This document shows positions 1 through 64,000 of a stretch of DNA of 64,000 nucleotides, in pieces (positions within the stretch are counted from its first letter, which is position 1; every line of letters starts with the position of its first letter). The stretch is from Ottowia sp. oral taxon 894. GTDB taxonomy: Bacteria > Pseudomonadota > Gammaproteobacteria > Burkholderiales > Burkholderiaceae_C. The notes beneath the pieces are model-generated. The model saw only the letters and a list, made by a program, of their open reading frames with translations, made no database searches and had not been told where the DNA came from. The DNA is taken from assembly GCF_001262075.1 (NCBI RefSeq), contig NZ_CP012073.1:1909001-1973000 (forward strand). Reading direction: 5' to 3'. The position numbers and the translations under genes are program-made.

Positions 1-482
1 ATGCCTTGCTGCCTGCCATGCTGCGGCAGCGCCCTGCCGCCAAGGGTGGCAGGGCCAGCGGTGTGCAGGCTGTGGGCCGGCTGGATCAGGATACGACTGG
101 CTTGTTGTTGCTCAGTGACGATGGCGCTTTCATTCACCGCATGAACGCCCCGCGCCGCCATGTGCCCAAGGTGTATGAGGTGAGCGCAGCGCATGCGGTG
201 ACTGCCGCGCAAATTGCCCGGCTGCTGGAGGGGGTGGTTCTTCATGACGATCCCCAGCCCGTGCGCGCTGCCGCTTGCGAGGCGACGGGCAGTCATGCCT
301 TGCGCCTGACGCTGACCGAGGGCAAGTACCACCAGGTCAAGCGCATGCTGGCTGCCGTGGGCAACCGCGTGACGGCGCTGCACCGCAGCCGCATTGGCCA
401 GCTTGCCTTGCCCGCTGATCTGGCCCCCGGCCAGTGGCGCTGGCTGGACGAGGCGCAGCTGGCCTTGCTGCAGCCTTTGTGA
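1..482 (+). CDS. rsuA: 16S rRNA pseudouridine synthase RsuA family (5' end cut by window edge)
   Basis: This is the C-terminal two thirds of an RsuA/RluB-family pseudouridine synthase; in E. coli RsuA modifies U516 of 16S rRNA. The reading frame is open to the left edge, so the first Met at base 6 is probably internal. Visible are the catalytic motif GRLDQDTTGLLLLSDDG with its Asp, and the family's C-terminal motif EGKYHQVKRMLAAVGNRVTALHRSRIG is represented by EGKYHQVKRML. The S4 domain lies outside the window. RsuA rather than RluB/E/F is inferred from the KYHQVKRM form of the motif. Confidence 0.85.
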   Translation, partial: ALLPAMLRQRPAAKGGRASGVQAVGRLDQDTTGLLLLSDDGAFIHRMNAPRRHVPKVYEVSAAHAVTAAQIARLLEGVVLHDDPQPVRAAACEATGSHALRLTLTEGKYHQVKRMLAAVGNRVTALHRSRIGQLALPADLAPGQWRWLDEAQLALLQPL

Positions 483-535
483 CCCGCTGAAGATGGGCAA
501 GGCCTAAGAGCGCCCGGGGCCGCGCTTTCGCCCCT

Positions 536-560
536 CATGGTCAGACTCTGAACAGGTTTC
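536..560. repeat. Short dispersed repeat, family B (CAGACTCTGAACAGG)
   Basis: A 25-base stretch with the string GTCAGACTCTGAACAGG. Related strings occur just downstream of other gene ends, for example 8748-8775, 24809-24830, 32698-32716, 39418-39440, 48498-48515 and twice in inverted orientation at 56609-56733. The preceding GC-rich segment (gcgcccggggccgcgcttt) also resembles the segment before the copy at 56706. Function unknown. Confidence 0.45.
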
Positions 561-640
561 CGGCGTTTGTTCGCGCCCCGTCTTTCAGCGTGAAGAAGCG
601 GTTTGGAATGGGCAAGGCGCGGGCGGGAAGCGAGGAATTT

Positions 641-731
641 TTCGCTTCTGAATCAATAGCATGAGGTCTTGGTGGAATTTGCGAGGAACGGCATTTCAGG
701 CCCCTCATATTTGCTCCTGTTTTTGGTGTAT
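641..731 (-). repeat. Dispersed intergenic repeat, family A, copy 1
   Basis: Copy of the ~80-bp family A repeat in minus orientation. It keeps AGGAGCAAAT at one end, a GGC/GCC stem around an A-rich loop, and a mutated core (ACCAAGACC instead of ACTAGGAC). It lies between rsuA and the tyrS 3' end. Confidence 0.75.
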
Positions 732-764
732 TCAGGCCAGCAGGAGCAGGCCGCACATGGGTTT

Positions 765-2015
765 TCAGGCCAGGGTGACGCGGGCGAATTTGCGCTTGCC
801 CACTTGCACCACGTAAGTGCCGGGGCGCAGCTTCAGGGCCTTGTCGCTGATGACGGCGCTGTCTACGCGCACGCCGCCGCCGTCTATCAGGCGGTTGGCT
901 TCGCTGGTGGAAGGGGCCAGGCCCGATTGCTTGAGCACCAGGCCGATGCCCAGGCCCTCGCTGCCGGCGCTCAGCTGCACTTGCGCAATGTCGTCGGGCA
1001 CGCCGCCTTTGCTGCGGTTGATGAAGTCTTGCTCGGCAGCGCTGGCTGCCTGGGCGCTGTGAAAGCGCGTGGTGATTTCGCGCGCGAGCATGACTTTGGC
1101 TTCTTTTGGGTTGCGGCCTGCGGCGACTTCGGCCTGGAGTTTTTCAATGCCGGCCAGGCTCTGGAAAGACAGCAGGGGGTACCAGCGCCACATGAGTTCG
1201 TCGCTGATGGACAGGACTTTGGCGAACATGGTGTTGGCGTCTTCGGTGATGCCGATGTAGTTGCCTTTGCTTTTGGACATTTTGTCCACGCCGTCCAGCC
1301 CCACGAGCAGGGGCATGGTGAGCGCGCATTGGGGTTCCTGCCCGTGTTCGATTTGCAGGTGGCGGCCCATGAGGAGGTTGAATTTCTGGTCGGTGCCGCC
1401 GAGTTCGAGGTCGCTTTTGAGGGCGACGGAGTCGTAGCCTTGCAGCAGGGGGTAGAGGAATTCGTGCAGGCTGATGGAGGCGCCGGAGTGAAAGCGCGCG
1501 TGAAAGTCGTTGCGCTCCATCATGCGGGCGACGGTGTATTGGGCCGCCAGCTGGATCATGCCGCGCGCGCCCAGCTGGTCGCACCACTCGCTGTTGTAGC
1601 GCAGCTCGGTTTTTTCAGGGCTGAGCACTTTGTAGGCCTGGGCGCGATAGGTTTCGGCGTTGGCGCGGATTTGTTCGGCGCTCAGCGGCGGGCGGGTGGT
1701 GTTGCGGCCGCTGGGGTCGCCAATGAGGGTGGTGAAGTCGCCAATGAGGAAGATGACGGTGTGGCCCAGGTTTTGCAGCTGGCGCAGCTTGTTGAGCACG
1801 ACGGTGTGGCCCAGATGGATGTCGGGCGCGGTGGGGTCCAGGCCCAGTTTGATGCGCAGCGGCTGGCCGGTGGCTTCGGCGCGGGCGAGTTTTTGTTCCC
1901 AGTCGGTGGCGGGCAGCAGTTCATCGCAGCCGCGCAGGGTGATTTGCATGGCTTCGCGCACGCGGTCGGTGATGGGAAAGGGGCTTGAAGCGGCTTGCGC
2001 GGGAGGCTGTGTCAT
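765..2015 (-). CDS. tyrS: Tyrosyl-tRNA synthetase
   Basis: Cytoplasmic class I aminoacyl-tRNA synthetase that charges tRNA-Tyr. The 416-residue protein has the class I HIGH-like motif (HLGH in [17 protein letters not shown]), the [10 protein letters not shown] and [21 protein letters not shown] region that binds tyrosine, and the KMSKSKGN signature. A C-terminal S4 RNA-binding domain ([13 protein letters not shown]) follows. I chose the Met at 2015 because an upstream start at 2060 would add 15 poorly conserved residues; neither has a strong ribosome-binding site. It is divergent from the M23 peptidase gene, an arrangement common in Burkholderiales. Confidence 0.95.
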
Positions 2016-2165
2016 ATGTAAAGCTGGGGAAAGGAAAGGCAAAGCAGGTTTTGCGTGCAAGGCGCATGGCTATACTCGCCCGCTTTGCCAAAAGCAAAGA
2101 AAACGACTCAAATTGTAGTGTGTAGGCTACAGTCTGCCGCTTCCCGCCTTGACCCGGATATCCCC

Positions 2166-3494
2166 GTGAAGCCTTCTGCCATTGTCTTGTTCATTGCTGG
2201 ACTGATTCAGCGCAACCCGAAACGCACGACGGCGGCCATCACCGCCTTTTTAATGGGCGCTGGCACGTTTGCCATGGCCGCGCTGACGCCCGCCGAGCCG
2301 CCCAAACTGGTGCGGCTGGTGACGGAGCCTGTGCAGGCAGACGTGGCCGCGCAAGGCGGCGGCGCGCTGACGCTGTACCGCAATGGCAGCACGCGCAGCA
2401 GCGATACGCCGGAAGCGCTGCTGGCGCGCATGGGGGTGGTGGATGCCGAGGCGGCGCGTTTTCTGCGCGGCCATGTGGACGCGCGCAACGCGCTGTTCAG
2501 CCGCACGGGGCGGCCCGTGGCAGTGCAGGCCGATGACGGGCAAAAGCTCCTTTCCTTGCGCACGCACTGGCTGGACAAGCCGGGAAGCCAGGAATTCAGG
2601 CGGCTGATCGTGGAAAAGACGGAAGCCGGCTTGACAGCCCGCGTGGAAACGGCGCCGCTGCAAGTGGGCCAGCGCGTGGCAAGCGGGGTCATCCGCTCGT
2701 CGCTCTTCGCGGCGGCCGATGAGGTCAATCTGCCTGACAGCGTGACGTATCAGCTGGCCGATATTTTTGGCTCGGTCATCAACTTCCACAAAGGCCTGCG
2801 CAAGGGCGACAGCTTTTCGGTGGTGTACGAGACGCTGGAAGCTGATGGCGAGCCGGTCCGCGCAGGCCGCGTGCTGAGCGCAGAGTTCGTCAATCGCGGC
2901 AAAGCGCATGAGGCGGTCTGGTTCCAGGAAAGCGGCAACCCCGGGCAAGGCGGCTACTTTGACTTTGCTGGTGAGAGCCTGCGGCGCGCCTATCTGGCGG
3001 CTCCGCTGCCTGTGCTGCGCGTGACCAGCAAATTTGGCGAGCGCCATCATCCCATTCTGGGCTACACGCACAAGCACACGGGCGTGGATTACGCCGCGCC
3101 CACGGGCACGCCCGTGCGCACCATTGGCGACGGCACCGTGACGGTGGCCGGCGCGCAAAACGGTTATGGCAACGTGATTTACATCAGCCACCTCAACGGC
3201 AAGGATTCGACGGTGTACGCGCACCTTTCGCGCATTGACGTGAAGCCTGGGCAGAAGGTGTCGCAGGGCGATGTGATCGGCGCCGTGGGCGCCACGGGCC
3301 GCGCGACGGGGCCGCACCTGCATTTCGAGTTCCGCGTGGAAAACAAGCCCGTCAATCCGACAGTGGCGCTGGCCGAGCAAAGCGGCGCCGTGCTGGCTTC
3401 GGTGGCGAAAAAAGAAACATTTGCCCAGCTTTCTCTTGATATGCAGGCCCAGCTGGAATCAGCCAAACAAATGGCGGGCGCAGCTTTCGAATGA
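2166..3494 (+). CDS. M23 family cell-wall metallopeptidase
   Basis: A membrane-anchored or periplasmic peptidase expected to cut peptidoglycan cross-bridges or regulate amidases. The best start is GTG at 2166 (VKPSAIVLFIAG), followed by a hydrophobic segment around residues 20-40 that ends in AMAA. The C-terminal LytM domain, about residues 275-390, contains the zinc-binding pattern HTGVDYAAP and the HLHFEF motif. The N-terminal half resembles the OapA/NlpD-like region of proteobacterial M23 proteins. About 442 residues. A longer in-frame start at 2055 would overlap the tyrS leader and looks less likely. Confidence 0.88.
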   Translation: MKPSAIVLFIAGLIQRNPKRTTAAITAFLMGAGTFAMAALTPAEPPKLVRLVTEPVQADVAAQGGGALTLYRNGSTRSSDTPEALLARMGVVDAEAARFLRGHVDARNALFSRTGRPVAVQADDGQKLLSLRTHWLDKPGSQEFRRLIVEKTEAGLTARVETAPLQVGQRVASGVIRSSLFAAADEVNLPDSVTYQLADIFGSVINFHKGLRKGDSFSVVYETLEADGEPVRAGRVLSAEFVNRGKAHEAVWFQESGNPGQGGYFDFAGESLRRAYLAAPLPVLRVTSKFGERHHPILGYTHKHTGVDYAAPTGTPVRTIGDGTVTVAGAQNGYGNVIYISHLNGKDSTVYAHLSRIDVKPGQKVSQGDVIGAVGATGRATGPHLHFEFRVENKPVNPTVALAEQSGAVLASVAKKETFAQLSLDMQAQLESAKQMAGAAFE

Positions 3495-3516
3495 ATTCAT
3501 TTCATATTCCTGGAAA

Positions 3517-3551
3517 ATAAAAAAGGGCGCTTTAAGAAGCGCCCTTTTTTA
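3517..3551. terminator. Bidirectional intrinsic terminator
   Basis: An 8-bp perfect stem GGGCGCTT / AAGCGCCC with loop TAAG, with a run of A on the left and T on the right. It sits between the convergent M23 peptidase and erpA genes and can serve both strands. Confidence 0.9.
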
Positions 3552-3561
3552 TTTGTGGAAT

Positions 3562-3942
3562 TTATTCTTCCGCTACGGAAAATGACGAGCCGCAGCCGCA
3601 AGTGGTTTCGGCATTTGGATTGCGGATGACGAATTGCGCGCCCTGCAAATCTTCCTTGTAGTCAATTTCAGCGCCGACCAGATATTGGAAGCTCATGGCG
3701 TCAATCAGCAGCGAAACGCCATTCTTGGTCATCGTCGTGTCGTCTTCATTGGCGATTTCGTCGAACGTGAAGCCATATTGAAAGCCGGAGCATCCGCCGC
3801 CCTGCACGAACACGCGCAGCTTCAAATCGGGGTTGCCTTCTTCGGCAATGAGATCGGCCACCTTGGCGGCGGCGCTATCGGTAAAGACGATGGGGTCCGG
3901 CATGGCCGGAGCGGCAGCTTGGGTCTCAGGGGCGGCATTCAT
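3562..3942 (-). CDS. erpA: Iron-sulfur cluster insertion protein ErpA
   Basis: A-type iron-sulfur carrier that passes Fe-S clusters to target apoproteins. The 126-residue protein has the three conserved cysteines of the family: one in [11 protein letters not shown] and the pair in TTCGCGSSF near the C terminus. The N-terminal 15 residues form an Ala/Pro-rich tail that varies among betaproteobacteria. It is transcribed toward the shared terminator at 3517-3551. The following bactofilin gene upstream is in the same orientation and the two may be cotranscribed. Confidence 0.94.
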
Positions 3943-3990
3943 GGGGTAACTCCTGTATTTATATTCAATGCGGAAATCGCGGCCAGTCTA

Positions 3991-4401
3991 TCAAACCGCC
4001 TGATCTTCGCCTGTCAAAATGGTTTTTGCGGGCGTGGAAGGCGGCATCAGCTGCGGCTGCAATTGCCCTGAGATGACGGCGCCCGTTTGCATTTCAAGCG
4101 TGCGGTACTGGATGGCCTCGCTTTGCACATGGGCGCTGGCCTGGAGTTCCAGCGCTTCGAGCGCCTGCACATTGCCGATCACGGTGCCCGCGATCACGAT
4201 GAAATCCGCGCGAATCGTGCCCTGCACCTGGCCCGTGGGGCCGATCACGATTTTGCTGACGCTCTGCTCCGAGGCGGGCAGCACATCGCCCAGCACGGTG
4301 CCGTCGATCTGAAGGCCGTCTTCAAACGTGCACGGCCCCTGCACCTGCATGCCGGCGCCAATGGCGTTGCGCATTGGCGGATGTTTTTTCTGGTTGAACA
4401 T
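3991..4401 (-). CDS. Bactofilin family cytoskeletal protein
   Basis: A 136-residue bactofilin (polymer-forming DUF583 family). These proteins build filaments that place cell-wall enzymes or chromosome-partition factors. The sequence is a run of short beta-helix turns such as GLQIDGTVLGDV, GPTGQVQGTIRADFIVIAGTVIGNV and ASAHVQSEAIQYRTLEMQ. The start MFNQKK at 4401 is preceded nine bases upstream by AGGAG; a longer start at 4440 lacks this. It lies between the rplM-rpsI operon and erpA on the same strand. The specific cellular role cannot be read from the sequence. Confidence 0.88.
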   Translation of the reverse strand: MFNQKKHPPMRNAIGAGMQVQGPCTFEDGLQIDGTVLGDVLPASEQSVSKIVIGPTGQVQGTIRADFIVIAGTVIGNVQALEALELQASAHVQSEAIQYRTLEMQTGAVISGQLQPQLMPPSTPAKTILTGEDQAV

Positions 4402-4440
4402 GAGCTTGCATCTCCTCTGAAGTGGGCGTGGCGGGGCCAA

Positions 4441-4473
4441 AGAAAAACCGTGCGGCCCTTGCGGGCGGCACGG
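4441..4473 (-). terminator. Intrinsic terminator of rplM-rpsI
   Basis: On the minus strand CCGTGC and GCACGG form a stem around a GC-rich inner helix (CCCGCAAGGG), followed by TTTTTCTTT. It lies 57 bases past the rpsI stop and before the bactofilin start. Confidence 0.75.
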
Positions 4474-4529
4474 CTTGCTTGTAGCACAGAAGGCAGCTTT
4501 GCCGCACCGTGCCAGCGTGAGCGCCAGAA

Positions 4530-4922
4530 TCAGCGCTTGCTGAACTGCTTGCGGCGGCGGGCGGAGTGCAGGCCGACCTTCTTGCGCTCCACTTCGCGGG
4601 CGTCGCGGGTCACGTAGCCGGCTGCGGACAGCTGCGGCTTGAGGTTGGCGTCGTAATCAATCAGCGCGCGGGTGATGCCGTGACGCACTGCACCGGCCTG
4701 GCCGGATTCGCCGCCGCCGCGCACGTTCACCATCACGTCGAAGGTTTCCGTGTTTTCGGTCAGCACCAGCGGCTGCTTGCAGATCATGATGGAGGTCTGG
4801 CGGCCAAAGTATTCCTCGATGGACTTGCCATTGACCGTGATCTTGCCGGAGCCTTTTTTCAGAAACACGCGGGCCACGCTGGATTTGCGGCGGCCTGTGC
4901 CATTGTTCCATTCACCAATCAT
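4530..4922 (-). CDS. rpsI: 30S ribosomal protein S9
   Basis: Small-subunit ribosomal protein whose C-terminal tail reaches the P-site tRNA. The 130-residue length is standard. Family features are [14 protein letters not shown] near the start, [15 protein letters not shown] in the middle and the basic tail [11 protein letters not shown]. It starts 12 bases after the rplM stop and forms the usual rplM-rpsI operon. A terminator follows at 4441-4473. Confidence 0.97.
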
Positions 4923-4934
4923 TGACGGCTCCTA

Positions 4935-5363
4935 TCAGATTTCCAGCGTTTTGGGCTGCTGGGCGGTGTGCGGATGCTCTGCGCCGCCATACACCTTCAG
5001 CTTCTTGATCATGGCGTAGCCCAGCGGGCCTTTGGGCAGCATGCCCTTGACGGCCTTTTCCAGCGCGCGGCCAGGGTGCTTGGCCTGCATGTCGCGGAAG
5101 GCGGTCATGCGGATGCCGCCGGGGTAGCCGGTGTGGCGGTAATACTTTTTGCTCAGTTCCTTGTTGCCGGTCACGCGGAGCTTGGCGGCATTGACGACGA
5201 TGATGAAGTCGCCGGTATCGACGTGAGGCGTGTAAATGGCTTTGTGCTTGCCGCGCAGACGGAGGGCAACTTCGCTGGCTACCCTGCCGAGCACCTTGTC
5301 GGTGGCGTCAATCACAAACCACTCATGCTTCACGTCAGCGGGTTTTGCGCTGAACGTTTTCAT
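4935..5363 (-). CDS. rplM: 50S ribosomal protein L13
   Basis: Early-assembling large-subunit protein, 142 residues, the normal length. It begins [17 protein letters not shown] and contains [23 protein letters not shown] and the [12 protein letters not shown] and GMLPKGPLG motifs typical of L13. First gene of the rplM-rpsI operon; the upstream region is shared with the divergent rlmJ gene about 200 bases away. Confidence 0.97.
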
Positions 5364-5559
5364 GGTTTTTTCCTTTTCGGGGAAAGTGAAGTGGCTGGCC
5401 CGCTCTTTTCCGCGGTCGGCATTCCTCTGGCGGGAATCTCTCAGGCGGCTGGCGCGCCGAAGCTGGCAAAAATGCCGGCAAAAGCGCGTTTTGTCGCGGA
5501 GCGGGCGGCGCTACAAAAAACCGGCGATTCTACACATGCGCTGCCATTACGATTGCCCC

Positions 5560-6492
5560 ATGTTCAGTTACCGCCACGCCTTTCACGCCGGCAATCATGC
5601 CGACGCGCTCAAGCATCTGACTCTGATTGCCACGCTGCGGCATCTCATGGCCAAGCCCGCGCCGCTTTTGCTGGCGGACACCCATGCGGGCGCGGGCCTG
5701 TACCGGCTGGACAGCGAGGCCGCCCGCACTTCCGGCGAGGCCGCGCAAGGCGTGCTGGCCTTGCAGGCGCAGGCCAATGCGCAGGCCAATGGGCAGGCTG
5801 ATGGCGGCGCGCCCGCGCCCGAAGCCCTGCGCGACTATCTCGACATGGTCGCCAGCTTCAACGCGCCGGGCAAAAGCTGGCGCATCTACCCCGGATCGCC
5901 CTTCATCATGCAGCGCCTCATGGCGGCGCAAGAGCGCGCCGCCGTGCACGACCGCCTGCGCCTGTTCGAGCTGCATCCGTCTGATATTCACGCGCTGCAA
6001 GCCAATGTGGCCCAGTTGCAGGCGGGCCGCCAAATCACCATTCAGACCGAAGACGGCTTTGCCGCCCTGCCCGCCCTGCTGCCGCCGCCCGCAGCGGCTG
6101 GCGGTTCGCGCCGCGCGCTGGCGCTGATGGACCCCAGCTACGAAATCAAGACCGACTACGCCCGCGCGGCCGCCGCCATCCAGCAATGCCTGCAACGCTT
6201 TGCCACGGGCGTGTATCTCGTCTGGCACCCCATCATCGCCCGGCCTGAAGCGCACGGCCTGCCGCGCCGCCTCAAGACCCTGGCCAATCAGGCGCGGCGC
6301 GGCTGGCTTCACGCCACGCTGAACGTGGGCGCGGCCAAGGGGCAGGCGGGCCTGTCGGCCAGCGGCGTGTTCGTCATCAACCCGCCGCATACCTTGCCCG
6401 CCGCCCTGCGCGCGGCCCTGCCCGCCGTGCTGAATGCGCTCAAGCGTGGGGCCGGGCAGGGCTGGACGGTGGAGACGGGCGGGCTGAAATAA
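5560..6492 (+). CDS. rlmJ: 23S rRNA (adenine-2030-N6)-methyltransferase RlmJ
   Basis: SAM-dependent enzyme that methylates A2030 of 23S rRNA. The 310-residue protein starts MFSYRHAFHAGNHADALKH, the characteristic N terminus of RlmJ (YhiR). Further marks are LADTHAGAGLYRL (SAM binding), the catalytic motif region LMDPSYEIKTDY (DPPY-like) and VYLVWHPI. The Met at 5560 was chosen because the longer frame upstream codes for nothing conserved. Residues around 80-95 hold a small Gln/Ala repeat (QAQANAQANGQA) that may be a family insertion. Confidence 0.93.
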   Translation: MFSYRHAFHAGNHADALKHLTLIATLRHLMAKPAPLLLADTHAGAGLYRLDSEAARTSGEAAQGVLALQAQANAQANGQADGGAPAPEALRDYLDMVASFNAPGKSWRIYPGSPFIMQRLMAAQERAAVHDRLRLFELHPSDIHALQANVAQLQAGRQITIQTEDGFAALPALLPPPAAAGGSRRALALMDPSYEIKTDYARAAAAIQQCLQRFATGVYLVWHPIIARPEAHGLPRRLKTLANQARRGWLHATLNVGAAKGQAGLSASGVFVINPPHTLPAALRAALPAVLNALKRGAGQGWTVETGGLK

Positions 6493-6601
6493 AAAAACCG
6501 TTCAAGGCGCACTGCGGGCGTGGCAAAGGCCGTTTTGCGTTTGCCGCCCGTTTCGGCCCGCAGCTTCTCGCGGGCAGGCAGGGAAGCGGCGGCGCATTGA
6601 A

Positions 6602-6680
6602 AACAGGAGCAAATTCAGGCCGCCATCAATAGCGCTTGCGCCCGTTCCACTAGGACCTCATGCTATTGAAACAAGAGCTG
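6602..6680 (+). repeat. Dispersed intergenic repeat, family A, copy 2
   Basis: Plus-orientation copy with AGGAGCAAATTCAGG at the left, core CCACTAGGACCTCATGCTA and ATTGAAACAAGAGC at the right. It occupies the middle of the 305-base gap between rlmJ and the convergent RlpA-like gene; I see no gene in the rest of that gap. Confidence 0.85.
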
Positions 6681-6797
6681 AATTGGCGCAGGCCGGGCCA
6701 GTTCAGGGCCGGGGCGCGGTGGGCGCGGAAAGAGGGGGATGCGTTCCGGGGAGCGGCGGCATGCGGAGCAGGCTTGCTGCCGCCGCTTTTCTGGCGC

Positions 6798-7205
6798 CTA
6801 TTGCGCTTCGTGCAGCACGACGTGCCCGTGGCCGCTGCCTTCCAGCCCCAGATGGCGGGCGGCGGCGCGGCTCAAATCAATGATGCGGCTGTGGGAGAAG
6901 GGGCCCCGGTCGTTGATGCGCACCACCACCTGTTTGCCGTTGCGGGGGTTGCGCACCAGCACGCGGGTGCCAAAGGGCAGGGTCTTGTGGGCGGCGGTGA
7001 ATGCGTGCATGTCAAAGCGCTCGCCGCTGGCCGTGCGCCGGCCCTGGAAGTCTGCGCCGTACCAGGAGGCGCGGCCTTGCTCCAGCACGCGGCCGGATGC
7101 CTGCGAAGGCAGCGAGCCGTGGGCGCAGGCCGTTGTCAGCAGGGCCAGCCCCAGGCAGAAGGCGGTGCGGAGCCGGGCGGCGAGAGTCGGGCGGCGCGTG
7201 AACAT
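6798..7205 (-). CDS. RlpA-like septal ring lipoprotein
   Basis: A short, 135-residue member of the RlpA / double-psi beta-barrel family, which cuts or binds denuded glycan strands at septa. The N terminus is a lipoprotein signal (hydrophobic LRTAFCLGLALL followed by lipobox TTAC, Cys near residue 27). The barrel domain contains GRASWYGADFQGRRTASGERFD, LPFGTRVLVRN and VVRINDRGPF, all standard for RlpA. It has no C-terminal SPOR domain, so it is a minimal form. Start at 7205 gives a correct signal peptide; upstream in-frame Met at 7277 would bury it. Confidence 0.88.
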   Translation of the reverse strand: MFTRRPTLAARLRTAFCLGLALLTTACAHGSLPSQASGRVLEQGRASWYGADFQGRRTASGERFDMHAFTAAHKTLPFGTRVLVRNPRNGKQVVVRINDRGPFSHSRIIDLSRAAARHLGLEGSGHGHVVLHEAQ

Positions 7206-7295
7206 GGGCGGCGATTTTAGAAAGCGCTTTGTCCATGCCGCCCAAGCCGCGCGGTAACGGGAAAAAGGCAGGCGCAAGCAGCCGTTTCAGCGGCT

Positions 7296-8312
7296 GTGGC
7301 CACAATCCGCATTCTTTGGCGCGCCTTGTCCGAGTGGCTCGCGCGCTGTTTTTTCCGCTTTCTTCCTGTTTTCATGCCTGTTTCCGGAAACGCTTTTTTG
7401 CACTGGCTGACGCCGCGCCGCCTCATGGCTGCGTCCGCCGCCGTGGCTTGCGCGGCCATTGCGCTCAAGGCGCTGGCCTGGCAGCTCACCGGCTCCGTCG
7501 GGCTGCTGTCGGATGCGCTGGAGTCCGTCGTCAATCTGGCCGGAGCGGGCTTTGGCCTGCTCATGCTCACCGTGGCCAGCCGCCCTGCCGACGAGGGGCA
7601 CCCTTACGGGCACTACAAGGCCGAGTACTTTGCCTCCGCGTTCGAGGGGCTGCTCATTTTGGCGGCCGCTGCGGCCATTGCCTGGGCGGCGCTGCCGCGC
7701 CTGGCGCAGCCCCAGCCGGTGGCGCTGGCGGGCTGGGGGCTGGCGCTGGCGGTGGGCAGCTCTGCGCTCAATGGCGCGCTGGCCTGGCTCATGCTGCGCG
7801 CCGCGCGTGTGCACCGCTCGCTGGCGCTGGAGGCCGATGCCCGCCATTTGCTGACGGATGTGTGGACTTCCGCCGGCGTGCTGGCGGGCGTGCTGCTGGC
7901 GCCGCTGACGGGCTGGCTGTGGCTGGATCCGCTCATGGCCCTGCTGGTGGCGCTGAATATCTTGCGCGAAGGCTTTGGCCTGCTGTGGCGATCGTCGCAA
8001 GGGCTGATGGATGAGGCCGTGCAGGCCGAAACCCTGGCGCAGATTCAGGCCGTGCTGGCGCGCTTTGAAGCCGATGGCGTGGCGCGCTTTGACCACGTGC
8101 GCACCCGCCAGGCCGGGCAGCGCCGCTTTGCCGATTTGCACATGCACCTGCCGCCTGAGTGGACGCTGACGCAAGCGGCCGCCTTGCGCGCCCAGGTGGC
8201 CGCCGCGCTGGCCGAAGGCGTGCCCGGCCTGTGCGCACTCATTCAGATCCTGCCGCCCGAGCCGGACGAGGCGGCACAAAGCCCATCTTCTGAAGAAAGC
8301 CGCCTGTCATGA
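7296..8312 (+). CDS. Cation diffusion facilitator (CDF) metal efflux protein
   Basis: Inner-membrane proton/metal antiporter, probably for zinc, iron or another divalent cation. Six hydrophobic segments precede a cytoplasmic C-terminal domain. The metal-binding motifs are [12 protein letters not shown] in the second helix, [11 protein letters not shown] after it and [11 protein letters not shown] in the fifth helix; the signature HPYGHxKAE is diagnostic for the family. The start at 7296 gives 338 residues; an alternative Met at 7374 would still keep all six helices. Its stop overlaps the dtd start by four bases. Confidence 0.9.
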
Positions 8313-8749
8313 AAGCACTGATTCAGCGCGTGTCGCAGGCCGAGGTGCGCATTGCCGGCCAGGTGACGGGCCGCATTGGCGCGGGCCTGCTGGTTTTCAT
8401 TTGCGCCGAGCCGCAAGACACCCCCGCCACGGGCGAGCGGCTGCTGGCCAAGATTCTCAAGCTGCGCATCTTTGCCGATGGGCAGGGCAAGATGAACCGC
8501 AGCGTGCAAGACGCTGCGGGCGGCCTGCTCATCGTCAGCCAGTTCACGCTGGCCGCCGACGCATCCAGCGGCAACCGCCCCAGCTTTGCGGGCGCCGCGC
8601 CGCCCGCCCTGGGCCGCGAGCTGTATGACGATTTCGTGGCCCGCGCCCGCGCCGCGCACCCCGAGGTGGCCACGGGCCAGTTCGGAGCCGACATGCAGGT
8701 GGCGCTGATCAACGACGGCCCCGTCACCATTGCGCTGCAAATGGGCTGA
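8309..8749 (+). CDS. dtd: D-aminoacyl-tRNA deacylase
   Basis: Hydrolyses D-amino acids (and glycine from tRNA-Ala) from mischarged tRNA. The 146-residue protein begins [13 protein letters not shown] and has the two active-site motifs SQFTLAAD and NDGPVT plus GNRPSF. It overlaps the upstream CDF gene (ATGA), so translation is likely coupled. In many Burkholderiales dtd lies close to tyrS, as it does here. Confidence 0.96.
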
Positions 8750-8789
8750 GAGCCTGTTCGGAGCCTGGCCGTGGGCTGGGGGCTACGGC

Positions 8790-8882
8790 CTTATCTAGCT
8801 CCTTTATCAATAGCAAGATGTCCTAGTGGAAATTGCGCTGGATGGTATTTAGACCCCCTTGAATTTGCTTCTGTTTCTGAAG
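8790..8882 (-). repeat. Dispersed intergenic repeat, family A, copy 3
   Basis: Minus-orientation copy with core TAGCAAGATGTCCTAGTGG on the plus strand and a GGT / ACC stem around the loop CTAAAT. It lies between dtd and the next gene. Confidence 0.85.
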
Positions 8883-8949
8883 GCGCGCCAAACGGCCCCG
8901 CCTGTTCATTGCCCGTTCTTGTTCCCCCACGTTTTTCCGGTTTTCTTCC

Positions 8950-10866
8950 ATGAGTGCCACGCCCGCTTGCCGCAACGACCGCCCCATCAACGCCCTGTGC
9001 CTGGCGCTGGCCGCCGCCATTTTTGCGGCGCTGGCGGCTTTTTCCGCCTGGCTGTGGCAGGCCGGGCGCGCGCCGCTTTTGCTGGCCCCGGCCCTGGGCG
9101 GGCTGCACAACTGCCTGGCGCTGGGGTCGCGCGGCGCGCCCGCTGACGCCGCCTGCACGGCGCCTGACGGCTCGGCCGCGCCGCGCATAGAGCGCGCCTT
9201 GCAGGCGCTGGGGCCGCGCGAGAGCGCCGATGGCCGCTTTCTGCTGGGCTACACGCTGGTGGTGCCGCTGCTCAATTTGTTCGAGCCGCACGCGCAGGCC
9301 GCCCCCGCGCCGGAAGGGCGCTGGGCCGTCAATGAAGAGGCGCTGCGGCGCATTGCGCGCACGATTGAAGGCGTGCCGCGCCCGGTGGTGCTGTATCTCT
9401 TTTCCACCCACTTTTCCGAAGAAGCGCCCATCGAGACCGCGCTGGCGCAAAACCCCGACAACATGGCCGCCACGCCCGCCGGCCCGCTGCCGCCGGACCG
9501 CTACATGGGCTGGCCGCTGTATCCGTGGAGCATCGCCCGCACCGACAACCCCATCACCCGCCGGCGCGAGCAGGCCATCCGCGCGCTGGCGGACGCCCTG
9601 TGCCAGATGCCGCCTGCGGCGCGCGCGCGCATTGCGGGCATCAACCTGCTGGGCGAAGTGCATCACCTCTACCCCGATTTCGAGGCCGGCATGGGCGCGG
9701 GCAGCGACTATGTGATTACCGACTACAGCGCCGCTTCGCGCCAGGGCTTCTCGCGCTGGCTGGTGCGGCGCTTTGCGGGCGACATCGGGGCGCTGAACGC
9801 CTGGCTGGGCGGCGCGCCCTTTGCCTCGTTTGACGACGTGCAGCCGCCTTCGCGCGACATCCGCCGCCAGCCGCTGGCGCACTACTGGCAGCATCTGGAC
9901 GCCACCGCGCACGGCCTGCTGCCCGTCAGCGGCTGGGCGCACGCGGCCAGCGGCCCGGCCTGGGTGCGCGTGTATCTGAACGGGCGCTTTGCCGCCCGCG
10001 TGCCTGCGCGCTTCATGCGGCAAGACGTGGCGGCGGCCCGCCCCGATCTGGGTACGGCCCAAGTCGGCTGGCGCTATGACCTGCCTTTTGCCCGGCTGCC
10101 AGCGGGCTTGCACCGCATCGATCTGGCGCTGGAAGACGGCCCGCGCCTCATCCACATGGGCGCGCGCCACGTGGCCGTGATGGACCGCCAGCAGTCCACC
10201 CCCCGCCCCCAGCCCATGCAGGCGGCCCTGCCGCCCATGCAGCCGGCAGGCGGCTCCGGCGCGGCCTACTGGATTGACACGCCGCAAGACCACGCCGCCG
10301 TCTTCTACAACCCGCTGGCCGCCCTCTGGCACGCCTGGCGCGCCGAGCAGGTGGTGGCCTACCTGCGCCACTTTGACGCGCTGCTGGAGCGCACCTGCCT
10401 GGCCGGTGTGCCCCGCCGCACCCAGCAGATTTACCCCGCTGAAAAAGCCGGCTGGGACGGCACGCGCTTTGCCTCTGAAGCGTCGCTCAAGCCCTTTGGC
10501 CATGTGCAGCTGGGCATCAACCTCTACGGCGAAGCCACGCAGGACGACAGTTTTTTCGACTGGCTCGCCCGCTCGCGCCAGGGCCGCTACAGCGTCACCG
10601 AATTCCACCCCATGCACGCCATGAGCGCCGCCGAACTGCGCCGCGTGCTGCTGCGCCACCAGGCCCACGGCGCACAAACGCTGTCTTTCTTTCTGCACCC
10701 GCCAGAGCCAGCCCGCCAGGCAGGGCAGGGCGCCCAGGCGGCGCAGCCCAATCCTTTCGCCTTCGACCCCGCCAACCCCCTGCACGGCTCGGATGCGCTC
10801 TACCGCGCCGTGCAGGGCGTGATGGGCAAGGCGGGCAAGCCGGATCGCCCGCAGAACATGCCCTGA
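8950..10866 (+). CDS. Glycoside-hydrolase-like (GH42-like) protein with N-terminal anchor
   Basis: A 638-residue protein with one hydrophobic segment at about residues 15-35, so it is probably anchored in or exported across the inner membrane. The region around residues 235-300 (GINLLGEVHHLYPDFE, then SDYVITDYSAASRQGFSRWLVRRFAGDIGALNAWLG and a PP motif) resembles the TIM-barrel part of GH42/GH14-like beta-galactosidases, where such a segment follows the acid/base Glu. A beta-sandwich-like stretch (WVRVYLNGRFAARV) interrupts the barrel near residue 340. Substrate and activity are unknown, and the assignment to a sugar hydrolase is an inference. It has no clear operon partner. Confidence 0.6.
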   Translation: MSATPACRNDRPINALCLALAAAIFAALAAFSAWLWQAGRAPLLLAPALGGLHNCLALGSRGAPADAACTAPDGSAAPRIERALQALGPRESADGRFLLGYTLVVPLLNLFEPHAQAAPAPEGRWAVNEEALRRIARTIEGVPRPVVLYLFSTHFSEEAPIETALAQNPDNMAATPAGPLPPDRYMGWPLYPWSIARTDNPITRRREQAIRALADALCQMPPAARARIAGINLLGEVHHLYPDFEAGMGAGSDYVITDYSAASRQGFSRWLVRRFAGDIGALNAWLGGAPFASFDDVQPPSRDIRRQPLAHYWQHLDATAHGLLPVSGWAHAASGPAWVRVYLNGRFAARVPARFMRQDVAAARPDLGTAQVGWRYDLPFARLPAGLHRIDLALEDGPRLIHMGARHVAVMDRQQSTPRPQPMQAALPPMQPAGGSGAAYWIDTPQDHAAVFYNPLAALWHAWRAEQVVAYLRHFDALLERTCLAGVPRRTQQIYPAEKAGWDGTRFASEASLKPFGHVQLGINLYGEATQDDSFFDWLARSRQGRYSVTEFHPMHAMSAAELRRVLLRHQAHGAQTLSFFLHPPEPARQAGQGAQAAQPNPFAFDPANPLHGSDALYRAVQGVMGKAGKPDRPQNMP

Positions 10867-10886
10867 GAGCCTGCCTAGAGCCTTGT

Positions 10887-10975
10887 TTCGCTATTTAAAC
10901 CATAGCTAGAGGTCCTAGTGGAATAGGCGCAGAGGCCGTTTTTTGGCCCCTTGTATCAGCTCCTCTTTTTGATGA
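10887..10975 (-). repeat. Dispersed intergenic repeat, family A, copy 4
   Basis: Minus-orientation copy. Its hairpin is GGCC / GGCC around AAAAAAC and the core is CATAGCTAGAGGTCCTAGTGG. It separates two convergent genes. Confidence 0.85.
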
Positions 10976-11000
10976 TCGGCGAAGTGGCTGGAGCCGGTTC

Positions 11001-12521
11001 TCACCAGTACCCCAGCGCCTTCCACCAAACGCCGCCGATGAGGGTGAAAACCAGCAGGTTCAGCACGCTCATGGCAAAGCCCGCCTTCCACCACTCGCCC
11101 AGCGTGGTGTAGCCCGAGCCGTAGATCACGGGCGAGGAGCCTGTGGCGTAGTGGGTCAGCGTCATCATCAGACTGGAGGCGGCGGCCATCAGCAGGGCAA
11201 ACAGCATGGGCGGCGCGCCCAGCGCAATGCCGGCGGCGTAAAACGCGCCCAGCATGGCCGTGATGTGCGCCGTGGTGCTGGCAAACATGTAGTGCGCATA
11301 CAGATAGGCCAGCACCAGCAGGCTGGCCGCGCCCGCCCAGCCCAGGCCCAGATGGGAAATGCCGCCCTCCAGCATGTGCGAAAACCAGGCGATCAGGCCG
11401 AGCTTGTTCAGGAACGTGGCCATCATCACCAGCGCGGCGAACCAGGTGATGGTGTCCCACGCGCTTTTTTCCTTGAGCACATCTTCCCAGCTCAGCACGC
11501 CGGTGAGCAGCAGCAGGCTCAGGCCGATGAAGGCCGTGGCCGTGGCGTCCACCGCCCAGGCCGGGCCGCCAATGTGGGCGGGCACGCCAGCCCACAGCGC
11601 CAGCAGCAGCGCGAAGATGGCGAGCATGATTTTTTCGCCCCGGTTCATCGGCCCCAGCTCGGCCAGGCGCTCCTTGGCAAAAGCGGCGGCGTTGGGCGTT
11701 TCCCTGATTTCGGGCGGGTAGAGCCAATACAGCGCCAGCGGCATCAGCAGCATGGCCGCCAGGCCCGGCAGTAGCATGGCCAGCGCCCATGTGCCCCAGC
11801 TGAGCTTGATGCTGGAGTTCGTGGCCTTGGCCACGATGTCCACCACCAGCGGATTGGGCGCGGTGGCCGTGATGAACATGGCCGAGCTGATGGGGTTGCC
11901 GTGGTAATTGACCAGCGCCAGATAGCGGCCCATGCGCCCTTGCGTGCCTTTTTCGGGGTCCGAGTCGTAGCTGGCGGCAATGGCCTTCATCACCGGATGG
12001 ATGATGCCGCCGGCGCGCGCGGTGTTGCTGGGCGTCACCGGCGCCAGCAGCAGCTCCGACAGCGCCAGGCTGTAGCCAATGCCCAGCGTCTTGCGGCCAA
12101 ACAGCGCGATGAAAAAGTAGCCAATGCGCGCGCCCAGCCCCGTTTTCAGCAGCCCGCGCGAAATCATGATGGAAGCGCCAATCAGCCAGATCAGCGGATT
12201 GGCAAAGCTCGAAAGCGCATCCTTGATGGCGTTTTCAGGCGCGTCCGCCGTCACCCCCGTCACGGCCACCAGCGTGATGGCCACCATCGACAGCGCGCCG
12301 ATGGGCATGGCCTTGCCGATGATGGCGGCGATCACGCCCACGAACATCGCCAGCAGATGCCAGGCCCGGGGCGTCACGCCCTGCGGCACGGGAATGGCGA
12401 ACGCGATCAGCAGCGCCAGCGCCAGTGCAATGCCTGCTGGCAAAAGCTTGAAACCCAGCTTGCCTTTCGCCGGGTCTTGAGCCGGTTGCCGGACTGTTTT
12501 TTGGTCTGTTTTTTCTGCCAT
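11001..12521 (-). CDS. DASS family dicarboxylate (2-oxoglutarate/malate-type) transporter
   Basis: Inner-membrane anion transporter of the divalent anion:Na+ symporter (SLC13/CitT) family, 506 residues with about 12-14 hydrophobic segments. The signature APVTPSNTARAGGIIHPV is the SNT substrate-loop motif of the 2-oxoglutarate/malate translocator branch, and HYATGSSPVIYGSGY is the second, symmetry-related loop. The start MAEKTDQ at 12521 removes an unrelated 55-residue leader. No two-component regulator or metabolic operon lies next to it, so substrate choice between citrate, malate and 2-oxoglutarate is open. Confidence 0.88.
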   Translation of the reverse strand: MAEKTDQKTVRQPAQDPAKGKLGFKLLPAGIALALALLIAFAIPVPQGVTPRAWHLLAMFVGVIAAIIGKAMPIGALSMVAITLVAVTGVTADAPENAIKDALSSFANPLIWLIGASIMISRGLLKTGLGARIGYFFIALFGRKTLGIGYSLALSELLLAPVTPSNTARAGGIIHPVMKAIAASYDSDPEKGTQGRMGRYLALVNYHGNPISSAMFITATAPNPLVVDIVAKATNSSIKLSWGTWALAMLLPGLAAMLLMPLALYWLYPPEIRETPNAAAFAKERLAELGPMNRGEKIMLAIFALLLALWAGVPAHIGGPAWAVDATATAFIGLSLLLLTGVLSWEDVLKEKSAWDTITWFAALVMMATFLNKLGLIAWFSHMLEGGISHLGLGWAGAASLLVLAYLYAHYMFASTTAHITAMLGAFYAAGIALGAPPMLFALLMAAASSLMMTLTHYATGSSPVIYGSGYTTLGEWWKAGFAMSVLNLLVFTLIGGVWWKALGYW

Positions 12522-12761
12522 GTTGCAACTCTTTCGTTGGTTGAAGGAGGAAATGGCGCGGGAAAGCGCCTTTCCCGCGCCGTATTGTGCGCATGGCCAA
12601 AGGGCGCGGCCGCAGCATGGATTCCGGCGCAGGCGGCGTTCGGAAAAGAAGGCTCCGGGCCGGAGCCGCCAGCAGCGGCGCGGCATGAAACGCAGCAGGC
12701 GCTTGCCCTGGGCAGGCGAGCCGGGCCGGGATGGCCAGAGCGTTATTTGCGCTTTGGAAAA

Positions 12762-12842
12762 AGGAGCGAATCAATGGCCTGAAAAACAGGCCCTGCGCCC
12801 ATTCGACTAGGACATCGCGCTATTGATACAGGAGCGAATACG
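12762..12842 (+). repeat. Dispersed intergenic repeat, family A, copy 5
   Basis: Plus-orientation copy with the clearest stem of all: GGCCTG / CAGGCC around AAAAA. Core CGACTAGGACATCGCGCTA. It lies in the 432-base gap between the DASS transporter and ccsB; the remainder of that gap (12522-12760 and 12845-12953) shows no gene. Confidence 0.85.
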
Positions 12843-12953
12843 GGCTGCCTTTCCGCCCAATTGCAGCCCGGCAGCAGCCCGGCGCAGCCCGGCAGGATTC
12901 GCAAGGCCGCAAAAGCGCCCGGATCTGCGCTTTGCGCACCTGCGCACAGGCAC

Positions 12954-14330
12954 CTAAATCGAGCCGTAGCTGTGCAGGCTGGTGATGAACATGTTCACGC
13001 CGATGAAGGCGAAGGTGGTGATGGCCAGGCCCGCCAGCGCCCACCAGGCGGCCACAGTGCCGCGCAGGCCCTTGATCAGGCGCATGTGCAGCCAGCTGGC
13101 GTAGTTGAGCCAGACGATGAGCGCCCAGGTTTCCTTGGGGTCCCAGCTCCAGTAGCCGCCCCAGGCATCGGCGGCCCAGAAAGCGCCCAGCACGGTGGCA
13201 ATGGTGAAGAAGGCAAAGCCCACGGCGATGGCCTTGTACATCACGTCATCGAGCACCTCGAAGGAAGGCAGCCGCTGGGCAATGCGCTTGCGGCCCAGCA
13301 CGATGAGGCCGACGATGGCGGCGGCCACGATGGTGTAGCCCAGCCAGTAGCCGCCGCCTGCGCCTTCTGCGCGCTGGCGGAAGGCCAGGGGCACAAAGCA
13401 CACGGCCATGCCCAGCAGCCACATGGACGCGATGCGATGCCGCTGCTGCTCGCCGGCCTGCTGCTTGATGAGATAGGCGAAAGCGACCATGGCCGCCAGC
13501 GCGAAGGTGCCGTAGCCGATGAAATTGGCAGGCACGTGCAGCTTCATCCACCAGCTTTGCAGGGCGGGGATGAGCGGCTGGATCTGGTGCGCTTCGCGCA
13601 CGAGCGTGTACCACAGCAAAAAGCCCACGGCGGCGCTGACCACGAGCATGACGAACGCGCCCAGCGCGCGCGTGCGGTATTGCTCCTCGTAGTACAGGTA
13701 AAAAAGCGTGGTCATCCAGCAGAACATGATGAAAACTTCATACAGGTTGCTGACCGGGATGTGGCCGATGCCCGCGCCGATGTGGTGGCTTTCGTACCAG
13801 CGCACCAGCGTGCCGGTGAGCGCCAGCGCCACGGCGCCCCAGGCCAGCTTGCTGCCCAGGCTTTCAAGAGAAGCCGCTGGCTGCCGGATGAACATGCCGG
13901 CCCAGTAAAAGACGGTGCTCATGAAAAAGAGCACGCTCATCCAGAGAATGGCCGACTGGCTGGACAGCAGGAATTTGAGCCAGAAGACGGTTTCGGCGCG
14001 GCCCAGGTCGCCCCCGTAGCTGGCAATGGCCAGCAGCGCCAGGCCGCCGCAGACGAGCATGAGGTGGCGCAGGGGCCGCCAGAACCAGCCCAGCCAGATG
14101 ACGATGGGCAGCGTGGCCAGGAGGATGGCGGTTTCGTAGCCGTCCATGGCCTGCCGGTAGCGCCACAGGGCAAAGCCCGCGCCAGCGGCGGCGATGGCGG
14201 CAAACAGCCAGTCGCCCCAGGTGCGGCGGGCGAAATAGCCCGCGTCCGGCGCGGGCGCGGCGGCCAGGGCGGCGTTTTCCGGCGGCGTGGCCGCAGGGGC
14301 GGCGGAGGGTGTGGCGGCGGCGGTGTTCAT
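12954..14330 (-). CDS. ccsB: Cytochrome c biogenesis protein CcsB/ResC (heme handling subunit)
   Basis: Integral-membrane half of the System II cytochrome c synthase, which brings heme to the periplasmic side and attaches it to CXXCH motifs together with ResB. The 458-residue protein has many hydrophobic segments and the tryptophan-rich heme-binding motif WGGYWSWDPKETWA near residue 385. Conserved flanking histidines are present (KLHVPANFIGYG and LHMRLIKG). An Ala/Pro-rich tail of about 30 residues precedes the first helix. It starts two bases after the resB stop. Confidence 0.94.
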   Translation of the reverse strand: MNTAAATPSAAPAATPPENAALAAAPAPDAGYFARRTWGDWLFAAIAAAGAGFALWRYRQAMDGYETAILLATLPIVIWLGWFWRPLRHLMLVCGGLALLAIASYGGDLGRAETVFWLKFLLSSQSAILWMSVLFFMSTVFYWAGMFIRQPAASLESLGSKLAWGAVALALTGTLVRWYESHHIGAGIGHIPVSNLYEVFIMFCWMTTLFYLYYEEQYRTRALGAFVMLVVSAAVGFLLWYTLVREAHQIQPLIPALQSWWMKLHVPANFIGYGTFALAAMVAFAYLIKQQAGEQQRHRIASMWLLGMAVCFVPLAFRQRAEGAGGGYWLGYTIVAAAIVGLIVLGRKRIAQRLPSFEVLDDVMYKAIAVGFAFFTIATVLGAFWAADAWGGYWSWDPKETWALIVWLNYASWLHMRLIKGLRGTVAAWWALAGLAITTFAFIGVNMFITSLHSYGSI

Positions 14331-14332
14331 CG

Positions 14333-16507
14333 TCAGGAAAGCGTGGTTGTGGGCTGCATGGCGGCACATGAGCTTGCCGGAAGTTGCAAAAGCCGCGCCT
14401 TGATTTGGGCAAATTCCCGGTCGGCGTCCAGCGTTTTGCGGTTGGATGAGAAGGCGGCCACGGCCTGCGCGCCCGGCCCGCTGGCAGCCGGAGCCAGCCA
14501 AATCCACAGGCGGCGATCGCGCACGTAGAGCATGCCGAAGATGCCGGCAATCAGCAGCAGGCAGCCCAGATAGACCACGGCCTGGCCGGGCGCGCGCGCC
14601 ACTTGCATGACGCTGGCCTGCACGTGGGTGAAGTCTTTGAGTTCGAGCGTGAAGGCGGCGGGGTAGAGGTTCACGTCAGACAGCGCGACGGCCGCGTGCT
14701 GCACCCAGGCGATGGCTTGCGGGTCGTCTTCAGACAGGGGCTTTTGGCCGTGGGCCTCGCGCACGGCCTGGTTCAGCTCGAACAGCACGCCGTTGAGCAG
14801 GCGCAGCAGGGCCTGGGCGGCGGTTTCGCGCTCGGCAGGCGGCACGGCTTCTTCCACGAAATCGGCGATGGCTTGCAGCCCGCCAGGCTTGCGGCCCCGG
14901 ATGGCGTCCACGCCCGCAAACAGCCCCAGCATGCGGCGGGCGGAGAGGGTGAGCTGCCCGGCCAGGCTGGCGCGCCCGCCTTCCAGGTTGCGCGCCACGT
15001 AGCGGGCCACGGCGGCTTCGCGCTGGCGGGCGTCTTGCAAGGCGGCGCGCAGGCGCGTGAAGCCTTGCAGCGACTGGTTTTCGTCGGCCGGAATGCGCAA
15101 ATAGCGCATGGAGTCGCTGGCCGACAGGCGCACGCCCAGCAAAAAGACGCTGGGGCCGCCATCGCCCATGTCGATGGGCAGCATGTAGTTGTTGTATTCG
15201 CGGGCCTGCCCGGCGGCGTCGCGCAGGCGGTAGCTGAAGCTGGGGCCGACGTTGCGCAAATGGCGCTGCGTGACGGTTTTGTCAGCCGCGCCCAGGCGCT
15301 GCTCGATGGCGTGGGCCAGGCCGCGATCCGGCCCGGCGGGTGCAGCCATGCCGGGCTGCTCTTGCGCCACGTCTTCCACGTTCATGACGCGCAGCTCGCC
15401 CAGTTCCAGCGTCAGGCTTTCGCCCTGCACGTTCAGCGGCAGGCTGTCGCCCACGGTGCCTTGCAGCTCGGCTGGCGCGATGTCCGCTGCGCCCAGCGGA
15501 ACCAGGGCCAGCTTCAGGCGCGAGCCGCCGTCGTCAAAACTGCTTTGGTAGATGCTGATGCCTTTGTGCTTGACGGGGTGGTTCACTTCCACGCGGGCCT
15601 CGCGCTTGCCGCCGCCTTCCTTGTCGTGAATCACGATGTCGCTGGCAAACAGGCGCGGCATGCCCGTGTCGTAATACTCAATGGTGAATTTCTTGAGTTC
15701 AATGGCAAATGGCAGCTCCTGCAAGAGCACGCCATCCGGCTGCGCCAGCACCACGGTGTCCGATGCCGTGCCTTCGGCGACCACCAGATTGCCCCGGAAA
15801 GCCGGGTTGGCGGGCGAGAGCCGGTGCTGCGGCCCCACTTGCGACACCAGCCCGCCGCCCGTATAGACCGACTTGCCGCCCAGCCAGGTTTGCGCGCGGA
15901 TGAACAAGTCGCCATCCAGCAGCCCGCCCAGGCACACCAGCACGATGGCGCTGTGCGCGGCAATGTAGCCGAGCTTGTTGGCCGCCCCGGCTTTGGCCGC
16001 CACCATCCAGCCTTCGCCTTCGGGCGTTTCGCGTTTTTGCAGCCGCACGCGCCAGCCGCTGGCCGCCAGCGCCTGGCGGATGCGCTGCGCCTCCTGGGCG
16101 GGCGCGGCGGGCAGCGCGGCTTCGGCCTTGTAATGGAAGGCGCGCAGGCTTTGCACGCGGATGTCTTCCTTGAATGCTTTCAGATCGGCCAGCATCTTGG
16201 GCGCGTGCCGCGCGATGCACAGGCTGGTGCTGACCACCAGAAAAGCCAGAATCAGCAGAAACCACCAGGCGCTGTAAACCGCATTGAGCTTCAGCGCCAT
16301 GAACAGCCCGGCCCAGAACGGCCCGAACTTGCTCACATAGCCAGCCATCGAGTCGTGCTGCTGAATCACGGTGCCAATGACCGAGGCAATGCAGATGACC
16401 GTGAGCAGCGCAATGGCAAAGCGCATGGATGACAGCAGCTCCGCCGCCTGCCGCAAGGCGGGCCAGCCGCGCCGCGCGGCAGGGCCTTCTGTGCTGGAGG
16501 TGCTCAT
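14333..16507 (-). CDS. resB: Cytochrome c biogenesis protein ResB
   Basis: Partner of CcsB in System II cytochrome c maturation; its large periplasmic domain keeps the apocytochrome thiols reduced and positions them. The 724-residue protein has N-terminal helices (SSMRFAIALLTVICIASVIGTVIQQ), further helices near residues 80-100 and 165-185, a long periplasmic domain, and a last helix VVYLGCLLLIAGIFGMLYV. The Met at 16507 is preferred to 16531 because MSTSS fits better. Gene order cytochrome c4-resB-ccsB is conserved in betaproteobacteria and suggests dedicated maturation. Confidence 0.94.
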   Translation of the reverse strand: MSTSSTEGPAARRGWPALRQAAELLSSMRFAIALLTVICIASVIGTVIQQHDSMAGYVSKFGPFWAGLFMALKLNAVYSAWWFLLILAFLVVSTSLCIARHAPKMLADLKAFKEDIRVQSLRAFHYKAEAALPAAPAQEAQRIRQALAASGWRVRLQKRETPEGEGWMVAAKAGAANKLGYIAAHSAIVLVCLGGLLDGDLFIRAQTWLGGKSVYTGGGLVSQVGPQHRLSPANPAFRGNLVVAEGTASDTVVLAQPDGVLLQELPFAIELKKFTIEYYDTGMPRLFASDIVIHDKEGGGKREARVEVNHPVKHKGISIYQSSFDDGGSRLKLALVPLGAADIAPAELQGTVGDSLPLNVQGESLTLELGELRVMNVEDVAQEQPGMAAPAGPDRGLAHAIEQRLGAADKTVTQRHLRNVGPSFSYRLRDAAGQAREYNNYMLPIDMGDGGPSVFLLGVRLSASDSMRYLRIPADENQSLQGFTRLRAALQDARQREAAVARYVARNLEGGRASLAGQLTLSARRMLGLFAGVDAIRGRKPGGLQAIADFVEEAVPPAERETAAQALLRLLNGVLFELNQAVREAHGQKPLSEDDPQAIAWVQHAAVALSDVNLYPAAFTLELKDFTHVQASVMQVARAPGQAVVYLGCLLLIAGIFGMLYVRDRRLWIWLAPAASGPGAQAVAAFSSNRKTLDADREFAQIKARLLQLPASSCAAMQPTTTLS

Positions 16508-16626
16508 GCAGGTGGTTTTCAAGGCAGACAAGAAACAGGCGGCAGCGAAAAGCTGCGCTCGGGAGCGGCGATTGTTGCCCGTTCGCCTTGGCCCGGCGGC
16601 TTGCTGCGTTTTTCTTTTTGTGCAGG

Positions 16627-16668
16627 CAAAAACGCGCCGCCAGCTTGCGGGTGCAAACTGGCGGCGCG
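16627..16668 (-). terminator. Intrinsic terminator after cytochrome c4
   Basis: Stem of 16 bases (15 paired: CGCGCCGCCAGCTTGC against GCAAACTGGCGGCGCG) followed on the minus strand by TTTTTG. It lies between the cytochrome c4 stop and the resB start, so resB-ccsB may be read partly by readthrough or from its own promoter. Confidence 0.85.
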
Positions 16669-16705
16669 CTCGTTGGCAAAAATCGCTGGTAAGACGGCCC
16701 GGCGC

Positions 16706-17419
16706 TTAATGCAGGCCGGCGATGTATTCGGCCACCGCCTTGATTTCGCGGTCATTCATCTTGCCCGCAATATCAGCCATGGACTGGTTGTTCTTGCGTG
16801 TGCCATCGCGGAACTGGTTCAGCTGCGCGATCGTGTAGTCGGAAAACTGGCCTGCCAGGCGCGGGTATTGCGCCGGAATGCCCGCGCCGTTGGGGCTGTG
16901 GCAGCCAGCGCAAGCGGGTATCTTGCGGTCGGCCACGCCGCCACGGTAAATGCGCTCGCCCAGCTGCGCCAGCTCCTTGTCGGCAGCGGCGCCTTGCGCG
17001 GGTTTTTGCGCCAGCAGCCAGGCGGCGATGTTGTGAATGTCTTCTTCCGACACGGCCTGTGCCATGCCTTCCATCACGGCGTTTTCGCGCGCGCCGCTGC
17101 GAAATTCCATCATTTGCTTGATGAAATAGTCGGGGTGCTGGTGCGCCAGCCGGGGCTGCGTGGGAATGTCAGCCACGCCAGCGCCGCCTTCGCCGTGGCA
17201 GGCCAGGCAGATGCCTGAATAAGACGCCTCGCCTTGCGCCAAATCAATCTTTTGCGGCGAAGCAGCAGGAGCGGCGGCGGCAGGAGCCTGTTCGGCGGCG
17301 GCAGCGGGCGCTTCGGTGGCGGGCGCTTGCTCGGCGGGCGCCTCGGCAGCAGTCCCTTCGGCAGCGTGCGCGCAAGCCGCAATCAAGGCGGCTGCGAGGA
17401 AGAAGGCGGGCGACTTCAT
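16706..17419 (-). CDS. Diheme cytochrome c4
   Basis: Periplasmic electron carrier between the bc1 complex and terminal oxidases. The 237-residue precursor has a Sec signal (FFLAAALIAACAHA), then an unusual Ala/Pro/Glu-rich linker at about residues 20-55 that probably tethers the globular part. Two heme domains follow with CLACH near residue 70 and CAGCH near residue 170; methionine ligands are likely in the FRSGARENAVMEGM and RKNNQSM segments, as in c4 proteins. It is first in the cluster with resB and ccsB. Confidence 0.93.
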   Translation of the reverse strand: MKSPAFFLAAALIAACAHAAEGTAAEAPAEQAPATEAPAAAAEQAPAAAAPAASPQKIDLAQGEASYSGICLACHGEGGAGVADIPTQPRLAHQHPDYFIKQMMEFRSGARENAVMEGMAQAVSEEDIHNIAAWLLAQKPAQGAAADKELAQLGERIYRGGVADRKIPACAGCHSPNGAGIPAQYPRLAGQFSDYTIAQLNQFRDGTRKNNQSMADIAGKMNDREIKAVAEYIAGLH

Positions 17420-17508
17420 GTGGGTATCGTCTTGATGGTTATGGAAAAAACTGCACCAGGCCGGGAATGCCCTGATACAGATGCGGCGAATTCTACAATG
17501 CCCGCCCC

Positions 17509-18201
17509 ATGCCGCTTACCCCCTCTTACACGCGCGAGAAAAACCCTCTTGACACCGCCAGCGCCCTTGCGCTTGGCTGGCTGCACACGGCGCGTTTTCT
17601 CACCACGGCCGCCCAGCTGCACCAGCTGCCCGCGCTGCAAGTGCCTGAAATCGCCTTCGTGGGCCGCTCCAACGCGGGCAAGTCCACGGCCATCAATACG
17701 CTGACGCAGCAAAACCGCCTGGCCTTCGCTTCCAAAACGCCGGGGCGCACCCAGCACATCAATCTGTTCGCCCTGGGCCGCCGGGGCCAGACCGATGCCG
17801 TGCTGGCCGATTTGCCCGGCTATGGCTATGCCGCCGTGCCGCAGGCCGACAAGCTGCGCTGGCAGCAAGTCATGGTCAATTACCTGCTCACGCGCGCCAA
17901 TCTGGCGGCGGTGGTCATGCTTTGCGATCCGCGCCACGGCATCAAGGAACTGGACGAGGCGCTGCTGGAGGTCATTCGCCCGCGCGTGGAGCAGGGCCTG
18001 CCTTTTCTGGTGCTGCTGACCAAGGCCGACAAGCTCAACCGCAGCGAGCAGGCCAAGGCGCTGTCCATCGCCCGCTTGCAAGCGGGCGGCGGCGATGTGA
18101 TGCTTTTTTCTGCCCTCAAGCGCCAGGGCGTGGCCGAAGCCGCCTGCTGGCTGCGCGCGCGGGTGGAGCAGGCTGGCGGGCCAGAACAGGCTTTGGCCTG
18201 A
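17509..18201 (+). CDS. engB: Ribosome biogenesis GTP-binding protein EngB/YsxC/YihA
   Basis: Essential TRAFAC GTPase for assembly of the 50S subunit. The 230-residue protein shows all G motifs: GRSNAGKST (P-loop), TPGRTQ (switch I), DLPGYGYA (switch II), LTKADK (G4) and the SALK G5 motif. It is divergent from the cytochrome c4 gene, an arrangement frequent in betaproteobacteria. The Met at 17509 fits the family N terminus, which is followed by a region that targets hydrophobic-core residues FLTTAAQLHQLP. Confidence 0.95.
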   Translation: MPLTPSYTREKNPLDTASALALGWLHTARFLTTAAQLHQLPALQVPEIAFVGRSNAGKSTAINTLTQQNRLAFASKTPGRTQHINLFALGRRGQTDAVLADLPGYGYAAVPQADKLRWQQVMVNYLLTRANLAAVVMLCDPRHGIKELDEALLEVIRPRVEQGLPFLVLLTKADKLNRSEQAKALSIARLQAGGGDVMLFSALKRQGVAEAACWLRARVEQAGGPEQALA

Positions 18202-18356
18202 GAGCAGGTTTTGAGGCGCTTGTCATCTGCTCACGGCCCGCTCATGAGGCGGACGAAGCGGGAGCAGCAGTCTGGGCGGCGCAGGCGCGGCCGATGAATG
18301 GAGCTGCGCCAGGCAAGGCGGTGTCTCCAATCGAATTTTGCTTGCCAGGAATATCG

Positions 18357-18440
18357 AAAACAGGAGCGAATTCAATGGGGGTAAAACACCCTATCGCGCA
18401 GATTCCACTAGGACGTCATGCTATTGATAGAGGAGCAAAT
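18357..18440 (+). repeat. Dispersed intergenic repeat, family A, copy 6
   Basis: Plus-orientation copy with clear direct terminal repeats (CAGGAGCGAAT at left, GAGGAGCAAAT at right), stem GGGT / ACCC around AAAAC, and core CCACTAGGACGTCATGCTA. It sits in the 450-base gap between convergent engB and fabH; nothing else was recognised there. Confidence 0.9.
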
Positions 18441-18651
18441 CAGCGCGATGAAAAGAGTGGCGCAGTGGCGCCGCACATTCGGCGCTGCGCGCCTGGCCTT
18501 GCGCGTTTGCCGTTCAGTTCCGCTCGCCGGGCTGCCTGGCCGCCTGCGGTGCGCCCGCTTCAGCCCGCTTTTTTTGCGCCCACGGGCTGCTCCGCCCGGG
18601 TGAAATCAGTGTTGGCCGCCGCGCCTTCCGAAAACGGCGGCTGGCCGCAGG

Positions 18652-19629
18652 CTACAGGGTCAGCAGCACGGAACCCCAGGTAAAGCCGCCGCCCACGCCT
18701 TCGAGCAGGGCGGTTTGGCCGGGGCGGACTTGGCCGCTGCGCACGGCGTGGTCCAGCGCCAGCGGAATGGAAGCGGCAGAGGTGTTGCCGTGCTCTTGCA
18801 GGGTGACGATGATTTTTTCGGGCGGCAGGCCGAGCTTTCTGGCCGTGCCTTGCATGATGCGCAAATTGGCTTGGTGGGGAATGAGCCAGTCCACGTCAGC
18901 GGCGGTTTTGCCAGCTTTTTCCAGCACGGCGCGGGCGGTTTTGTCGAGCAGGCTGACGGCGAGCTTGAAAACGGCCTGCCCGTCCATGTGCAGCAGGGGC
19001 GTGCCCAGCGCGTGGCCGCCGCTGACGTGGCCGGGCACGCAAAGGATGTCCACATGCCTGCCGTCGGCGTGCAAGTCGGTGGCGAGGATGCCGGGGGTGT
19101 CGCTGGCTTCAAGCACCACGGCGCCCGCGCCGTCGCCAAAGAGCACGCAGGTGGTGCGGTCGTTGAAGTCGAGGATGCGGCTGAATACTTCCGCGCCAAT
19201 GACCAGGGCGCGCCGCGCGCCGCCGGCGCGGATCATGGCGTCGGCCACGGTGAGGGCGTAGATGAAGCCGCTGCACACGGCCTGCACGTCGAAGGCGGGG
19301 CTGCCCGCAATGCCCAGCTGGCGCTGCACGATGGCGGCGGTGGCGGGAAACACCATGTCGGGCGTGGAGGTGGCGACGATGAGCAGATCAATGTCTTGCG
19401 GCTGCGCGCCTGCGGCTTGCATGGCCGCTTGCGCGGCGGGCACGGCCAGCTGGCTGGCGGGGGTTGCAGGGTCGGCAAAGTGGCGGGCGCGGATGCCGGT
19501 GCGCTCGGTGATCCAGGCGTCTGAAGTCTCAATGCCGCGCGCGGCCAGCTCGGCCGCCAGTTCGTCGTTGGAGACGCGGCGCGCGGGCAGAAAGCTGCCT
19601 GTGCCGGTGATGCGGGTGTAGCGTGTCAT
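18652..19629 (-). CDS. fabH: 3-oxoacyl-ACP synthase III
   Basis: Condenses acetyl-CoA with malonyl-ACP to start fatty-acid chains. The 325-residue protein has the catalytic Cys in AVCSGF (near residue 113), His in PHQANLRIM and Asn in EHGNTSAAS. Start [15 protein letters not shown] at 19629. It follows plsX, but a hairpin with a T-run lies between them. The usual following genes fabD, fabG and acpP are not present downstream; engB is convergent instead. Confidence 0.95.
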
Positions 19630-19640
19630 GAAAAATGTCT

Positions 19641-19674
19641 CCAAAAAACACGCCGCCCAAGAGGGCGGCGTTTT
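19641..19674 (-). terminator. Terminator-like hairpin between plsX and fabH
   Basis: Eight-base perfect stem CGCCGCCC / GGGCGGCG with a four-base loop. On the minus strand it is followed by TGTTTTTTGG. It lies right after the plsX stop and 20 bases before fabH, so it may attenuate fabH expression. Confidence 0.65.
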
Positions 19675-20717
19675 CAGTTTGTCGTGGTGACGGCCGGCTG
19701 GGGGGCGGCGCAGGCCAGCAGCGGCGCGGCGCGCGTGATGCGCTCCTGCACGCGGCCCAGCAGTCCGTGGCGGGCCGCATCATACGCGCGGGTCATGGCG
19801 CAGCAGAACGCGAATTCATCAGCGCCGCCGTGGCTCTTGAAGACCAGGCCGCGCAGCCCCAGCAGGGCCGCACCGTTGTGGCGGCGCGGGTCGATGCGCT
19901 TTTTCAGCGCGCCCAGCACGGGCATGGCCGCCAGCGCGGCCAGTTTGGTGAGCAGGTTGCGCGAGAACTCTTCGCGCAGAAAGCCCGCAATCATGCTGGC
20001 CAGCCCTTCGGTGGTTTTCAGCGCCACGTTGCCCACGAAGCCGTCGCATACCACGATGTCGGTGGTGCCCTTGAAGGTGTCGTTGCCCTCCACATTGCCG
20101 TAAAAGTTGATCACGCCGGTTTGCGCGGCCTGGCGCAGCAGCTCGCCAGCGCGCTTGATTTCTTCGCTGCCCTTGATGGCTTCTTCACCGATGTTGAGCA
20201 GGCCTACGAGCGGGTCGGGCTTGCCGCTCAGGGCTGAAACCAGGGCCGATCCCAGCACGGCAAATTGCAGCAGGTGCTCGGCGGTGCAGTCCACGTTGGC
20301 GCCCAGATCGAGCATGGTGGTGGCGCCGCCCTTGCTGTTGGGCATGGGGTAGGCGATGGCGGGGCGGTCAATGCCTTCAGCGGTTTTCAGCACGTAGCGG
20401 GCAATGGCCATGAGCGCACCTGTATTGCCGGCGGACAGGGCCACGTCGGCCTGGCCGCCTTTCACCTGCTCGATGGCCACCCGCATGGACGAGTCTTTTT
20501 TGCGCCGCAGGGCTACTTCCACAGGGTCGTCCATGCTCACGATTTCGCTGGCGGGCACCACGCGCGCACGGGGATGCGCAAAACCCGCCAGCGCCTCGGG
20601 CTGCCCCACCAGCAGCAGGCTGGCGTCGTCATGCTGCTTCAGAAACTGGCGGCAGGCTGGCAGCGTGACTTGCGTGCCGTGGTCGCCGCCCATGCAATCA
20701 ATGGCCAGAATGGTCAT
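19674..20717 (-). CDS. plsX: Phosphate acyltransferase PlsX
   Basis: Makes acyl-phosphate from acyl-ACP, the first step toward phosphatidic acid with PlsY. The 347-residue protein starts [14 protein letters not shown], the canonical PlsX N terminus, and contains [12 protein letters not shown] and [13 protein letters not shown]. In relatives plsX directly follows rpmF; here about 4.2 kb of foreign-looking DNA separates them. Its ATG overlaps the stop of the YetF-like gene (ATGA), so its translation now depends on, or is coupled to, that gene. Confidence 0.95.
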
Positions 20718-21364
20718 ATGTGTAAGCCTTGATTCGGGAGAGAACTTGTTACTGTAATCTTTCCGCTGTCGTATTCCGCAAGAAATACCGTTCCAACGTC
20801 CGTTATTCCCTGAGTTTTCAATTCAGCCAGCAGCCAATTTTCATCTTTATCAATCATTTCCAGTGTGGCTGGCTGAATGCTGCCGTCAGTAATCAACGGA
20901 TATTTCGGATTTTCCTCGCCAAAAGACGTGATGATGAGCTGCCCGTCCTGCTCAAGAATGGCCTGCTTGACATCTTTGACCGCATAAATGCCCTGCATAC
21001 GCAGCTTGAAGGATAAATCATTTGCCGAGATGCCTGCCTTGCGCGCCGCGTCTACATCGATTTTGCCGCGTGAAATCAACATGACAGGTTGCCCGTCCAC
21101 CCATCTCTTGACCCAATTATTATGTTTTTTCAGCCAACGCAGCGATAAAACCGCCGCAAACCAAATGGCCAAAATCAACATGAATACAGGGATGGAAATA
21201 TCAGTATTGTAGATGACACCACCGACAATACCGCCAAGCACATAGTTCTGCACCTGGTCGCTGGCCGAAGCGGGCGCAAGATTGCCCTTTCCGGTCAAAT
21301 TAATCACCAGCACAAGCGCCAATAGGCCCAAGATGAGTTTGACTGCAACGATTATGTAAAACAT
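20714..21364 (-). CDS. YetF/YcaP-like (DUF421) membrane protein
   Basis: A 216-residue membrane protein with three N-terminal hydrophobic segments (about residues 3-22, 42-55 and 58-75) and a cytoplasmic DUF421-type domain carrying [21 protein letters not shown] and the phrase [24 protein letters not shown]421 proteins are found at the inner membrane and in spore-forming bacteria affect stress or germination; the biochemical role is unknown. Base composition is clearly lower in GC than plsX and it lies at the edge of the foreign segment. It overlaps plsX by four bases. Confidence 0.8.
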
Positions 21365-21465
21365 CAGCGTATGACTCTTAGAAATAGCATTTTTGGCGGG
21401 CGCGGTTCAGGTTGGATCTGTACTTGCGTCCCCATGAATTGCCAGCAGAATTGTACCCAACAATA

Positions 21466-21620
21466 TTAATGCACATCTTCCCAATTTGTTCCCACACCAG
21501 CTTCAGCCACCAGCGGCGCTTTCGATATCCCCGCATCCACCTTCGCCATCATCTGCGGCAGTTTTTCTTTTACCCAATCCAGTTCGGCTTCGGGTACTTC
21601 CAGCACCAGTTTGGCCGGTC
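21466..21620 (-). pseudogene. polA: 3' fragment of DNA polymerase I gene (Neisseria-like), copy 1
   Basis: On the minus strand the frame reads AKLVLEVPEAELDWVKEK then LPQMMAKVDAGISKAPLV and ends TNWEDVH before TAA at 21466. This is the last ~50 residues of DNA polymerase I, closely matching the second fragment at 24153-24665 and the neisserial PolA C terminus as I know it. The 5' side ends abruptly at a perfect 20-base inverted repeat (21618-21637). Too short to be functional. Confidence 0.8.
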
Positions 21621-21637
21621 GGATTCTCGAATCCGAC
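21618..21637. repeat. Perfect inverted repeat at polA fragment boundary
   Basis: The sequence GTCGGATTCTCGAATCCGAC has 9-base arms around TC. It marks the exact point where polA homology of fragment 1 stops and lies 44 bases from the DUF2971 stop, so it may be a relic of the element or repeat that rearranged the segment. Confidence 0.7.
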
Positions 21638-21680
21638 GACTTTGGGATGGCAGTGGCTTAAATATCCGGCCTGCTGCTGG

Positions 21681-22844
21681 CTAATCCTTCTTGATCGGCG
21701 GATTGGCATTAATCGGCAACGACGAGCGGGAAACTTTAGTATTTGGGTAATGCTTCCGCATCAAATGCTGAAACGCTTCCGCCTTGCGCCCTTTCCCGCT
21801 TTTTTCGTAATTTGTCCCCAAAATCACTTCATCCACAATATCGCGCGCATCAGCATAAGGCAGATAGATAGATTGCGTAGTTTCGCAATATTCGATTTTG
21901 TTTGAACCGATTTTTTCGATTTTTAGCAAGCGAAACTCTTCTTCATCGCGGAATGCAAAATCTTTAAACAGATAGCGGATATATTCCAAAGGATAGCGAA
22001 TATATTCCAAAGCTTCTCTGTCTTCATCATTGATATTGGATTTTTCCTTGAAAAAATCAATTAACTGCTTCAATGCTTTTTCAAGCTCGTCGATGCGAAA
22101 ATCATGCCAACTTGAATTTTTTCCTACAGGCTCTAATTGAATGCCGAATTTTTGATCATCCTCACTCGGTAACCATATTCTACATTTATCTCCAGCAAGA
22201 TATTCATCTTTATAAGCAATATAAGCTACTTGATAAAGCGGTAGGTTTACATCTTCCAAATCTGCATCAGATATATCTGCTTCTACCGGCTGTTCCCTCG
22301 AATATTCATCCCCTTTTTTTGCCATGCTACGGAATGAGACGGAAACATCGGGCTCTTTCAACCAATTCCCATCTTTATTAAATACCAAACAACAGCCCGA
22401 TGCCTCAACACCATTTTCTTTGCCATACAGACGGAACTGGTTCAAATCGTTTATACGGCTGGAAAAGCAGGCAAAAAAAGCATTATGGTCAGGGCAATCG
22501 ACTTTGTTTTCCAATTCTAAATCCTGAAGATTTAGCAGCTCTAATAAGCCCTCTCCTTCTGTTGGATCGTTCATATAGGTGGAGCTGCTGATTCTCATTG
22601 GAGTGGCCTGCTGCTTGTCAACTGGATCCTTTTCTTTATTATTAACATCATTTTTATCATGAACAATGCCGAATAATTTCTCGCATGCGGAAGGTGAAGT
22701 ATAATGGGCAAGTGGAGTTGAGTCCAATTCAATGGGTGGAATATTTAAAACCGCTAAAATGGCAGAAATAGCGCTTGTTAAATTTTCTTTGTTATCCTTA
22801 AATAGGTTGTCTTCAAATAGTTTTTTCTGTATTTCCTGTTTTTT
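21681..22844 (-). CDS. DUF2971-like domain, C-terminal half of an amber-split gene
   Basis: Minus-strand frame open from the amber codon at 22845-22847 to the stop at 21681; the only plausible internal start is TTG at 22725-22727 (348 codons). The N-terminal part LAHYTSPSACEKLFGIV then STYMNDPTEGEGLLELL and FFACFSSRINDLNQFRLYG matches the pattern of the uncharacterised DUF2971 family. The 39 codons between the amber codon and the TTG contain no stop and continue the frame of the TPR gene exactly. Most likely the C-terminal domain of a single ~810-residue protein, now expressed only by readthrough or reinitiation. AT-rich compared with the neighbours. Confidence 0.75.
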   Translation of the reverse strand, partial: KKQEIQKKLFEDNLFKDNKENLTSAISAILAVLNIPPIELDSTPLAHYTSPSACEKLFGIVHDKNDVNNKEKDPVDKQQATPMRISSSTYMNDPTEGEGLLELLNLQDLELENKVDCPDHNAFFACFSSRINDLNQFRLYGKENGVEASGCCLVFNKDGNWLKEPDVSVSFRSMAKKGDEYSREQPVEADISDADLEDVNLPLYQVAYIAYKDEYLAGDKCRIWLPSEDDQKFGIQLEPVGKNSSWHDFRIDELEKALKQLIDFFKEKSNINDEDREALEYIRYPLEYIRYLFKDFAFRDEEEFRLLKIEKIGSNKIEYCETTQSIYLPYADARDIVDEVILGTNYEKSGKGRKAEAFQHLMRKHYPNTKVSRSSLPINANPPIKKD

Positions 22845-24107
22845 CTATTCAAAATATATTCCCCATTTTTTTCGAACTAATGGTGGTAAGTGCTTAAAAA
22901 AATCTAGCCGTTTTTGAAAATATTTATTGTCCTGTTCGGGTAACTTAGCTGCTGCTTCTTTTTCTGCCTTTATGGCCTGTCTGAAATAACAACGGCCTAG
23001 CAAAAATTGGGCATTGTCTTGTTGCCGGAGACGGCCTTGTTCATCTGTCAGCTGTTCGATAAGCCGTAATTGAGATTGGTAATGTTCAACTGCCTGTCCA
23101 AACAAATGTTCAGAAGCCTCTTCTTCGGCTCTCATCGCCTGCTCTAAATAGCAACGGCCTAACCAAGATTGGGCATTGATTTGCTTTTGAATGCTGTTTT
23201 GCTTGTCTTCCAACTGTTTGGCAAGCCTCAGTTGCTGTTGGTGGCGTTTAATTGCAAGTCCAAACAAATGTTTAGAAGCCTCTTCTTCGGCTTTCATCGC
23301 CTGTTCAAAATAGCAACGGCCTAGCCAATGTTGGGCACTGATCTGTTCCTGAATACCGTTTTCGTCCCCCAGCTGTTTAGCAAGTCTCAATTGCTGTTGG
23401 CGGTGTTTAACTGCCTGTCCAAATAAATGTTCCGCATCCTTTCCTTTAGCTTGCTTGGCCTGCTCTAAATAGCAGCGGCCTAGCCAAGCCTCGGCATAGA
23501 TCTGTCCCTGAATACCGTTTTCGCCCTCCAACTGTTCGGCAAGCCTCAATTGCTGTTGGTGGTGTTCAATTGCCTGTTCAAACAACCGTGTAGAAGCCTC
23601 ACCTTTGGCTTTCATCGCCTGCTCAAAATAGCAACGGCCTAGCCAAGATTGGGCATAGATCTGTCCCTGAATACCGTTTTCGCCCTCCAACTGTTCGGCA
23701 AGCCTCAATTGCTGTTGGTGGTGTTCAATTGCCTGTTCAAACAACCGTGTAGAAGCCTCACCTTTGGCTTTCATCGCCTGCTCAAAATAGCAACGGCCTA
23801 GCCAAGATTGGGCATAGATCTGTTCCTGAATACCGTTTTCGCCCCCCAACTGTTCGGCAAGCCTCAATTGTTGTTGGTGGTGTTCAATTGCCTGTTCAAA
23901 CAACCGTGTAGAAGCCTCTCCTTTGGTTTTCATTGCCTGCTCAAAATAGCAACGGCCTAGCCAAAACTGAATATCATTTCGCTCCTGAATCTGGCTATCT
24001 TTATTTTCAATTTTTCCTGAAGCCTGACTCAGTTTCGTAATTGCTTCATCAAATTTTTTATTCTTGAATAAACTTACGCCTTCTTTAATTAAATTTAGGA
24101 TGTTCAT
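22845..24107 (-). CDS. Tetratricopeptide-like repeat protein, N-terminal half of an amber-split gene
   Basis: A 420-residue protein of seven TPR-like units of 53-54 residues with consensus QSWLGRCYFEQAMKAKGEAS, then LFEQAIEHHQQQLRLAEQL. Such helical arrays bind other proteins. The start MNILNLIKEG at 24107 has AAGGGG eight bases upstream. The gene ends in TAG at 22845-22847, and the same frame continues into the DUF2971 part. Base composition is far lower in GC than flanking genes, and it follows a polA 3' fragment by 45 bases. Function unknown; a role in defence or effector binding would be speculation. Confidence 0.8.
   Translation of the reverse strand: MNILNLIKEGVSLFKNKKFDEAITKLSQASGKIENKDSQIQERNDIQFWLGRCYFEQAMKTKGEASTRLFEQAIEHHQQQLRLAEQLGGENGIQEQIYAQSWLGRCYFEQAMKAKGEASTRLFEQAIEHHQQQLRLAEQLEGENGIQGQIYAQSWLGRCYFEQAMKAKGEASTRLFEQAIEHHQQQLRLAEQLEGENGIQGQIYAEAWLGRCYLEQAKQAKGKDAEHLFGQAVKHRQQQLRLAKQLGDENGIQEQISAQHWLGRCYFEQAMKAEEEASKHLFGLAIKRHQQQLRLAKQLEDKQNSIQKQINAQSWLGRCYLEQAMRAEEEASEHLFGQAVEHYQSQLRLIEQLTDEQGRLRQQDNAQFLLGRCYFRQAIKAEKEAAAKLPEQDNKYFQKRLDFFKHLPPLVRKKWGIYFE
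22848..23969 (-). repeat. Tandem coding repeat, seven units of ~159 bp
   Basis: The repeats that code the TPR-like units. Two adjacent units (starting near 23502 and 23661 on the plus strand) are almost identical at the DNA level with a period of 159 bases, and the third is nearly so, while units toward the C terminus have diverged. This indicates recent expansion in the N-terminal part of the array. Confidence 0.9.
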
Positions 24108-24152
24108 CGTTTTATCCCCTTCTTGAAACAATCTCTTGAATACTACATAATC

Positions 24153-24665
24153 TCAATGCGCTTTTCCACAATTCATGCTCACGCCGACCTCTTCTATCAG
24201 CGGCGCTTTCAATATCCCTTCATTCACTTTCGCCATCATCTGTGACCGTTTTTCTTTGACTAAATCCAGTTTGGCTTCGGGCGCTTCCAGCACCAGTTCG
24301 TCATGCGCCTGCATGATTAGCTTGCTTTTCAGGCCGTCTGAAAGCCAGCGGGACACGTCTGTCATGGCGCGTTTGATGAGGTCGGATGCAGTGCCTTGCA
24401 TGGGGGCGTTGATGGCGGCGCGTTCGGCTCCGGCGCGGGCGTTGGCGTTTTTGTTGCGGATGTCGGGCAGGTAGAGGCGGCGGCCGGACGGGTTCTCGAC
24501 GAAGCCTTGGACTGCGGCTTGTTCTTTGGTGCGCTGCATGTATTCGGCAACGCCAAGGTGCGGGCGAAGTAGCGGGCGATGAAGGTTTTGGCGGACAGGC
24601 TGCCTATACCCAGCGACTTGGCGAGGCCGTATTGGCCCATGCCGTCAATCAAGCCGCGAAGTTGA
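24153..24665 (-). pseudogene. polA: 3' fragment of DNA polymerase I gene (Neisseria-like), copy 2
   Basis: Homology to PolA starts at KTINF near 24665 and runs to the stop at 24153 (GVSMNCGKAH). An upstream frame gives GMGQYGLAKSLGIGSLSAKTF and then shifts; the downstream frame gives RTKEQAAVQGFVENPSGRRL, followed by NAPMQGTASDLIKRAM and LIMQAHDELVLEAPEAKLDL. These are the polymerase motif B and C regions of family A polymerases (QAHDEL is the catalytic palm motif). At least two frameshifts and missing conserved residues make it a pseudogene. It carries a Neisseria uptake sequence and has neisserial rather than Comamonadaceae character. Confidence 0.85.
24331..24342 (+). other. Neisserial DNA uptake sequence (AG-DUS)
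   Basis: AGGCCGTCTGAA matches the 12-mer AG-DUS dialect used by several Neisseria species for natural transformation; its 10-base core is GCCGTCTGAA. It lies inside polA fragment 2, where the minus strand reads as SDGLK. No second copy was found in the window. Confidence 0.85.
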
Positions 24666-24866
24666 TGGTTTTGGTTGAGTTTGGCCGTGAGGGGCGAAAG
24701 CTCGGGAATCGGAGTGGGCTGCAAGGTGCAAACCGCAGACGGGCCTTGGGGGCGGTGAAGACGTGCAACGCCGCAGGCTGCCCGAGGCCGGGTTTTTCAC
24801 ACCCGCCGACAGACTTTGAACAGGTTCCAAGAGGCCCGCGCCATAAAACGCCGGTTCCATGAACAA

Positions 24867-24911
24867 CGAAGGCCCGGAGGCTACGCAGATCAGGCGTAGT
24901 GCCGGGCCTTT
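24867..24911. terminator. Long hairpin downstream of rpmF
   Basis: AAGGCCCGG pairs with CCGGGCCTT, and an inner stem CTACGC / GCGTAG makes a two-part hairpin. It lies 55 bases past the rpmF stop. The T-run on the minus strand is weak, so its use as a terminator is uncertain. The remaining bases between polA fragment 2 and rpmF (24666-24965) show only a family B string at 24809-24830. Confidence 0.45.
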
Positions 24912-24965
24912 GGGATGACGGGAGCGCCGCTGGCAGCCTGATTTCTGCTGCCGGAAAGACTCGCC

Positions 24966-25148
24966 TCAGTCTTGCGACTTGGGCTTGATGACCTGGCGGC
25001 CACGGTAAAAGCCGTTGGGGCTGATGTGGTGGCGCAGGTGAATTTCGCCCGTGGTGGGTTCTTCTGCAATGCCGGGGGCGGTGAGGGCATTGTGCGAGCG
25101 GTGCATTCCGCGCTTGGAAGGCGATTTTTTGTTCTGTTGAACAGCCAT
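24966..25148 (-). CDS. rpmF: 50S ribosomal protein L32
   Basis: A 60-residue ribosomal protein beginning [20 protein letters not shown], the standard L32 N terminus. It is followed by [33 protein letters not shown]. Like many L32 proteins of betaproteobacteria it lacks the four zinc-binding cysteines (C-minus form). Start at 25148; a longer frame upstream is not conserved. It follows yceD as usual, but its normal downstream neighbour plsX is 4.2 kb away. Confidence 0.95.
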
Positions 25149-25255
25149 GATGGCTCCTTGTGAAACTGCCGCTAGCGCGGCGCGGGCGGCAGAGCGTGAA
25201 AGAGATGGAAAAACGAGCTGGCACCGAGATGCCAAAGCGGCGGATTATAGCCAGC

Positions 25256-25831
25256 TCACGCTTTCGCGCCATTGGCAGGGCCGCTCTCGCCGCCGTCCTT
25301 GAGCGCGGCCAACGCGGCAAACGGGCTGGGGCGGCGGGCCGCCGCGTCAAAGCCTTCGGACTGGGCCGACATGGGCACGTGTTCCGGGCAGGCGTTGGCG
25401 TGGCGCGGCGTCAGCGGCAGCGCCATCAGCAGCTCGTCTTCAATCAGGGCGTGCAGATTCAGCCGGGGCGCGAGCGCCAGCACATCCACGTCTTCGGCCT
25501 GTTCGTCCAGCCGGGCTGCGGCTTCTTCGCTGGCGGCGAAAGCAAAGCGCCGGTCCACCGTCACGGGCGTGCGCACGCTGCCCAGGCACAGCTGGCAGGC
25601 CAGAGGCAGCTCGGCCTGCGCTTGCAGGTGCAGGGCGGGCAGCACGCCCGCGCCAGGCAGCGCCAGCCGCAGACCACGGGCCAGCCAGCGCACCTGCACG
25701 CCTTCCGGCGCGGGCAGGCAGTCTTGCGCCAGGCGCGGGTATTGCTCCAGCGGGCTGACGCCCTGCAGGCGGCTGGCCGTGGCCGAGAAAGAGGCCACGT
25801 CAAGGGATTCGGGGGCGTAGTCGGATTGCAT
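25256..25831 (-). CDS. yceD: YceD/DUF177 family protein
   Basis: A 191-residue member of the DUF177 family, found next to rpmF across bacteria and implicated in 23S rRNA or ribosome biogenesis. The mid region LPLACQLCLGSVRTPV holds the CxxC pair, and the acidic stretch EEAAARLDEQAEDVDVLALAPRLNLHALIEDELLMALPL is characteristic. It precedes rpmF by about 107 bases. The region upstream is shared with divergent glmM and contains a family A repeat. Confidence 0.88.
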   Translation of the reverse strand: MQSDYAPESLDVASFSATASRLQGVSPLEQYPRLAQDCLPAPEGVQVRWLARGLRLALPGAGVLPALHLQAQAELPLACQLCLGSVRTPVTVDRRFAFAASEEAAARLDEQAEDVDVLALAPRLNLHALIEDELLMALPLTPRHANACPEHVPMSAQSEGFDAAARRPSPFAALAALKDGGESGPANGAKA

Positions 25832-25907
25832 CGGGCGAGTGTAGGGCGGGCGGCCCGCGTTCCGCGCTGGCCGGGAATGGCGTTCATTTTCGGTCAGCTT
25901 ACGCTAC

Positions 25908-25990
25908 TTGATTGATAGCAATATGTCCTAGTGAAATGTGCGCAGGGCGGTATTTTAGAGTCATAAATTTGCTCCTGTTTTTGATGTAGG
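25908..25990 (-). repeat. Dispersed intergenic repeat, family A, copy 7
   Basis: Minus-orientation copy with core ATAGCAATATGTCCTAGTG and end TTTGCTCCTG. It lies between the divergent yceD and glmM genes, so here the repeat is in a promoter region. Confidence 0.85.
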
Positions 25991-26044
25991 CAGCCGTCCT
26001 AGACAATCGCGCCTTCGCTTCTTCGCAAAAGGACTTTCCGGATC

Positions 26045-27400
26045 ATGACCCGCCAGTATTTCGGCACCGACGGCATACGCGGCACGGTGGGGCAGCCGCC
26101 CATCACGCCTGATTTCGTGCTGCGCCTGGGGCACGCCGTGGGCCGCGTGCTCAAGCGCCAGTCACAAAGCGCACAAGGCCAGTCAGGCAGCCCGCTCGTG
26201 CTCATTGGCAAAGACACGCGCATTTCCGGCTACATGCTGGAAAGCGCGCTCGAATCGGGCCTGAACTCCGCTGGCGTGGGCGCGCTGCTGCTCGGCCCCG
26301 TGCCCACGCCCGCCGTGGCCTACCTCACGCGGGCGCAGCGCGCCAGCCTGGGCGTGGTCATCAGCGCCAGCCACAACCGCTACGCCGACAACGGCATCAA
26401 GTTTTTCAGCGCCGATGGCGCCAAGCTGCCCGACGAATGGGAGCAGCAAGTGGAAGCGGCGCTGCAAGAAGCCCCGCAATGGGTGGAATCGGCCGCGCTG
26501 GGCCGCTCGCGCCGGCTGGACGACGCGGCGGGCCGCTACATCGAGTTCTGCAAAAGCACTTTCGGCGCAGATTTGAGTTTGCGCGGGCTGAAGATCATGG
26601 TGGACGCCGCCCACGGCGCGGCCTACCAGATCGCCCCTGCCGTTTTTCACGAGCTGGGGGCCGAAGTCATCGCCATTGGCAACCAGCCCGACGGCCTGAA
26701 CATCAACGACGGCGTGGGCGCCACGCATCCGCAGGCCTTGCAGCAGGCCGTGCGCCAGCATGGCGCGCACATTGGCATTGCGCTGGATGGCGACGCCGAC
26801 CGCCTGCAAATGGTGGACGGAAACGGGCGCCTTTACACCGGCGACGAGCTGCTTTACCTCCTGGCGCTGCACCGGCTGGAGCAAGGCGCGCCCCTGGCGG
26901 GCGTGGTGGGCACACTCATGACCAACATGGCCGTGGAACTGGCGCTGCAACAGCGCGGCCTGCAACTCGTGCGCGCGAAAGTGGGCGACCGCTACGTGCT
27001 CGAAGAACTGATGGCGCGCCGCTGGCCGCTGGGCGGCGAAGGATCGGGCCACCTGCTCGTGCTGGACAAGCACACCACGGGCGACGGCATCGTCAGCGCC
27101 TTGCAAGTGCTCCACGCGCTGGTGCAAACGGGCCGCACGCTGGCCGAGGCGCTGGCAGGCGTGCAGCTTTTCCCGCAGCCGCTCATCAACGTGCGCCTGG
27201 CCCCCGGCCAAGACTGGCAAAACAACCCCCGCCTGCAACAGGCCACGCGCGCCGCCGAAGCCGAATTGGGCCGCGCGGGCCGCGTGCTCATTCGCGCCAG
27301 CGGCACCGAACCGCTGGTGCGCGTGATGGTCGAGTGCCCCGATGCCGCCCAGGCCCAGCGCCTGGCCCAGTCGCTGGCCGATGCCTTGCGGGCGGGCTGA
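26045..27400 (+). CDS. glmM: Phosphoglucosamine mutase
   Basis: Converts glucosamine-6-phosphate to glucosamine-1-phosphate for UDP-GlcNAc synthesis. The 451-residue protein begins [17 protein letters not shown] and has the phosphoserine loop [15 protein letters not shown], the metal-binding loop ALDGDADR, and the phosphate-binding loop [12 protein letters not shown]. Full length and uninterrupted. It is convergent with the TRAP genes downstream; folP, its frequent neighbour, is not seen. Confidence 0.97.
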
Positions 27401-27434
27401 AAGCCCGTAGCTGGCGCGGCTTTGGGCGCTATGC

Positions 27435-27505
27435 GGCGTTGCGAATCTTCGCCGGGCAACCCAAGCCCGTCCGTGGTTTAAGCCTTGCAGCCCATCCCAA
27501 TCCGC
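27435..27505 (+). repeat. Dispersed repeat, family C
   Basis: Contains GCGTTGCGAATCTTCGCCGG followed by an AGCCTTGCAG segment. Related sequences occur at 32727-32795 (inverted) and 40230-40310. It fills most of the 211-base gap between glmM and dctQ. Function unknown. Confidence 0.4.
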
Positions 27506-27611
27506 TTCTTCACGCTCCTTCACCCCTTGCAGGCCAAACTTCTGAACAGAATTTCCCTGCGCAATCAACAGCCCTGAACGGCGGCCGTAGTGGCGTATTT
27601 GAGCCAGACGT

Positions 27612-28163
27612 TCACGGCGTGCGCCTGAAAAGCCGCTGCGCGATGCGCAGCGCCACCAGCAGGGAAAGCACCGGCACCGACAGCGTGTACCACCACTGCG
27701 GCAGGCCCAGGCCAGGGGAAGTCACGCCGGTTTCGTAGTCGTCCCAGAACATCAGCGCCCCCTGCCAGGCCAGCACGCCAAACACCGCCAGCGCGCACAG
27801 CAAGGCGAAGCGCCGCTGCCAGCGCCGCCAGCGCGGCGGCAACTTGTCCGCCAGAAAAGTGATGGCCAGGTGATGCCCGCGCGTGAACGCCGTGGCCGCG
27901 CCCACGAAGGTGAGCGCCACCAGCAGAAACACCGAGAACTCTTCCGTGAACGCCAGCGAAATGCTGCTGAGGTAGCGCGTGAGCACATTTGCCAGCGTGA
28001 TCAGGCACAGCGCCGCCATGATGGCTGCGGCCACCGCCTCCTCCACATGAAAAGGGCGCGGCGGGCGCGCCGCCGGGCCGTCTGCCTCTGGCGCAACAGG
28101 CGGCATATCGGGCGGCATATTGGCGGGCGGCATGGCGGGCGATTGCGTTTGCCTTTCGCTCAT
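27612..28163 (-). CDS. dctQ: TRAP transporter small permease (DctQ)
   Basis: Inner-membrane four-helix subunit of a TRAP transporter, 183 residues. A Pro-rich N-terminal tail (PPANMPPDMPPVAPEADG) precedes helices EEAVAAAIMAALCLITLANVLTRYL, FSVFLLVALTFVGAATAF, FALLCALAVFGVLAW and TLSVPVLSLLVALRIAQ. It follows the DctP gene by nine bases. The large permease DctM, needed for transport, is absent on either side; the next gene is convergent glmM. Confidence 0.88.
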   Translation of the reverse strand: MSERQTQSPAMPPANMPPDMPPVAPEADGPAARPPRPFHVEEAVAAAIMAALCLITLANVLTRYLSSISLAFTEEFSVFLLVALTFVGAATAFTRGHHLAITFLADKLPPRWRRWQRRFALLCALAVFGVLAWQGALMFWDDYETGVTSPGLGLPQWWYTLSVPVLSLLVALRIAQRLFRRTP

Positions 28164-28172
28164 GGCCAGCCC

Positions 28173-29210
28173 TTACTGGCGCGAAGCGGCCACCGCCTGC
28201 TGCGCCTTGCGCACCAGGTCAGCGCCAATCACGGGCGTCCACTTCTCGATCACCGGCTGCGTGGCGCGCGCGAAGGCTTGCTGCTCCCCGGGCGTGAGCA
28301 CCGTCACCTTCGCGCCAGCGGCGGCGGCCTCTTTCAGCAGCGCGTCGTCGCTGCCCGTCACGCCCTTGCGGGCATCGGCGATTTCAGCCCTGGCCGCCTC
28401 AATGGCCGCCTCGCGCACGATTTTCTGGTCTTCAGGCGACCAGCTCTTCCATGCTTTTTGCGAGACGGCGAAAACCAGCGGGTCATTCACGTAATTCCAT
28501 TTGGTCAGGTATTTCTGATTCAGCCCCGTCATTTTGGCCGCCACGAAGATGGAAACCGGGTTTTCCTGCCCGTCCACCGCGCCGCTTTGCAGCGCCGGCT
28601 GCGCATCGGCAAATGACATTTGCGTGGGGTTGGCTCCCAGCGCCGCGTAAATGTCATTGAAAATGGGCGAGCCGACCGTGCGGAATTTCATGCCCTTCAA
28701 ATCTTCCGGCTTGCGGATTTCACGCTTTGAATTGCTGATTTCACGCGCGCCATTTTCACCCCAGGCCAGCGGCACCACGCCGCGCTTTTCCACCAGCGCG
28801 AAAAGCGCCTTGCCCACTTCGCCGTCAATCAGCGCGTCAAACGCCTTTTCATCCGGCACCAGAAACGGCAGCAAAAACAGATTCAGCTCCTTGATGTGCG
28901 GCGCCCAGTTGATGACCGAGGACACATTGAAATCCAGCGCGCCCTGCCGCAGCGCCGTGAATTCGCGCGTGGTCTCGCCGCCCACCAGCGAAGAGCCGGG
29001 ATACCACTTCACATGAATGCGCCCGTTCGTGCGCTCATTCACCAGCTTCGCCCACAGCTCGGCCCCGCGCCCCAGCGCAAAGGCATTGTTCACATTGGTG
29101 GACATCCGGTATTCCGGCTTGTACTGGCCTTGCGCCCACGCGGCGGGCGCGGCAGCCAGCGTGGCAGCAGCGGCCAAAGCAGTCATCAGGATTTTGAAAA
29201 CGGGTTTCAT
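28173..29210 (-). CDS. dctP: TRAP transporter substrate-binding protein (DctP)
   Basis: Periplasmic solute receptor, 345 residues with a clear signal peptide (MTALAAAATLAAAPAAWA) cut before QGQYKPEYRMS. The mature part has the DctP-family features NVNNAFALGRGAELWAKLVNERTNGRI, FRTVGSPIFNDIYAALGANPTQMSFADAQPALQSGAVDGQENP. The conserved Arg that grips the substrate carboxylate is in the FRTVGS segment. Start at 29210 has GGAG nine bases upstream. The adjacent E1 alpha/beta genes suggest an organic-acid substrate. Confidence 0.92.
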   Translation of the reverse strand: MKPVFKILMTALAAAATLAAAPAAWAQGQYKPEYRMSTNVNNAFALGRGAELWAKLVNERTNGRIHVKWYPGSSLVGGETTREFTALRQGALDFNVSSVINWAPHIKELNLFLLPFLVPDEKAFDALIDGEVGKALFALVEKRGVVPLAWGENGAREISNSKREIRKPEDLKGMKFRTVGSPIFNDIYAALGANPTQMSFADAQPALQSGAVDGQENPVSIFVAAKMTGLNQKYLTKWNYVNDPLVFAVSQKAWKSWSPEDQKIVREAAIEAARAEIADARKGVTGSDDALLKEAAAAGAKVTVLTPGEQQAFARATQPVIEKWTPVIGADLVRKAQQAVAASRQ

Positions 29211-29261
29211 AGGTGTTGCTCCAACAAGGAAAAGAGAGGGAAGAGGCCGTGCGGCATCAGG

Positions 29262-29350
29262 GCTGGAAACAGGATTGAGGGCAGTGCTGAAATCAGTGCC
29301 AAAAAGGCCGTTGGTCCCCGTGGAATCTGCGCGGGCAGCTATCAAATTTG
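29262..29350 (-). repeat. Degenerate family A repeat (copy 8)
   Basis: Weak copy with ACAGG at one end, the string CCGTGGAATCTGCGC in place of the core, and AGCTATCAAATTTG at the other. It lies between E1 beta and dctP. Included only for its partial match to the pattern. Confidence 0.35.
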
Positions 29351-29385
29351 AAGTGAATGGGGCTTTGCGCCAGCAATGCGCGGCC

Positions 29386-30378
29386 TCACCGCCGCAGCAG
29401 CGCACGGGCCGCTGCGGCCACTTTTTCCGCTCCCACGCGCGACTCGTCTTCCAGCGCAGGCGCGTAGCCCACGGGAATGCGGGGCGCGCCCAGGCGGGCG
29501 ACTTTGGCGCCGGTGTGTTCAGCCACCGTGGCGGCCACTTCGGCGCCAAAGCCGGCAACCTGCACGGCCTCATGGGTGACGAGCACGCGGCCCGTGCGGG
29601 CGGCGGCTTCGAGCACGGCGCCCTGGTCCCAGGGCCAGAGGGTGCGCAAGTCCAGCACTTCGGCGTGTATGCCTTGCTGCGCCAGTTGCTGCGCGGCTTC
29701 TTGCGCCACAAGGGCCTGGCGCGACCAGGCGACGATGAGCAAGTCCTGCCCTTCGTGCAGGCGGGCGGCCTTGCCCAGCGGCACGGCATGGCCTGCGGGC
29801 ACTTCGCCCTGGCGGCTCCAGAGTTCCTTGTGCTCCATGTAAACCACGGGGTCGCCGCTGGCCAGCGCCGCGTGCAGCAGGCCGTAGTTGTCGGCGGGCG
29901 TGGCGGGGGTGACGACGGTCAGGCCCGGTATGTGCGCGAACCACGCTTCCAGCGACTGCGAGTGCTGCGCGGCGGAGGCGCTCCACAGCCCGATGGGCAT
30001 GCGCATGACAAGCGGCACGCGGCCCTGGCCGCCGAACATAAAGCGGTTTTTGGCGGCCTGGTTCACCACTTCGTCGATGGCGCACAGCGCGAAATCAACC
30101 ACGCGCAGCTCCACCACGGGGCGCAGGCCTGCCAGGGCCATGCCCACGCCTGCGCCGACGATGGCGGCCTCCGAAATGGGCGTGTCCATGATGCGTTCGG
30201 GGCCAAAGCGTTTCACCAGCGGCTGGCCGTTCGGATCGTCCGGATCGCGGTACTGGCCGAACACGCCGCCCCGGCCCAGGTCTTCGCCCAAGGCGAGCAC
30301 GCGCTCATCGGCCTGCATGGCTTCAGCCAGCGCCAGCGCGGCGGCCTGCGCGTAGGTGAGGGTGCGCGCTTGCGTCAT
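29386..30378 (-). CDS. TPP-dependent dehydrogenase E1 beta subunit (acetoin/branched-chain/pyruvate type)
   Basis: Beta subunit of a 2-oxoacid or acetoin dehydrogenase E1, 330 residues, with YAQAAALALAEAMQADERVLALGEDLGRGGVFG (transketolase-like N terminus), the loop FGPERIMDTPISEAAIVGAGVGMA, EVVNQAAKNRFMFGG and the C-terminal domain VLDLRTLWPWDQGAV. It overlaps the alpha gene by four bases. No E2 (lipoyl acyltransferase) or E3 gene is nearby, so the complex must borrow them or the pair acts as an acetoin-type oxidoreductase. Confidence 0.88.
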   Translation of the reverse strand: MTQARTLTYAQAAALALAEAMQADERVLALGEDLGRGGVFGQYRDPDDPNGQPLVKRFGPERIMDTPISEAAIVGAGVGMALAGLRPVVELRVVDFALCAIDEVVNQAAKNRFMFGGQGRVPLVMRMPIGLWSASAAQHSQSLEAWFAHIPGLTVVTPATPADNYGLLHAALASGDPVVYMEHKELWSRQGEVPAGHAVPLGKAARLHEGQDLLIVAWSRQALVAQEAAQQLAQQGIHAEVLDLRTLWPWDQGAVLEAAARTGRVLVTHEAVQVAGFGAEVAATVAEHTGAKVARLGAPRIPVGYAPALEDESRVGAEKVAAAARALLRR

Positions 30379-31376
30379 TTCCAGACTCCTTCGCCGGTGT
30401 TGGCGATTTCCTGATAGGCCGCCTCGCGGGCGGGGAAAGGGGCGGCTTCGGCGGCGGCCAGGGCGGCGTCAATTTCGGCCCTGGCCTCGCGCTCGATGGC
30501 ATCGGCCTGCGCGGCCAGGCCCTGCCGCTCCAGCGCGGCGCGGGCGCGGCGGATGGGGTCGTCCGCCAGGGCGCGCTCCACGTCCTGCGGCTTGCGGTAG
30601 GCGGCTTTATCGACGGAGACGTGGCCCTTTTGCCGCTCGGTCATGGCGTGCAGCAGGCGCGGGCCGCTGCCGCCGCGCACTTGGGCCATCAGGCGGCCCG
30701 CTTCGCGGCAGACGGCCTGCACGTCATTGCCGTCCACCTTCACGCCAGGCACGCCCAGCGCGGCGGCGCGCCCGCTCGCGCCTTCGCCGCCTGTCATGGG
30801 AGCCGATTCAGTGGTGGCGGAAATGCGGTTGTCCTCGCACACGAAGAGCACGGGCAGCCCGTACACCACGGCCCAGTTCAGCGCCTCCAGAAAGGGGCCG
30901 CGATTGATGGCCCCGTCGCCAAAAAAACTCACGGCCACCTCGCCCCGCCCGCGCCGCTTGAGCGCGTGCGCCGCGCCTGCCGCTATGGCCAGGCCCGCAG
31001 CCACCACGCCGTTGGCGCCCAGCATGCCCACGGAAAAATCGGCAATGTGCATGGAGCCGCCCTTGCCCTGGTTGTAGCCCGTGGCGCGGCCAAACAGCTC
31101 GGCCATCATGCGCGCCGGATCGGCCCCTTTGGCCAGCGTGTGGCCGTGGCCGCGATGGGTGGACGTGATGAGGTCCGAAGGGCGCAAATGCGCGCATACC
31201 CCCGCCGGCACGGCCTCCTGCCCCGTGGACAGATGCAGCGGCCCGCGCACCAGCGCCGGCTTGGCCGAGGCGCTCAGGCCCCAGGCCTGCACGCCGCCCT
31301 GGCTGGCCTCTTCGGCGGCATCTTCAAAAGCGCGTATGCGCACCATCGTGCGATACAGCGAAAGCAAATCGGTCAT
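30375..31376 (-). CDS. TPP-dependent dehydrogenase E1 alpha subunit (acetoin/pyruvate type)
   Basis: Alpha subunit that binds thiamine diphosphate, 333 residues. The TPP motif is GDGAINRGPFLEALNWAVVYGLPVLFVCEDN, and HRGHGHTLAKGADPARMMAELFGRATGYNQGKGGSMH is the regulatory-loop region of pyruvate/acetoin E1 alpha. Start MTDLLSLYRTM at 31376 was chosen; upstream codons in frame have no family similarity. First gene of an apparent operon E1 alpha-E1 beta-dctP-dctQ. Which oxo-acid it uses cannot be read from the sequence. Confidence 0.88.
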   Translation of the reverse strand: MTDLLSLYRTMVRIRAFEDAAEEASQGGVQAWGLSASAKPALVRGPLHLSTGQEAVPAGVCAHLRPSDLITSTHRGHGHTLAKGADPARMMAELFGRATGYNQGKGGSMHIADFSVGMLGANGVVAAGLAIAAGAAHALKRRGRGEVAVSFFGDGAINRGPFLEALNWAVVYGLPVLFVCEDNRISATTESAPMTGGEGASGRAAALGVPGVKVDGNDVQAVCREAGRLMAQVRGGSGPRLLHAMTERQKGHVSVDKAAYRKPQDVERALADDPIRRARAALERQGLAAQADAIEREARAEIDAALAAAEAAPFPAREAAYQEIANTGEGVWK

Positions 31377-31743
31377 GAAAAAGACTTTGGTGGCAAAACG
31401 GCAAATTATCCTGGCCAGACCTGCCGCGCAAAGGGCCGCTTCAGACTGTTTGCTCATATGTTTATGGCCGCGCGGCAAGGCGGCCGGCCGGGGCCGCGCC
31501 TGCGTCGCAGCGGCTGATGAGCCGCCCGCGCGCTTTTTAACGCTTTTGCCGGAAAAGGCGTTTCTGAAAATGCATTCGCCCGGATTTGTGTTCTTGCAAT
31601 AAATACTTGGCAAATATCTTTCCGTTTATGGCTGCGCGAATGAAATACAAATAAACCGCTCGCGCCGGAGGCATTCGCAATAGAATATTTCTCGAATAAT
31701 GCAATTCACGCAAAACCATCCTTTCCACCCGCTTTGCTCCATC
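31377..31743. promoter_or_regulatory. AT-rich intergenic region between divergent E1 alpha and kdsB
   Basis: A 367-base gap, much richer in A and T from about 31570 to 31720 than the surroundings. It must hold the promoters of both gene sets. No operator could be identified with confidence. Confidence 0.4.
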
Positions 31744-32520
31744 ATGACTTACACCGTTTTGATTCCCGCCCGCCTGGCTTCCACGCGCCTGCCGAACAAA
31801 CCTCTGGCTGATGTGGCGGGCAAGCCCCTGGTGGTGCGCGTGGCCGAGCGCGCCTTGCAAAGCCGTGCCGCACAAGTGGTGGTGGCGGCGGACGCGCCGG
31901 AAATCCTGGCCGCCTGCGCCGCGCACGGCGTGCGGGCCGTGGGCACCCGCGCCGGCCACCCCAGCGGCAGCGACCGGCTGGCCGAAGCCTGCGCTCTGCT
32001 GGGGCTGGATGGCGATGACGTGGTGGTGAACGTGCAAGGCGACGAGCCGCTGATCGACCCCGCGCTGATCGACGCCGTGGCCGCCCTGCTGCCCGCCATG
32101 CCCGCAGCGCAAATGGGCACCGCCGCGCATGCCATCGACAGCGTGGCCGATTTCGTGAACCCCAATGTGGTGAAAGTGGCAACCGACGCGCAGGGCCTGG
32201 CGCTGACCTTCAGCCGCGCCCCGCTGCCCTGGTGGCGCGATGGCTTTGCCAGCGGCATTCACGCGCTGCCGCAGCCTGCGCCGCTGCGCCACATTGGCAT
32301 CTACAGCTACCGGGCGGCGTTTCTGCGCGGTTTTCCGCAAATGCCGCCCGCGCCCATTGAGCAGACGGAATCGCTGGAGCAATTGCGCGCGCTCTGGCAC
32401 GGCCACCGCATTGCCGTGCACGTGGCCGCCAGCGCGCCCGGCGCGGGAGTGGACACGCCAGAAGACCTGGCCCGCGTGCGGGCCGTTTTCGCGCGCCAGC
32501 CGCAGGAGCAGCGCGGCTGA
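31744..32520 (+). CDS. kdsB: 3-deoxy-manno-octulosonate cytidylyltransferase
   Basis: Activates KDO with CTP for lipopolysaccharide core synthesis. The 258-residue protein begins [28 protein letters not shown], the nucleotidyltransferase signature, and contains [14 protein letters not shown] and [12 protein letters not shown]. The Met at 31744 matches the family N terminus; an upstream Met at 31699 adds 15 residues. The usual partner genes (lpxK, adk) are not adjacent. Confidence 0.95.
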
Positions 32521-32571
32521 CGGATGAAGCGGAGCTTTCAGCGCGGCCCCGCCCGCCGACAGTACGCCAAA

Positions 32572-32650
32572 AACAGGAGCAAATCCAGGGGGGTCGAAAT
32601 ACCGTCTCGCGCAATATCCACTAGGACATCATGCTATGGATATAAGAGCA
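32572..32650 (+). repeat. Dispersed intergenic repeat, family A, copy 9
   Basis: Plus-orientation copy with AGGAGCAAATCCAGGGGG, stem GGT / ACC around CGAAAT, core CCACTAGGACATCATGCTA. It lies in the 350-base gap after kdsB, which also holds a family B string (32698-32716) and an inverted family C copy (32727-32795). Confidence 0.9.
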
Positions 32651-32867
32651 AAAAACTGGTAAGTCTCTGCGGCCTGCCGGGCAAGAGCTTTCTTCAGAAC
32701 CTGTTCACTGTCTGGGCGCGAGAGGCGCAAATCGGAGTCGGGGAGAGCGACAAGGCGCAAGCCGCAGCCCGGCGAGATGTTCGCAACGCCCACAAACGCT
32801 TGAGGCCGTGCTTTTCGTTCGCGCTTTTTGTGCTCACAAACAGACTGCGGATCAGGCTTGCGGGCTT

Positions 32868-33232
32868 TCAGTAGCGGTAGCTCACGCGCAGCCAGAAGGC
32901 GCGGCCCGGCTCGTTCAGGCGCGATAGCGGCTCGACCAGCGAGCGGGGCGTGCCTGGAGCGGCGCCTGCGGACAGATGCTCGCTGTATTGGCGGTTGAAC
33001 AGGTTGTCGATGCCTGCGCTGAACGTCAGGCCGCGCTGGATTTGCCAGCTTGCGTCGAGCGACACCGTGGCATGGCCGGGCGTGGGGCCTTGGTCAAAGC
33101 CGTCCACGCCGCCCGTGCCGTAATCGATGTGCTTTTGGCGCATGGCCGCCAGCAGCTTCACGCCTGCCGACAGGCCGCCTTGCGCGTAGCGCGCCTCCAG
33201 CGTGGCCGTCAGCGGCGGGCGCTGGGGCAAGC
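32868..33232 (-). pseudogene. Duplicated 3' end of the copper-receptor gene
   Basis: Bases 32871-33232 repeat 35837-36198 with a single mismatch (C at the position corresponding to an A in the other copy) and no gap. The block encodes the last ~120 residues of the downstream TonB receptor (LPQRPPLTATLEARYAQGG... WLRVSYRY). It is placed immediately past the stop of the first receptor and has no upstream receptor part, so it is a nonfunctional fragment. Confidence 0.92.
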
Positions 33233-33234
33233 GC

Positions 33235-35409
33235 TCAGAACTTGACCGAAGCCTGCACGTACACCGTGCGGGGCTGGCCAAGGTACAGGCCCTTGTTGTT
33301 GTCGTCGTAGGAGCGCGTGTAGAACGAGCGGTTGAAGAGGTTTTTCACGCCCACGTTCAGTTGCAGGTTCGAGAGCGCGCCGCCAAAGTCGTAGCCCGCG
33401 CGCAGGTGCCAGACGGCGTAGCCGGGAATGCGGCCCGTGCTGCCATCGGCGCTTGGCGCTGCGGTGTTGGCGTTGTCGGCGTATTGCGAAGACTGGAAGG
33501 CGCCTTCAAAGCCCAGTTTCAGCCCGCCTTGCTGGTAGCTCACGCCCAGCAGGCCCTTGTGGCGCGAGGAAAAGGGCACGCGGTGGCCCTTGTTGGGGCC
33601 GGCTTCGCGGATGCGCGCGTCCACATAGGCGTAGTTGCCATACAGCTGCACGCCTTGCAGGGCCGCGCCCCAGTGGCCAAGCCGGTAGGTGAAGCTGCCT
33701 TCCAGGCCCTGGTGGCGAGTTTTGCCGCGCGCAGTGACGCTGTTGGTGATCTGGCTGCTTTCGTACTGGTTGCTGAAGTTGATGAGAAACAGGCCCGCGT
33801 CGGCCTTGAGCGGCCCTTGCGCGTAGCGCACGCCCAGCTCCCAGGTGCGGGCTTTTTCGGGCGAAATGTCTTTGGCCTTGACGCGGTTGGGCATCTGGCT
33901 GTACTGCACGCTGCCGAAGGAGCCTTCGGTGTTGGCGTAGAGGCTGACGCCCTCGCGCAGCCAGTACATGACGTTCAGCGCGGGCAGCACGGCATGGTAG
34001 TTGCCACGGTAGGGGGTGCGGGTCAGGAGGTTGTCTTGCTGCTGGCGGATGCGCTCGTAGCGGATGCCTGGCGTGATGGTCCAGTGCTCGCCTAGGTCGA
34101 TGCGGTCGTCCAGGCTGATGGCGTGCGCTTCGGTGCGGCCGCGCGTGTCGCGGTCATTGCGGCTGCGCTCGCTGGGCAGTGCGCCCGCGCCGATGTTCTC
34201 GCGGTAGCGCAGCTCGTGGCTGGCTTCGTTGATGTAGCGGTAGCCCATGCCGATTTCGTGGTGGCTGTTCAGGCCGGTGGAAAAGCCCTGGGCCAGGTGG
34301 CCTTCAATGCCGCGCACCCAGTAATAGCGCGGCGAGAGCGAAACAAAGCGCCCCTGGTCCAGAAAGCCGCTGCGCAGGGTTTTGGTGAAAAAGGTGTTCA
34401 CGCTGGCTTTGCGCTGGCCCTGTTCGTGCTGGTAGCCGGCAGCGGCCAGGGTGCGGCGGCCCCAGAAGCCGTCCAGCGGGCGGGTGGACTGGTAGGGGTC
34501 CTGGCGGAAGTTCGCAGCCGTGAGGCCGCCGGGCATTTCGGCGCGGCCTTCGTAGTGCTGAACCGTGGCGTAAACGGCGTGGGCGGGCTTGATTTGGTAG
34601 CGCCCTTTGAGGATGACGTCGTCAATGTGCGTCTGGCTGTGCTCGCGCCAGTCGCTGCCGCGCGTGCCGGAATACAGCAGCGCCATGCCCAGGCCATTGG
34701 CAGCGGTGCCGCCCAGCATGAGGTTGGCGGTTTTCTTGGGTGAAGATTGCGTGGAAGACGGGCTGGATTGCAGCTGCACGCTGGCATCGCCCGCGAAAGG
34801 CTTTTCAGGAATGCGGCGGGTCACGAAATTGATGATGCCGCCCACGTTCTGCGGGCCGTAGCGCACGGCGCCGCCGCCGCGCACCACGTCCACGGCGTCC
34901 ATCAGGCCCAGCGAAACGGGGCCGAAAGACATTTGCGGCTGGCCATAGGGCGCGTAAGGCACGGGAATGCCGTCCATCAGCAAGGTGGAGCGGCTGGCCA
35001 GGCGCGGATTGAGGCCGCGAATGCCGATGTTCAGCGCCATGTCGTGGCTGCCCGTGCCGTTGTTTTCCGGCGCATGGACGCCGGGAATGCGGTTGAGCGC
35101 CTCGCGTACGGTGGTCAGCCCTTCTTGCTGCATTTCGGCGCGGCGAATCACATTGCGCGCGCCCGGGTGGTTTTGCACGTTGCGCTCTTCGGCGTTGCCC
35201 AGCCAGTCGCCCACTGCCTTGACCGTGACGGCCTGGAGCGTGTTGCCAGCTTCGCCGTCGCCGGCTTCATCGACGGCATCAGACGGGGCGGATTGCACGG
35301 ATTGCACGGATTGCACGGATTGCACGGACTGCTGCGCCTGGGCGGCATGGCAGGCCAGCGCGGCAGCCAGCGCCACGGCGCAGGCCCAAAAAGGGGGTCG
35401 GTTTTGCAT
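33235..35409 (-). CDS. TonB-dependent outer-membrane receptor (FecA-like ferric dicitrate type)
   Basis: Outer-membrane transporter that uses TonB energy, 724 residues. A signal peptide (ACAVALAAALACHAAQA) is followed by a QSV repeat, a TonB-box-like LQAVTVKA, the plug domain (NIGIRGLNPRLASRSTLLMDGIPVPYAPYGQPQ) and a 22-strand barrel ending in VYVQASVKF with terminal Phe. Plug and barrel resemble FecA-like ferric citrate receptors. Start at 35409 has AAGGA upstream. No FecI/FecR pair is adjacent. Confidence 0.88.
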   Translation of the reverse strand: MQNRPPFWACAVALAAALACHAAQAQQSVQSVQSVQSVQSAPSDAVDEAGDGEAGNTLQAVTVKAVGDWLGNAEERNVQNHPGARNVIRRAEMQQEGLTTVREALNRIPGVHAPENNGTGSHDMALNIGIRGLNPRLASRSTLLMDGIPVPYAPYGQPQMSFGPVSLGLMDAVDVVRGGGAVRYGPQNVGGIINFVTRRIPEKPFAGDASVQLQSSPSSTQSSPKKTANLMLGGTAANGLGMALLYSGTRGSDWREHSQTHIDDVILKGRYQIKPAHAVYATVQHYEGRAEMPGGLTAANFRQDPYQSTRPLDGFWGRRTLAAAGYQHEQGQRKASVNTFFTKTLRSGFLDQGRFVSLSPRYYWVRGIEGHLAQGFSTGLNSHHEIGMGYRYINEASHELRYRENIGAGALPSERSRNDRDTRGRTEAHAISLDDRIDLGEHWTITPGIRYERIRQQQDNLLTRTPYRGNYHAVLPALNVMYWLREGVSLYANTEGSFGSVQYSQMPNRVKAKDISPEKARTWELGVRYAQGPLKADAGLFLINFSNQYESSQITNSVTARGKTRHQGLEGSFTYRLGHWGAALQGVQLYGNYAYVDARIREAGPNKGHRVPFSSRHKGLLGVSYQQGGLKLGFEGAFQSSQYADNANTAAPSADGSTGRIPGYAVWHLRAGYDFGGALSNLQLNVGVKNLFNRSFYTRSYDDNNKGLYLGQPRTVYVQASVKF
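35291..35326 (-). repeat. In-frame 9-bp tandem repeat in the receptor N terminus
   Basis: Four perfect copies of GATTGCACG (plus strand) code for a repeated Ser-Val-Gln directly after the signal peptide. Length changes by slippage would keep the frame, so the spacer length may vary between strains. Confidence 0.9.
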
Positions 35410-35538
35410 GAAGGGATTCCTTGGGAGGATTTGGGAAAAGGCGCTTTTCCTGCGCCGGGCGGCCCCGCCGGGCGTCATTCGCATGCCATCTGTTGCAAAT
35501 GAAAAGAAGCCGCAAAAAATGAGGGGCGGCGGAGTCTA

Positions 35539-35560
35539 TATGCAAATGAATGTGATTGCA
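35539..35560. promoter_or_regulatory. Possible Fur-like site upstream of the first TonB receptor
   Basis: TGCAAATGAATGTGATTGCA is an imperfect palindrome with Fur-box-like hexamers, 130 bases before the receptor start. Weak match; included because the downstream gene is an iron-type receptor. Confidence 0.3.
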
Positions 35561-35689
35561 GCCGCCCGCTGCAAAAGCGCCCGGCGGCTGGCGCTTTTGA
35601 AGTTTTTGGCGCTGCGGGAAGGCTTTGGAGCGGGTTCAAAGCCTGGCCGCCCGCCGCGAAGCCCTTCGCCTTTTCGCTCCTTGTGCAAT

Positions 35690-35762
35690 AGCAGCAAAGT
35701 CCGTCAAACCGTGCGATGGAGGCGCTTTTTTGGGCCTTCAATTTGCTCCTGTCTTGATAGTT
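35690..35762 (-). repeat. Degenerate family A repeat, copy 10
   Basis: Decayed minus-orientation copy: it keeps TTTGCTCCTG and GCAATAGCA but has lost most of the core. It lies between the two TonB receptor genes (gap 35410-35833). Confidence 0.5.
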
Positions 35763-35833
35763 AAGCAGGGCTACGGACAGGCTTTGAGCCGGATTTGCGT
35801 TTTCGCGCCCACGGGCGGCTCGCTTGCGGATTT

Positions 35834-37912
35834 TTAGTAGCGGTAGCTCACACGCAGCCAGAAGGCGCGGCCCGGCTCGTTCAGGCGCGATAGCGGCTCG
35901 ACCAGCGAGCGGGGCGTGCCTGGAGCGGCGCCTGCGGACAGATGCTCGCTGTATTGGCGGTTGAACAGGTTGTCGATGCCTGCGCTGAACGTCAGGCCGC
36001 GCTGGATTTGCCAGCTTGCGTCGAGCGACACCGTGGCATGGCCGGGCGTGGGGCCTTGGTCAAAGCCGTCCACGCCGCCCGTGCCGTAATCGATGTGCTT
36101 TTGGCGCATGGCCGCCAGCAGCTTCACGCCTGCCGACAGGCCGCCTTGCGCGTAGCGCGCCTCCAGCGTGGCCGTCAGCGGCGGGCGCTGGGGCAAGCTG
36201 GTGTGGCGCGTGAGGTTGAAGCCGCGCACCCAGGTCAGCGAGGCGCCGGCCGACCAGGCGGGCGTGATTTGCGCGTGCGCCTGGGCTTCCAGCCCGAACT
36301 GGCGGGCATCGATGTTTTCCACAAAGATGGCAGGCCGCCAGTGAAACAGCAGGTAGTCCCTGGAGCGGCCATAAAAGCCCGACACCTGGGCGCTCCAGCG
36401 CCCGCGCTGCATGGCAAAGCCCGCGTCCAGCTGCGTGAGCCGCTCGGGCCGCAGGCTGGCATAGCTGGCGCCGCCCACGCGTTCGTTGATCCACATGTAT
36501 TCCCAGTAGTCGGGAAAACGCTGGCTGTGCCCCAGGCCCGCGTAGAAGCTGCCCCACTGCGGCACGTCGCGCTCGTAGCGCACAAAGCCGCTGCGCAGCG
36601 TGCGCCGCGAAGCGGCTTTCACTGAAGGCATTTCCATTTCCACGCGGTCCAGCCGCGCGCCGCCTGCCAGGCGCTGCGTGTTGGCTGCGTTCAGCGGCCA
36701 CAAAAGCTCGGTGAAAGCGCCGGTTTTGGTCACGTCGTGGTACTTCTGCAATTCAATGCGGCGGTAATCGGTGGTGTTGCGCTCAACCACATCCGGCGGC
36801 AGGCCCGGCACGCCCACCAGCGCGGGGTAGAACATGGCCATGCGGTTGAAGGTGCGCACGCGCTGGCGGTCCAGCCCCAGCGTCCAGATCACGTTTTTCG
36901 CCGGCTCCAAATCCACGCTCAAGCGCCCCTGATCCAGCTTGTTTTGCGGGTTCATCACCATCAGGATGCCTTCCCACGAAGGGTGGATGGTGCGCATGCT
37001 GTAGTTGTCCATCACATGATCGGCGTGGCTGTGGTGGATGAAGGCGTCGATGCGCTTGACCCAGGGCGAGACGGCCTGTTTTTCCAGCTTCAGCTTCCAC
37101 CAGGCGCGGTGCAGGCGCGTGGCGTCGGAGTGGCGGTCGGCATAGTCCGCCTGCCCGTCGCTGGCGCCGCCCGCCAGCTCCAGCAGCGTGCGCGCGTCAG
37201 GCGTCCAGCCCAGCGCCGCATCGCCGCTCCAGCGCCGCCAGGCCGAATGCACCCGCAGGCCCGCGCCGTCTTTGTACGACTGGCTCTCCGAGCGCGTGGC
37301 GCCCACGCGCCCGTACCACTGCGCATGGCCTGCCAGCACTTCGGCCATCTGGTCATTGCGCCCGAAGCTGCCTGCCAGCGCCGCGCCGTCAAAGCGGATG
37401 CCGGGCTGCTCGAAAACGGGCCTGCGCCGCTTGAACTCCACCACGCCTGCCGACATGCCCGCGCCGTGCGACACGCTTTGCGGCCCCTTGATGAGCGTGA
37501 CTTGCTCGTAGGCATCAGGGTAGATGTACGACAGCGGCGAATCCATGCGCTGCCAGCAGCTGCCGTACAGCTCCACGCCATCGGCCAGGATGCCCAGCCG
37601 CGAGCCAGACATGCCGCGCAGCACCGCCTCCGAATTGCCGCCGCCCTTGCGCAGCGCCGCAAAGCCCGGCATGCGCGTCAGAAAGCGCGCCGCATCGGCG
37701 CTTTGCAGCGGCTGCCTGGCCGAACGCGTTTCAACCTGCATTTGCAAAGCAGGCGTCTCGCGCCGGCCTTGCACCACCACCGTGGCCAGCTGCGGCGCGG
37801 CGTCTTCCTCATCCGCCGCGCGTTTGCGCGCCGCGCTCCCTTCTTCAGCCCACGCCGCCTGAAAGCCTTGAACGAGCAGCGGCAATATGGCCCAGAAAAT
37901 GGCTTTTTTCAT
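35834..37912 (-). CDS. TonB-dependent copper receptor (OprC/NosA-like)
   Basis: Outer-membrane receptor, 692 residues with signal peptide ending QAAWA. The plug has RMPGFAALRKGGGNSEAVLRGMSGSRLGILADGVELYGSCWQRMDSP, close to the conserved plug of OprC/NosA copper receptors (ILADG...CxxRMD..SYI.P). The C terminus WLRVSYRY ends in an aromatic residue. Start at 37912 has AAAGGA upstream. Downstream lies a duplicated copy of its own 3' end beyond the next receptor. Metal specificity is inferred from the plug and not proven. Confidence 0.85.
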   Translation of the reverse strand: MKKAIFWAILPLLVQGFQAAWAEEGSAARKRAADEEDAAPQLATVVVQGRRETPALQMQVETRSARQPLQSADAARFLTRMPGFAALRKGGGNSEAVLRGMSGSRLGILADGVELYGSCWQRMDSPLSYIYPDAYEQVTLIKGPQSVSHGAGMSAGVVEFKRRRPVFEQPGIRFDGAALAGSFGRNDQMAEVLAGHAQWYGRVGATRSESQSYKDGAGLRVHSAWRRWSGDAALGWTPDARTLLELAGGASDGQADYADRHSDATRLHRAWWKLKLEKQAVSPWVKRIDAFIHHSHADHVMDNYSMRTIHPSWEGILMVMNPQNKLDQGRLSVDLEPAKNVIWTLGLDRQRVRTFNRMAMFYPALVGVPGLPPDVVERNTTDYRRIELQKYHDVTKTGAFTELLWPLNAANTQRLAGGARLDRVEMEMPSVKAASRRTLRSGFVRYERDVPQWGSFYAGLGHSQRFPDYWEYMWINERVGGASYASLRPERLTQLDAGFAMQRGRWSAQVSGFYGRSRDYLLFHWRPAIFVENIDARQFGLEAQAHAQITPAWSAGASLTWVRGFNLTRHTSLPQRPPLTATLEARYAQGGLSAGVKLLAAMRQKHIDYGTGGVDGFDQGPTPGHATVSLDASWQIQRGLTFSAGIDNLFNRQYSEHLSAGAAPGTPRSLVEPLSRLNEPGRAFWLRVSYRY

Positions 37913-38264
37913 TTGCGAAATCCTTTTCAACTGCAATTTCGACCCGTGAGCGGATAATAACCGCTTAAACCATTTTCAATCAGGCGGCGGCAATATAAAA
38001 GGCAAAACATGATTTGATATTGGTTGATTTTCTCGGAAAATGAATTGATATTTGTGAATTCATTTAGCTGCGCGTCAAAACCATTTGCCAGAAATCAATC
38101 ATCCCTGCCAGCAGCGCCGCCTCCGTCAGGAACCATGCACGCGGCCCGTCTGAGAACCTGCCCATGATCTGGCCTAGACGGGTGCGGCCAGCCCGCACTC
38201 CCCGCATGCGTGCGCAGGCCGCCTGCTACAGTCCTTGCCTTCACACTTTGACCGAGGAACACAC
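37913..38264. promoter_or_regulatory. AT-rich promoter region between copper receptor and recA
   Basis: A 352-base gap between divergent genes. Bases 37950-38080 are AT-rich and likely hold the receptor promoter; a LexA-type box could not be found upstream of recA. A family B-like string is at 38148-38165. Confidence 0.4.
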
Positions 38265-39401
<1,137 letters not shown>

Positions 39402-39450
39402 GGCGCTGCCATGGGAACAGGCTCTGAAAACCTGTTCAAAGGACAGCCTC

Positions 39451-39873
39451 TCAGGCCGCTGCTTCCGTTGTGCTGACGCGCACTTGGCCCGTTAGCAGCT
39501 TGTGAACGGGGCAGGCATCGGCAATTTGCATCAGGCGGGCGCGCTGTCCGGCATCCAGATCACCCTCCAGCCGGATCACGCGCGCGATGTCATTGCCCGC
39601 GCCCGCCTCGGGCTTGCCTTGGGGATTGAGCTGCAAATCCACCGTCACGCCGGTCAGCGGCCAGCCTTTGCGCTGGGCGTACATGCGCAAGGTGATGGCG
39701 GTGCAGGCGCCCAGCGCGCCCAGCAGCATGCGGTCAGGCGTGGTGGCCGTGTTCTGGCCGCCTGCGTCTTCAGGCTCGTCAGACAGCCATTGGTGGCCCA
39801 GGTTGTCATTCAGCTGAACGCGGTAAGGCTGCGGCAGCTGGGTGACGGCGACAGCGGCGTGAGGATGGTTCAT
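39451..39873 (-). CDS. OsmC/Ohr family peroxidase-like protein
   Basis: Small thiol-dependent peroxide-detoxification protein, 140 residues. The two redox cysteines sit in LLGALGACTAITLRMYAQRKG and IADACPVHKLLTG, the pattern of the OsmC branch (YhfA-like). Start at 39873 is preceded by AGGAG. Its 3' end is convergent with recA, with a string of family B between the stops (39418-39440). Confidence 0.9.
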   Translation of the reverse strand: MNHPHAAVAVTQLPQPYRVQLNDNLGHQWLSDEPEDAGGQNTATTPDRMLLGALGACTAITLRMYAQRKGWPLTGVTVDLQLNPQGKPEAGAGNDIARVIRLEGDLDAGQRARLMQIADACPVHKLLTGQVRVSTTEAAA

Positions 39874-40063
39874 GTTGGTCTCCTGGCAAGATGGTTTCGT
39901 GCAATTCGAACGGCGGGCCGCCCGCGTAAAAAGCGGCGTGTGAGAGCGGCCCGGGTGCATTTTCCGGCAGCGCCGGAGCCAGGCTGTTTCCCGAGCGCTG
40001 GCGGAGAGCAAACCGCCCTTCCGCCTCAAGTGCCTGAATCCAGGCCGGGCATCAGGGCGCCAC

Positions 40064-40155
40064 TGATTAGCTCTTCTATTTATAGCTAGACGTCCTAGTG
40101 CATAAAGCGCAGAACGGCATTTTTATGCCCCTGGATTTGCTCCTTTTTTGATGTT
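40064..40155 (-). repeat. Dispersed intergenic repeat, family A, copy 11
   Basis: Minus-orientation copy with the stem GGCAT / ATGCC around AAAA and core ATAGCTAGACGTCCTAGTG. Ends GGATTTGCTCC. Confidence 0.9.
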
Positions 40156-40592
40156 CTTGAATGGGTGAAGCCAGCCTGAGCGCCTGTTTGCTGCTTGTCT
40201 GCGGCGAAAAGTGCGGACTCGGACACTCGTGGGTGTTGCAAACGCTTCGCCGGGCAGCGTGTGATTCATCAGGCTTGCCTGCGGCTCGCGCCTTGCCAAC
40301 GCATTCTGATTCGCTGCCACACCCCGGCGTTCTTTTTGCCCGGTTGCGCATTTGTTTTCATGAAAATGAATTTCGGGAAATTTTGAAAATCAACGGCATT
40401 GGCGGACTGATTTTTGATAATGACCTGAAAACACCGCAAAACAAATCGGCGCCTTTTGTGTTCCGCCCTGCGTCTGATTGAAAAACAAGGCATGGATGGC
40501 AAGGCGCAAAGAAGGCAAAGAGGGGCGGCGCTACAATTCACCATTTTTCGCGGCGCTTTTGCCGTATTCCGCTCATTGAAATAATCCCGGTC
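40156..40592. promoter_or_regulatory. Leader region of the ribBA operon
   Basis: A 437-base gap before ribBA containing a family C repeat (40230-40310) and an AT-rich stretch at about 40360-40470. It should carry the operon promoter. I looked for the conserved FMN riboswitch (RFN) sequence blocks and did not see them. Confidence 0.4.
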
Positions 40593-41798
40593 ATGTCTGA
40601 TATCTCCGCACTTCCAGCTTCCAGCGCAGCCGCGCGTGAAATTGCCGCCCGGCAAGGCTTGCAGCCTGTGGCGCAGGGTATTGCGCCAGTGCATGAAATC
40701 GTGGCGGAACTCAAGGCCGGCCGCATGGTGATTCTGGTGGACGAGGAAGACCGCGAGAACGAGGGCGATCTGGTGCTGGCGGCCGATTTCGTGACGCCGG
40801 AGGCCATCAACTTCATGGCCACGCACGCGCGCGGGCTGATTTGCCTGACGCTCACGCAAGAGCGCTGCCAGCAGCTGGGCCTGTCGCCCATGAGCCAGCA
40901 CAACGGCGCGCGTTATGGCACGGCCTTTACCACTTCCATCGAGGCGGCCGAGGGCGTGACCACCGGCATTTCAGCCGCCGACCGCGCGCGCACCATCAAA
41001 ACGGCGGTGGCGCGGCAGGCCAGGCCGCAAGACCTGGTGCAGCCGGGGCACGTGTTTCCCATTCAGGCCGTGCAAGGCGGCGTGCTGATGCGCGCCGGGC
41101 ACACCGAGGCCGGGTGCGATCTGACGCGCATGGCCGGCTGCACGCCCGCTGCCGTTATTTGCGAAATCATGAATGCCGACGGCACGATGGCGCGGCTGCC
41201 CGATTTGCAGCTTTTCGCCGCGCAGCACGGGTTGAAGATCGGCACGATTGCCGATTTGATTGAGTACCGCAGCCGCAATGAAACGCTGGTGAGCCGCGTG
41301 GCCGCGCGCCCCATGATGACGGCGCATGGCGAGTTCACGGCGCAGCTGTGGCGCGATACGCCCAGCGGCGCACTGCATCTGACGCTGACCAAAGGCCAGT
41401 GGCAGCCCGATGAAGAAGTGCCCGTGCGCGTGCACGAGCCGCTTTCGGTGCTGGACGCGCTGGAGCCGGGCCGCGCCATGCACTCCTGGAGCGTGGATGC
41501 GAGCCTGGCCTTCATCGCCAAGACCGGGCGCGGCGTGGCCGTGCTGCTCAATTGCGGCGAAAGCGCCGAGCAGCTGCTGGCGCAGTTTGAGGGCAAGGCG
41601 CGCGCCAGCCATGCGCCCGAGCGCGGACGCATGGATTTGCGCAGCTACGGCGTGGGCGCGCAAATCCTGCGCGAGCTGGGCGTGCGCCGCATGCAGCTGC
41701 TGGGCATGCCGCGCCGCCTGCCGAGCATGGCCGGCGGCTTCGGGCTGGAGGTGACGGGGCATCTTTCACCGCAGCAAGAGCCGCAGGCGCAAGGCTGA
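40593..41798 (+). CDS. ribBA: 3,4-dihydroxy-2-butanone-4-phosphate synthase with GTP cyclohydrolase II-like domain
   Basis: Riboflavin pathway enzyme of 401 residues. The N-terminal half is a complete DHBP synthase ([40 protein letters not shown] and [14 protein letters not shown]). The C-terminal half has the fold of GTP cyclohydrolase II but lacks the zinc-binding Cys cluster (the HSECLTGD...CDCG region reads as [17 protein letters not shown]), so this domain is probably inactive, as in other betaproteobacterial RibBA-like proteins. First gene of the cluster with ribH and nusB. Confidence 0.92.
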
Positions 41799-41867
41799 AG
41801 CCGCTGCGTCGGCTGCTCCTGCCTTATTCATCCCACTGAACTGATTCACAAGAGAAAGAGCTTTTTC

Positions 41868-42332
41868 ATGTTTGAAGCCAATCGCGGCGCGGCGCCCCAG
41901 CTGGACGGCGCAGGCCTGGTCATCGGCATCGTGCAGGCGCGTTTCAATGCCGGTATCACGCAGGCGCTGGCCCAAGGCTGCCTGCAAGAGCTGGCGGCGC
42001 TGGGCGTGGCCGCCGCCGACATCACGCATGTGCAGGTGCCCGGCGCGCTGGAAGCGCCGCTGGCGCTGCACGCGCTGGCGGCCACGGGCCGGTTTGACGC
42101 GCTGGTGGCGCTGGGCTGCGTGATTCGCGGCGAGACCTACCACTTTGAGCTGGTGGCCAATGAATCGGGCGCGGGCGTGTCGCGCGTGTCGCTGGATCAC
42201 GGCCTGCCCATTGCCAACGCCATCATCACCACCGAAGACGAGGCGCAGGCCATCGCCCGTCTGGACAAGGGGCGCGAAGCCGCCCGCGTGGCCGTGGAAA
42301 TGGCCCGCCTGCTGCAAAAGGTGCGGGCATGA
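41868..42332 (+). CDS. ribH: 6,7-dimethyl-8-ribityllumazine synthase
   Basis: Penultimate riboflavin enzyme, 154 residues. Motifs are [65 protein letters not shown] (active-site His in YHFE) and [15 protein letters not shown]. Its stop overlaps the nusB start by four bases (ATGA), typical for the ribH-nusB pair. Confidence 0.96.
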
Positions 42333-42964
42333 GCGGCGGCTTTGGCATGAATGGCGGCAATGGCGCCAGCGGCGCGGGTGAAGTGTTCATTCCCGGCCTG
42401 GGGCCGCAGCCTGGCCCAGCCACAGACGCTGGCGACGCCCCGAAAGCCCGGAGAACCGCCAGGCCGCCCAAACTCACGGGCGGCACACGCAAATCCTCCA
42501 TCAAGTCGGCCCGTTCGCGGGCGCGTGAATTTGCCTTGCAGGGGCTGTATCAATTTCTGGTGGGCAAGGGCGAAGCCAGCGCGATTGACGCCTTCACGCG
42601 CGATCTTTCCGGCTTTCACAAGTGCGACTCGGCCCATTACGACGCGCTCCTGCACGGCTGCATCGAGCAAAGCCAGGAGCTGGACGCGCTGATCGAGCCG
42701 CAGCTGGACCGCAGGCTGGCCGAGCTGTCGCCCATCGAGCATGCGTGCATGTGGATGGGCGCGTTTGAATTCCTGCGCTGCCCCGACGTGCCCTGGCGCG
42801 TGGTGCTGAACGAATACATCGAGCTGGCCAAGGACTTTGGCGGCACCGACGGGCACAAATACGTGAACGCCGTGCTCAACGGCATGGCGCCCCGCCTGCG
42901 CCCGCATGAGGTGCAGGCCGACCGCGCCGCAGGCAAGGCCAGCAAGGGCGAGAGCAGGCCATGA
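42329..42964 (+). CDS. nusB: Transcription antitermination factor NusB
   Basis: RNA-binding protein of the rRNA antitermination complex. The 211-residue form has an N-terminal extension of about 55 Gly/Pro-rich residues, then the NusB fold starting [19 protein letters not shown] and ending [34 protein letters not shown]. Overlaps ribH upstream and the aminotransferase downstream by four bases each. Confidence 0.95.
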
Positions 42965-44148
42965 GTTTTCGCCCCTCGCAGCGCGCGCAGCGCATCGAGC
43001 CTTTTTACGTGATGGAAATGGCCAAGCACGCCGCCGCGATGCAGACGCAAGGCGGGCCGCCCATGATCCGCCTGAACATAGGCGAGCCTGATTTCACCGC
43101 CCCGCCGCTGGTGCGCGAAGCCGCCGAACGCGCCATACGCGAGGGGCGCACGCAATACACCCACGCCTGCGGCCTGCCCGAGCTGCGCGAGCGCATCAGC
43201 GGCTGGTACGCCAGCCGCTTTGGCGTAAGCGTGCCCGCCAGCCGCATCATCGTGACGGCAGGCGCTTCGGCCGCACTGCAACTGGCCTGCCTGGCCCTGC
43301 TGGACGAGGGCGACGAAGTGCTGATGCCCGACCCCTGCTACCCCTGCAACCGCCAGTTTGTCGCCAGCGCGGGCGCGCGGGCCGTGCTGCTGCCCGCCTC
43401 GGCGCAGGCGCGCTTTCAGCTGGATGCGCAGCACGTGCAGGCCGCCTGGGGCGCGCGCACGCGCGGCGTGCTGCTGGCTTCGCCTTCCAACCCCACGGGC
43501 ACTTCGATTGCTGCCGACGAACTGGCGCGCCTGCACGCCGCCGTGCAAGGCCGGGAAGGCTTCACGCTGGTGGACGAGATTTACCTGGGCCTGAGCTTTG
43601 ACGCGGCCTACGGCCAAAGCGCCCTGCGCCTGTCGCCCGACATCATCAGCATCAACAGCTTCAGCAAATATTTCTGCATGACGGGCTGGCGGCTGGGCTG
43701 GATGGTGGTGCCCCCGCGCATGGCGCAGCTGGTGGAGCAGCTGGCGCAGCACCTGTTCATTTGCCCCAGCGCCGTGGCGCAGCATGCCGCGCTGGCCTGC
43801 TTTGAGCCTGAAAGCCTGGCCGAATACGAGCGCCGCCGCGCCGAATTCAAGGCGCGGCGCGACTGGTTCGTGCCGCAGCTGACCGCGCTGGGCCTGCAGG
43901 TGCCCGTCATGCCAGACGGCGCTTTCTACGCCTGGGCTGATTGCGCCGAAGCCGCCCGCCGCCTGGGCGGCGAGGGCATGAACAGCTGGGACTTCGCCTT
44001 CGCCCTGATGGAGCGCGCGCGCCTGGCCGTCACGCCCGGGCGCGATTTCGGCGCCAACGGCACGGCCCGCTGCGTGCGTTTTTCTACCGCCAACGCCCTG
44101 CCGCAGTTGCAGGAAGCCGTGGCCCGCATGAAAGCGCTGCTCGCATGA
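42961..44148 (+). CDS. Class I/II pyridoxal-phosphate aminotransferase
   Basis: A 395-residue aminotransferase of the AspAT fold. The PLP lysine is in [18 protein letters not shown]; other signatures are [25 protein letters not shown] and [10 protein letters not shown]. Specificity cannot be read from the sequence; in many betaproteobacteria the gene following nusB is annotated as an aspartate- or alanine-type aminotransferase. It overlaps both neighbours by four bases. Confidence 0.9.
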
Positions 44149-44603
44149 CCGCACCCGCCCCCGCCAGCTTCATTTACGCCGCCCGCATTTACTGGGAAGA
44201 CACCGATGCGGGCGGTATCGTCTATTACGCCAACTACCTGCGTTTTTTCGAGCGTGCCCGCACCGAATGGCTGCGTGCGCGCGGCCTGGGCCAGCGCAGT
44301 CTGAGCGAGCGGCAAGGCGGCATGTTCGTCGTCAGCCGCGCCAGCGTGAACTACCTGCATCCGGCGCGGCTGGATGACCGCATCGCCGTCACCGCCGCTC
44401 TGGAGCAGGCGGGCGCGGCCTCGCTGCTCATCGGCCAGCAAATCTGGCTGCAAGGCGGGCAAACCGATGCGCCTGATGCGCCCGAAGCAACCCGCGCGGG
44501 CCGCCTGCTCGTCACTGGCCAGTTCCGCCTGGCCTGGGTCAGCGCCGAAGGCATGCGGCCCGAACGCATTCCGCCCCTTCTGCTTGAGCGCCTGCGCGGC
44601 TGA
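44145..44603 (+). CDS. ybgC: Acyl-CoA thioesterase YbgC (tol-pal linked)
   Basis: Hot-dog fold thioesterase, 152 residues. Active-site region RIYWEDTDAGGIVYYANYLRFFERARTEWLR with the catalytic Asp/Tyr matches YbgC. It is the usual first gene of the tol-pal cluster and overlaps the aminotransferase by four bases. Confidence 0.95.
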   Translation: MTAPAPASFIYAARIYWEDTDAGGIVYYANYLRFFERARTEWLRARGLGQRSLSERQGGMFVVSRASVNYLHPARLDDRIAVTAALEQAGAASLLIGQQIWLQGGQTDAPDAPEATRAGRLLVTGQFRLAWVSAEGMRPERIPPLLLERLRG

Positions 44604-44636
44604 AGGCTCCGTTTTCACCACACAGCCAAACCAACC

Positions 44637-45344
44637 ATGAACCAGGAACTCTCCATCTTCCAGCTCATCTTGCACGCCAGCTTCGTCGTGCAGGCCGTCA
44701 TGCTGCTGCTGCTGCTGGTCTCCGTGGCCAGCTGGGCCGCCATCATCCGCAAAGCCTCCGCGCTGCGCGCCATTCAGCGGCAAAACAGCCAGTTCGAGAG
44801 CGATTTCTGGTCGGGCGCCAGCCTGAACGACTTGTACGACAACGCCAGCCGCAACGCCGGCCAGATCGGCCCGCTGGAGCGCATCTTCGCCTGCGGCATG
44901 CGCGAGTATCAAAAGCTGCGCGAACGCCGCATCGCCGACCCCGGCACGCTTTTGGACGGCGCGCGCCGCGCCATGCGCGCCAGCTTCCAGCGCGAGATGG
45001 ACGCCGCCGAAACGCACCTGTCACTGCTGGCCTCCGCAGGCTCGGTCAGCCCTTACGTGGGCCTGTTCGGCACCGTCTGGGGCATCATGCACGCCTTCAC
45101 CGGCCTGGCCGGCTTGCAGCAAGTCACCCTCGCCACCGTCGCCCCCGGCATTGCCGAGGCGCTCGTGGCCACGGCGCTGGGCCTGTTCACCGCCATTCCC
45201 GCCGTGCTGGCCTACAACCGCTTCGCGCGCGACATCGACCGCCTCGCCACCCGGCAGGAAACCTTCATCGAAGAATTCACCAACATCCTCCAGCGCAACC
45301 TCGGCGCTCCGGCGCCTGCTTCCCCAGCCGCCGCGCGCATCTGA
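44637..45344 (+). CDS. tolQ: Tol-Pal system proton channel subunit TolQ
   Basis: Inner-membrane motor subunit, 235 residues, with a long first helix (HASFVVQAVMLLLLLVSVASWAAII), and two helices near the end containing the conserved GLFGTVWGIMHAFTGL and LVATALGLFTAIPAVLAYN. Pairs with TolR to use the proton gradient for outer-membrane constriction. Confidence 0.97.
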   Translation: MNQELSIFQLILHASFVVQAVMLLLLLVSVASWAAIIRKASALRAIQRQNSQFESDFWSGASLNDLYDNASRNAGQIGPLERIFACGMREYQKLRERRIADPGTLLDGARRAMRASFQREMDAAETHLSLLASAGSVSPYVGLFGTVWGIMHAFTGLAGLQQVTLATVAPGIAEALVATALGLFTAIPAVLAYNRFARDIDRLATRQETFIEEFTNILQRNLGAPAPASPAAARI

Positions 45345-45368
45345 CGCCCGCCCCAAGGAGAAACGCCC

Positions 45369-45800
45369 ATGCCCGCCGTCGCCTCCCGTGGCCGTGGTCG
45401 CCGCTCCGTCAATGAAATCAACATGGTTCCCTTCATTGACGTGATGCTGGTGCTGCTCATCATCTTCATGGTCACCGCCACCGTCATCACCCCTGGCGCC
45501 ATCAACGTGCCCACCGCTGGCAAATCCTCCCGCCCGCCTGAAAACTACATGATCGTCGCCATTGACGACAAAGGCGTCTACAGCCACAACACGGGCCGCA
45601 CCGGCGGCAAGGACACCCCTCTGCAGCCCGCCCAGAGCGAAGCCGCCCTCATCGCCAGCGTGCAGCAGGCCCTGGCCGGCCAGCCCGACATGCCCGTGCT
45701 CCTGGCCGCCGACAAGAACCTGCCCTACCAGCAAGTCATGAGCCTCATGGGCCGCCTGCGCGAAGCGGGCGTGCAGCGCATCGCGCTCTCCGTGAAATAA
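45369..45800 (+). CDS. tolR: Tol-Pal system protein TolR
   Basis: Anchored periplasmic protein of 143 residues. The single helix carries the proton-path Asp (NMVPFIDVMLVLLIIFMVTA). The periplasmic domain ends VQRIALSVK. It follows tolQ by 24 bases, with AAGGAG before the start. Confidence 0.96.
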   Translation: MPAVASRGRGRRSVNEINMVPFIDVMLVLLIIFMVTATVITPGAINVPTAGKSSRPPENYMIVAIDDKGVYSHNTGRTGGKDTPLQPAQSEAALIASVQQALAGQPDMPVLLAADKNLPYQQVMSLMGRLREAGVQRIALSVK

Positions 45801-45838
45801 GCCCCGCCCTTTTCGGCAGCTACCAAGCAAGGCCCGCC

Positions 45839-46897
45839 ATGCCCGACATGAACCCGGCCCCCGCAGACCCGGCCGAACTCGCCCCGCCGCCCGAACCCAG
45901 CCTGCTCACCGCCTTGCCCTGGGCCATTGGCGCACACGTGGCGCTGCTGCTTGTGTTCGCGCTGCTCAGCATGAGCTGGCGGCGCAGCGAAGAGCAAAGC
46001 GAAGCCATCGAAGCCGAAATCTGGGCTGCCAGCGTGCAGCAGGCCGCCCCCCGCGCCGTGCGCACCGCCCCGCAGCCCAGGCCCCAGCCCGCGCCAGAAC
46101 CCAAGCCCAAACCGCAGCCTGCGCCTGAACCCAAACCCAGGCCCCCGGCTCCCCAGCCTGACACCCGCGAAGCCGACATCGCCCGCGAGCAGAAAGAAAA
46201 AGAACAGCAGCGCCAGCGCCAGCTCGAGCAGCAGCGCCAGGAAAAACTGCGCCTGGAAAAGGAACGCGCCGAAAAAGAACGGCAGGACAAGCTGCGCGAA
46301 GAAAAAGAACGCCAGGAAAAAGAACGCCAGGAAAAAGAAAAACAGCAGAAAGAACGCGCCGAAAAGGAAAAAGAGCGCCAGAAGGAGAAAGAGCGCCTCG
46401 AAAAACAGCTTCAGCAGGAAAAAGAAAAACTCGACCGCGAGCGCCGCGCCGAAGAACGCCGCCAAGCCGAAGCCGACAAAAAAGCCGAAACCGCCCGCCG
46501 CGCCGAAGCCCTGCGCCGCATGAACGCCCTGGCGGGCAGCGGCAGCGATGGCGCAGATGCCGGCCGCAGCGGCACAGGCCGCGCCAGCGGCGGCAGCGGC
46601 AACGGCCAGGCCGACCGCGACGCCGGCCCTTCCGGCAGCTTCGCAGGCCGCGTCAAAGCCCGCGTCAAGCCCAACATCGTTTTTCCTGACGACATCAACG
46701 GCAACCCCGTGGCTGAAGTCGAAGTGCGCACCACCCCCGACGGCACCCTCATCAGCGCCCGCCTGGTCAAGGCCAGCGGCAACCCCGCGTGGGACCGCGC
46801 CGTCGTCCGCGCCGTCGAAAAAACCGGCTCCATGCCGCGCGACGTGGACGGGCGCGTGCACACCCAGTTCACCATCGTCTTCAGGCCCTACGACTGA
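45839..46897 (+). CDS. tolA: Cell envelope integrity protein TolA
   Basis: Links TolQR to the outer membrane; 352 residues. One helix near residue 30 (AIGAHVALLLVFALLS), a Pro-rich linker, then a long Arg/Glu/Lys-rich coiled coil at about residues 115-230 and a globular C-terminal domain (KPNIVFPDDINGNPVAEVEVRTTPDG). The coiled coil contains many near repeats of KERQEK. tolB and pal, which normally follow, are not in this locus. Confidence 0.93.
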   Translation: MPDMNPAPADPAELAPPPEPSLLTALPWAIGAHVALLLVFALLSMSWRRSEEQSEAIEAEIWAASVQQAAPRAVRTAPQPRPQPAPEPKPKPQPAPEPKPRPPAPQPDTREADIAREQKEKEQQRQRQLEQQRQEKLRLEKERAEKERQDKLREEKERQEKERQEKEKQQKERAEKEKERQKEKERLEKQLQQEKEKLDRERRAEERRQAEADKKAETARRAEALRRMNALAGSGSDGADAGRSGTGRASGGSGNGQADRDAGPSGSFAGRVKARVKPNIVFPDDINGNPVAEVEVRTTPDGTLISARLVKASGNPAWDRAVVRAVEKTGSMPRDVDGRVHTQFTIVFRPYD

Positions 46898-47048
46898 GCG
46901 GCCCGGCGGCCGCAACGCACCGCCCGCCGCATGCGCCGGCTGGCGCCCGGCGCGGCGGCCCATCGCCGCCAGACATCGCCGCCAGACTCACCATCAGACA
47001 GCCCGCCGATCTCCGCTGATTTCTTCGCCTTCCTTCGCTCTCGCAGCC

Positions 47049-47894
47049 ATGTCCGCCGCCCCGTCCGCTCCCCAGCCCTCCCGCCTTCGCCGCGCTCCCG
47101 CGCCTGCAATGCCCGCTGCCTGCCTGACCGCCGAACGCGGCGCTCTGGTGCGGCTGAACAAGCGCATGGCCGAGCTGGGCCTGGCCTCGCGCCGCGAGGC
47201 GGACGAATGGATTGCCAAAGGCTGGGTGCTGGTCAATGGCCAGCCCGCGCCAATGGGCGCCAAAGTCGCCGCTGGCGACCGCATCACCGTCAGCCGCGCG
47301 GCAGGGCAGCAGCAAGCAAGCCGCGTCACCATCTTGCTGCACAAGCCCGTGGGCTACGTCAGCGGCCAGGCTGAAGACGGCCACCCGCCCGCCGCCAGCC
47401 TGATTGCCGCGCGCAGCCGCTGGGCGGGCGACGCCGTGCGCCTGCGCTTTGCGCCCGCGCAACTGCGCGGCCTGGCCCCGGCCGGGCGGCTGGACATTGA
47501 CTCCACCGGCTTGCTCGTGCTCACGCAAGACGGGCGCGTGGCCCGCCGCATCATTGGCGAAGACTCGCCCGTGGACAAGGAATACCTGGTGCGCGTGGCC
47601 TTCGGCCCCGTCACGCAGAACGTGCAAGCCGCTTTTCCACCGCAGCGCCTGGCCCTGCTGCGCCACGGCCTGAGCCTGGATGGCCAGCCGCTCAAGCCCG
47701 CGCAAGTGCACTGGCAAAACCCCGAGCAGCTGCGCTTTGTGCTGACCGAAGGCAAGAAACGCCAAATCCGCCGCATGTGCGAACTGGTGGGCCTGCGCGT
47801 CGTCGGCCTCAAGCGCATCCGCATCGGCCAGGTGCGCCTGGGCGCGCTGCCCGTAGGCCAGTGGCGCTATCTGGCCGAAGATGAACGCTTCTGA
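47049..47894 (+). CDS. rluF: 23S rRNA pseudouridine synthase RluF-like
   Basis: RNA modification enzyme with an S4 domain (RLNKRMAELGLASRREADEWIAKGWVLVNG), the linker ILLHKPVGYVSG and the catalytic motif GRLDIDSTGLLVLTQDG. The C-terminal motif KKRQIRRMCELVGLRVVGLKRIRIG marks the RluF/RsuA branch, with U2604 of 23S rRNA as the RluF target. Start at 47049 (MSAAPS). 281 residues. It follows tolA where tolB is usual. Confidence 0.9.
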   Translation: MSAAPSAPQPSRLRRAPAPAMPAACLTAERGALVRLNKRMAELGLASRREADEWIAKGWVLVNGQPAPMGAKVAAGDRITVSRAAGQQQASRVTILLHKPVGYVSGQAEDGHPPAASLIAARSRWAGDAVRLRFAPAQLRGLAPAGRLDIDSTGLLVLTQDGRVARRIIGEDSPVDKEYLVRVAFGPVTQNVQAAFPPQRLALLRHGLSLDGQPLKPAQVHWQNPEQLRFVLTEGKKRQIRRMCELVGLRVVGLKRIRIGQVRLGALPVGQWRYLAEDERF

Positions 47895-47926
47895 ACGCGC
47901 CGCCAGGAGCCGAGCTGGATGACCCT

Positions 47927-48010
47927 TAAAAAAGGAGCAAATTCAAGGGCATGAAAAACCTGTTTCGCGCTGGATGCACTAGGACGTCTTGCTATGAAAC
48001 AAGGAGCTAA
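47927..48010 (+). repeat. Dispersed intergenic repeat, family A, copy 12
   Basis: Plus-orientation copy: AGGAGCAAATTCAAGGGC, A-rich loop, core GCACTAGGACGTCTTGCTA, ending AACAAGGAGC. It lies at the start of the 631-base gap after rluF; see the hairpin at 48077-48134 and family B string near 48498-48515 for the rest of the gap. Confidence 0.85.
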
Positions 48011-48076
48011 CAAAGCGGTCAAACCCATGCTGCGCGCAGCTTCAACGCGCCCGGCGGCAGACAGCCCGCAGCGGGC

Positions 48077-48134
48077 AAAAAAATCCGCCTTTGCTGCAAA
48101 AGCTGTGCTTCGGCAGCTTTTGCAGCAAAGGCGG
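48077..48134 (-). terminator. Strong hairpin with T-run on the minus strand, no gene assigned
   Basis: Arms of 21 bases (48085-48105 and 48114-48134) are perfectly complementary with an eight-base loop TGCTTCGG. On the minus strand it is followed by ATTTTTTT, the form of an intrinsic terminator. No minus-strand protein gene precedes it, so it may end a small RNA made from the region 48135-48500. Confidence 0.75.
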
Positions 48135-48525
48135 TGAAGCCGCCGCCAGATCGCCCGCACCCCCATGAAATGGCGGGCGGCTAGCAGGGACAGGAGCATC
48201 AGTGTGCGTTCAGGCCAGCTTGCGCTGACCAGCGCTCCATGACCGGAGCAGGTGGAATGGTCGTTGCGAGCGGCACATAACGCTTTGACATGGTTCAAAA
48301 ATAGAAGCGGCCTGGCGCAAGCGCCGCCTGCGCCCTGCATCAAAGACAATGCGCGCCCCTGGCAATTGCCGCGCCACGCCCTATCTGCCCCAAAAACCCG
48401 TTTGCCATCCGTTTGCCATTTGGCCGCGCAGGGCGGACCGGGGAGGACGGCAAGCCGCAGACCGTCCGGGGCCGCGTTTTTCGCGCCCGTGGACCGATTG
48501 CAAACAGGCTCTTATGAGGAATGCC

Positions 48526-48873
48526 ATGTCCCGCCCGTCTTTTCCTGATTCCGCTTCCAACCCGTTCAGCCGCTTTCTGACCGCCGTGCTGCGCGCGCTG
48601 TTCGTGCTGGGGGCGCTGGCGCTGACCATCTTGCTGCTGCTGGCGGTGGCGGTGGTGGTCATCGTCAGCCTGCTGGCGGCGTGGCTTGCCGGACGGCGCG
48701 CTTCGCCCGCCGACTTCTGGCAGCAACGCTGGAGCCGCTGGGGCGGCAGCGCCCGCTGGCCGCGCAGCCGCAGCCAGCCAGCCGCCACGCCCTCCGACGC
48801 CGTGCAGGACATTGCCTGGCGTGACGTGCCTGCCAACGCAGGCAAAAGCGAAAACGCGGGCGAGGAGCGCTGA
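48526..48873 (+). CDS. Small single-span membrane protein
   Basis: A 115-residue protein of no recognised family. One long hydrophobic segment (AVLRALFVLGALALTILLLLAVAVVVIVSLLAAWLAG, about residues 20-56) is followed by a Trp/Arg-rich patch (DFWQQRWSRWGGSARWPRSR) and a short acidic tail. The start at 48526 is preceded by GAGG. Its orientation and spacing do not tie it to the following VOC gene. Confidence 0.65.
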   Translation: MSRPSFPDSASNPFSRFLTAVLRALFVLGALALTILLLLAVAVVVIVSLLAAWLAGRRASPADFWQQRWSRWGGSARWPRSRSQPAATPSDAVQDIAWRDVPANAGKSENAGEER

Positions 48874-48973
48874 CCCGGTCCCGTTTTTCCGCGCCCCGCC
48901 ACATGCCGCTGGCGGCCTGAAAATGCGGGCGGCATACCTGTTTGCCTATCTGTTTGAAAACCAGGAAAGCAGC

Positions 48974-49324
48974 ATGAAACCGTCTGAGGGCCACATTACC
49001 TATATTGAATTTCCTGCGCCCAGCCGCGAAAGCCTGCATGCCGCCAGAGCTTTTTATGGCCAGGCGTTTGGCTGGATGTATCAGCCGTGGGGCGATGACT
49101 ACATGGACACCGCCGGCAGCGGCATTGGCAGCGGCATGACGTGCGACCACCCGCCTTGCAAGCCGCTGGCCGTGATTTACGCGGCCGATCTGGAAGCGGC
49201 CTGCGCCAAAGTCCGCCAGGCGGGCGGCGTCATCACGCAGGAAATATTTGCTTTTCCCGGCGGCAGGCGTTTTCATTTCACCGATCCGGCCGGAAATGAA
49301 CTGGCGGTGTGGTCAGATAAGTAA
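48974..49324 (+). CDS. VOC (glyoxalase/bleomycin resistance-like) family protein
   Basis: A 116-residue vicinal-oxygen-chelate protein (glyoxalase fold). It contains ITYIEFPAPSRESLHAARAFYGQAFGWMYQPWG and FHFTDPAGNELAVWSDK, the beta-alpha-beta modules of the fold with a typical metal-site Glu near the end. AGGA precedes the start at 48974. Substrate unknown. Confidence 0.85.
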   Translation: MKPSEGHITYIEFPAPSRESLHAARAFYGQAFGWMYQPWGDDYMDTAGSGIGSGMTCDHPPCKPLAVIYAADLEAACAKVRQAGGVITQEIFAFPGGRRFHFTDPAGNELAVWSDK

Positions 49325-49356
49325 TTTCAATACGAAGCGCGCGGCGCATTTCTGCC

Positions 49357-50880
49357 TTGCCCTGGCCCATTCTTCCCCTCGCAAGCGTTTCCTGGCTATC
49401 GTGGCTGGGCGGCGTCTGGGCCGCCTACGCGCTGGCGCTGGCCGCGTGGATCGTGCTGCAAAAGCGCCCGCCCGTGGCCACGCTGGCGTGGATTCTGGTG
49501 CTCAGCCTCACGCCCGTTGTGGGCCTGGCCGTTTATGCCTACTTTGGCCCGCAGCGCGTGCAGCGCCAGCGGCTCAAGCGCTGGCATTACCGCGCCAGCC
49601 TGCTTTCGCAGCACGACTGGCAGGCGCTGCGCGGCCAGCAGGCCGAGCCGCCCGCCTGGGCCTTGCAGCACGCGCGGCTGATCGAGCGCTGCTGCGGCCT
49701 GCCCATGTCCGCCTGCCACAGCGCGCGCCTGCTGGGCAGCGGCGGCCAGGCGCTGCAAGCGCTGCTGCAAGCCATTGGGCAAGCGCGCGCGCACATTCAT
49801 CTGGAGTACTACATCTTCCGGCCCGACGAAACCGGCCAGACCGTGCTGCGCGCCCTGGCGGCCAAGGCGCGCGAAGGCGTGGCCGTGCGCCTGCTGGTCG
49901 ATGCCATAGGCTCGTTTTCGCTCTACGCCCGCCGCAGCCGCTGCCAGGCGCTGCAAGAGCTGCTGGCCGCAGGCGGCGAGCTGGCGCTGTTTCACCCCGC
50001 GCGGCTGGACCGCTTCCGGCCGCTGGTCAATCTGCGCACCCACCGCAAGCTCGTGGTGTGCGACGGGCGCGTGGGCTTCATTGGCGGCGTCAATATCACC
50101 GACGAAGAAAACGAAAACGTCTGCGGCGAGCGGGCCTGGCGCGACACGCATTTGGAGCTGCGCGGCGCCGCCGTGCGCTGGCTCCAGTACGTTTTCTTGC
50201 AGGACTGGGCCTACGCCAGCGGCAAAACCCCTTCGGCGCATTCCGGCGACACGCTTTTTGGCGCGCCTTCCGGTCTGGCGCGCCTGGCGGCCGATCCGTC
50301 CGGCCAGCCTGCGCAGATTCCCGTGCAAGTTCCCGTGCAAGTTCCCGTGCAAATCGTCGCCAGCGGGCCAGACACCGACGGCGAAGCCATCCTGCGCGCG
50401 ATGGTGGACGCCATTGGCCTGGCGCGCGAACGCATCTGGCTGGCCACGCCCTACTTCGTGCCGACGGAAGAAACCTTGTTCGCGCTCACCAGCGCCGCCC
50501 TGCGCGGCGTGCAGGTCAAGCTCATGGTGCCCGCCTGCGGCGACTCGCGGCTCACCAGCGCCGCCGCGCGCTCCTACTTTGACGAATTGCAGCGCGCCGG
50601 CGTGCTCATCTTTGAATACACCGCCGCCATGTTCCATGCCAAAACCCTGCTGGTCGATGACCGCTACGGCATGGTAGGCAGCGCCAATTTCGACAACCGC
50701 AGCTTCCGCCTCAACTTTGAAGCCGCCGCCGTGGTGCTGGACGAAGCCTTCAACGCCGAGCTGGCCGCCATGTTCACGCGCGATCTCTCGCTCTGCCGGC
50801 GCGTGCCCGCCCGCCGCCAGCTCTCTTTCAGCCAGCGCCTGCTGGAAGCCACGGCCCGGCTCTTTTCGCGGGTGCTGTAG
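49357..50880 (+). CDS. cls: Cardiolipin synthase (phospholipase D family)
   Basis: Makes cardiolipin at the inner membrane. The 507-residue protein (TTG start at 49357) has two N-terminal helices (WAAYALALAAWIVL and LAWILVLSLTPVVGLAVYAYFG) and two HKD motifs: HRKLVVCDGRVGFIGG near residue 230 and FHAKTLLVDDRYGMVGSANFDNRSF near residue 430. Between them is a short in-frame repeat (VPVQ). Overall architecture matches ClsA. Confidence 0.9.
   Translation: MPWPILPLASVSWLSWLGGVWAAYALALAAWIVLQKRPPVATLAWILVLSLTPVVGLAVYAYFGPQRVQRQRLKRWHYRASLLSQHDWQALRGQQAEPPAWALQHARLIERCCGLPMSACHSARLLGSGGQALQALLQAIGQARAHIHLEYYIFRPDETGQTVLRALAAKAREGVAVRLLVDAIGSFSLYARRSRCQALQELLAAGGELALFHPARLDRFRPLVNLRTHRKLVVCDGRVGFIGGVNITDEENENVCGERAWRDTHLELRGAAVRWLQYVFLQDWAYASGKTPSAHSGDTLFGAPSGLARLAADPSGQPAQIPVQVPVQVPVQIVASGPDTDGEAILRAMVDAIGLARERIWLATPYFVPTEETLFALTSAALRGVQVKLMVPACGDSRLTSAAARSYFDELQRAGVLIFEYTAAMFHAKTLLVDDRYGMVGSANFDNRSFRLNFEAAAVVLDEAFNAELAAMFTRDLSLCRRVPARRQLSFSQRLLEATARLFSRVL
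50318..50353 (+). repeat. In-frame 12-bp tandem repeat in cls
   Basis: Three copies of TTCCCGTGCAAG (the last ending A) encode a repeated Val-Pro-Val-Gln between the two HKD domains. Slippage here changes linker length by four residues without breaking the frame. Confidence 0.85.
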
Positions 50881-50943
50881 GAGCCTGCAAGGCGCAGGCA
50901 GGGCGTGGGTGAGAGGCAGCCGGGGAGAAGCGGGTTTAGACAG

Positions 50944-51040
50944 TCATCTGATTTTGCTCCTTTATATGTAGCATTACGTTTTAGTTCAACTGATGCAAAA
51001 GCCATTTTTCGCCTATTTAGATTTGCTCTCTTTTTTAATT
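50944..51040 (-). repeat. Diverged family A repeat, copy 13
   Basis: Minus-orientation copy that has drifted to higher AT: TTTGCTCCTTTATATGTAGC at one end, GTTTTAGTTC where the core has GTCCTAGTGG, and GATTTGCTC at the other end. It lies between cls and the third TonB receptor. Confidence 0.65.
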
Positions 51041-51063
51041 TTTCTGGCGGTTTGCGCGAATAC

Positions 51064-51077
51064 GCACTCATGAGTGC
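51064..51077. promoter_or_regulatory. 14-bp perfect palindrome upstream of the third TonB receptor
   Basis: GCACTCATGAGTGC, 119 bases before the receptor start. It could be a dimeric regulator site, for example for the AraC-type or another regulator. Inferred from symmetry and position only. Confidence 0.4.
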
Positions 51078-51116
51078 AGCAGCCACGCGGCAGGGCAGGC
51101 CATAAATTCCCGCGCG

Positions 51117-51172
51117 GAATGAGAATTCCCGCCTGGAACCGTCTCCTCACATGAGAATTGCTTGCATTTCAT
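51117..51172. promoter_or_regulatory. Two Fur-box-like sites upstream of the third TonB receptor
   Basis: The string ATGAGAATT occurs at about 51119 and again at 51151; the second is part of an imperfect palindrome ATGAGAAT...ATTTCAT ending at 51172, 24 bases before the ATG. The match to the consensus Fur box is partial. Iron control would suit a siderophore receptor. Confidence 0.5.
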
Positions 51173-51195
51173 TTCACTTGAGGAGACAAATTCAC

Positions 51196-53358
51196 ATGAA
51201 ACAAGCAGCCTTGCTTTCGCGCGCCTTGCGGTTTTCGTCCTTTTCGCTCCTTTCGCCTGTATCTGCGGCGTGTCTGGTTCTGGCGGCGCTGACGGCCTTG
51301 CCCGCGCTGGCGCAGCAAAACGAAGCCCAGGCGCGAGAGGCCCGGGCGCGCGGCGCAAAAGGTGATGAAGCCCCCACGCTGCCCGCCGTGACGGTGCAGG
51401 CGCGGCAGGTGCGCGAGAAAGTGCAGGAGCTGCCCTTTACGGTGAATGTGCTGGATGAGGCGCAGCTGGAGGAACGCCGCCTGACCAGCCTGGAAGACGT
51501 GCTGCGCGGCACGCCGGGCGTGGAAGTCAATTCCTGGGGCGGGGTGGAAAACGCCAACGTGCGCATACGCGGCGTCGGCTCGCTCTACCAGGGCAGCAGC
51601 GACGACAACTCGGTCATCGTGAACATGGACGGCGCGCCCGTGAGCGTGGGCAACGTGGGGCCGGGCACGCTGGATGTGGAGCAGGTGGAAGTGCTCAAGG
51701 GGCCGCAAGGCACGCTCTTTGGCCGCAACAGCACGGCGGGGGCCATCAACATCCGCACCCGCAAGCCGCAGCTGGGGCGCTGGGAGGGCAGCGCGCGCGG
51801 CGAGGCGGGCAGCAGCCGCCAGCATCTGGCCGAAGGCGTGCTGAACGCGCCGCTGGGCCAGCAGGCCGCTGCGCGCCTGGCGCTGCGCCACAGCGGGCAG
51901 GATTACTGGTACCGCAACACGCTCACGGGCCGCCCCGTGTCGCGCCCGCGCGATGAGGCGCTGCGCGCCAGCTTGCTGTGGCAGCCGCAGGCGGCCACCG
52001 AAGTGCTGCTGCGCGCCTCGCACCACGAATCGGGCCGCTACCAGAACGCGCTGCGCTTGCGCCACGGCACGGGCCGCTACAGCGATCAGGAACTGACCAG
52101 CGCCCATCCGCTGGACGGCAACTTCACCCGCACCGGCCTTTACACGCTGCAAGTGCAGCACGACTTTTCCGGCGCGCAGCTGACCTCCGTCACCAGCCAC
52201 GAGCGCAACAAAGGCTTCAACATCAACATGACCGGGCGGGAAATGATGCGCCTGTACATGGGCGTGGACATGGACATGCCGCAGGTGCTGGGCTACAAGG
52301 GCGACTCGTGGAATCAGGACTTGCGTCTGTCATCGCGCCTTGGCAGCCGCGTCTTCTGGGTGGCCGGGGCCAACGCGCTGCGCCGCGACAGCCGCAACCT
52401 GGACGGACGCAGCTTCTCGGTGGATGCCGATGCGCTGTATGGCGAAACCACCTGGCCTGTGGGCGCCAGCGGCCTGAGCCTGACGGCGGGCCTGCGCCAC
52501 ACGCGCGAGCGCAAGCATTACCAAAGCACGCAAAGCACCCCGGCGGGCGTGGCCAGCGGCAGCGTGCGCGAGCGCTACACCACGGGCCGCGCGGGGCTGG
52601 GCTGGGCGCTATCGCCGCAAACCCGCGTTTACCTCACCTGGGCGCGCGGGCACAAATCGGGCGGCTTTTCAGGCTCCGACTTTTCCGACGGCGCGGGCGA
52701 CGGCAGCTACTACCGCCCCGGCCGGGTGGACAGCGTGGAAGCGGGCCTCAAACACGAATCCGCCGATGGCCGCCTGCGGCTGGACGCTGCGCTCTTTCAC
52801 AACCGCATCAAAGACGACCGCATGGCCGCCTTCAACCCCGCCACGCGGCTGACGCGCATGGTCAATGTCGATACCCGCAGCCAAGGCCTGGAAGCGCAGG
52901 CCCACTGGCGGCTGGGCGCGGGGCTGACGGCCAGCGGCGGCCTGACCTGGCTGCGCGCGCGCATCGCCAGCGGCGACGTCACCACCCCCATCGGCGTGGT
53001 GCGCAATGGTTACCGCTTGCCCGACGTGCCGCGCCTATCGGCCCTGCTGGGTCTGCAATGGCAGCGCCAGCTGACGGCCTTCTGGGGCTTGCGCTCGCCC
53101 GCGCTCAACGCACGCCTGACGCTGCGCCACATGGGCCGGCGCGCCGCCAACGTGGAAAACAGCTTTGATCTGGGCAGCTACCGCAAGCTGGACTTGCGCG
53201 TGGGCGTGAGCAGCGGCGCCGTCGAGGTTTATCTGTGGGCCGACAACTTGCTGAATGCCCGCTACGACCTCTACGGCTACTACATGGGCGGCGGCCTGCA
53301 AGGCGGCATGTCCGCGCGCGGGCGCAGCGCGGGCGTGGGCGCGGTGTATTTCTTTTGA
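51196..53358 (+). CDS. TonB-dependent siderophore receptor
   Basis: Outer-membrane receptor of 720 residues with signal peptide ending ALAQQ. TonB-box-like PAVTVQA, then plug motifs VRIRGVGSLYQGSSDDNSVIVNMDGAPV and VEVLKGPQGTLFGRNSTAGAINIRTRKP, and a barrel with terminal Phe (GVGAVYFF). AGGAG precedes the start at 51196. It is followed by an AraC regulator, the arrangement of ligand-induced siderophore uptake genes. The ligand cannot be named. Confidence 0.9.
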   Translation: MKQAALLSRALRFSSFSLLSPVSAACLVLAALTALPALAQQNEAQAREARARGAKGDEAPTLPAVTVQARQVREKVQELPFTVNVLDEAQLEERRLTSLEDVLRGTPGVEVNSWGGVENANVRIRGVGSLYQGSSDDNSVIVNMDGAPVSVGNVGPGTLDVEQVEVLKGPQGTLFGRNSTAGAINIRTRKPQLGRWEGSARGEAGSSRQHLAEGVLNAPLGQQAAARLALRHSGQDYWYRNTLTGRPVSRPRDEALRASLLWQPQAATEVLLRASHHESGRYQNALRLRHGTGRYSDQELTSAHPLDGNFTRTGLYTLQVQHDFSGAQLTSVTSHERNKGFNINMTGREMMRLYMGVDMDMPQVLGYKGDSWNQDLRLSSRLGSRVFWVAGANALRRDSRNLDGRSFSVDADALYGETTWPVGASGLSLTAGLRHTRERKHYQSTQSTPAGVASGSVRERYTTGRAGLGWALSPQTRVYLTWARGHKSGGFSGSDFSDGAGDGSYYRPGRVDSVEAGLKHESADGRLRLDAALFHNRIKDDRMAAFNPATRLTRMVNVDTRSQGLEAQAHWRLGAGLTASGGLTWLRARIASGDVTTPIGVVRNGYRLPDVPRLSALLGLQWQRQLTAFWGLRSPALNARLTLRHMGRRAANVENSFDLGSYRKLDLRVGVSSGAVEVYLWADNLLNARYDLYGYYMGGGLQGGMSARGRSAGVGAVYFF

Positions 53359-53446
53359 GCGCCTGTTCAAGTCCGCGCACCGGAAACCAGCGCCCAGCGC
53401 TTCGCGGCAGACTGGGCCGCTTTCCCTCCGCCTTTGCGCTGCTGCC

Positions 53447-54529
53447 ATGCCCCGTTCCCAACGCCCCTTGCACGAACCCACCCTGCTGGAAAGCCTGGCG
53501 CAGCACATGGCGCCGGGTGCGCTGCCAGCCGCCGTGCTGGACCGCCAGGCGCAAAGCCTGCACGTGCAGCACCCCCTGGGCCACAGTGCGCTGCACGCGC
53601 AAGCGCTGGCGGGCGGCAGCCTGCTGGCTTGCGGCATGGCTGGCCGCCTGCGCCAGCGCGCCGAGAGGCCCGGCACGCTGGACGACCCCTACGCGCCCTG
53701 CCTGGGCCTGACCGTCGCGCTGGCGGGCCGCATCCAGTGGCAAGACGCCCGTGGCCGCTGGCTGGACAGCGGCGCGGCCGGCAGCGTGCTCAGCCAAAGC
53801 GGCCCGCTGCAAGGCGGCTCGGCCTTGTCTGCGGGCGGCTTCTCGCACTGCCACGTGGCCGCCTCGCGCGCGCTGCTGGAGCGCTGGCTGGGCGCGCCTG
53901 ACTTGCAGGGCCTGCACAGCCAGGCCGCCCGCTGGCTGGAGAGCTGCCTGCGCGGCAAGCAGCACACCGGCCAGCTCCAGCGCCACGGCCCGCTGCCGCC
54001 CGGCATGGCGCAAACCGCCGCCCGGCTTCAGAGCCTGCTGCTTTCCAGCCACGGCGCGCCCACGTTGGCGCAGGCGCTGCAAATCGAAGGGCTGACCCTG
54101 GCCCTCATTGGCCAGTGGCTGGAGCAGCCCGGCACGGATGCTGCCGCAAACCACGGCCCCATCGTGAGTGCGCCTGCTTCATTCAACGCAGCCAGCGCCC
54201 GCCGCCACGCCCGCTGGCAGCGCGCCGTGGACGACGCCGTGGACATCCTGCGCGCCGAATACGCCCGCGCCCCTTCCATTGCCGAACTGGCGCGGCGCGT
54301 GGGCCTGAACGAGTGCTACCTCAAGCGGCACTTTCGCCAGCGCACCGGCCTGGGCATCGCCGCCTTCGTGCGCCAGCAGCGCATGGCCTGTGCCCTGGCC
54401 CTGCTCGAAAGCGGCCCGTGCGCCGTGCAAGACGTGGCCCGCCACGTCGGCTATCAAAGCCTGGGGCACTTCGCCCGCGCCTTCCGCGCCGCGCACGGCT
54501 GCCTGCCGTCAGACGTGCGCGCGAACTGA
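53447..54529 (+). CDS. AraC family transcriptional regulator (PchR-like)
   Basis: A 360-residue regulator with a C-terminal AraC DNA-binding domain of two helix-turn-helix motifs (SIAELARRVGLNECYLKRHFRQRTGLGIAAFVRQQRM and ALLESGPCAVQDVARHVGYQSLGHFARAFRAAHGCLP). The N-terminal ~230 residues contain ligand-sensing sequence typical of PchR-type regulators. It starts 86 bases past the receptor stop and likely activates it. Confidence 0.85.
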   Translation: MPRSQRPLHEPTLLESLAQHMAPGALPAAVLDRQAQSLHVQHPLGHSALHAQALAGGSLLACGMAGRLRQRAERPGTLDDPYAPCLGLTVALAGRIQWQDARGRWLDSGAAGSVLSQSGPLQGGSALSAGGFSHCHVAASRALLERWLGAPDLQGLHSQAARWLESCLRGKQHTGQLQRHGPLPPGMAQTAARLQSLLLSSHGAPTLAQALQIEGLTLALIGQWLEQPGTDAAANHGPIVSAPASFNAASARRHARWQRAVDDAVDILRAEYARAPSIAELARRVGLNECYLKRHFRQRTGLGIAAFVRQQRMACALALLESGPCAVQDVARHVGYQSLGHFARAFRAAHGCLPSDVRAN

Positions 54530-54736
54530 AAATTTCCGGAAAGCCGCCTTGCCTGTCGCTGGCCGCCCGCTGCGGTCGGGGCGCGCGGGCGGATGATGGG
54601 TCGGTGAAACCCGCCCAAGGTTTGGCCGCAGGCGCGCAACAGCAGCGCTGGCGCAGGACAAGCAAGGATGAAGCTGCGCTGCTCATGCCGATTCAAGCCA
54701 GCTTGCTTTCGCCAGCGCGGCAGCTCCGTTCATCAG

Positions 54737-54815
54737 AAACAGGAGCATATTAAAGGGGCGAAAAATGGCTTCTGCGCTTTTTCCACTAGGACATCATGCT
54801 ATAGATACAAGAGCG
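54737..54815 (+). repeat. Dispersed intergenic repeat, family A, copy 14
   Basis: Plus-orientation copy with CCACTAGGACATCATGCTA, the consensus core exactly. It lies in the 433-base gap between the AraC gene and tRNA-Arg; the gap otherwise holds the tRNA promoter and no gene. Confidence 0.9.
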
Positions 54816-54944
54816 AAATCAGACCTGATTCCACAGGCGCCTTTGGCAGACGAGTCTGGCCGCTCGGCTGCCCTGAAAAGACCATGCCTGTGCGCAGTCC
54901 GCGAACTTTTTCGCCCGCTGGGCGACGAAGCTCCAAAATGTGCC

Positions 54945-54950
54945 TATAAT
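54945..54950 (+). promoter_or_regulatory. -10 box of the tRNA-Arg gene
   Basis: A perfect TATAAT 12 bases before the mature tRNA 5' end; no strong -35 could be assigned with confidence. Confidence 0.6.
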
Positions 54951-54962
54951 CCCGATTTTCGC

Positions 54963-55039
54963 GCGGCTGTAGCTCAGTTGGATAGAGTACTTGGCTACGA
55001 ACCAAGGGGTCGTGGGTTCGAATCCTGCCAGCCGCGCCA
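54963..55039 (+). tRNA. tRNA-Arg (anticodon ACG)
   Basis: A 77-base cloverleaf: acceptor GCGGCTG pairs with CAGCCGC, D-arm GCTC...GAGT, anticodon stem CTTGG/CCAAG with loop CTACGAA giving anticodon ACG, T-arm GTGGGTTCGAATCCTGC, discriminator G and encoded CCA. Reads CGU (and CGC/CGA via inosine). A terminator follows. Confidence 0.95.
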
Positions 55040-55049
55040 CTTCTTCCAA

Positions 55050-55083
55050 GCCCCGCAAACGCCTTGTTTGCGGGGCTTTTTTC
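55050..55083 (+). terminator. Intrinsic terminator after tRNA-Arg
   Basis: Stem GCCCCGCAAAC / GTTTGCGGGGC with a short loop and TTTTTT immediately after, 11 bases past the tRNA. Confidence 0.9.
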
Positions 55084-55143
55084 TGTTTGGAGCCTGGTTT
55101 TCTTTCATTTCTTCGCAGGCGCTGCAAAAAAGGAGGTTCGCGC

Positions 55144-55776
55144 ATGTTCACCGGCATCATCACGGCCATAGGCCAAATCCAGCAAGCGGATCCGCTGGGG
55201 CAGGGCAGCGCCTACGGCGTGCGCCTGTCGCTGCAAACGCCTGCGGGCTACCTGGACGATGTGGCGCTGGGCGACAGCATTGCGCTCAACGGCGCCTGCA
55301 TGACCGTGACGGCGCTGGATGCGCCAGCGGGCCGCTTCAGCGTGGAGGTGTCAGCGGAATCGCTGGCGCGCACCTGCGGCCTGTCAGCGCCCGGCCCGGT
55401 GAACCTGGAAAAAGCCCTGCGCGCCCAGGACCGGCTGGGCGGCCATATCGTCTCCGGCCATGTGGACGGCATCGGACAGGTGCGGCAGCTGGCGCCCGTG
55501 GGCGAAAGCTGGCTTTTGCGGGTGCTGGCGCCGCGCGAGCTGGCGAAATTCGTGGCCTACAAAGGCTCCATCGCCATCAACGGCGTGAGCCTGACGATCA
55601 ATAGCGTGCAAGACACGGCCGAGGGCTGCGAATTCAGCATCAACCTCATCGCCCACACCGTGCAGCACACCACGCTGGGCCGGCTGGCAGCGGGCAGCGC
55701 GGTGAATCTCGAAATCGACACCGTGGCGCGTTACGTGGAGCGCATGCTGCCGGACTGGCTGCCGCAAAAGCAATAA
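55144..55776 (+). CDS. ribE: Riboflavin synthase alpha chain
   Basis: Last step of riboflavin synthesis: two molecules of dimethyl-ribityllumazine give riboflavin. The 210-residue protein has the typical N terminus MFTGIITAIGQI and two repeated lumazine-protein domains with LNGACMTVTAL, GGHIVSGHVDGIG and INGVSLTINSV. AAGGAGG precedes the start at 55144. It lies 13 kb from ribBA-ribH, so the pathway genes are split in this window; ribD is not seen. Confidence 0.95.
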   Translation: MFTGIITAIGQIQQADPLGQGSAYGVRLSLQTPAGYLDDVALGDSIALNGACMTVTALDAPAGRFSVEVSAESLARTCGLSAPGPVNLEKALRAQDRLGGHIVSGHVDGIGQVRQLAPVGESWLLRVLAPRELAKFVAYKGSIAINGVSLTINSVQDTAEGCEFSINLIAHTVQHTTLGRLAAGSAVNLEIDTVARYVERMLPDWLPQKQ

Positions 55777-55993
55777 CCGTCTGCTGCCATTCGACCCGGG
55801 TCCGCGCGGACTGACGCGGCAATTGAACCAAGGCCAGCATGGGCATGGGCTGGCGCGGCCCTGCCGTGCGCGAGGATGTGGCTGAATCAGGGCTACGGGC
55901 CAGACGCAAAGCGCGCGGGGCCGTGCCCAGGCGCGTGAGCTGCCGCCCGAAGTTTCTCCGCCATTTGTTTTTCCCTTCGCAAAGGAAACCGTC

Positions 55994-56611
55994 ATGAAGC
56001 TCTTTACCAGCAACACCTCGCCCTATAGCCGCATCGTCATGCTGGCCGCGCTGGCGCATGGCCTGGACGATTTGCAGCTGGCCTACGCCGATCCGTGGAC
56101 CACGCCTGCCGAACTCACGGCCATCAATCCCCTGTCGCAGGTGCCGGCCCTGGTGACGGACGAGGGCGTGGTCATCGTCAACAGCCCGCTCATTCTTGAC
56201 TTCCTGTTCGAGCGGCCTTTTCGCGGCGCGCGGCAGGCAGCGCTGGCCGGTTATGCCTTCGAGCTGCTCGATCAGGTGGTCAAGGCGTATTCGCTGGAGC
56301 GTTTCAAGCCCGCCCAGGGCGAGCAGCATCCGCACATCGAGCGCTCGCGGCAGGCCGTGGCCCGGGGCCTGGCGCATGCGCCGCTGCTCGATGCGGCCAG
56401 CGATGAAGTGGCCCAGCATGTGCTGGGCATGGCGTTTTCCTACGCCGAGCTGCGCCATCCGGCGCTCTTCAAGCAGTTTCTGAGCGCTGAAAACCAGCGC
56501 GCCTTCGCCCGCTACAACGAACGCGCCGACGTGCGCGCCGTGGCCATTGAGCAGCTTGAAAAACACCCGGCCGCGGTGGGCGAGCTGCGCCGCAGCATGC
56601 AGCAGGCTTGA
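55994..56611 (+). CDS. Glutathione S-transferase
   Basis: A 205-residue GST-fold protein. The N-terminal thioredoxin-like domain starts MKLFTSNTSPYSRIVMLAAL, with the likely catalytic Ser in SPYSR, and has NPLSQVPALV (cis-Pro) and the substrate-binding SPLIL. The C-terminal helical domain covers about residues 85-205. Physiological substrate unknown. Confidence 0.88.
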   Translation: MKLFTSNTSPYSRIVMLAALAHGLDDLQLAYADPWTTPAELTAINPLSQVPALVTDEGVVIVNSPLILDFLFERPFRGARQAALAGYAFELLDQVVKAYSLERFKPAQGEQHPHIERSRQAVARGLAHAPLLDAASDEVAQHVLGMAFSYAELRHPALFKQFLSAENQRAFARYNERADVRAVAIEQLEKHPAAVGELRRSMQQA

Positions 56612-56733
56612 GAGCTTGTTCAGAGTCTGGCCGCAAGAGTCAAAAGAGAGGATCGGGATGGCCCGCAAGGCCGCCAAGCGCCCGGGGCGGCGCTTTTCGC
56701 TCCTGCGGTCAGACTGTGAACAGGCTTTTAGCG
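56609..56733. repeat. Family B inverted pair
   Basis: AGCTTGTTCAGAGTCTGGCC at the left and GGTCAGACTGTGAACAGGCT at the right are inverted copies that could pair across about 80 bases. This is the fullest form of the family B element; other sites carry one half. It sits between convergent gst and sseA. Confidence 0.6.
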
Positions 56734-57603
56734 GGCGGGGCCGGTTTCCACGCCCGCGCCGGGTGTGCGGCTCCATTCACTCCAGCTTCCGGCGTAGAGG
56801 GCGGGCGGCTCCAGGCCGGCCAGCTCCATTGCGATGATGTTGGGCACGGTGCTGACGCCGCTGCCGCAGTAGCAGACGGCGCTGGCGGCATCGCGCCCGG
56901 CCAGCAGGCGGGTGAATTCCTCGCGCAGGGCGGCGGCGGGTTTGAAGCGGCCTTCGGGCGTGAGGTTTTCGCCAAAGGGGCGGTTCAGCGCGCCCGGAAT
57001 GTGGCCCGCCACAGCTTCCAGCGGCTCGGTTTCGCCCAGATAGCGGGTGGCGGCGCGCGCGTCGATGAGGGTTTGTGCGGGGCTGCCCAGCCGCGCGGCC
57101 ACTTCGGCTTGCGTGAGCAGGCGGCGCAGCGGCGGCTTCAGCTCAAAACGGGTGGCGGGCTGCGGGCGGGCCGGGCCGCTTTCCAGCGCGCCGCCTGCGG
57201 CCTGCCAGGCTTGCAGGCCGCCGTCGAGCACGGCCACGGCGTCGTGCCCGGCCCATTTCAGCATCCACCACAGGCGGCCGCAGAAGTTCATGCCGTTGCG
57301 GTCGTAGACGACGGCTTGCATGTCGTTGGCAAAGCCGCAGCGGCCCAGCCAGCTGGCGAAGGCTTCGCGCGTGGGCAGCGGGTGGCGGCCGCCGCTGGCG
57401 GCGCTTTGGCCGGGCTGGGCGCTCAAGTTGCGCTCCAGGTGCGCCTGCTGGCTGCCCGCGATGTGGCTTTGGGCGAACAGGCGGTCGGCTTCTTCAGGCT
57501 CGAACAGGTTGAAGGAGCAGTCAAACACCATCAGTGGCGCGCCTTCGGCTTGCAGCTGCGCGAGCTGTTCGGCGGTGATGAGGCGGGTGTAGCGGTGCGT
57601 CAT
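56728..57603 (-). CDS. sseA: 3-mercaptopyruvate/thiosulfate sulfurtransferase (tandem rhodanese)
   Basis: Sulfur-transfer enzyme of 291 residues built of two rhodanese domains. The N-terminal one starts LMVFDCSF and is inactive; the C-terminal one carries the catalytic Cys in CYCGSGVSTV, the CGSGV(S/T) loop of mercaptopyruvate sulfurtransferases. Start at 57603 has AGGAG upstream. Confidence 0.9.
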   Translation of the reverse strand: MTHRYTRLITAEQLAQLQAEGAPLMVFDCSFNLFEPEEADRLFAQSHIAGSQQAHLERNLSAQPGQSAASGGRHPLPTREAFASWLGRCGFANDMQAVVYDRNGMNFCGRLWWMLKWAGHDAVAVLDGGLQAWQAAGGALESGPARPQPATRFELKPPLRRLLTQAEVAARLGSPAQTLIDARAATRYLGETEPLEAVAGHIPGALNRPFGENLTPEGRFKPAAALREEFTRLLAGRDAASAVCYCGSGVSTVPNIIAMELAGLEPPALYAGSWSEWSRTPGAGVETGPAR

Positions 57604-57854
57604 GGCGGTCTCCTGAAATAGGGCGGTGAAGGAAAGCGCTGATTGTGGGCTGCGGCCATGCGGGGCGGCTGGCTGCAAGCGCGCGGCGCGCGGCGCGCGG
57701 CCCGCGTCTCTCAAGGCAGGCTGAAAGCCAGCCAAGCGATACGGCGCAACCCAGGCGGATTCTTGGGGCATGACTTGAAGCCCCGCGCGGCGAAAAGGCG
57801 GCTGGCGCGAAGGCGCAGAACCCCGCGAGCCGGATGGGAAGGAAGGGCTGTATT

Positions 57855-57940
57855 CGCTCCTGTATCCATAGCGTGAGGTCCTAGTGGAATAAGCGCGGGA
57901 GCCGATTCAATGCCCCTGGATTTGCTCCTGTTTTCGACAA
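57855..57940 (-). repeat. Dispersed intergenic repeat, family A, copy 15
   Basis: Minus-orientation copy with CATAGCGTGAGGTCCTAGTGG, stem GGGGC / GCTCC (one wobble) and GATTTGCTCCTG. It fills part of the 477-base gap between the divergently placed sseA and biotin carboxylase 3' end (57604-58080); I see no gene in the rest. Confidence 0.88.
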
Positions 57941-58080
57941 GCAGGGCTTCTGTGGAGGTGGGAGTGGGAGAGCATGCGGCCAGGTTTGCGCCTTGCAGCT
58001 CGTCCCGGTTTGCCTTTCGCTCCTTGCGGCGGGCCTCTGGGTAGGTTTCCGGGGCCAGGCGGCGGGCGGGTTTCTGCCCG

Positions 58081-59835
58081 CTACTCGATGCGCCCGATGG
58101 TCTGGCCCAGGGCCACGGTTTGGCCGGCGGGCACGGCGTGGCGCAGCACGCCGGTTTTGGGGGCGGTGACTTGCATTTCCATCTTCATGGCTTCCATCAC
58201 GGCGATGAGCTGGCCGGCTTGCACGGCGGCGCCGTCGTCGGCTTTCCAGGCGTGGAGCGTGGCGGCGGCGGGGGCGGGGATGGCGCTTTCGTCTGCCTGC
58301 TCGTCGCTTGGCCCGCCAGCCTGCCCGCCCGGTTTGGCGCCCGGCTGCGCGCCGCTGGCGGGCAGGGCGGCCAGCAGGGCGGCGGGCAGGGCCAGGGTGT
58401 GGCGGCGGCCGTCGATTTCGATGGGCAGGCGCAGCAAGGCGGCGCTGGCCGGTTCGGGGCGGGCAGCGGGCAGGCTGGCCAGCTCGTCGGCAAAGCCGGT
58501 TTCGATCCAGCGGGTGTGCACGGTGAAGTCTTCGGCGTTTTCGGCGCAGAAGGCGGGCGACTGGAGCACGGCGCGGTGAAAGGGCAGCACGCTGGGCACG
58601 CCTTCGATGTGGAATTCGGCCAGGGCGCGGCGCGCGCGCGCCAGCGCCTGGGCGCGGGTGGGCGCCCAGATGATGAGCTTGGCCATCATCGAGTCGAACT
58701 GCGGGGCGATGAGCGAGCCGCTTTGCACGCCGCTGTCGACGCGCACGCCGGGGCCGCCGGGCGGCGCAAAGGCGGTGATGCGGCCGGGCATGGGCAAAAA
58801 GCCGCGCGCCACGTCTTCGGCGTTGATGCGAAATTCAATGGCGTGGCCGCGCGGGGCCGCTTCGTCAGGCACGGACAGGGGCAGGCCGTCGGCGATGCGC
58901 AGTTGTTCGATGACGAGGTCGCAGCCGGTGGTTTCTTCGGTGACGGGGTGCTCCACTTGCAGGCGCGTGTTCACTTCCAGAAAGGAGATGGCGCCGCTGC
59001 GGCTGACCAGAAATTCCGCCGTGCCCGCGCCCACGTAGCCCGCGCGGGCGCAGATGTCGCGCGCGGCCTGGTGCAGGCGCTGGCGCTGTGCGTCGCTCAG
59101 GAAAGGGGCGGGGGCTTCTTCCACGAGCTTTTGGTTGCGCCGCTGCAAGGAGCAGTCGCGCGTGCCGAGGATGGCGATGCGCCCGTGCGCGTCGGCCATG
59201 ACTTGCACTTCCACATGGCGCGGCTGGTGCAGGTATTGCTCCACGAAGCATTCGCCCCGGCCAAAGGCGGCGGTGGCTTCGCGCACGGCGGAGTGATACA
59301 GCTCGGCCACTTCTTCCATGTGCCAGGCCACTTTCAGGCCGCGCCCGCCGCCGCCAAAGGCGGCTTTGATGGCGATGGGCAGGCCGTGTTCGCGGGCAAA
59401 GGCCAGCACTTGCTGCGCGTCTTGCACGGGGCCGGGGGTGCCGGCCACCAGCGGCGCGCCCGCTTGCTGCGCGATTTGGCGGGCCGAGACTTTGTCGCCC
59501 AGGCGGGCGATGGCTTCGGGCGGCGGGCCAATCCACTTCAGCCCCGCGTCGATGACGGCTTGCGCAAAGCGGGCGTTTTCGGAGAGAAAGCCGTAGCCGG
59601 GGTGCACGGCGTCGGCGCCGCTTTGGCGGGCGATGCCGATCAGCTTGTCGATGTTCAGATAGGTGTCGGCGGGGCGCTCGCCGTGCAGCGCCCAGGCTTC
59701 AGTGGCCAGGCGCGCGTGCGGCGCGTCGATGTCGGCGTCGGCATAGACGGCCACGGATGCCACGCCGTAGTCGGCGCAGGCGCGGATGATGCGGACGGCG
59801 ATTTCGCCCCGGTTGGCGATGAGGACTTTTTTCAT
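58081..59835 (-). CDS. Biotin carboxylase fused to a biotinyl domain
   Basis: A 584-residue protein: biotin carboxylase domain ([18 protein letters not shown] at the start, ATP-grasp loop [31 protein letters not shown]) and a C-terminal biotin attachment domain with the EAMKME motif whose Lys takes biotin. A carboxyltransferase subunit is not present. In many bacteria such a carboxylase lies in 5-oxoproline clusters, as here. It overlaps the PxpBC start by four bases (ATGA). Confidence 0.9.
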
Positions 59836-61535
59836 GAGAGGCAGATTTCCTGAAAAGGACTTTGTGCGCGAAAGCGGATGAGCGTGCCCGCAGGCAGTTG
59901 CGCGGCCAGATCGAGATGGTGCGCGGCCACGCAGCCCACGACGGGGTAACCGCCCGTGAGCGGGTGATCGGCCAGAAACAGCACGGGCTGCCCGTTGGCG
60001 GGCACTTGCAGCGCGCCCAGCGCCGTGCCTTCAGAGGGCAGCTCCGCGCCTTCAAAAGCGGCGGCGCGCTGCAAGGGCTGGCTGCCAGCCAGGCGCAGCC
60101 CCACGCGGTTGGACTGGGGCGTGACTTGCCAGGGCTGCTCCAGCAGCAGCGCCAGCGCTTGCGGGCTGAACCAGTCGGCGCGCGGGCCGAAGGTGATGTC
60201 CAGCCACACGGCGGCCGCATCACCCGGGCGGGGCAGGTGCGGCGAAGCGGCTTCGGGGTGCGCGGCCACGCTGGCCAGCGGGCCGTGGCGGCTTTCGCGG
60301 CGGCCCAGGCCAAGGCGCTGCCCGGCGGCCAGCGGCGCGGGGCCAATGCCCGCCAGCGTGTCGCTCGCGCAGCTGCCCAGCACGGGCTGCGCGGCAAAGC
60401 CGCCGCGCGCGGCCAGGTAGCTGCGCAGCCCCGCTTCAGGCGCGCCCAGCGCAAGGGTGTCGCCCGCTTGCAGCGCCAGCGGCGCGTGGCGCGCAGCGGG
60501 CAGGGCCGCGCCGTCTTGCCGCCGCAAGGTGAGCGGGCCTTCGGCGCCCGTGACGGCCACCACGGCAGGCCCCAGCGCGCGCACGGTGAAGCCGCCGTGC
60601 AGCAGCTCCAGCGCGGGCGCGTTGAAATGGTTGCCCACCAGCCGGTTGGCAGCCAGAAAAGCGCCCCGGTCCAGCGCGCCGGAGGCCGAAACGCCTTGCC
60701 CCGCCTGGCCGGGGCGGCCCAAGTCCTGCACCAGCGCCTGCAAGCCGGGGGCCAGCACTTCCAGCACGGGCGCTTCGCCATCGCCGCCCCCGTCTGGCGC
60801 GCAAGAGTCTGGCGCAGAAGAAGAAGCGGCCACGGCGCAGCGCGATGGCGTCCGCCAGCGCTCCAGCAGCTCGCGGCCCGCTTCGGTGGCTGCATCCACA
60901 AACTGCACGCGCTGGCCCGGTTGCAGCAGCGCAGGCGGCGTGCGGGCCAGGTCCCACATGGGCACTTCGGTTTGCCCGATCAGCTGCCAGCCGCCGGGGC
61001 TGGCGCGCGGGTACACGCCCGAAAAGCGCCCCGCCAGCGCCACGGCCCCCGGCGGAATGCGCGTGCGCGGGCTGGCGCGGCGCGGCACGTCAAACACCGC
61101 ATCGCCCCCGCTCAAATAGGCAAAGCCCGGCGCAAAGCCCGCAAAGGCCACCTGCCAGGGCTGCGCCGTGTGGCGGGCGATGACTTGCGCTGCGCTCAAG
61201 CCCAGATGCGCGGCCACTTCGGCCAGGTCTTCGCCGTCGTAGCGCACGGGAATGTGCACCAGCGCCCCGGCCGCTTCTTCAGGCGGCGCGCCGCTTTCTG
61301 CTGCACTTTGTGCGGCACTTTCTGCCTTTTGCGCAATGGCGGCCACGGCGGCGGCCAGTTGCGCATCGTCCAGGCGCCACGGCTCGTAATGAACCAGCAG
61401 CGTGCGCGCGGCCGGAATGACTTCGGTCACGCCCTCGGGCGGGCCAGCTTGCAGCGCGCGCAGCAGCGCCAGCGTGCGGGGCAGATCGGGCAGCTCGACA
61501 AGCAAAGCGCCTGCGGTGACGGGGAGAAATCTCAT
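59832..61535 (-). CDS. pxpBC: 5-oxoprolinase subunits PxpB and PxpC (fusion)
   Basis: A 567-residue single chain that joins PxpB (KipI-like; about residues 1-220, with [29 protein letters not shown]) and PxpC (KipA-like; about 255-567, with [25 protein letters not shown]). In E. coli these are two proteins that together with PxpA convert 5-oxoproline to glutamate with ATP. A Ser/Gly/Asp-rich linker joins them. Start at 61535 chosen; a Met at 61610 would add 25 residues. Confidence 0.9.
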
Positions 61536-61554
61536 GCTGGAAAGAAAGAAGATG

Positions 61555-61640
61555 AAATCGGGATAGAGCTGTTTCGCTCTTGTTTTGATAGCTGCCCGCG
61601 CTTGTTCCATGCGGACTTGCGGGCGATTTGATGCCTGAAA
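61555..61640. repeat. Degenerate family A repeat, copy 16
   Basis: Weak copy: GATAGCTGCCCGCGCTTGTTCCATGCGGAC recalls the middle and core of the repeat, and CAGGGGG recalls the left end. Between pxpBC and the DUF1445 gene. Confidence 0.35.
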
Positions 61641-61657
61641 CAGGGGGCTGAAACGGG

Positions 61658-62431
61658 CTACGCGTGATACGCCTCATCCGCCACGTCGGTTATGAACATG
61701 TGCCCCGGCGCGTGCGTGATGGCGAAGGGCACGCCCGAAGCCATCACCGCCGCCTGGGGCGTGACGCCGCAGGCCCAGAACACGGGCACTTCGCCCGCGC
61801 GGATGGGCACGGCATCGCCAAAGTCGGGCCGCTGCACATCGGCAATGCCAATGGCCGCCGGATCGCCCACGTGCACCGGCGCGCCGTGCACGCCGGGGTA
61901 GCGGCCCGAAATGCGGCAGGCATCGGCCACGCGGCTGGCCGCGATGGGGCGCATGGAAACCACCATCGGCCCATGCAGGCGGCCCGCCGGGCGGCAGGCG
62001 ATGTTTGTCTTGAACATGGGCACGTTGCAGCCCAGCGCGATGTGGCGCACCTCAATGCCCGCCTGCGCCAGCGGCGTCTCGAACGTGAAGCTGCACCCGA
62101 TCAGGAACGTGACCAGATCGGGCTGCTCGTTCCAGAACGCGCGCGCATCCGGCGTTTCTTCCGCCAGCCGGCCATCGCGCCACACGCGGTACAGGGGCAG
62201 ATCGGTGCGCAAGTCGGCCCCTTGCGCCAGCACGGTTGTGAAGCTGCCCGGCTCAGTCACGTCCAGCACGGGACAGGGCTTGGGGTTGCGCTGGGCGAAA
62301 AGCAGAAAGTCCCATGCCCAGTCGCGGGGCAGGGCGATCAGGTTGGCCTGCGTCAGGCCGGGCGCCACGCCCGCCGTGGGCGCAACGAGGCCCTGGCGAT
62401 AGGCAAGACGCGCGGATTGGGCTGGAGTCAT
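61658..62431 (-). CDS. DUF1445 / YcsI family putative hydro-lyase (D-glutamate cyclase-like)
   Basis: A 257-residue protein of the DUF1445 family. Conserved patterns are [42 protein letters not shown] and [12 protein letters not shown]. The vertebrate D-glutamate cyclase has this domain, and B. subtilis ycsI sits in the pxp-type cluster, so production or salvage of 5-oxoproline from glutamate is a sound inference. Start at 62431. Confidence 0.85.
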
Positions 62432-62487
62432 GAAAAAAGCCTGAAAAAAAGATGGACGAATGAAAAGACGGAAAACAGACGCGCCGC

Positions 62488-62994
62488 TTGAACGCTTTAA
62501 AAAGGATAGCTGCCTGCGCCCATTCCACGGGGATTCCACGGGGATTCCACGGGGATTTCACGGGGGATCATGCGGCCTTGCGGGCGGACTACACCCTGGG
62601 GCCGGTGGGCGCGGACGAGGGCGGAGAACGCATTGGCCGTGTTTCAGGCATGGTTTTCGTGCCTGGCGCGGATGGCGCCCTGTCCCTGGCCAGCGAATGG
62701 GTTGCTCTTGCCAAAATGGGCAAGCCGTTCCATTTTGAAAGCAGGAATGAGCGTTTCAATACCGTTATCGACATGGTGATTTCGCCCATGACGAAGGAGC
62801 AGGTGGAAGAAAAAATCGGCGGCAAGATTCCGGAATCATCGTCTTGCGATACGGCGTCAGATTTGACGGCGCATGATCTTCTCAAAAGCAATGAAGACAA
62901 TTGCTGCGAGAAACAATGCGGTTCCGGCACGAAGGGAATACGGTGCTGTGGCGGTATCGGATGCTGCAATTTCCGGCAGGAAGAAAATTGCTGA
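62488..62994 (+). CDS. Hypothetical protein with Cys-rich C terminus
   Basis: A 168-residue frame on the opposite strand between DUF1445 and pxpA. The first ~40 residues derive partly from a 12-bp tandem repeat (62528-62572), so the true start may be later, for example Met at 62651. The middle ([30 protein letters not shown]) matches nothing I recognise, and the C terminus is rich in cysteine ([20 protein letters not shown]). A terminator follows at once, which supports transcription. The gene may be a remnant; function unknown. Confidence 0.4.
62528..62572. repeat. 12-bp tandem repeat arising in a family A-like sequence
   Basis: About four copies of ATTCCACGGGG, differing slightly in the last, follow CCTGCGCCC. 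The unit starts like the part of the family A repeat before its core, so a family A copy seems to have expanded here. Confidence 0.6.
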
Positions 62995-63028
62995 TGCCTG
63001 CGCAGATAATCAGAAAACCGTTTTTCCA

Positions 63029-63066
63029 AAAAAGGCCCCGTTTTTATTTGACGGGGCATTTTTATT
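63029..63066. terminator. Bidirectional intrinsic terminator
   Basis: GCCCCGT / ACGGGGC stem (63035-63057) with ATTTTTATT on the right and AAAAAA on the left. It can end the plus-strand hypothetical gene and the minus-strand pxpA transcript. Confidence 0.85.
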
Positions 63067-63088
63067 GATGCGTTTCAAGTGGCGTTTC

Positions 63089-63847
63089 TCACGCGAACGC
63101 CTTCAATTCAACCCCCGCTTCCAGTAGCGTTTGGCGCACCTGGCGGGCCATGTCCACGGCGCCGGGGCTGTCGCCGTGCACGCAAATGGAATCGGCCTGT
63201 ATGGGGGTGAGCGTGCCGTCGATGGCTTCCACCACGCCGTGCTGCACCAGGCGCAGCATGCGCGCGGCCACCTGGGGCGCGTCGTGCAGCACCGCGCCGC
63301 TTTGGCGGCGGTTGACCAGCGTGCCTTGCGGGGTGTAGGCGCGGTCGGCAAAGGCTTCGGCCACCACGCGCAAGCCCGCCGCTTGCGCCCAGCCCACCAG
63401 GGGCGAGCCAGCCAGCGCCACCAGCGCCAGGCCGGGATCAATGGCGCGGATGGCTTCGATCACGTCCGCCGCCTGGCGCTCGTCGTGCGCGATGGTGTTG
63501 TAGAGCGCGCCGTGCGGCTTGACGTAGCGCACCTGCGTGCCGGCCACGCGCGCCAGCCCTTGCAGTGCGCCAATCTGGTAGATGACATCGGCGCGCAAAT
63601 CGGCGCTGGCCACGTCCATGTTGCGGCGGCCAAAGCCGGCCAGATCGGGGTAGGCCACGTGCGCGCCCACGCTCACGCCGCGCTCGGCGGCGGCGCGCAG
63701 CGTGCGCAGGATGCCCGCCGCGTCGCCCGCGTGAAAGCCGCAGGCCACGTTGGCGCTGGTGACGATGCCGAGCATGGCCTCGTCATCGCCCATGCGCCAC
63801 GCGCCCAGGCTTTCACCCAGGTCGCTGTTCAGATCGATGTGCGCCAT
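63089..63847 (-). CDS. pxpA: 5-oxoprolinase subunit PxpA (LamB/YcsF family)
   Basis: Third component of prokaryotic 5-oxoprolinase, 252 residues. The N terminus [22 protein letters not shown], the middle [20 protein letters not shown] and VKPHGALYN, and [10 protein letters not shown] near the end are all signature motifs of the LamB/YcsF family, with metal-like His and Asp residues. The other genes of the cluster lie 3' of it in the same direction but are separated by the opposing hypothetical gene. Confidence 0.95.
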
Positions 63848-63850
63848 GCC

Positions 63851-64000
63851 TTATCCCATGATGAATTTGAAAACGCCGCCAAACGATTTGTAGCCCATGT
63901 ACCAGGTCAGCAGGCACACGGCCGAGCCCAGCGCCAGCAGCGGGCGTGAATAGGTTTTGCCGCCCAGCAAATCAGGGCGCGCCCAGCCGACGTACATGAA
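63851..64000 (-). CDS. C terminus of a membrane protein next to pxpA (cut by window edge)
   Basis: Fifty codons on the minus strand ending FGGVFKFIMG then TAA, open to the window edge. It contains one hydrophobic helix (LLALGSAVCLLTWYMGYKS). Position before pxpA, as ycsG in B. subtilis, suggests a transporter (NRAMP-like YcsG or DUF979-type), but the visible part is too short to decide. Confidence 0.55.
   Translation of the reverse strand, partial: FMYVGWARPDLLGGKTYSRPLLALGSAVCLLTWYMGYKSFGGVFKFIMG

Follow-up and report, generated by a model that had tools for sequence, protein, structure and literature searches.

The high-GC chromosome of Ottowia sp. oral taxon 894 very probably contains, between rpmF and plsX, a 3.9-kb chromosomal fragment of an AG-DUS-type commensal Neisseria, integrated within a native inverted-repeat element. 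From one end to the other the piece would consist of a polA 3′ end, a TPR/DUF2971-like cargo gene, an older, displaced polA stub, and yetF. That the segment at this place is a real Neisseria-derived insertion is well supported. The host and the Neisseria genomes belong to different families of one order. Horizontal transfer as such is commonplace; less so are the pair of families, the recurrence and the insertion site. The case documents that DNA of commensal Neisseria has entered the genome of a member of another family more than once.

Insertion Site

In the window, that is, the entire stretch of 64,000 nucleotides analyzed, the minus-strand order yceD-rpmF-(insert)-plsX-fabH was found, with 4,251 bp between rpmF and plsX (tblastn ends); this confirms the original prediction, which had about 4.2 kb splitting the operon. 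Its premise that rpmF normally lies close to plsX was likewise correct, the spacing being 106–307 bp at 23 loci of same-genus relatives (tblastn ends) and 60–155 bp at six loci in other families of the order; plsX was present, with one match each, in 38 of the 40 relatives searched, and 29 loci were fetched and measured. The Neisseria-derived import is absent from the rpmF-plsX site at the 23 same-genus loci. The insert (20748–24676) was also rightly described as poorer in GC than its flanks, with 0.455 compared to 0.612–0.711 for 210 segments of the same size from the rest of the window. Rounded, the contrast is 0.46 vs. 0.66. The features of the region are as follows:

19674–20717, minus strand: plsX, host gene flanking the import on one side
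20714–21364, minus strand: yetF, residues 1–207 from Neisseria, last nine residues and stop from host DNA
20718–20747, minus strand: host DNA preceding plsX, 30 bp remaining
20741–20750, minus strand: AACAAGTTCT, probably what is left of the host inverted-repeat element, judged from the ends of other copies; AAC in common with the import
20748–24674, minus strand: import of Neisseria DNA, its unambiguous part ending at 20751
21468–21611, minus strand: polA 3′ stub 2, 87.5% identical to N. sicca polA
21681–22727, minus strand: TPR/DUF2971-like gene, second part (DUF2971-like), 72% to N. sicca, frame shared with the first part
22845–24107, minus strand: TPR/DUF2971-like gene, first part (TPR repeats), matching TPR families and ending at an in-frame stop
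24151–24674, minus strand: polA 3′ fragment 1, with frame breaks, 88.8% to G060 and 88.6% to G063 (gapped alignment)
24331–24342, plus strand: AG-DUS 12-mer, within polA fragment 1
24677–24827, minus strand: host dispersed inverted-repeat (MITE-like) element, without its last 12–13 nt at the junction
24966–25148, minus strand: rpmF, host gene flanking the import on the other side (Ribosomal_L32p, E 2e-21)

The segment originally delimited at 20714–24670 is thus real, but the import proper spans approximately 20748–24674, since host DNA supplies the last nine residues and the stop codon of yetF. Similarly, the polA pieces, the DUS and yetF had been listed correctly as its parts, but the largest part, the TPR/DUF2971-like gene at 21681–24107, was missing from that list.

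Gene Content and Gene Order of the Import

Among the 22 loci compared, Neisseria provided the best match for all five pieces of the import, with best identities of 88.8% for the polA fragment, 77.0% for the TPR part, 78.8% for the DUF2971-like part, 85.0% for the stub with its flank, and 90.8% for yetF. "Closest to Neisseria" refers here to the sample of 399 genomes of the order, not to all bacteria. The insert was matched in 45 of 46 genomes of the genus Neisseria, in many of them through polA alone (best six candidates scored per genome). The cargo was absent from 28 other genomes of the host's genus, where the matches were the genomes' own polA and fragments of a dispersed repeat; with 10 candidates scored per genome, weak cargo matches could escape. 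The identities of the TPR/DUF2971-like gene (77–79%) are far below that of yetF, which points to an unsampled donor or to parts of different age.

Both polA 3′ pieces of neisserial type that had been predicted are present (24151–24674 and 21468–21611; 88.8 and 87.5% to Neisseria polA), and an ORF in the first of them (24153–24539) matches Pfam DNA_pol_A with E 5.5e-34. The host's own polA was rejected as their source, as it lies elsewhere (G000:C1:2809949-2810349) and shares 69% identity with the fragment. The predicted AG-DUS 12-mer does occur, at 24331–24342, as the sole match in the window even when up to one mismatch is allowed, but at least one such near-match was also obtained in 27 of 100 shuffles (mean 0.31). 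By itself the 12-mer is weak evidence of origin, and gene content carries the case. This spelling is the prevailing one in both G054 and G063, with 25 and 23 occurrences, respectively, in about 20 kb each.

Neisseria chromosomal gene order is matched piecewise in the import. In N. sicca, the counterpart of the TPR/DUF2971-like gene is a single ORF of 708 aa after a complete polA. Close forms follow polA in G041, G048, G050, and G054, the G054 copy being frameshifted, and more distant ones in G044, G045, G052, and G070. The order in G063 is complete polA, an ATPase gene (HATPase_c barely above the Pfam cut-off), a DUF4325 gene, a 46-codon polA stub, yetF, and mscS, and the stub and yetF of the window align to this genome in one stretch with 804 of 916 columns identical (88%). 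Judged from these alignments, the window joins two arrangements of a single Neisseria locus, because the N. sicca-type order is combined with a stub-yetF pair of the G063 type. The full chain of polA end, TPR/DUF2971-like gene, stub, and yetF was found in none of the 46 Neisseria-genus genomes searched. The Neisseria derivation that had been proposed is nevertheless upheld by the best matches and the gene order of all parts, none of them having its best match outside Neisseria among the 22 loci, and by the lack of the cargo in the 28 same-genus genomes.

Junctions with a Native Inverted-Repeat Element

The Neisseria match stops at 24674 and host sequence resumes at 24677 within a dispersed element that has at least 44 other matches in the genome (best 40 of 139 candidates scored). 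It is short, occurs in many copies and has terminal inverted repeats (ends identified by eye), which are features of MITEs. In 21 other distinct copies, taken from the best matches of at least 90 nt after removal of one further row representing a duplicate place, the sequence continues by eye for another 12–13 nt into the inverted repeat of the element's start. These nucleotides are missing at the left junction, and the similar sequence AACAAGTTCT is found at the right one; the import therefore appears to sit inside a native inverted-repeat element of approximately 165 bp. The idea that relatives have the left-edge repeat in their rpmF-plsX gaps as well was discarded, as no copy of the element was found in the 23 gaps. 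The trinucleotide AAC is present at both import junctions.

Insertion into a dispersed inverted-repeat element, together with an AAC that could represent a 3-bp target duplication, would also be compatible with arrival on a transposon, integrative element or plasmid that carried Neisseria DNA. We consider this unlikely, because a scan of eight ORFs in the segment and the flanking DNA revealed no transposase or integrase family, the import starts inside the polA coding sequence and has no matching ends, and the inverted repeats in 20600–25000 do not bracket it. Entry of chromosomal Neisseria DNA by natural transformation, the route that we favor, would instead have involved the uptake of naked DNA followed by illegitimate recombination through very short matches, such as the AAC at both junctions.

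yetF and the Start of plsX

As originally stated, a YetF-like gene (20714–21364) overlaps plsX by ATGA, and both DUF421 and YetF_N were recognized in its product well above their Pfam cut-offs (136.1 and 82.9 bits vs. 23.6 and 26.5). The YetF of G063 diverges after residue 207, and the yetF stop over plsX consists of host bases. The overlap is thus a by-product of the junction: the stop lies over the plsX start because the end of yetF was fused to host DNA. Although ATGA overlaps are usually regarded as a sign of long-established operons, they can consequently arise at once by insertion.

The close form of yetF occurs in one of the 46 Neisseria-genus genomes (96% protein identity), and ten other Neisseria genomes have a form at 47–52%. 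Since yetF is a rare cargo in Neisseria and has an 86% relative in another, non-Neisseria family of the order, its ultimate origin is probably not neisserial.

As 30 bp of host sequence precede plsX and the host DNA 3′ of rpmF contains a terminator-like hairpin, transcription of plsX-fabH probably starts in the import or passes through it, and translation may be coupled to that of yetF. The hairpin was identified by eye and without a shuffle control; stems of the same GGCCCGG type, judged in the same way, rank best in 10 of 23 relatives. The original prediction that plsX-fabH is driven from within or upstream of the insert agrees with the short remaining host sequence, but a promoter inside the import was not supported, as promoter-like sites there were not above chance (5 vs. 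5.1 expected).

The TPR/DUF2971-Like Gene

Intact copies of this gene are found in Neisseria. In the window, the in-frame stop, along with a 21-bp tandem duplication at 21971–22012 in the DUF2971-like part, suggests that the imported gene is probably non-functional as found. The DUF2971 label was at first assigned from sequence motifs. The window protein has no match to PF11185 at E 1, and five of ten aligned relatives match this family (best E 3.9e-6). At E 1e-5, the DUF2971-like protein was detected only in its own genome and in six Neisseria-genus genomes among the 399 genomes of the order. The AlphaFold model of this part is poor (mean pLDDT 45). Padloc matched the TPR part of the window to TPR (2.9e-5) and Csn2 (0.0014) only.

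A Probable Variable-Cargo Site at the Neisseria polA 3′ Flank

The flank was surveyed at 44 polA 3′ ends from 43 of the 45 genomes having one (G069 contributed two; G051 and G079 were left out). At 35 of these ends, an ORF of 90 aa or more starts no more than 400 nt after polA. These ORFs form 23 clusters, some of which are not AT-rich and are perhaps ordinary neighbors or chance ORFs; in G072, the polA end is a contig edge. The TPR/DUF2971-like gene constitutes the largest cluster, with seven members; G048 also belongs to it but is uncounted because its ORF is longer than the stretch examined. Many of the flanking genes are AT-rich even by the Neisseria standard. In Neisseria the polA 3′ flank thus has the appearance of a site for variable cargo, which would explain why the import contains two polA pieces.

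Cargo of seven loci (the window, N. sicca, G063, G065, G055, G085, and G049) was submitted to Padloc. A gene pair in G065 matches PtuA1 (E 1.4e-26) and AriA (6.4e-24) and is followed by a match to AriB (7.5e-18); we take these genes to be PARIS-like. The G063 ATPase matches a short part of the DrmA profile (3.8e-10), and the cargo of G055, G085, and G049 yielded no Padloc match. A defence role of the flank is a lead suggested by these profile matches, and the flank would be worth screening for defence genes.

The 86% relative of yetF outside Neisseria and the AT-richness of many polA-flank genes could also indicate that DNA moved in the opposite direction, or that a third source supplied both the host and Neisseria. 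This is highly improbable, as the cargo adjoins polA ends of Neisseria in the order known from that genus and the host polA, located elsewhere, differs so much from the fragment. Still weaker is the idea of a misjoined assembly or contamination: Neisseria DNA would be a plausible contaminant from a shared habitat, but the genome is a single 2.93-Mb contig of 99.96% completeness and 0.15% contamination, and the segment is 77–91% identical to the nearest Neisseria, decayed (stop, frame breaks, duplication) and joined within a native element, so that we regard an artefact as very improbable.

Proposed Origin and Comparison with Known Systems

The preferred origin in a Neisseria chromosome would begin with a cassette exchange in the donor, in which a new polA end with its cargo arrived at the polA flank and the old polA end remained as a stub; the two polA pieces would be the product of this event. 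In the new host, the TPR/DUF2971-like gene is broken, and yetF is open with its end fused to host DNA. A broader reading, to which we give slightly less than an even chance, is that the Neisseria polA 3′ flank is a cargo site with many AT-rich genes, including some of known defence type, whose cassettes carry their own polA end, turn the previous one into a stub, and leak as chromosomal fragments into an unrelated family sharing the habitat, several pieces having been taken and a lipid operon having come under an imported gene at one of them.

In the exchange between Haemophilus and Neisseria, genes bearing uptake sequences move between genera. Uptake-sequence-tagged DNA likewise passes between distant bacteria in the present case, but the recipient family is another one, several segments are involved, and the insertion site has no long homology. 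Neisseria reportedly also has minimal mobile elements, which are said to go back to Saunders and Snyder in 2002. The Neisseria polA flank resembles these elements in having differing cargo beside a conserved gene (23 ORF clusters at 35 of 44 ends). In the accessible part of a paper on the drg/leuS locus (PMC4269198), such elements are cassettes beside a conserved gene that vary between genomes and lack mobility genes, and the conserved gene there, leuS, has an additional truncated copy next to the cassette, as polA does here. The window cassette differs in lying outside Neisseria between host rpmF and plsX, with mscS absent. The polA flank is not named as a minimal mobile element in the accessible parts of PMC1538595 or PMC4269198. 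AG-DUS is one of the DUS dialects of the Neisseriaceae according to the available part of PMC3630211; the 12-mer of the window belongs to this dialect but is carried by a genome of another family. No report of such a case was found in the open-access literature on DUS together with Ottowia, oral Comamonadaceae or non-Neisseriaceae.

Other Neisseria-Like Pieces in the Genome

The host genome contains 11 DUS 12-mers of the pattern, seven of them AG-DUS, compared to two for the reversed control, and six of the 11 form three close pairs. The first pair bounds a gst gene in a piece of approximately 770 bp that shares 96.6% identity with G054 and 94.0% with G063; at 97%, it is recent enough to indicate the donor group. 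The second encloses a gene for an HxlR-type regulator and a reductase gene, which are 69–76% identical to G045, G049, and G079, and at the end of this segment 71 bp are 99% identical to G054 and G041. At the third pair, 189 bp are 85% identical to the gonococcus, and an 849-bp mnmA stretch is duplicated around it (the genes at all three pairs were named by eye). For the second and third pairs the identity is weaker and the donors are less sure than for gst. Because of these further Neisseria-tagged pieces, DNA is taken to have crossed between the two families repeatedly. A locus with one mucDUS (L107) was rejected as an import, since none of the best six of its 497 matches was a clear match to Neisseria. 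Lone DUS 12-mers are located at 444200, 720414, and 1449818.

DUS-Paired Segments Elsewhere in the Host Genome

Segments with paired copies of the Neisseria DNA uptake sequence (DUS), in part as its spelling variant AG-DUS, lie at the following places of the Ottowia genome (G000, contig C1; L-numbers denote fetched loci with local coordinates):

L113 5129–5897 (G000:C1 about 2004128–2004896): gst-like gene with AG-DUS at both ends (two)
L110 2822–6348 (G000:C1 about 1180821–1184347): mnmA duplication, mnmA being named by eye
L111 about 5250–6430 (G000:C1 about 1351250–1352430): HxlR-type regulator and reductase gene, both enclosed by two AG-DUS

The gst-like segment shares 96.6% identity with the Neisseria genome G054 and looks like the most recent of the host genome's imports. 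Two copies of an 849-bp mnmA stretch, 99.8% identical, flank an AT-rich piece that holds a DUS pair and is in part 85% identical to gonococcus. The regulator/reductase segment shows 69–76% identity to Neisseria, and 71 bp at one end match a different Neisseria place at 99%.

polA Flank and Cargo Relatives

In the Neisseria genome G065, one gene pair adjoins polA:

L104 5066–7326: AAA ATPase and DUF4435 genes, immediately 3' of polA

These genes match PtuA1/AriA and AriB profiles, and we take the pair to be a PARIS-like system.

The host genome has its own distant (29%) relative of the TPR/DUF2971-like cargo gene (L142 2832–5153; G000:C1 about 2439331–2441652), situated in a GC-poor stretch. 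A YetF relative at 86% occurs in the non-Neisseria genome G212 (C1:2884745–2885365; L141), where local GC is lower than around it and neither a polA match nor a DUS was found nearby.

Repeats

Window 24677–24827 and at least 44 other places in G000: dispersed element of about 165 bp with terminal inverted repeats of the AGAACCTGTTCA type

This element is MITE-like; other genomes of the host genus have shorter matches. Elsewhere in the window, two 1-kb windows within 45500–47000 have an AT skew of 0.52–0.58, and short tandem repeats occupy 46074–46376 of this stretch.
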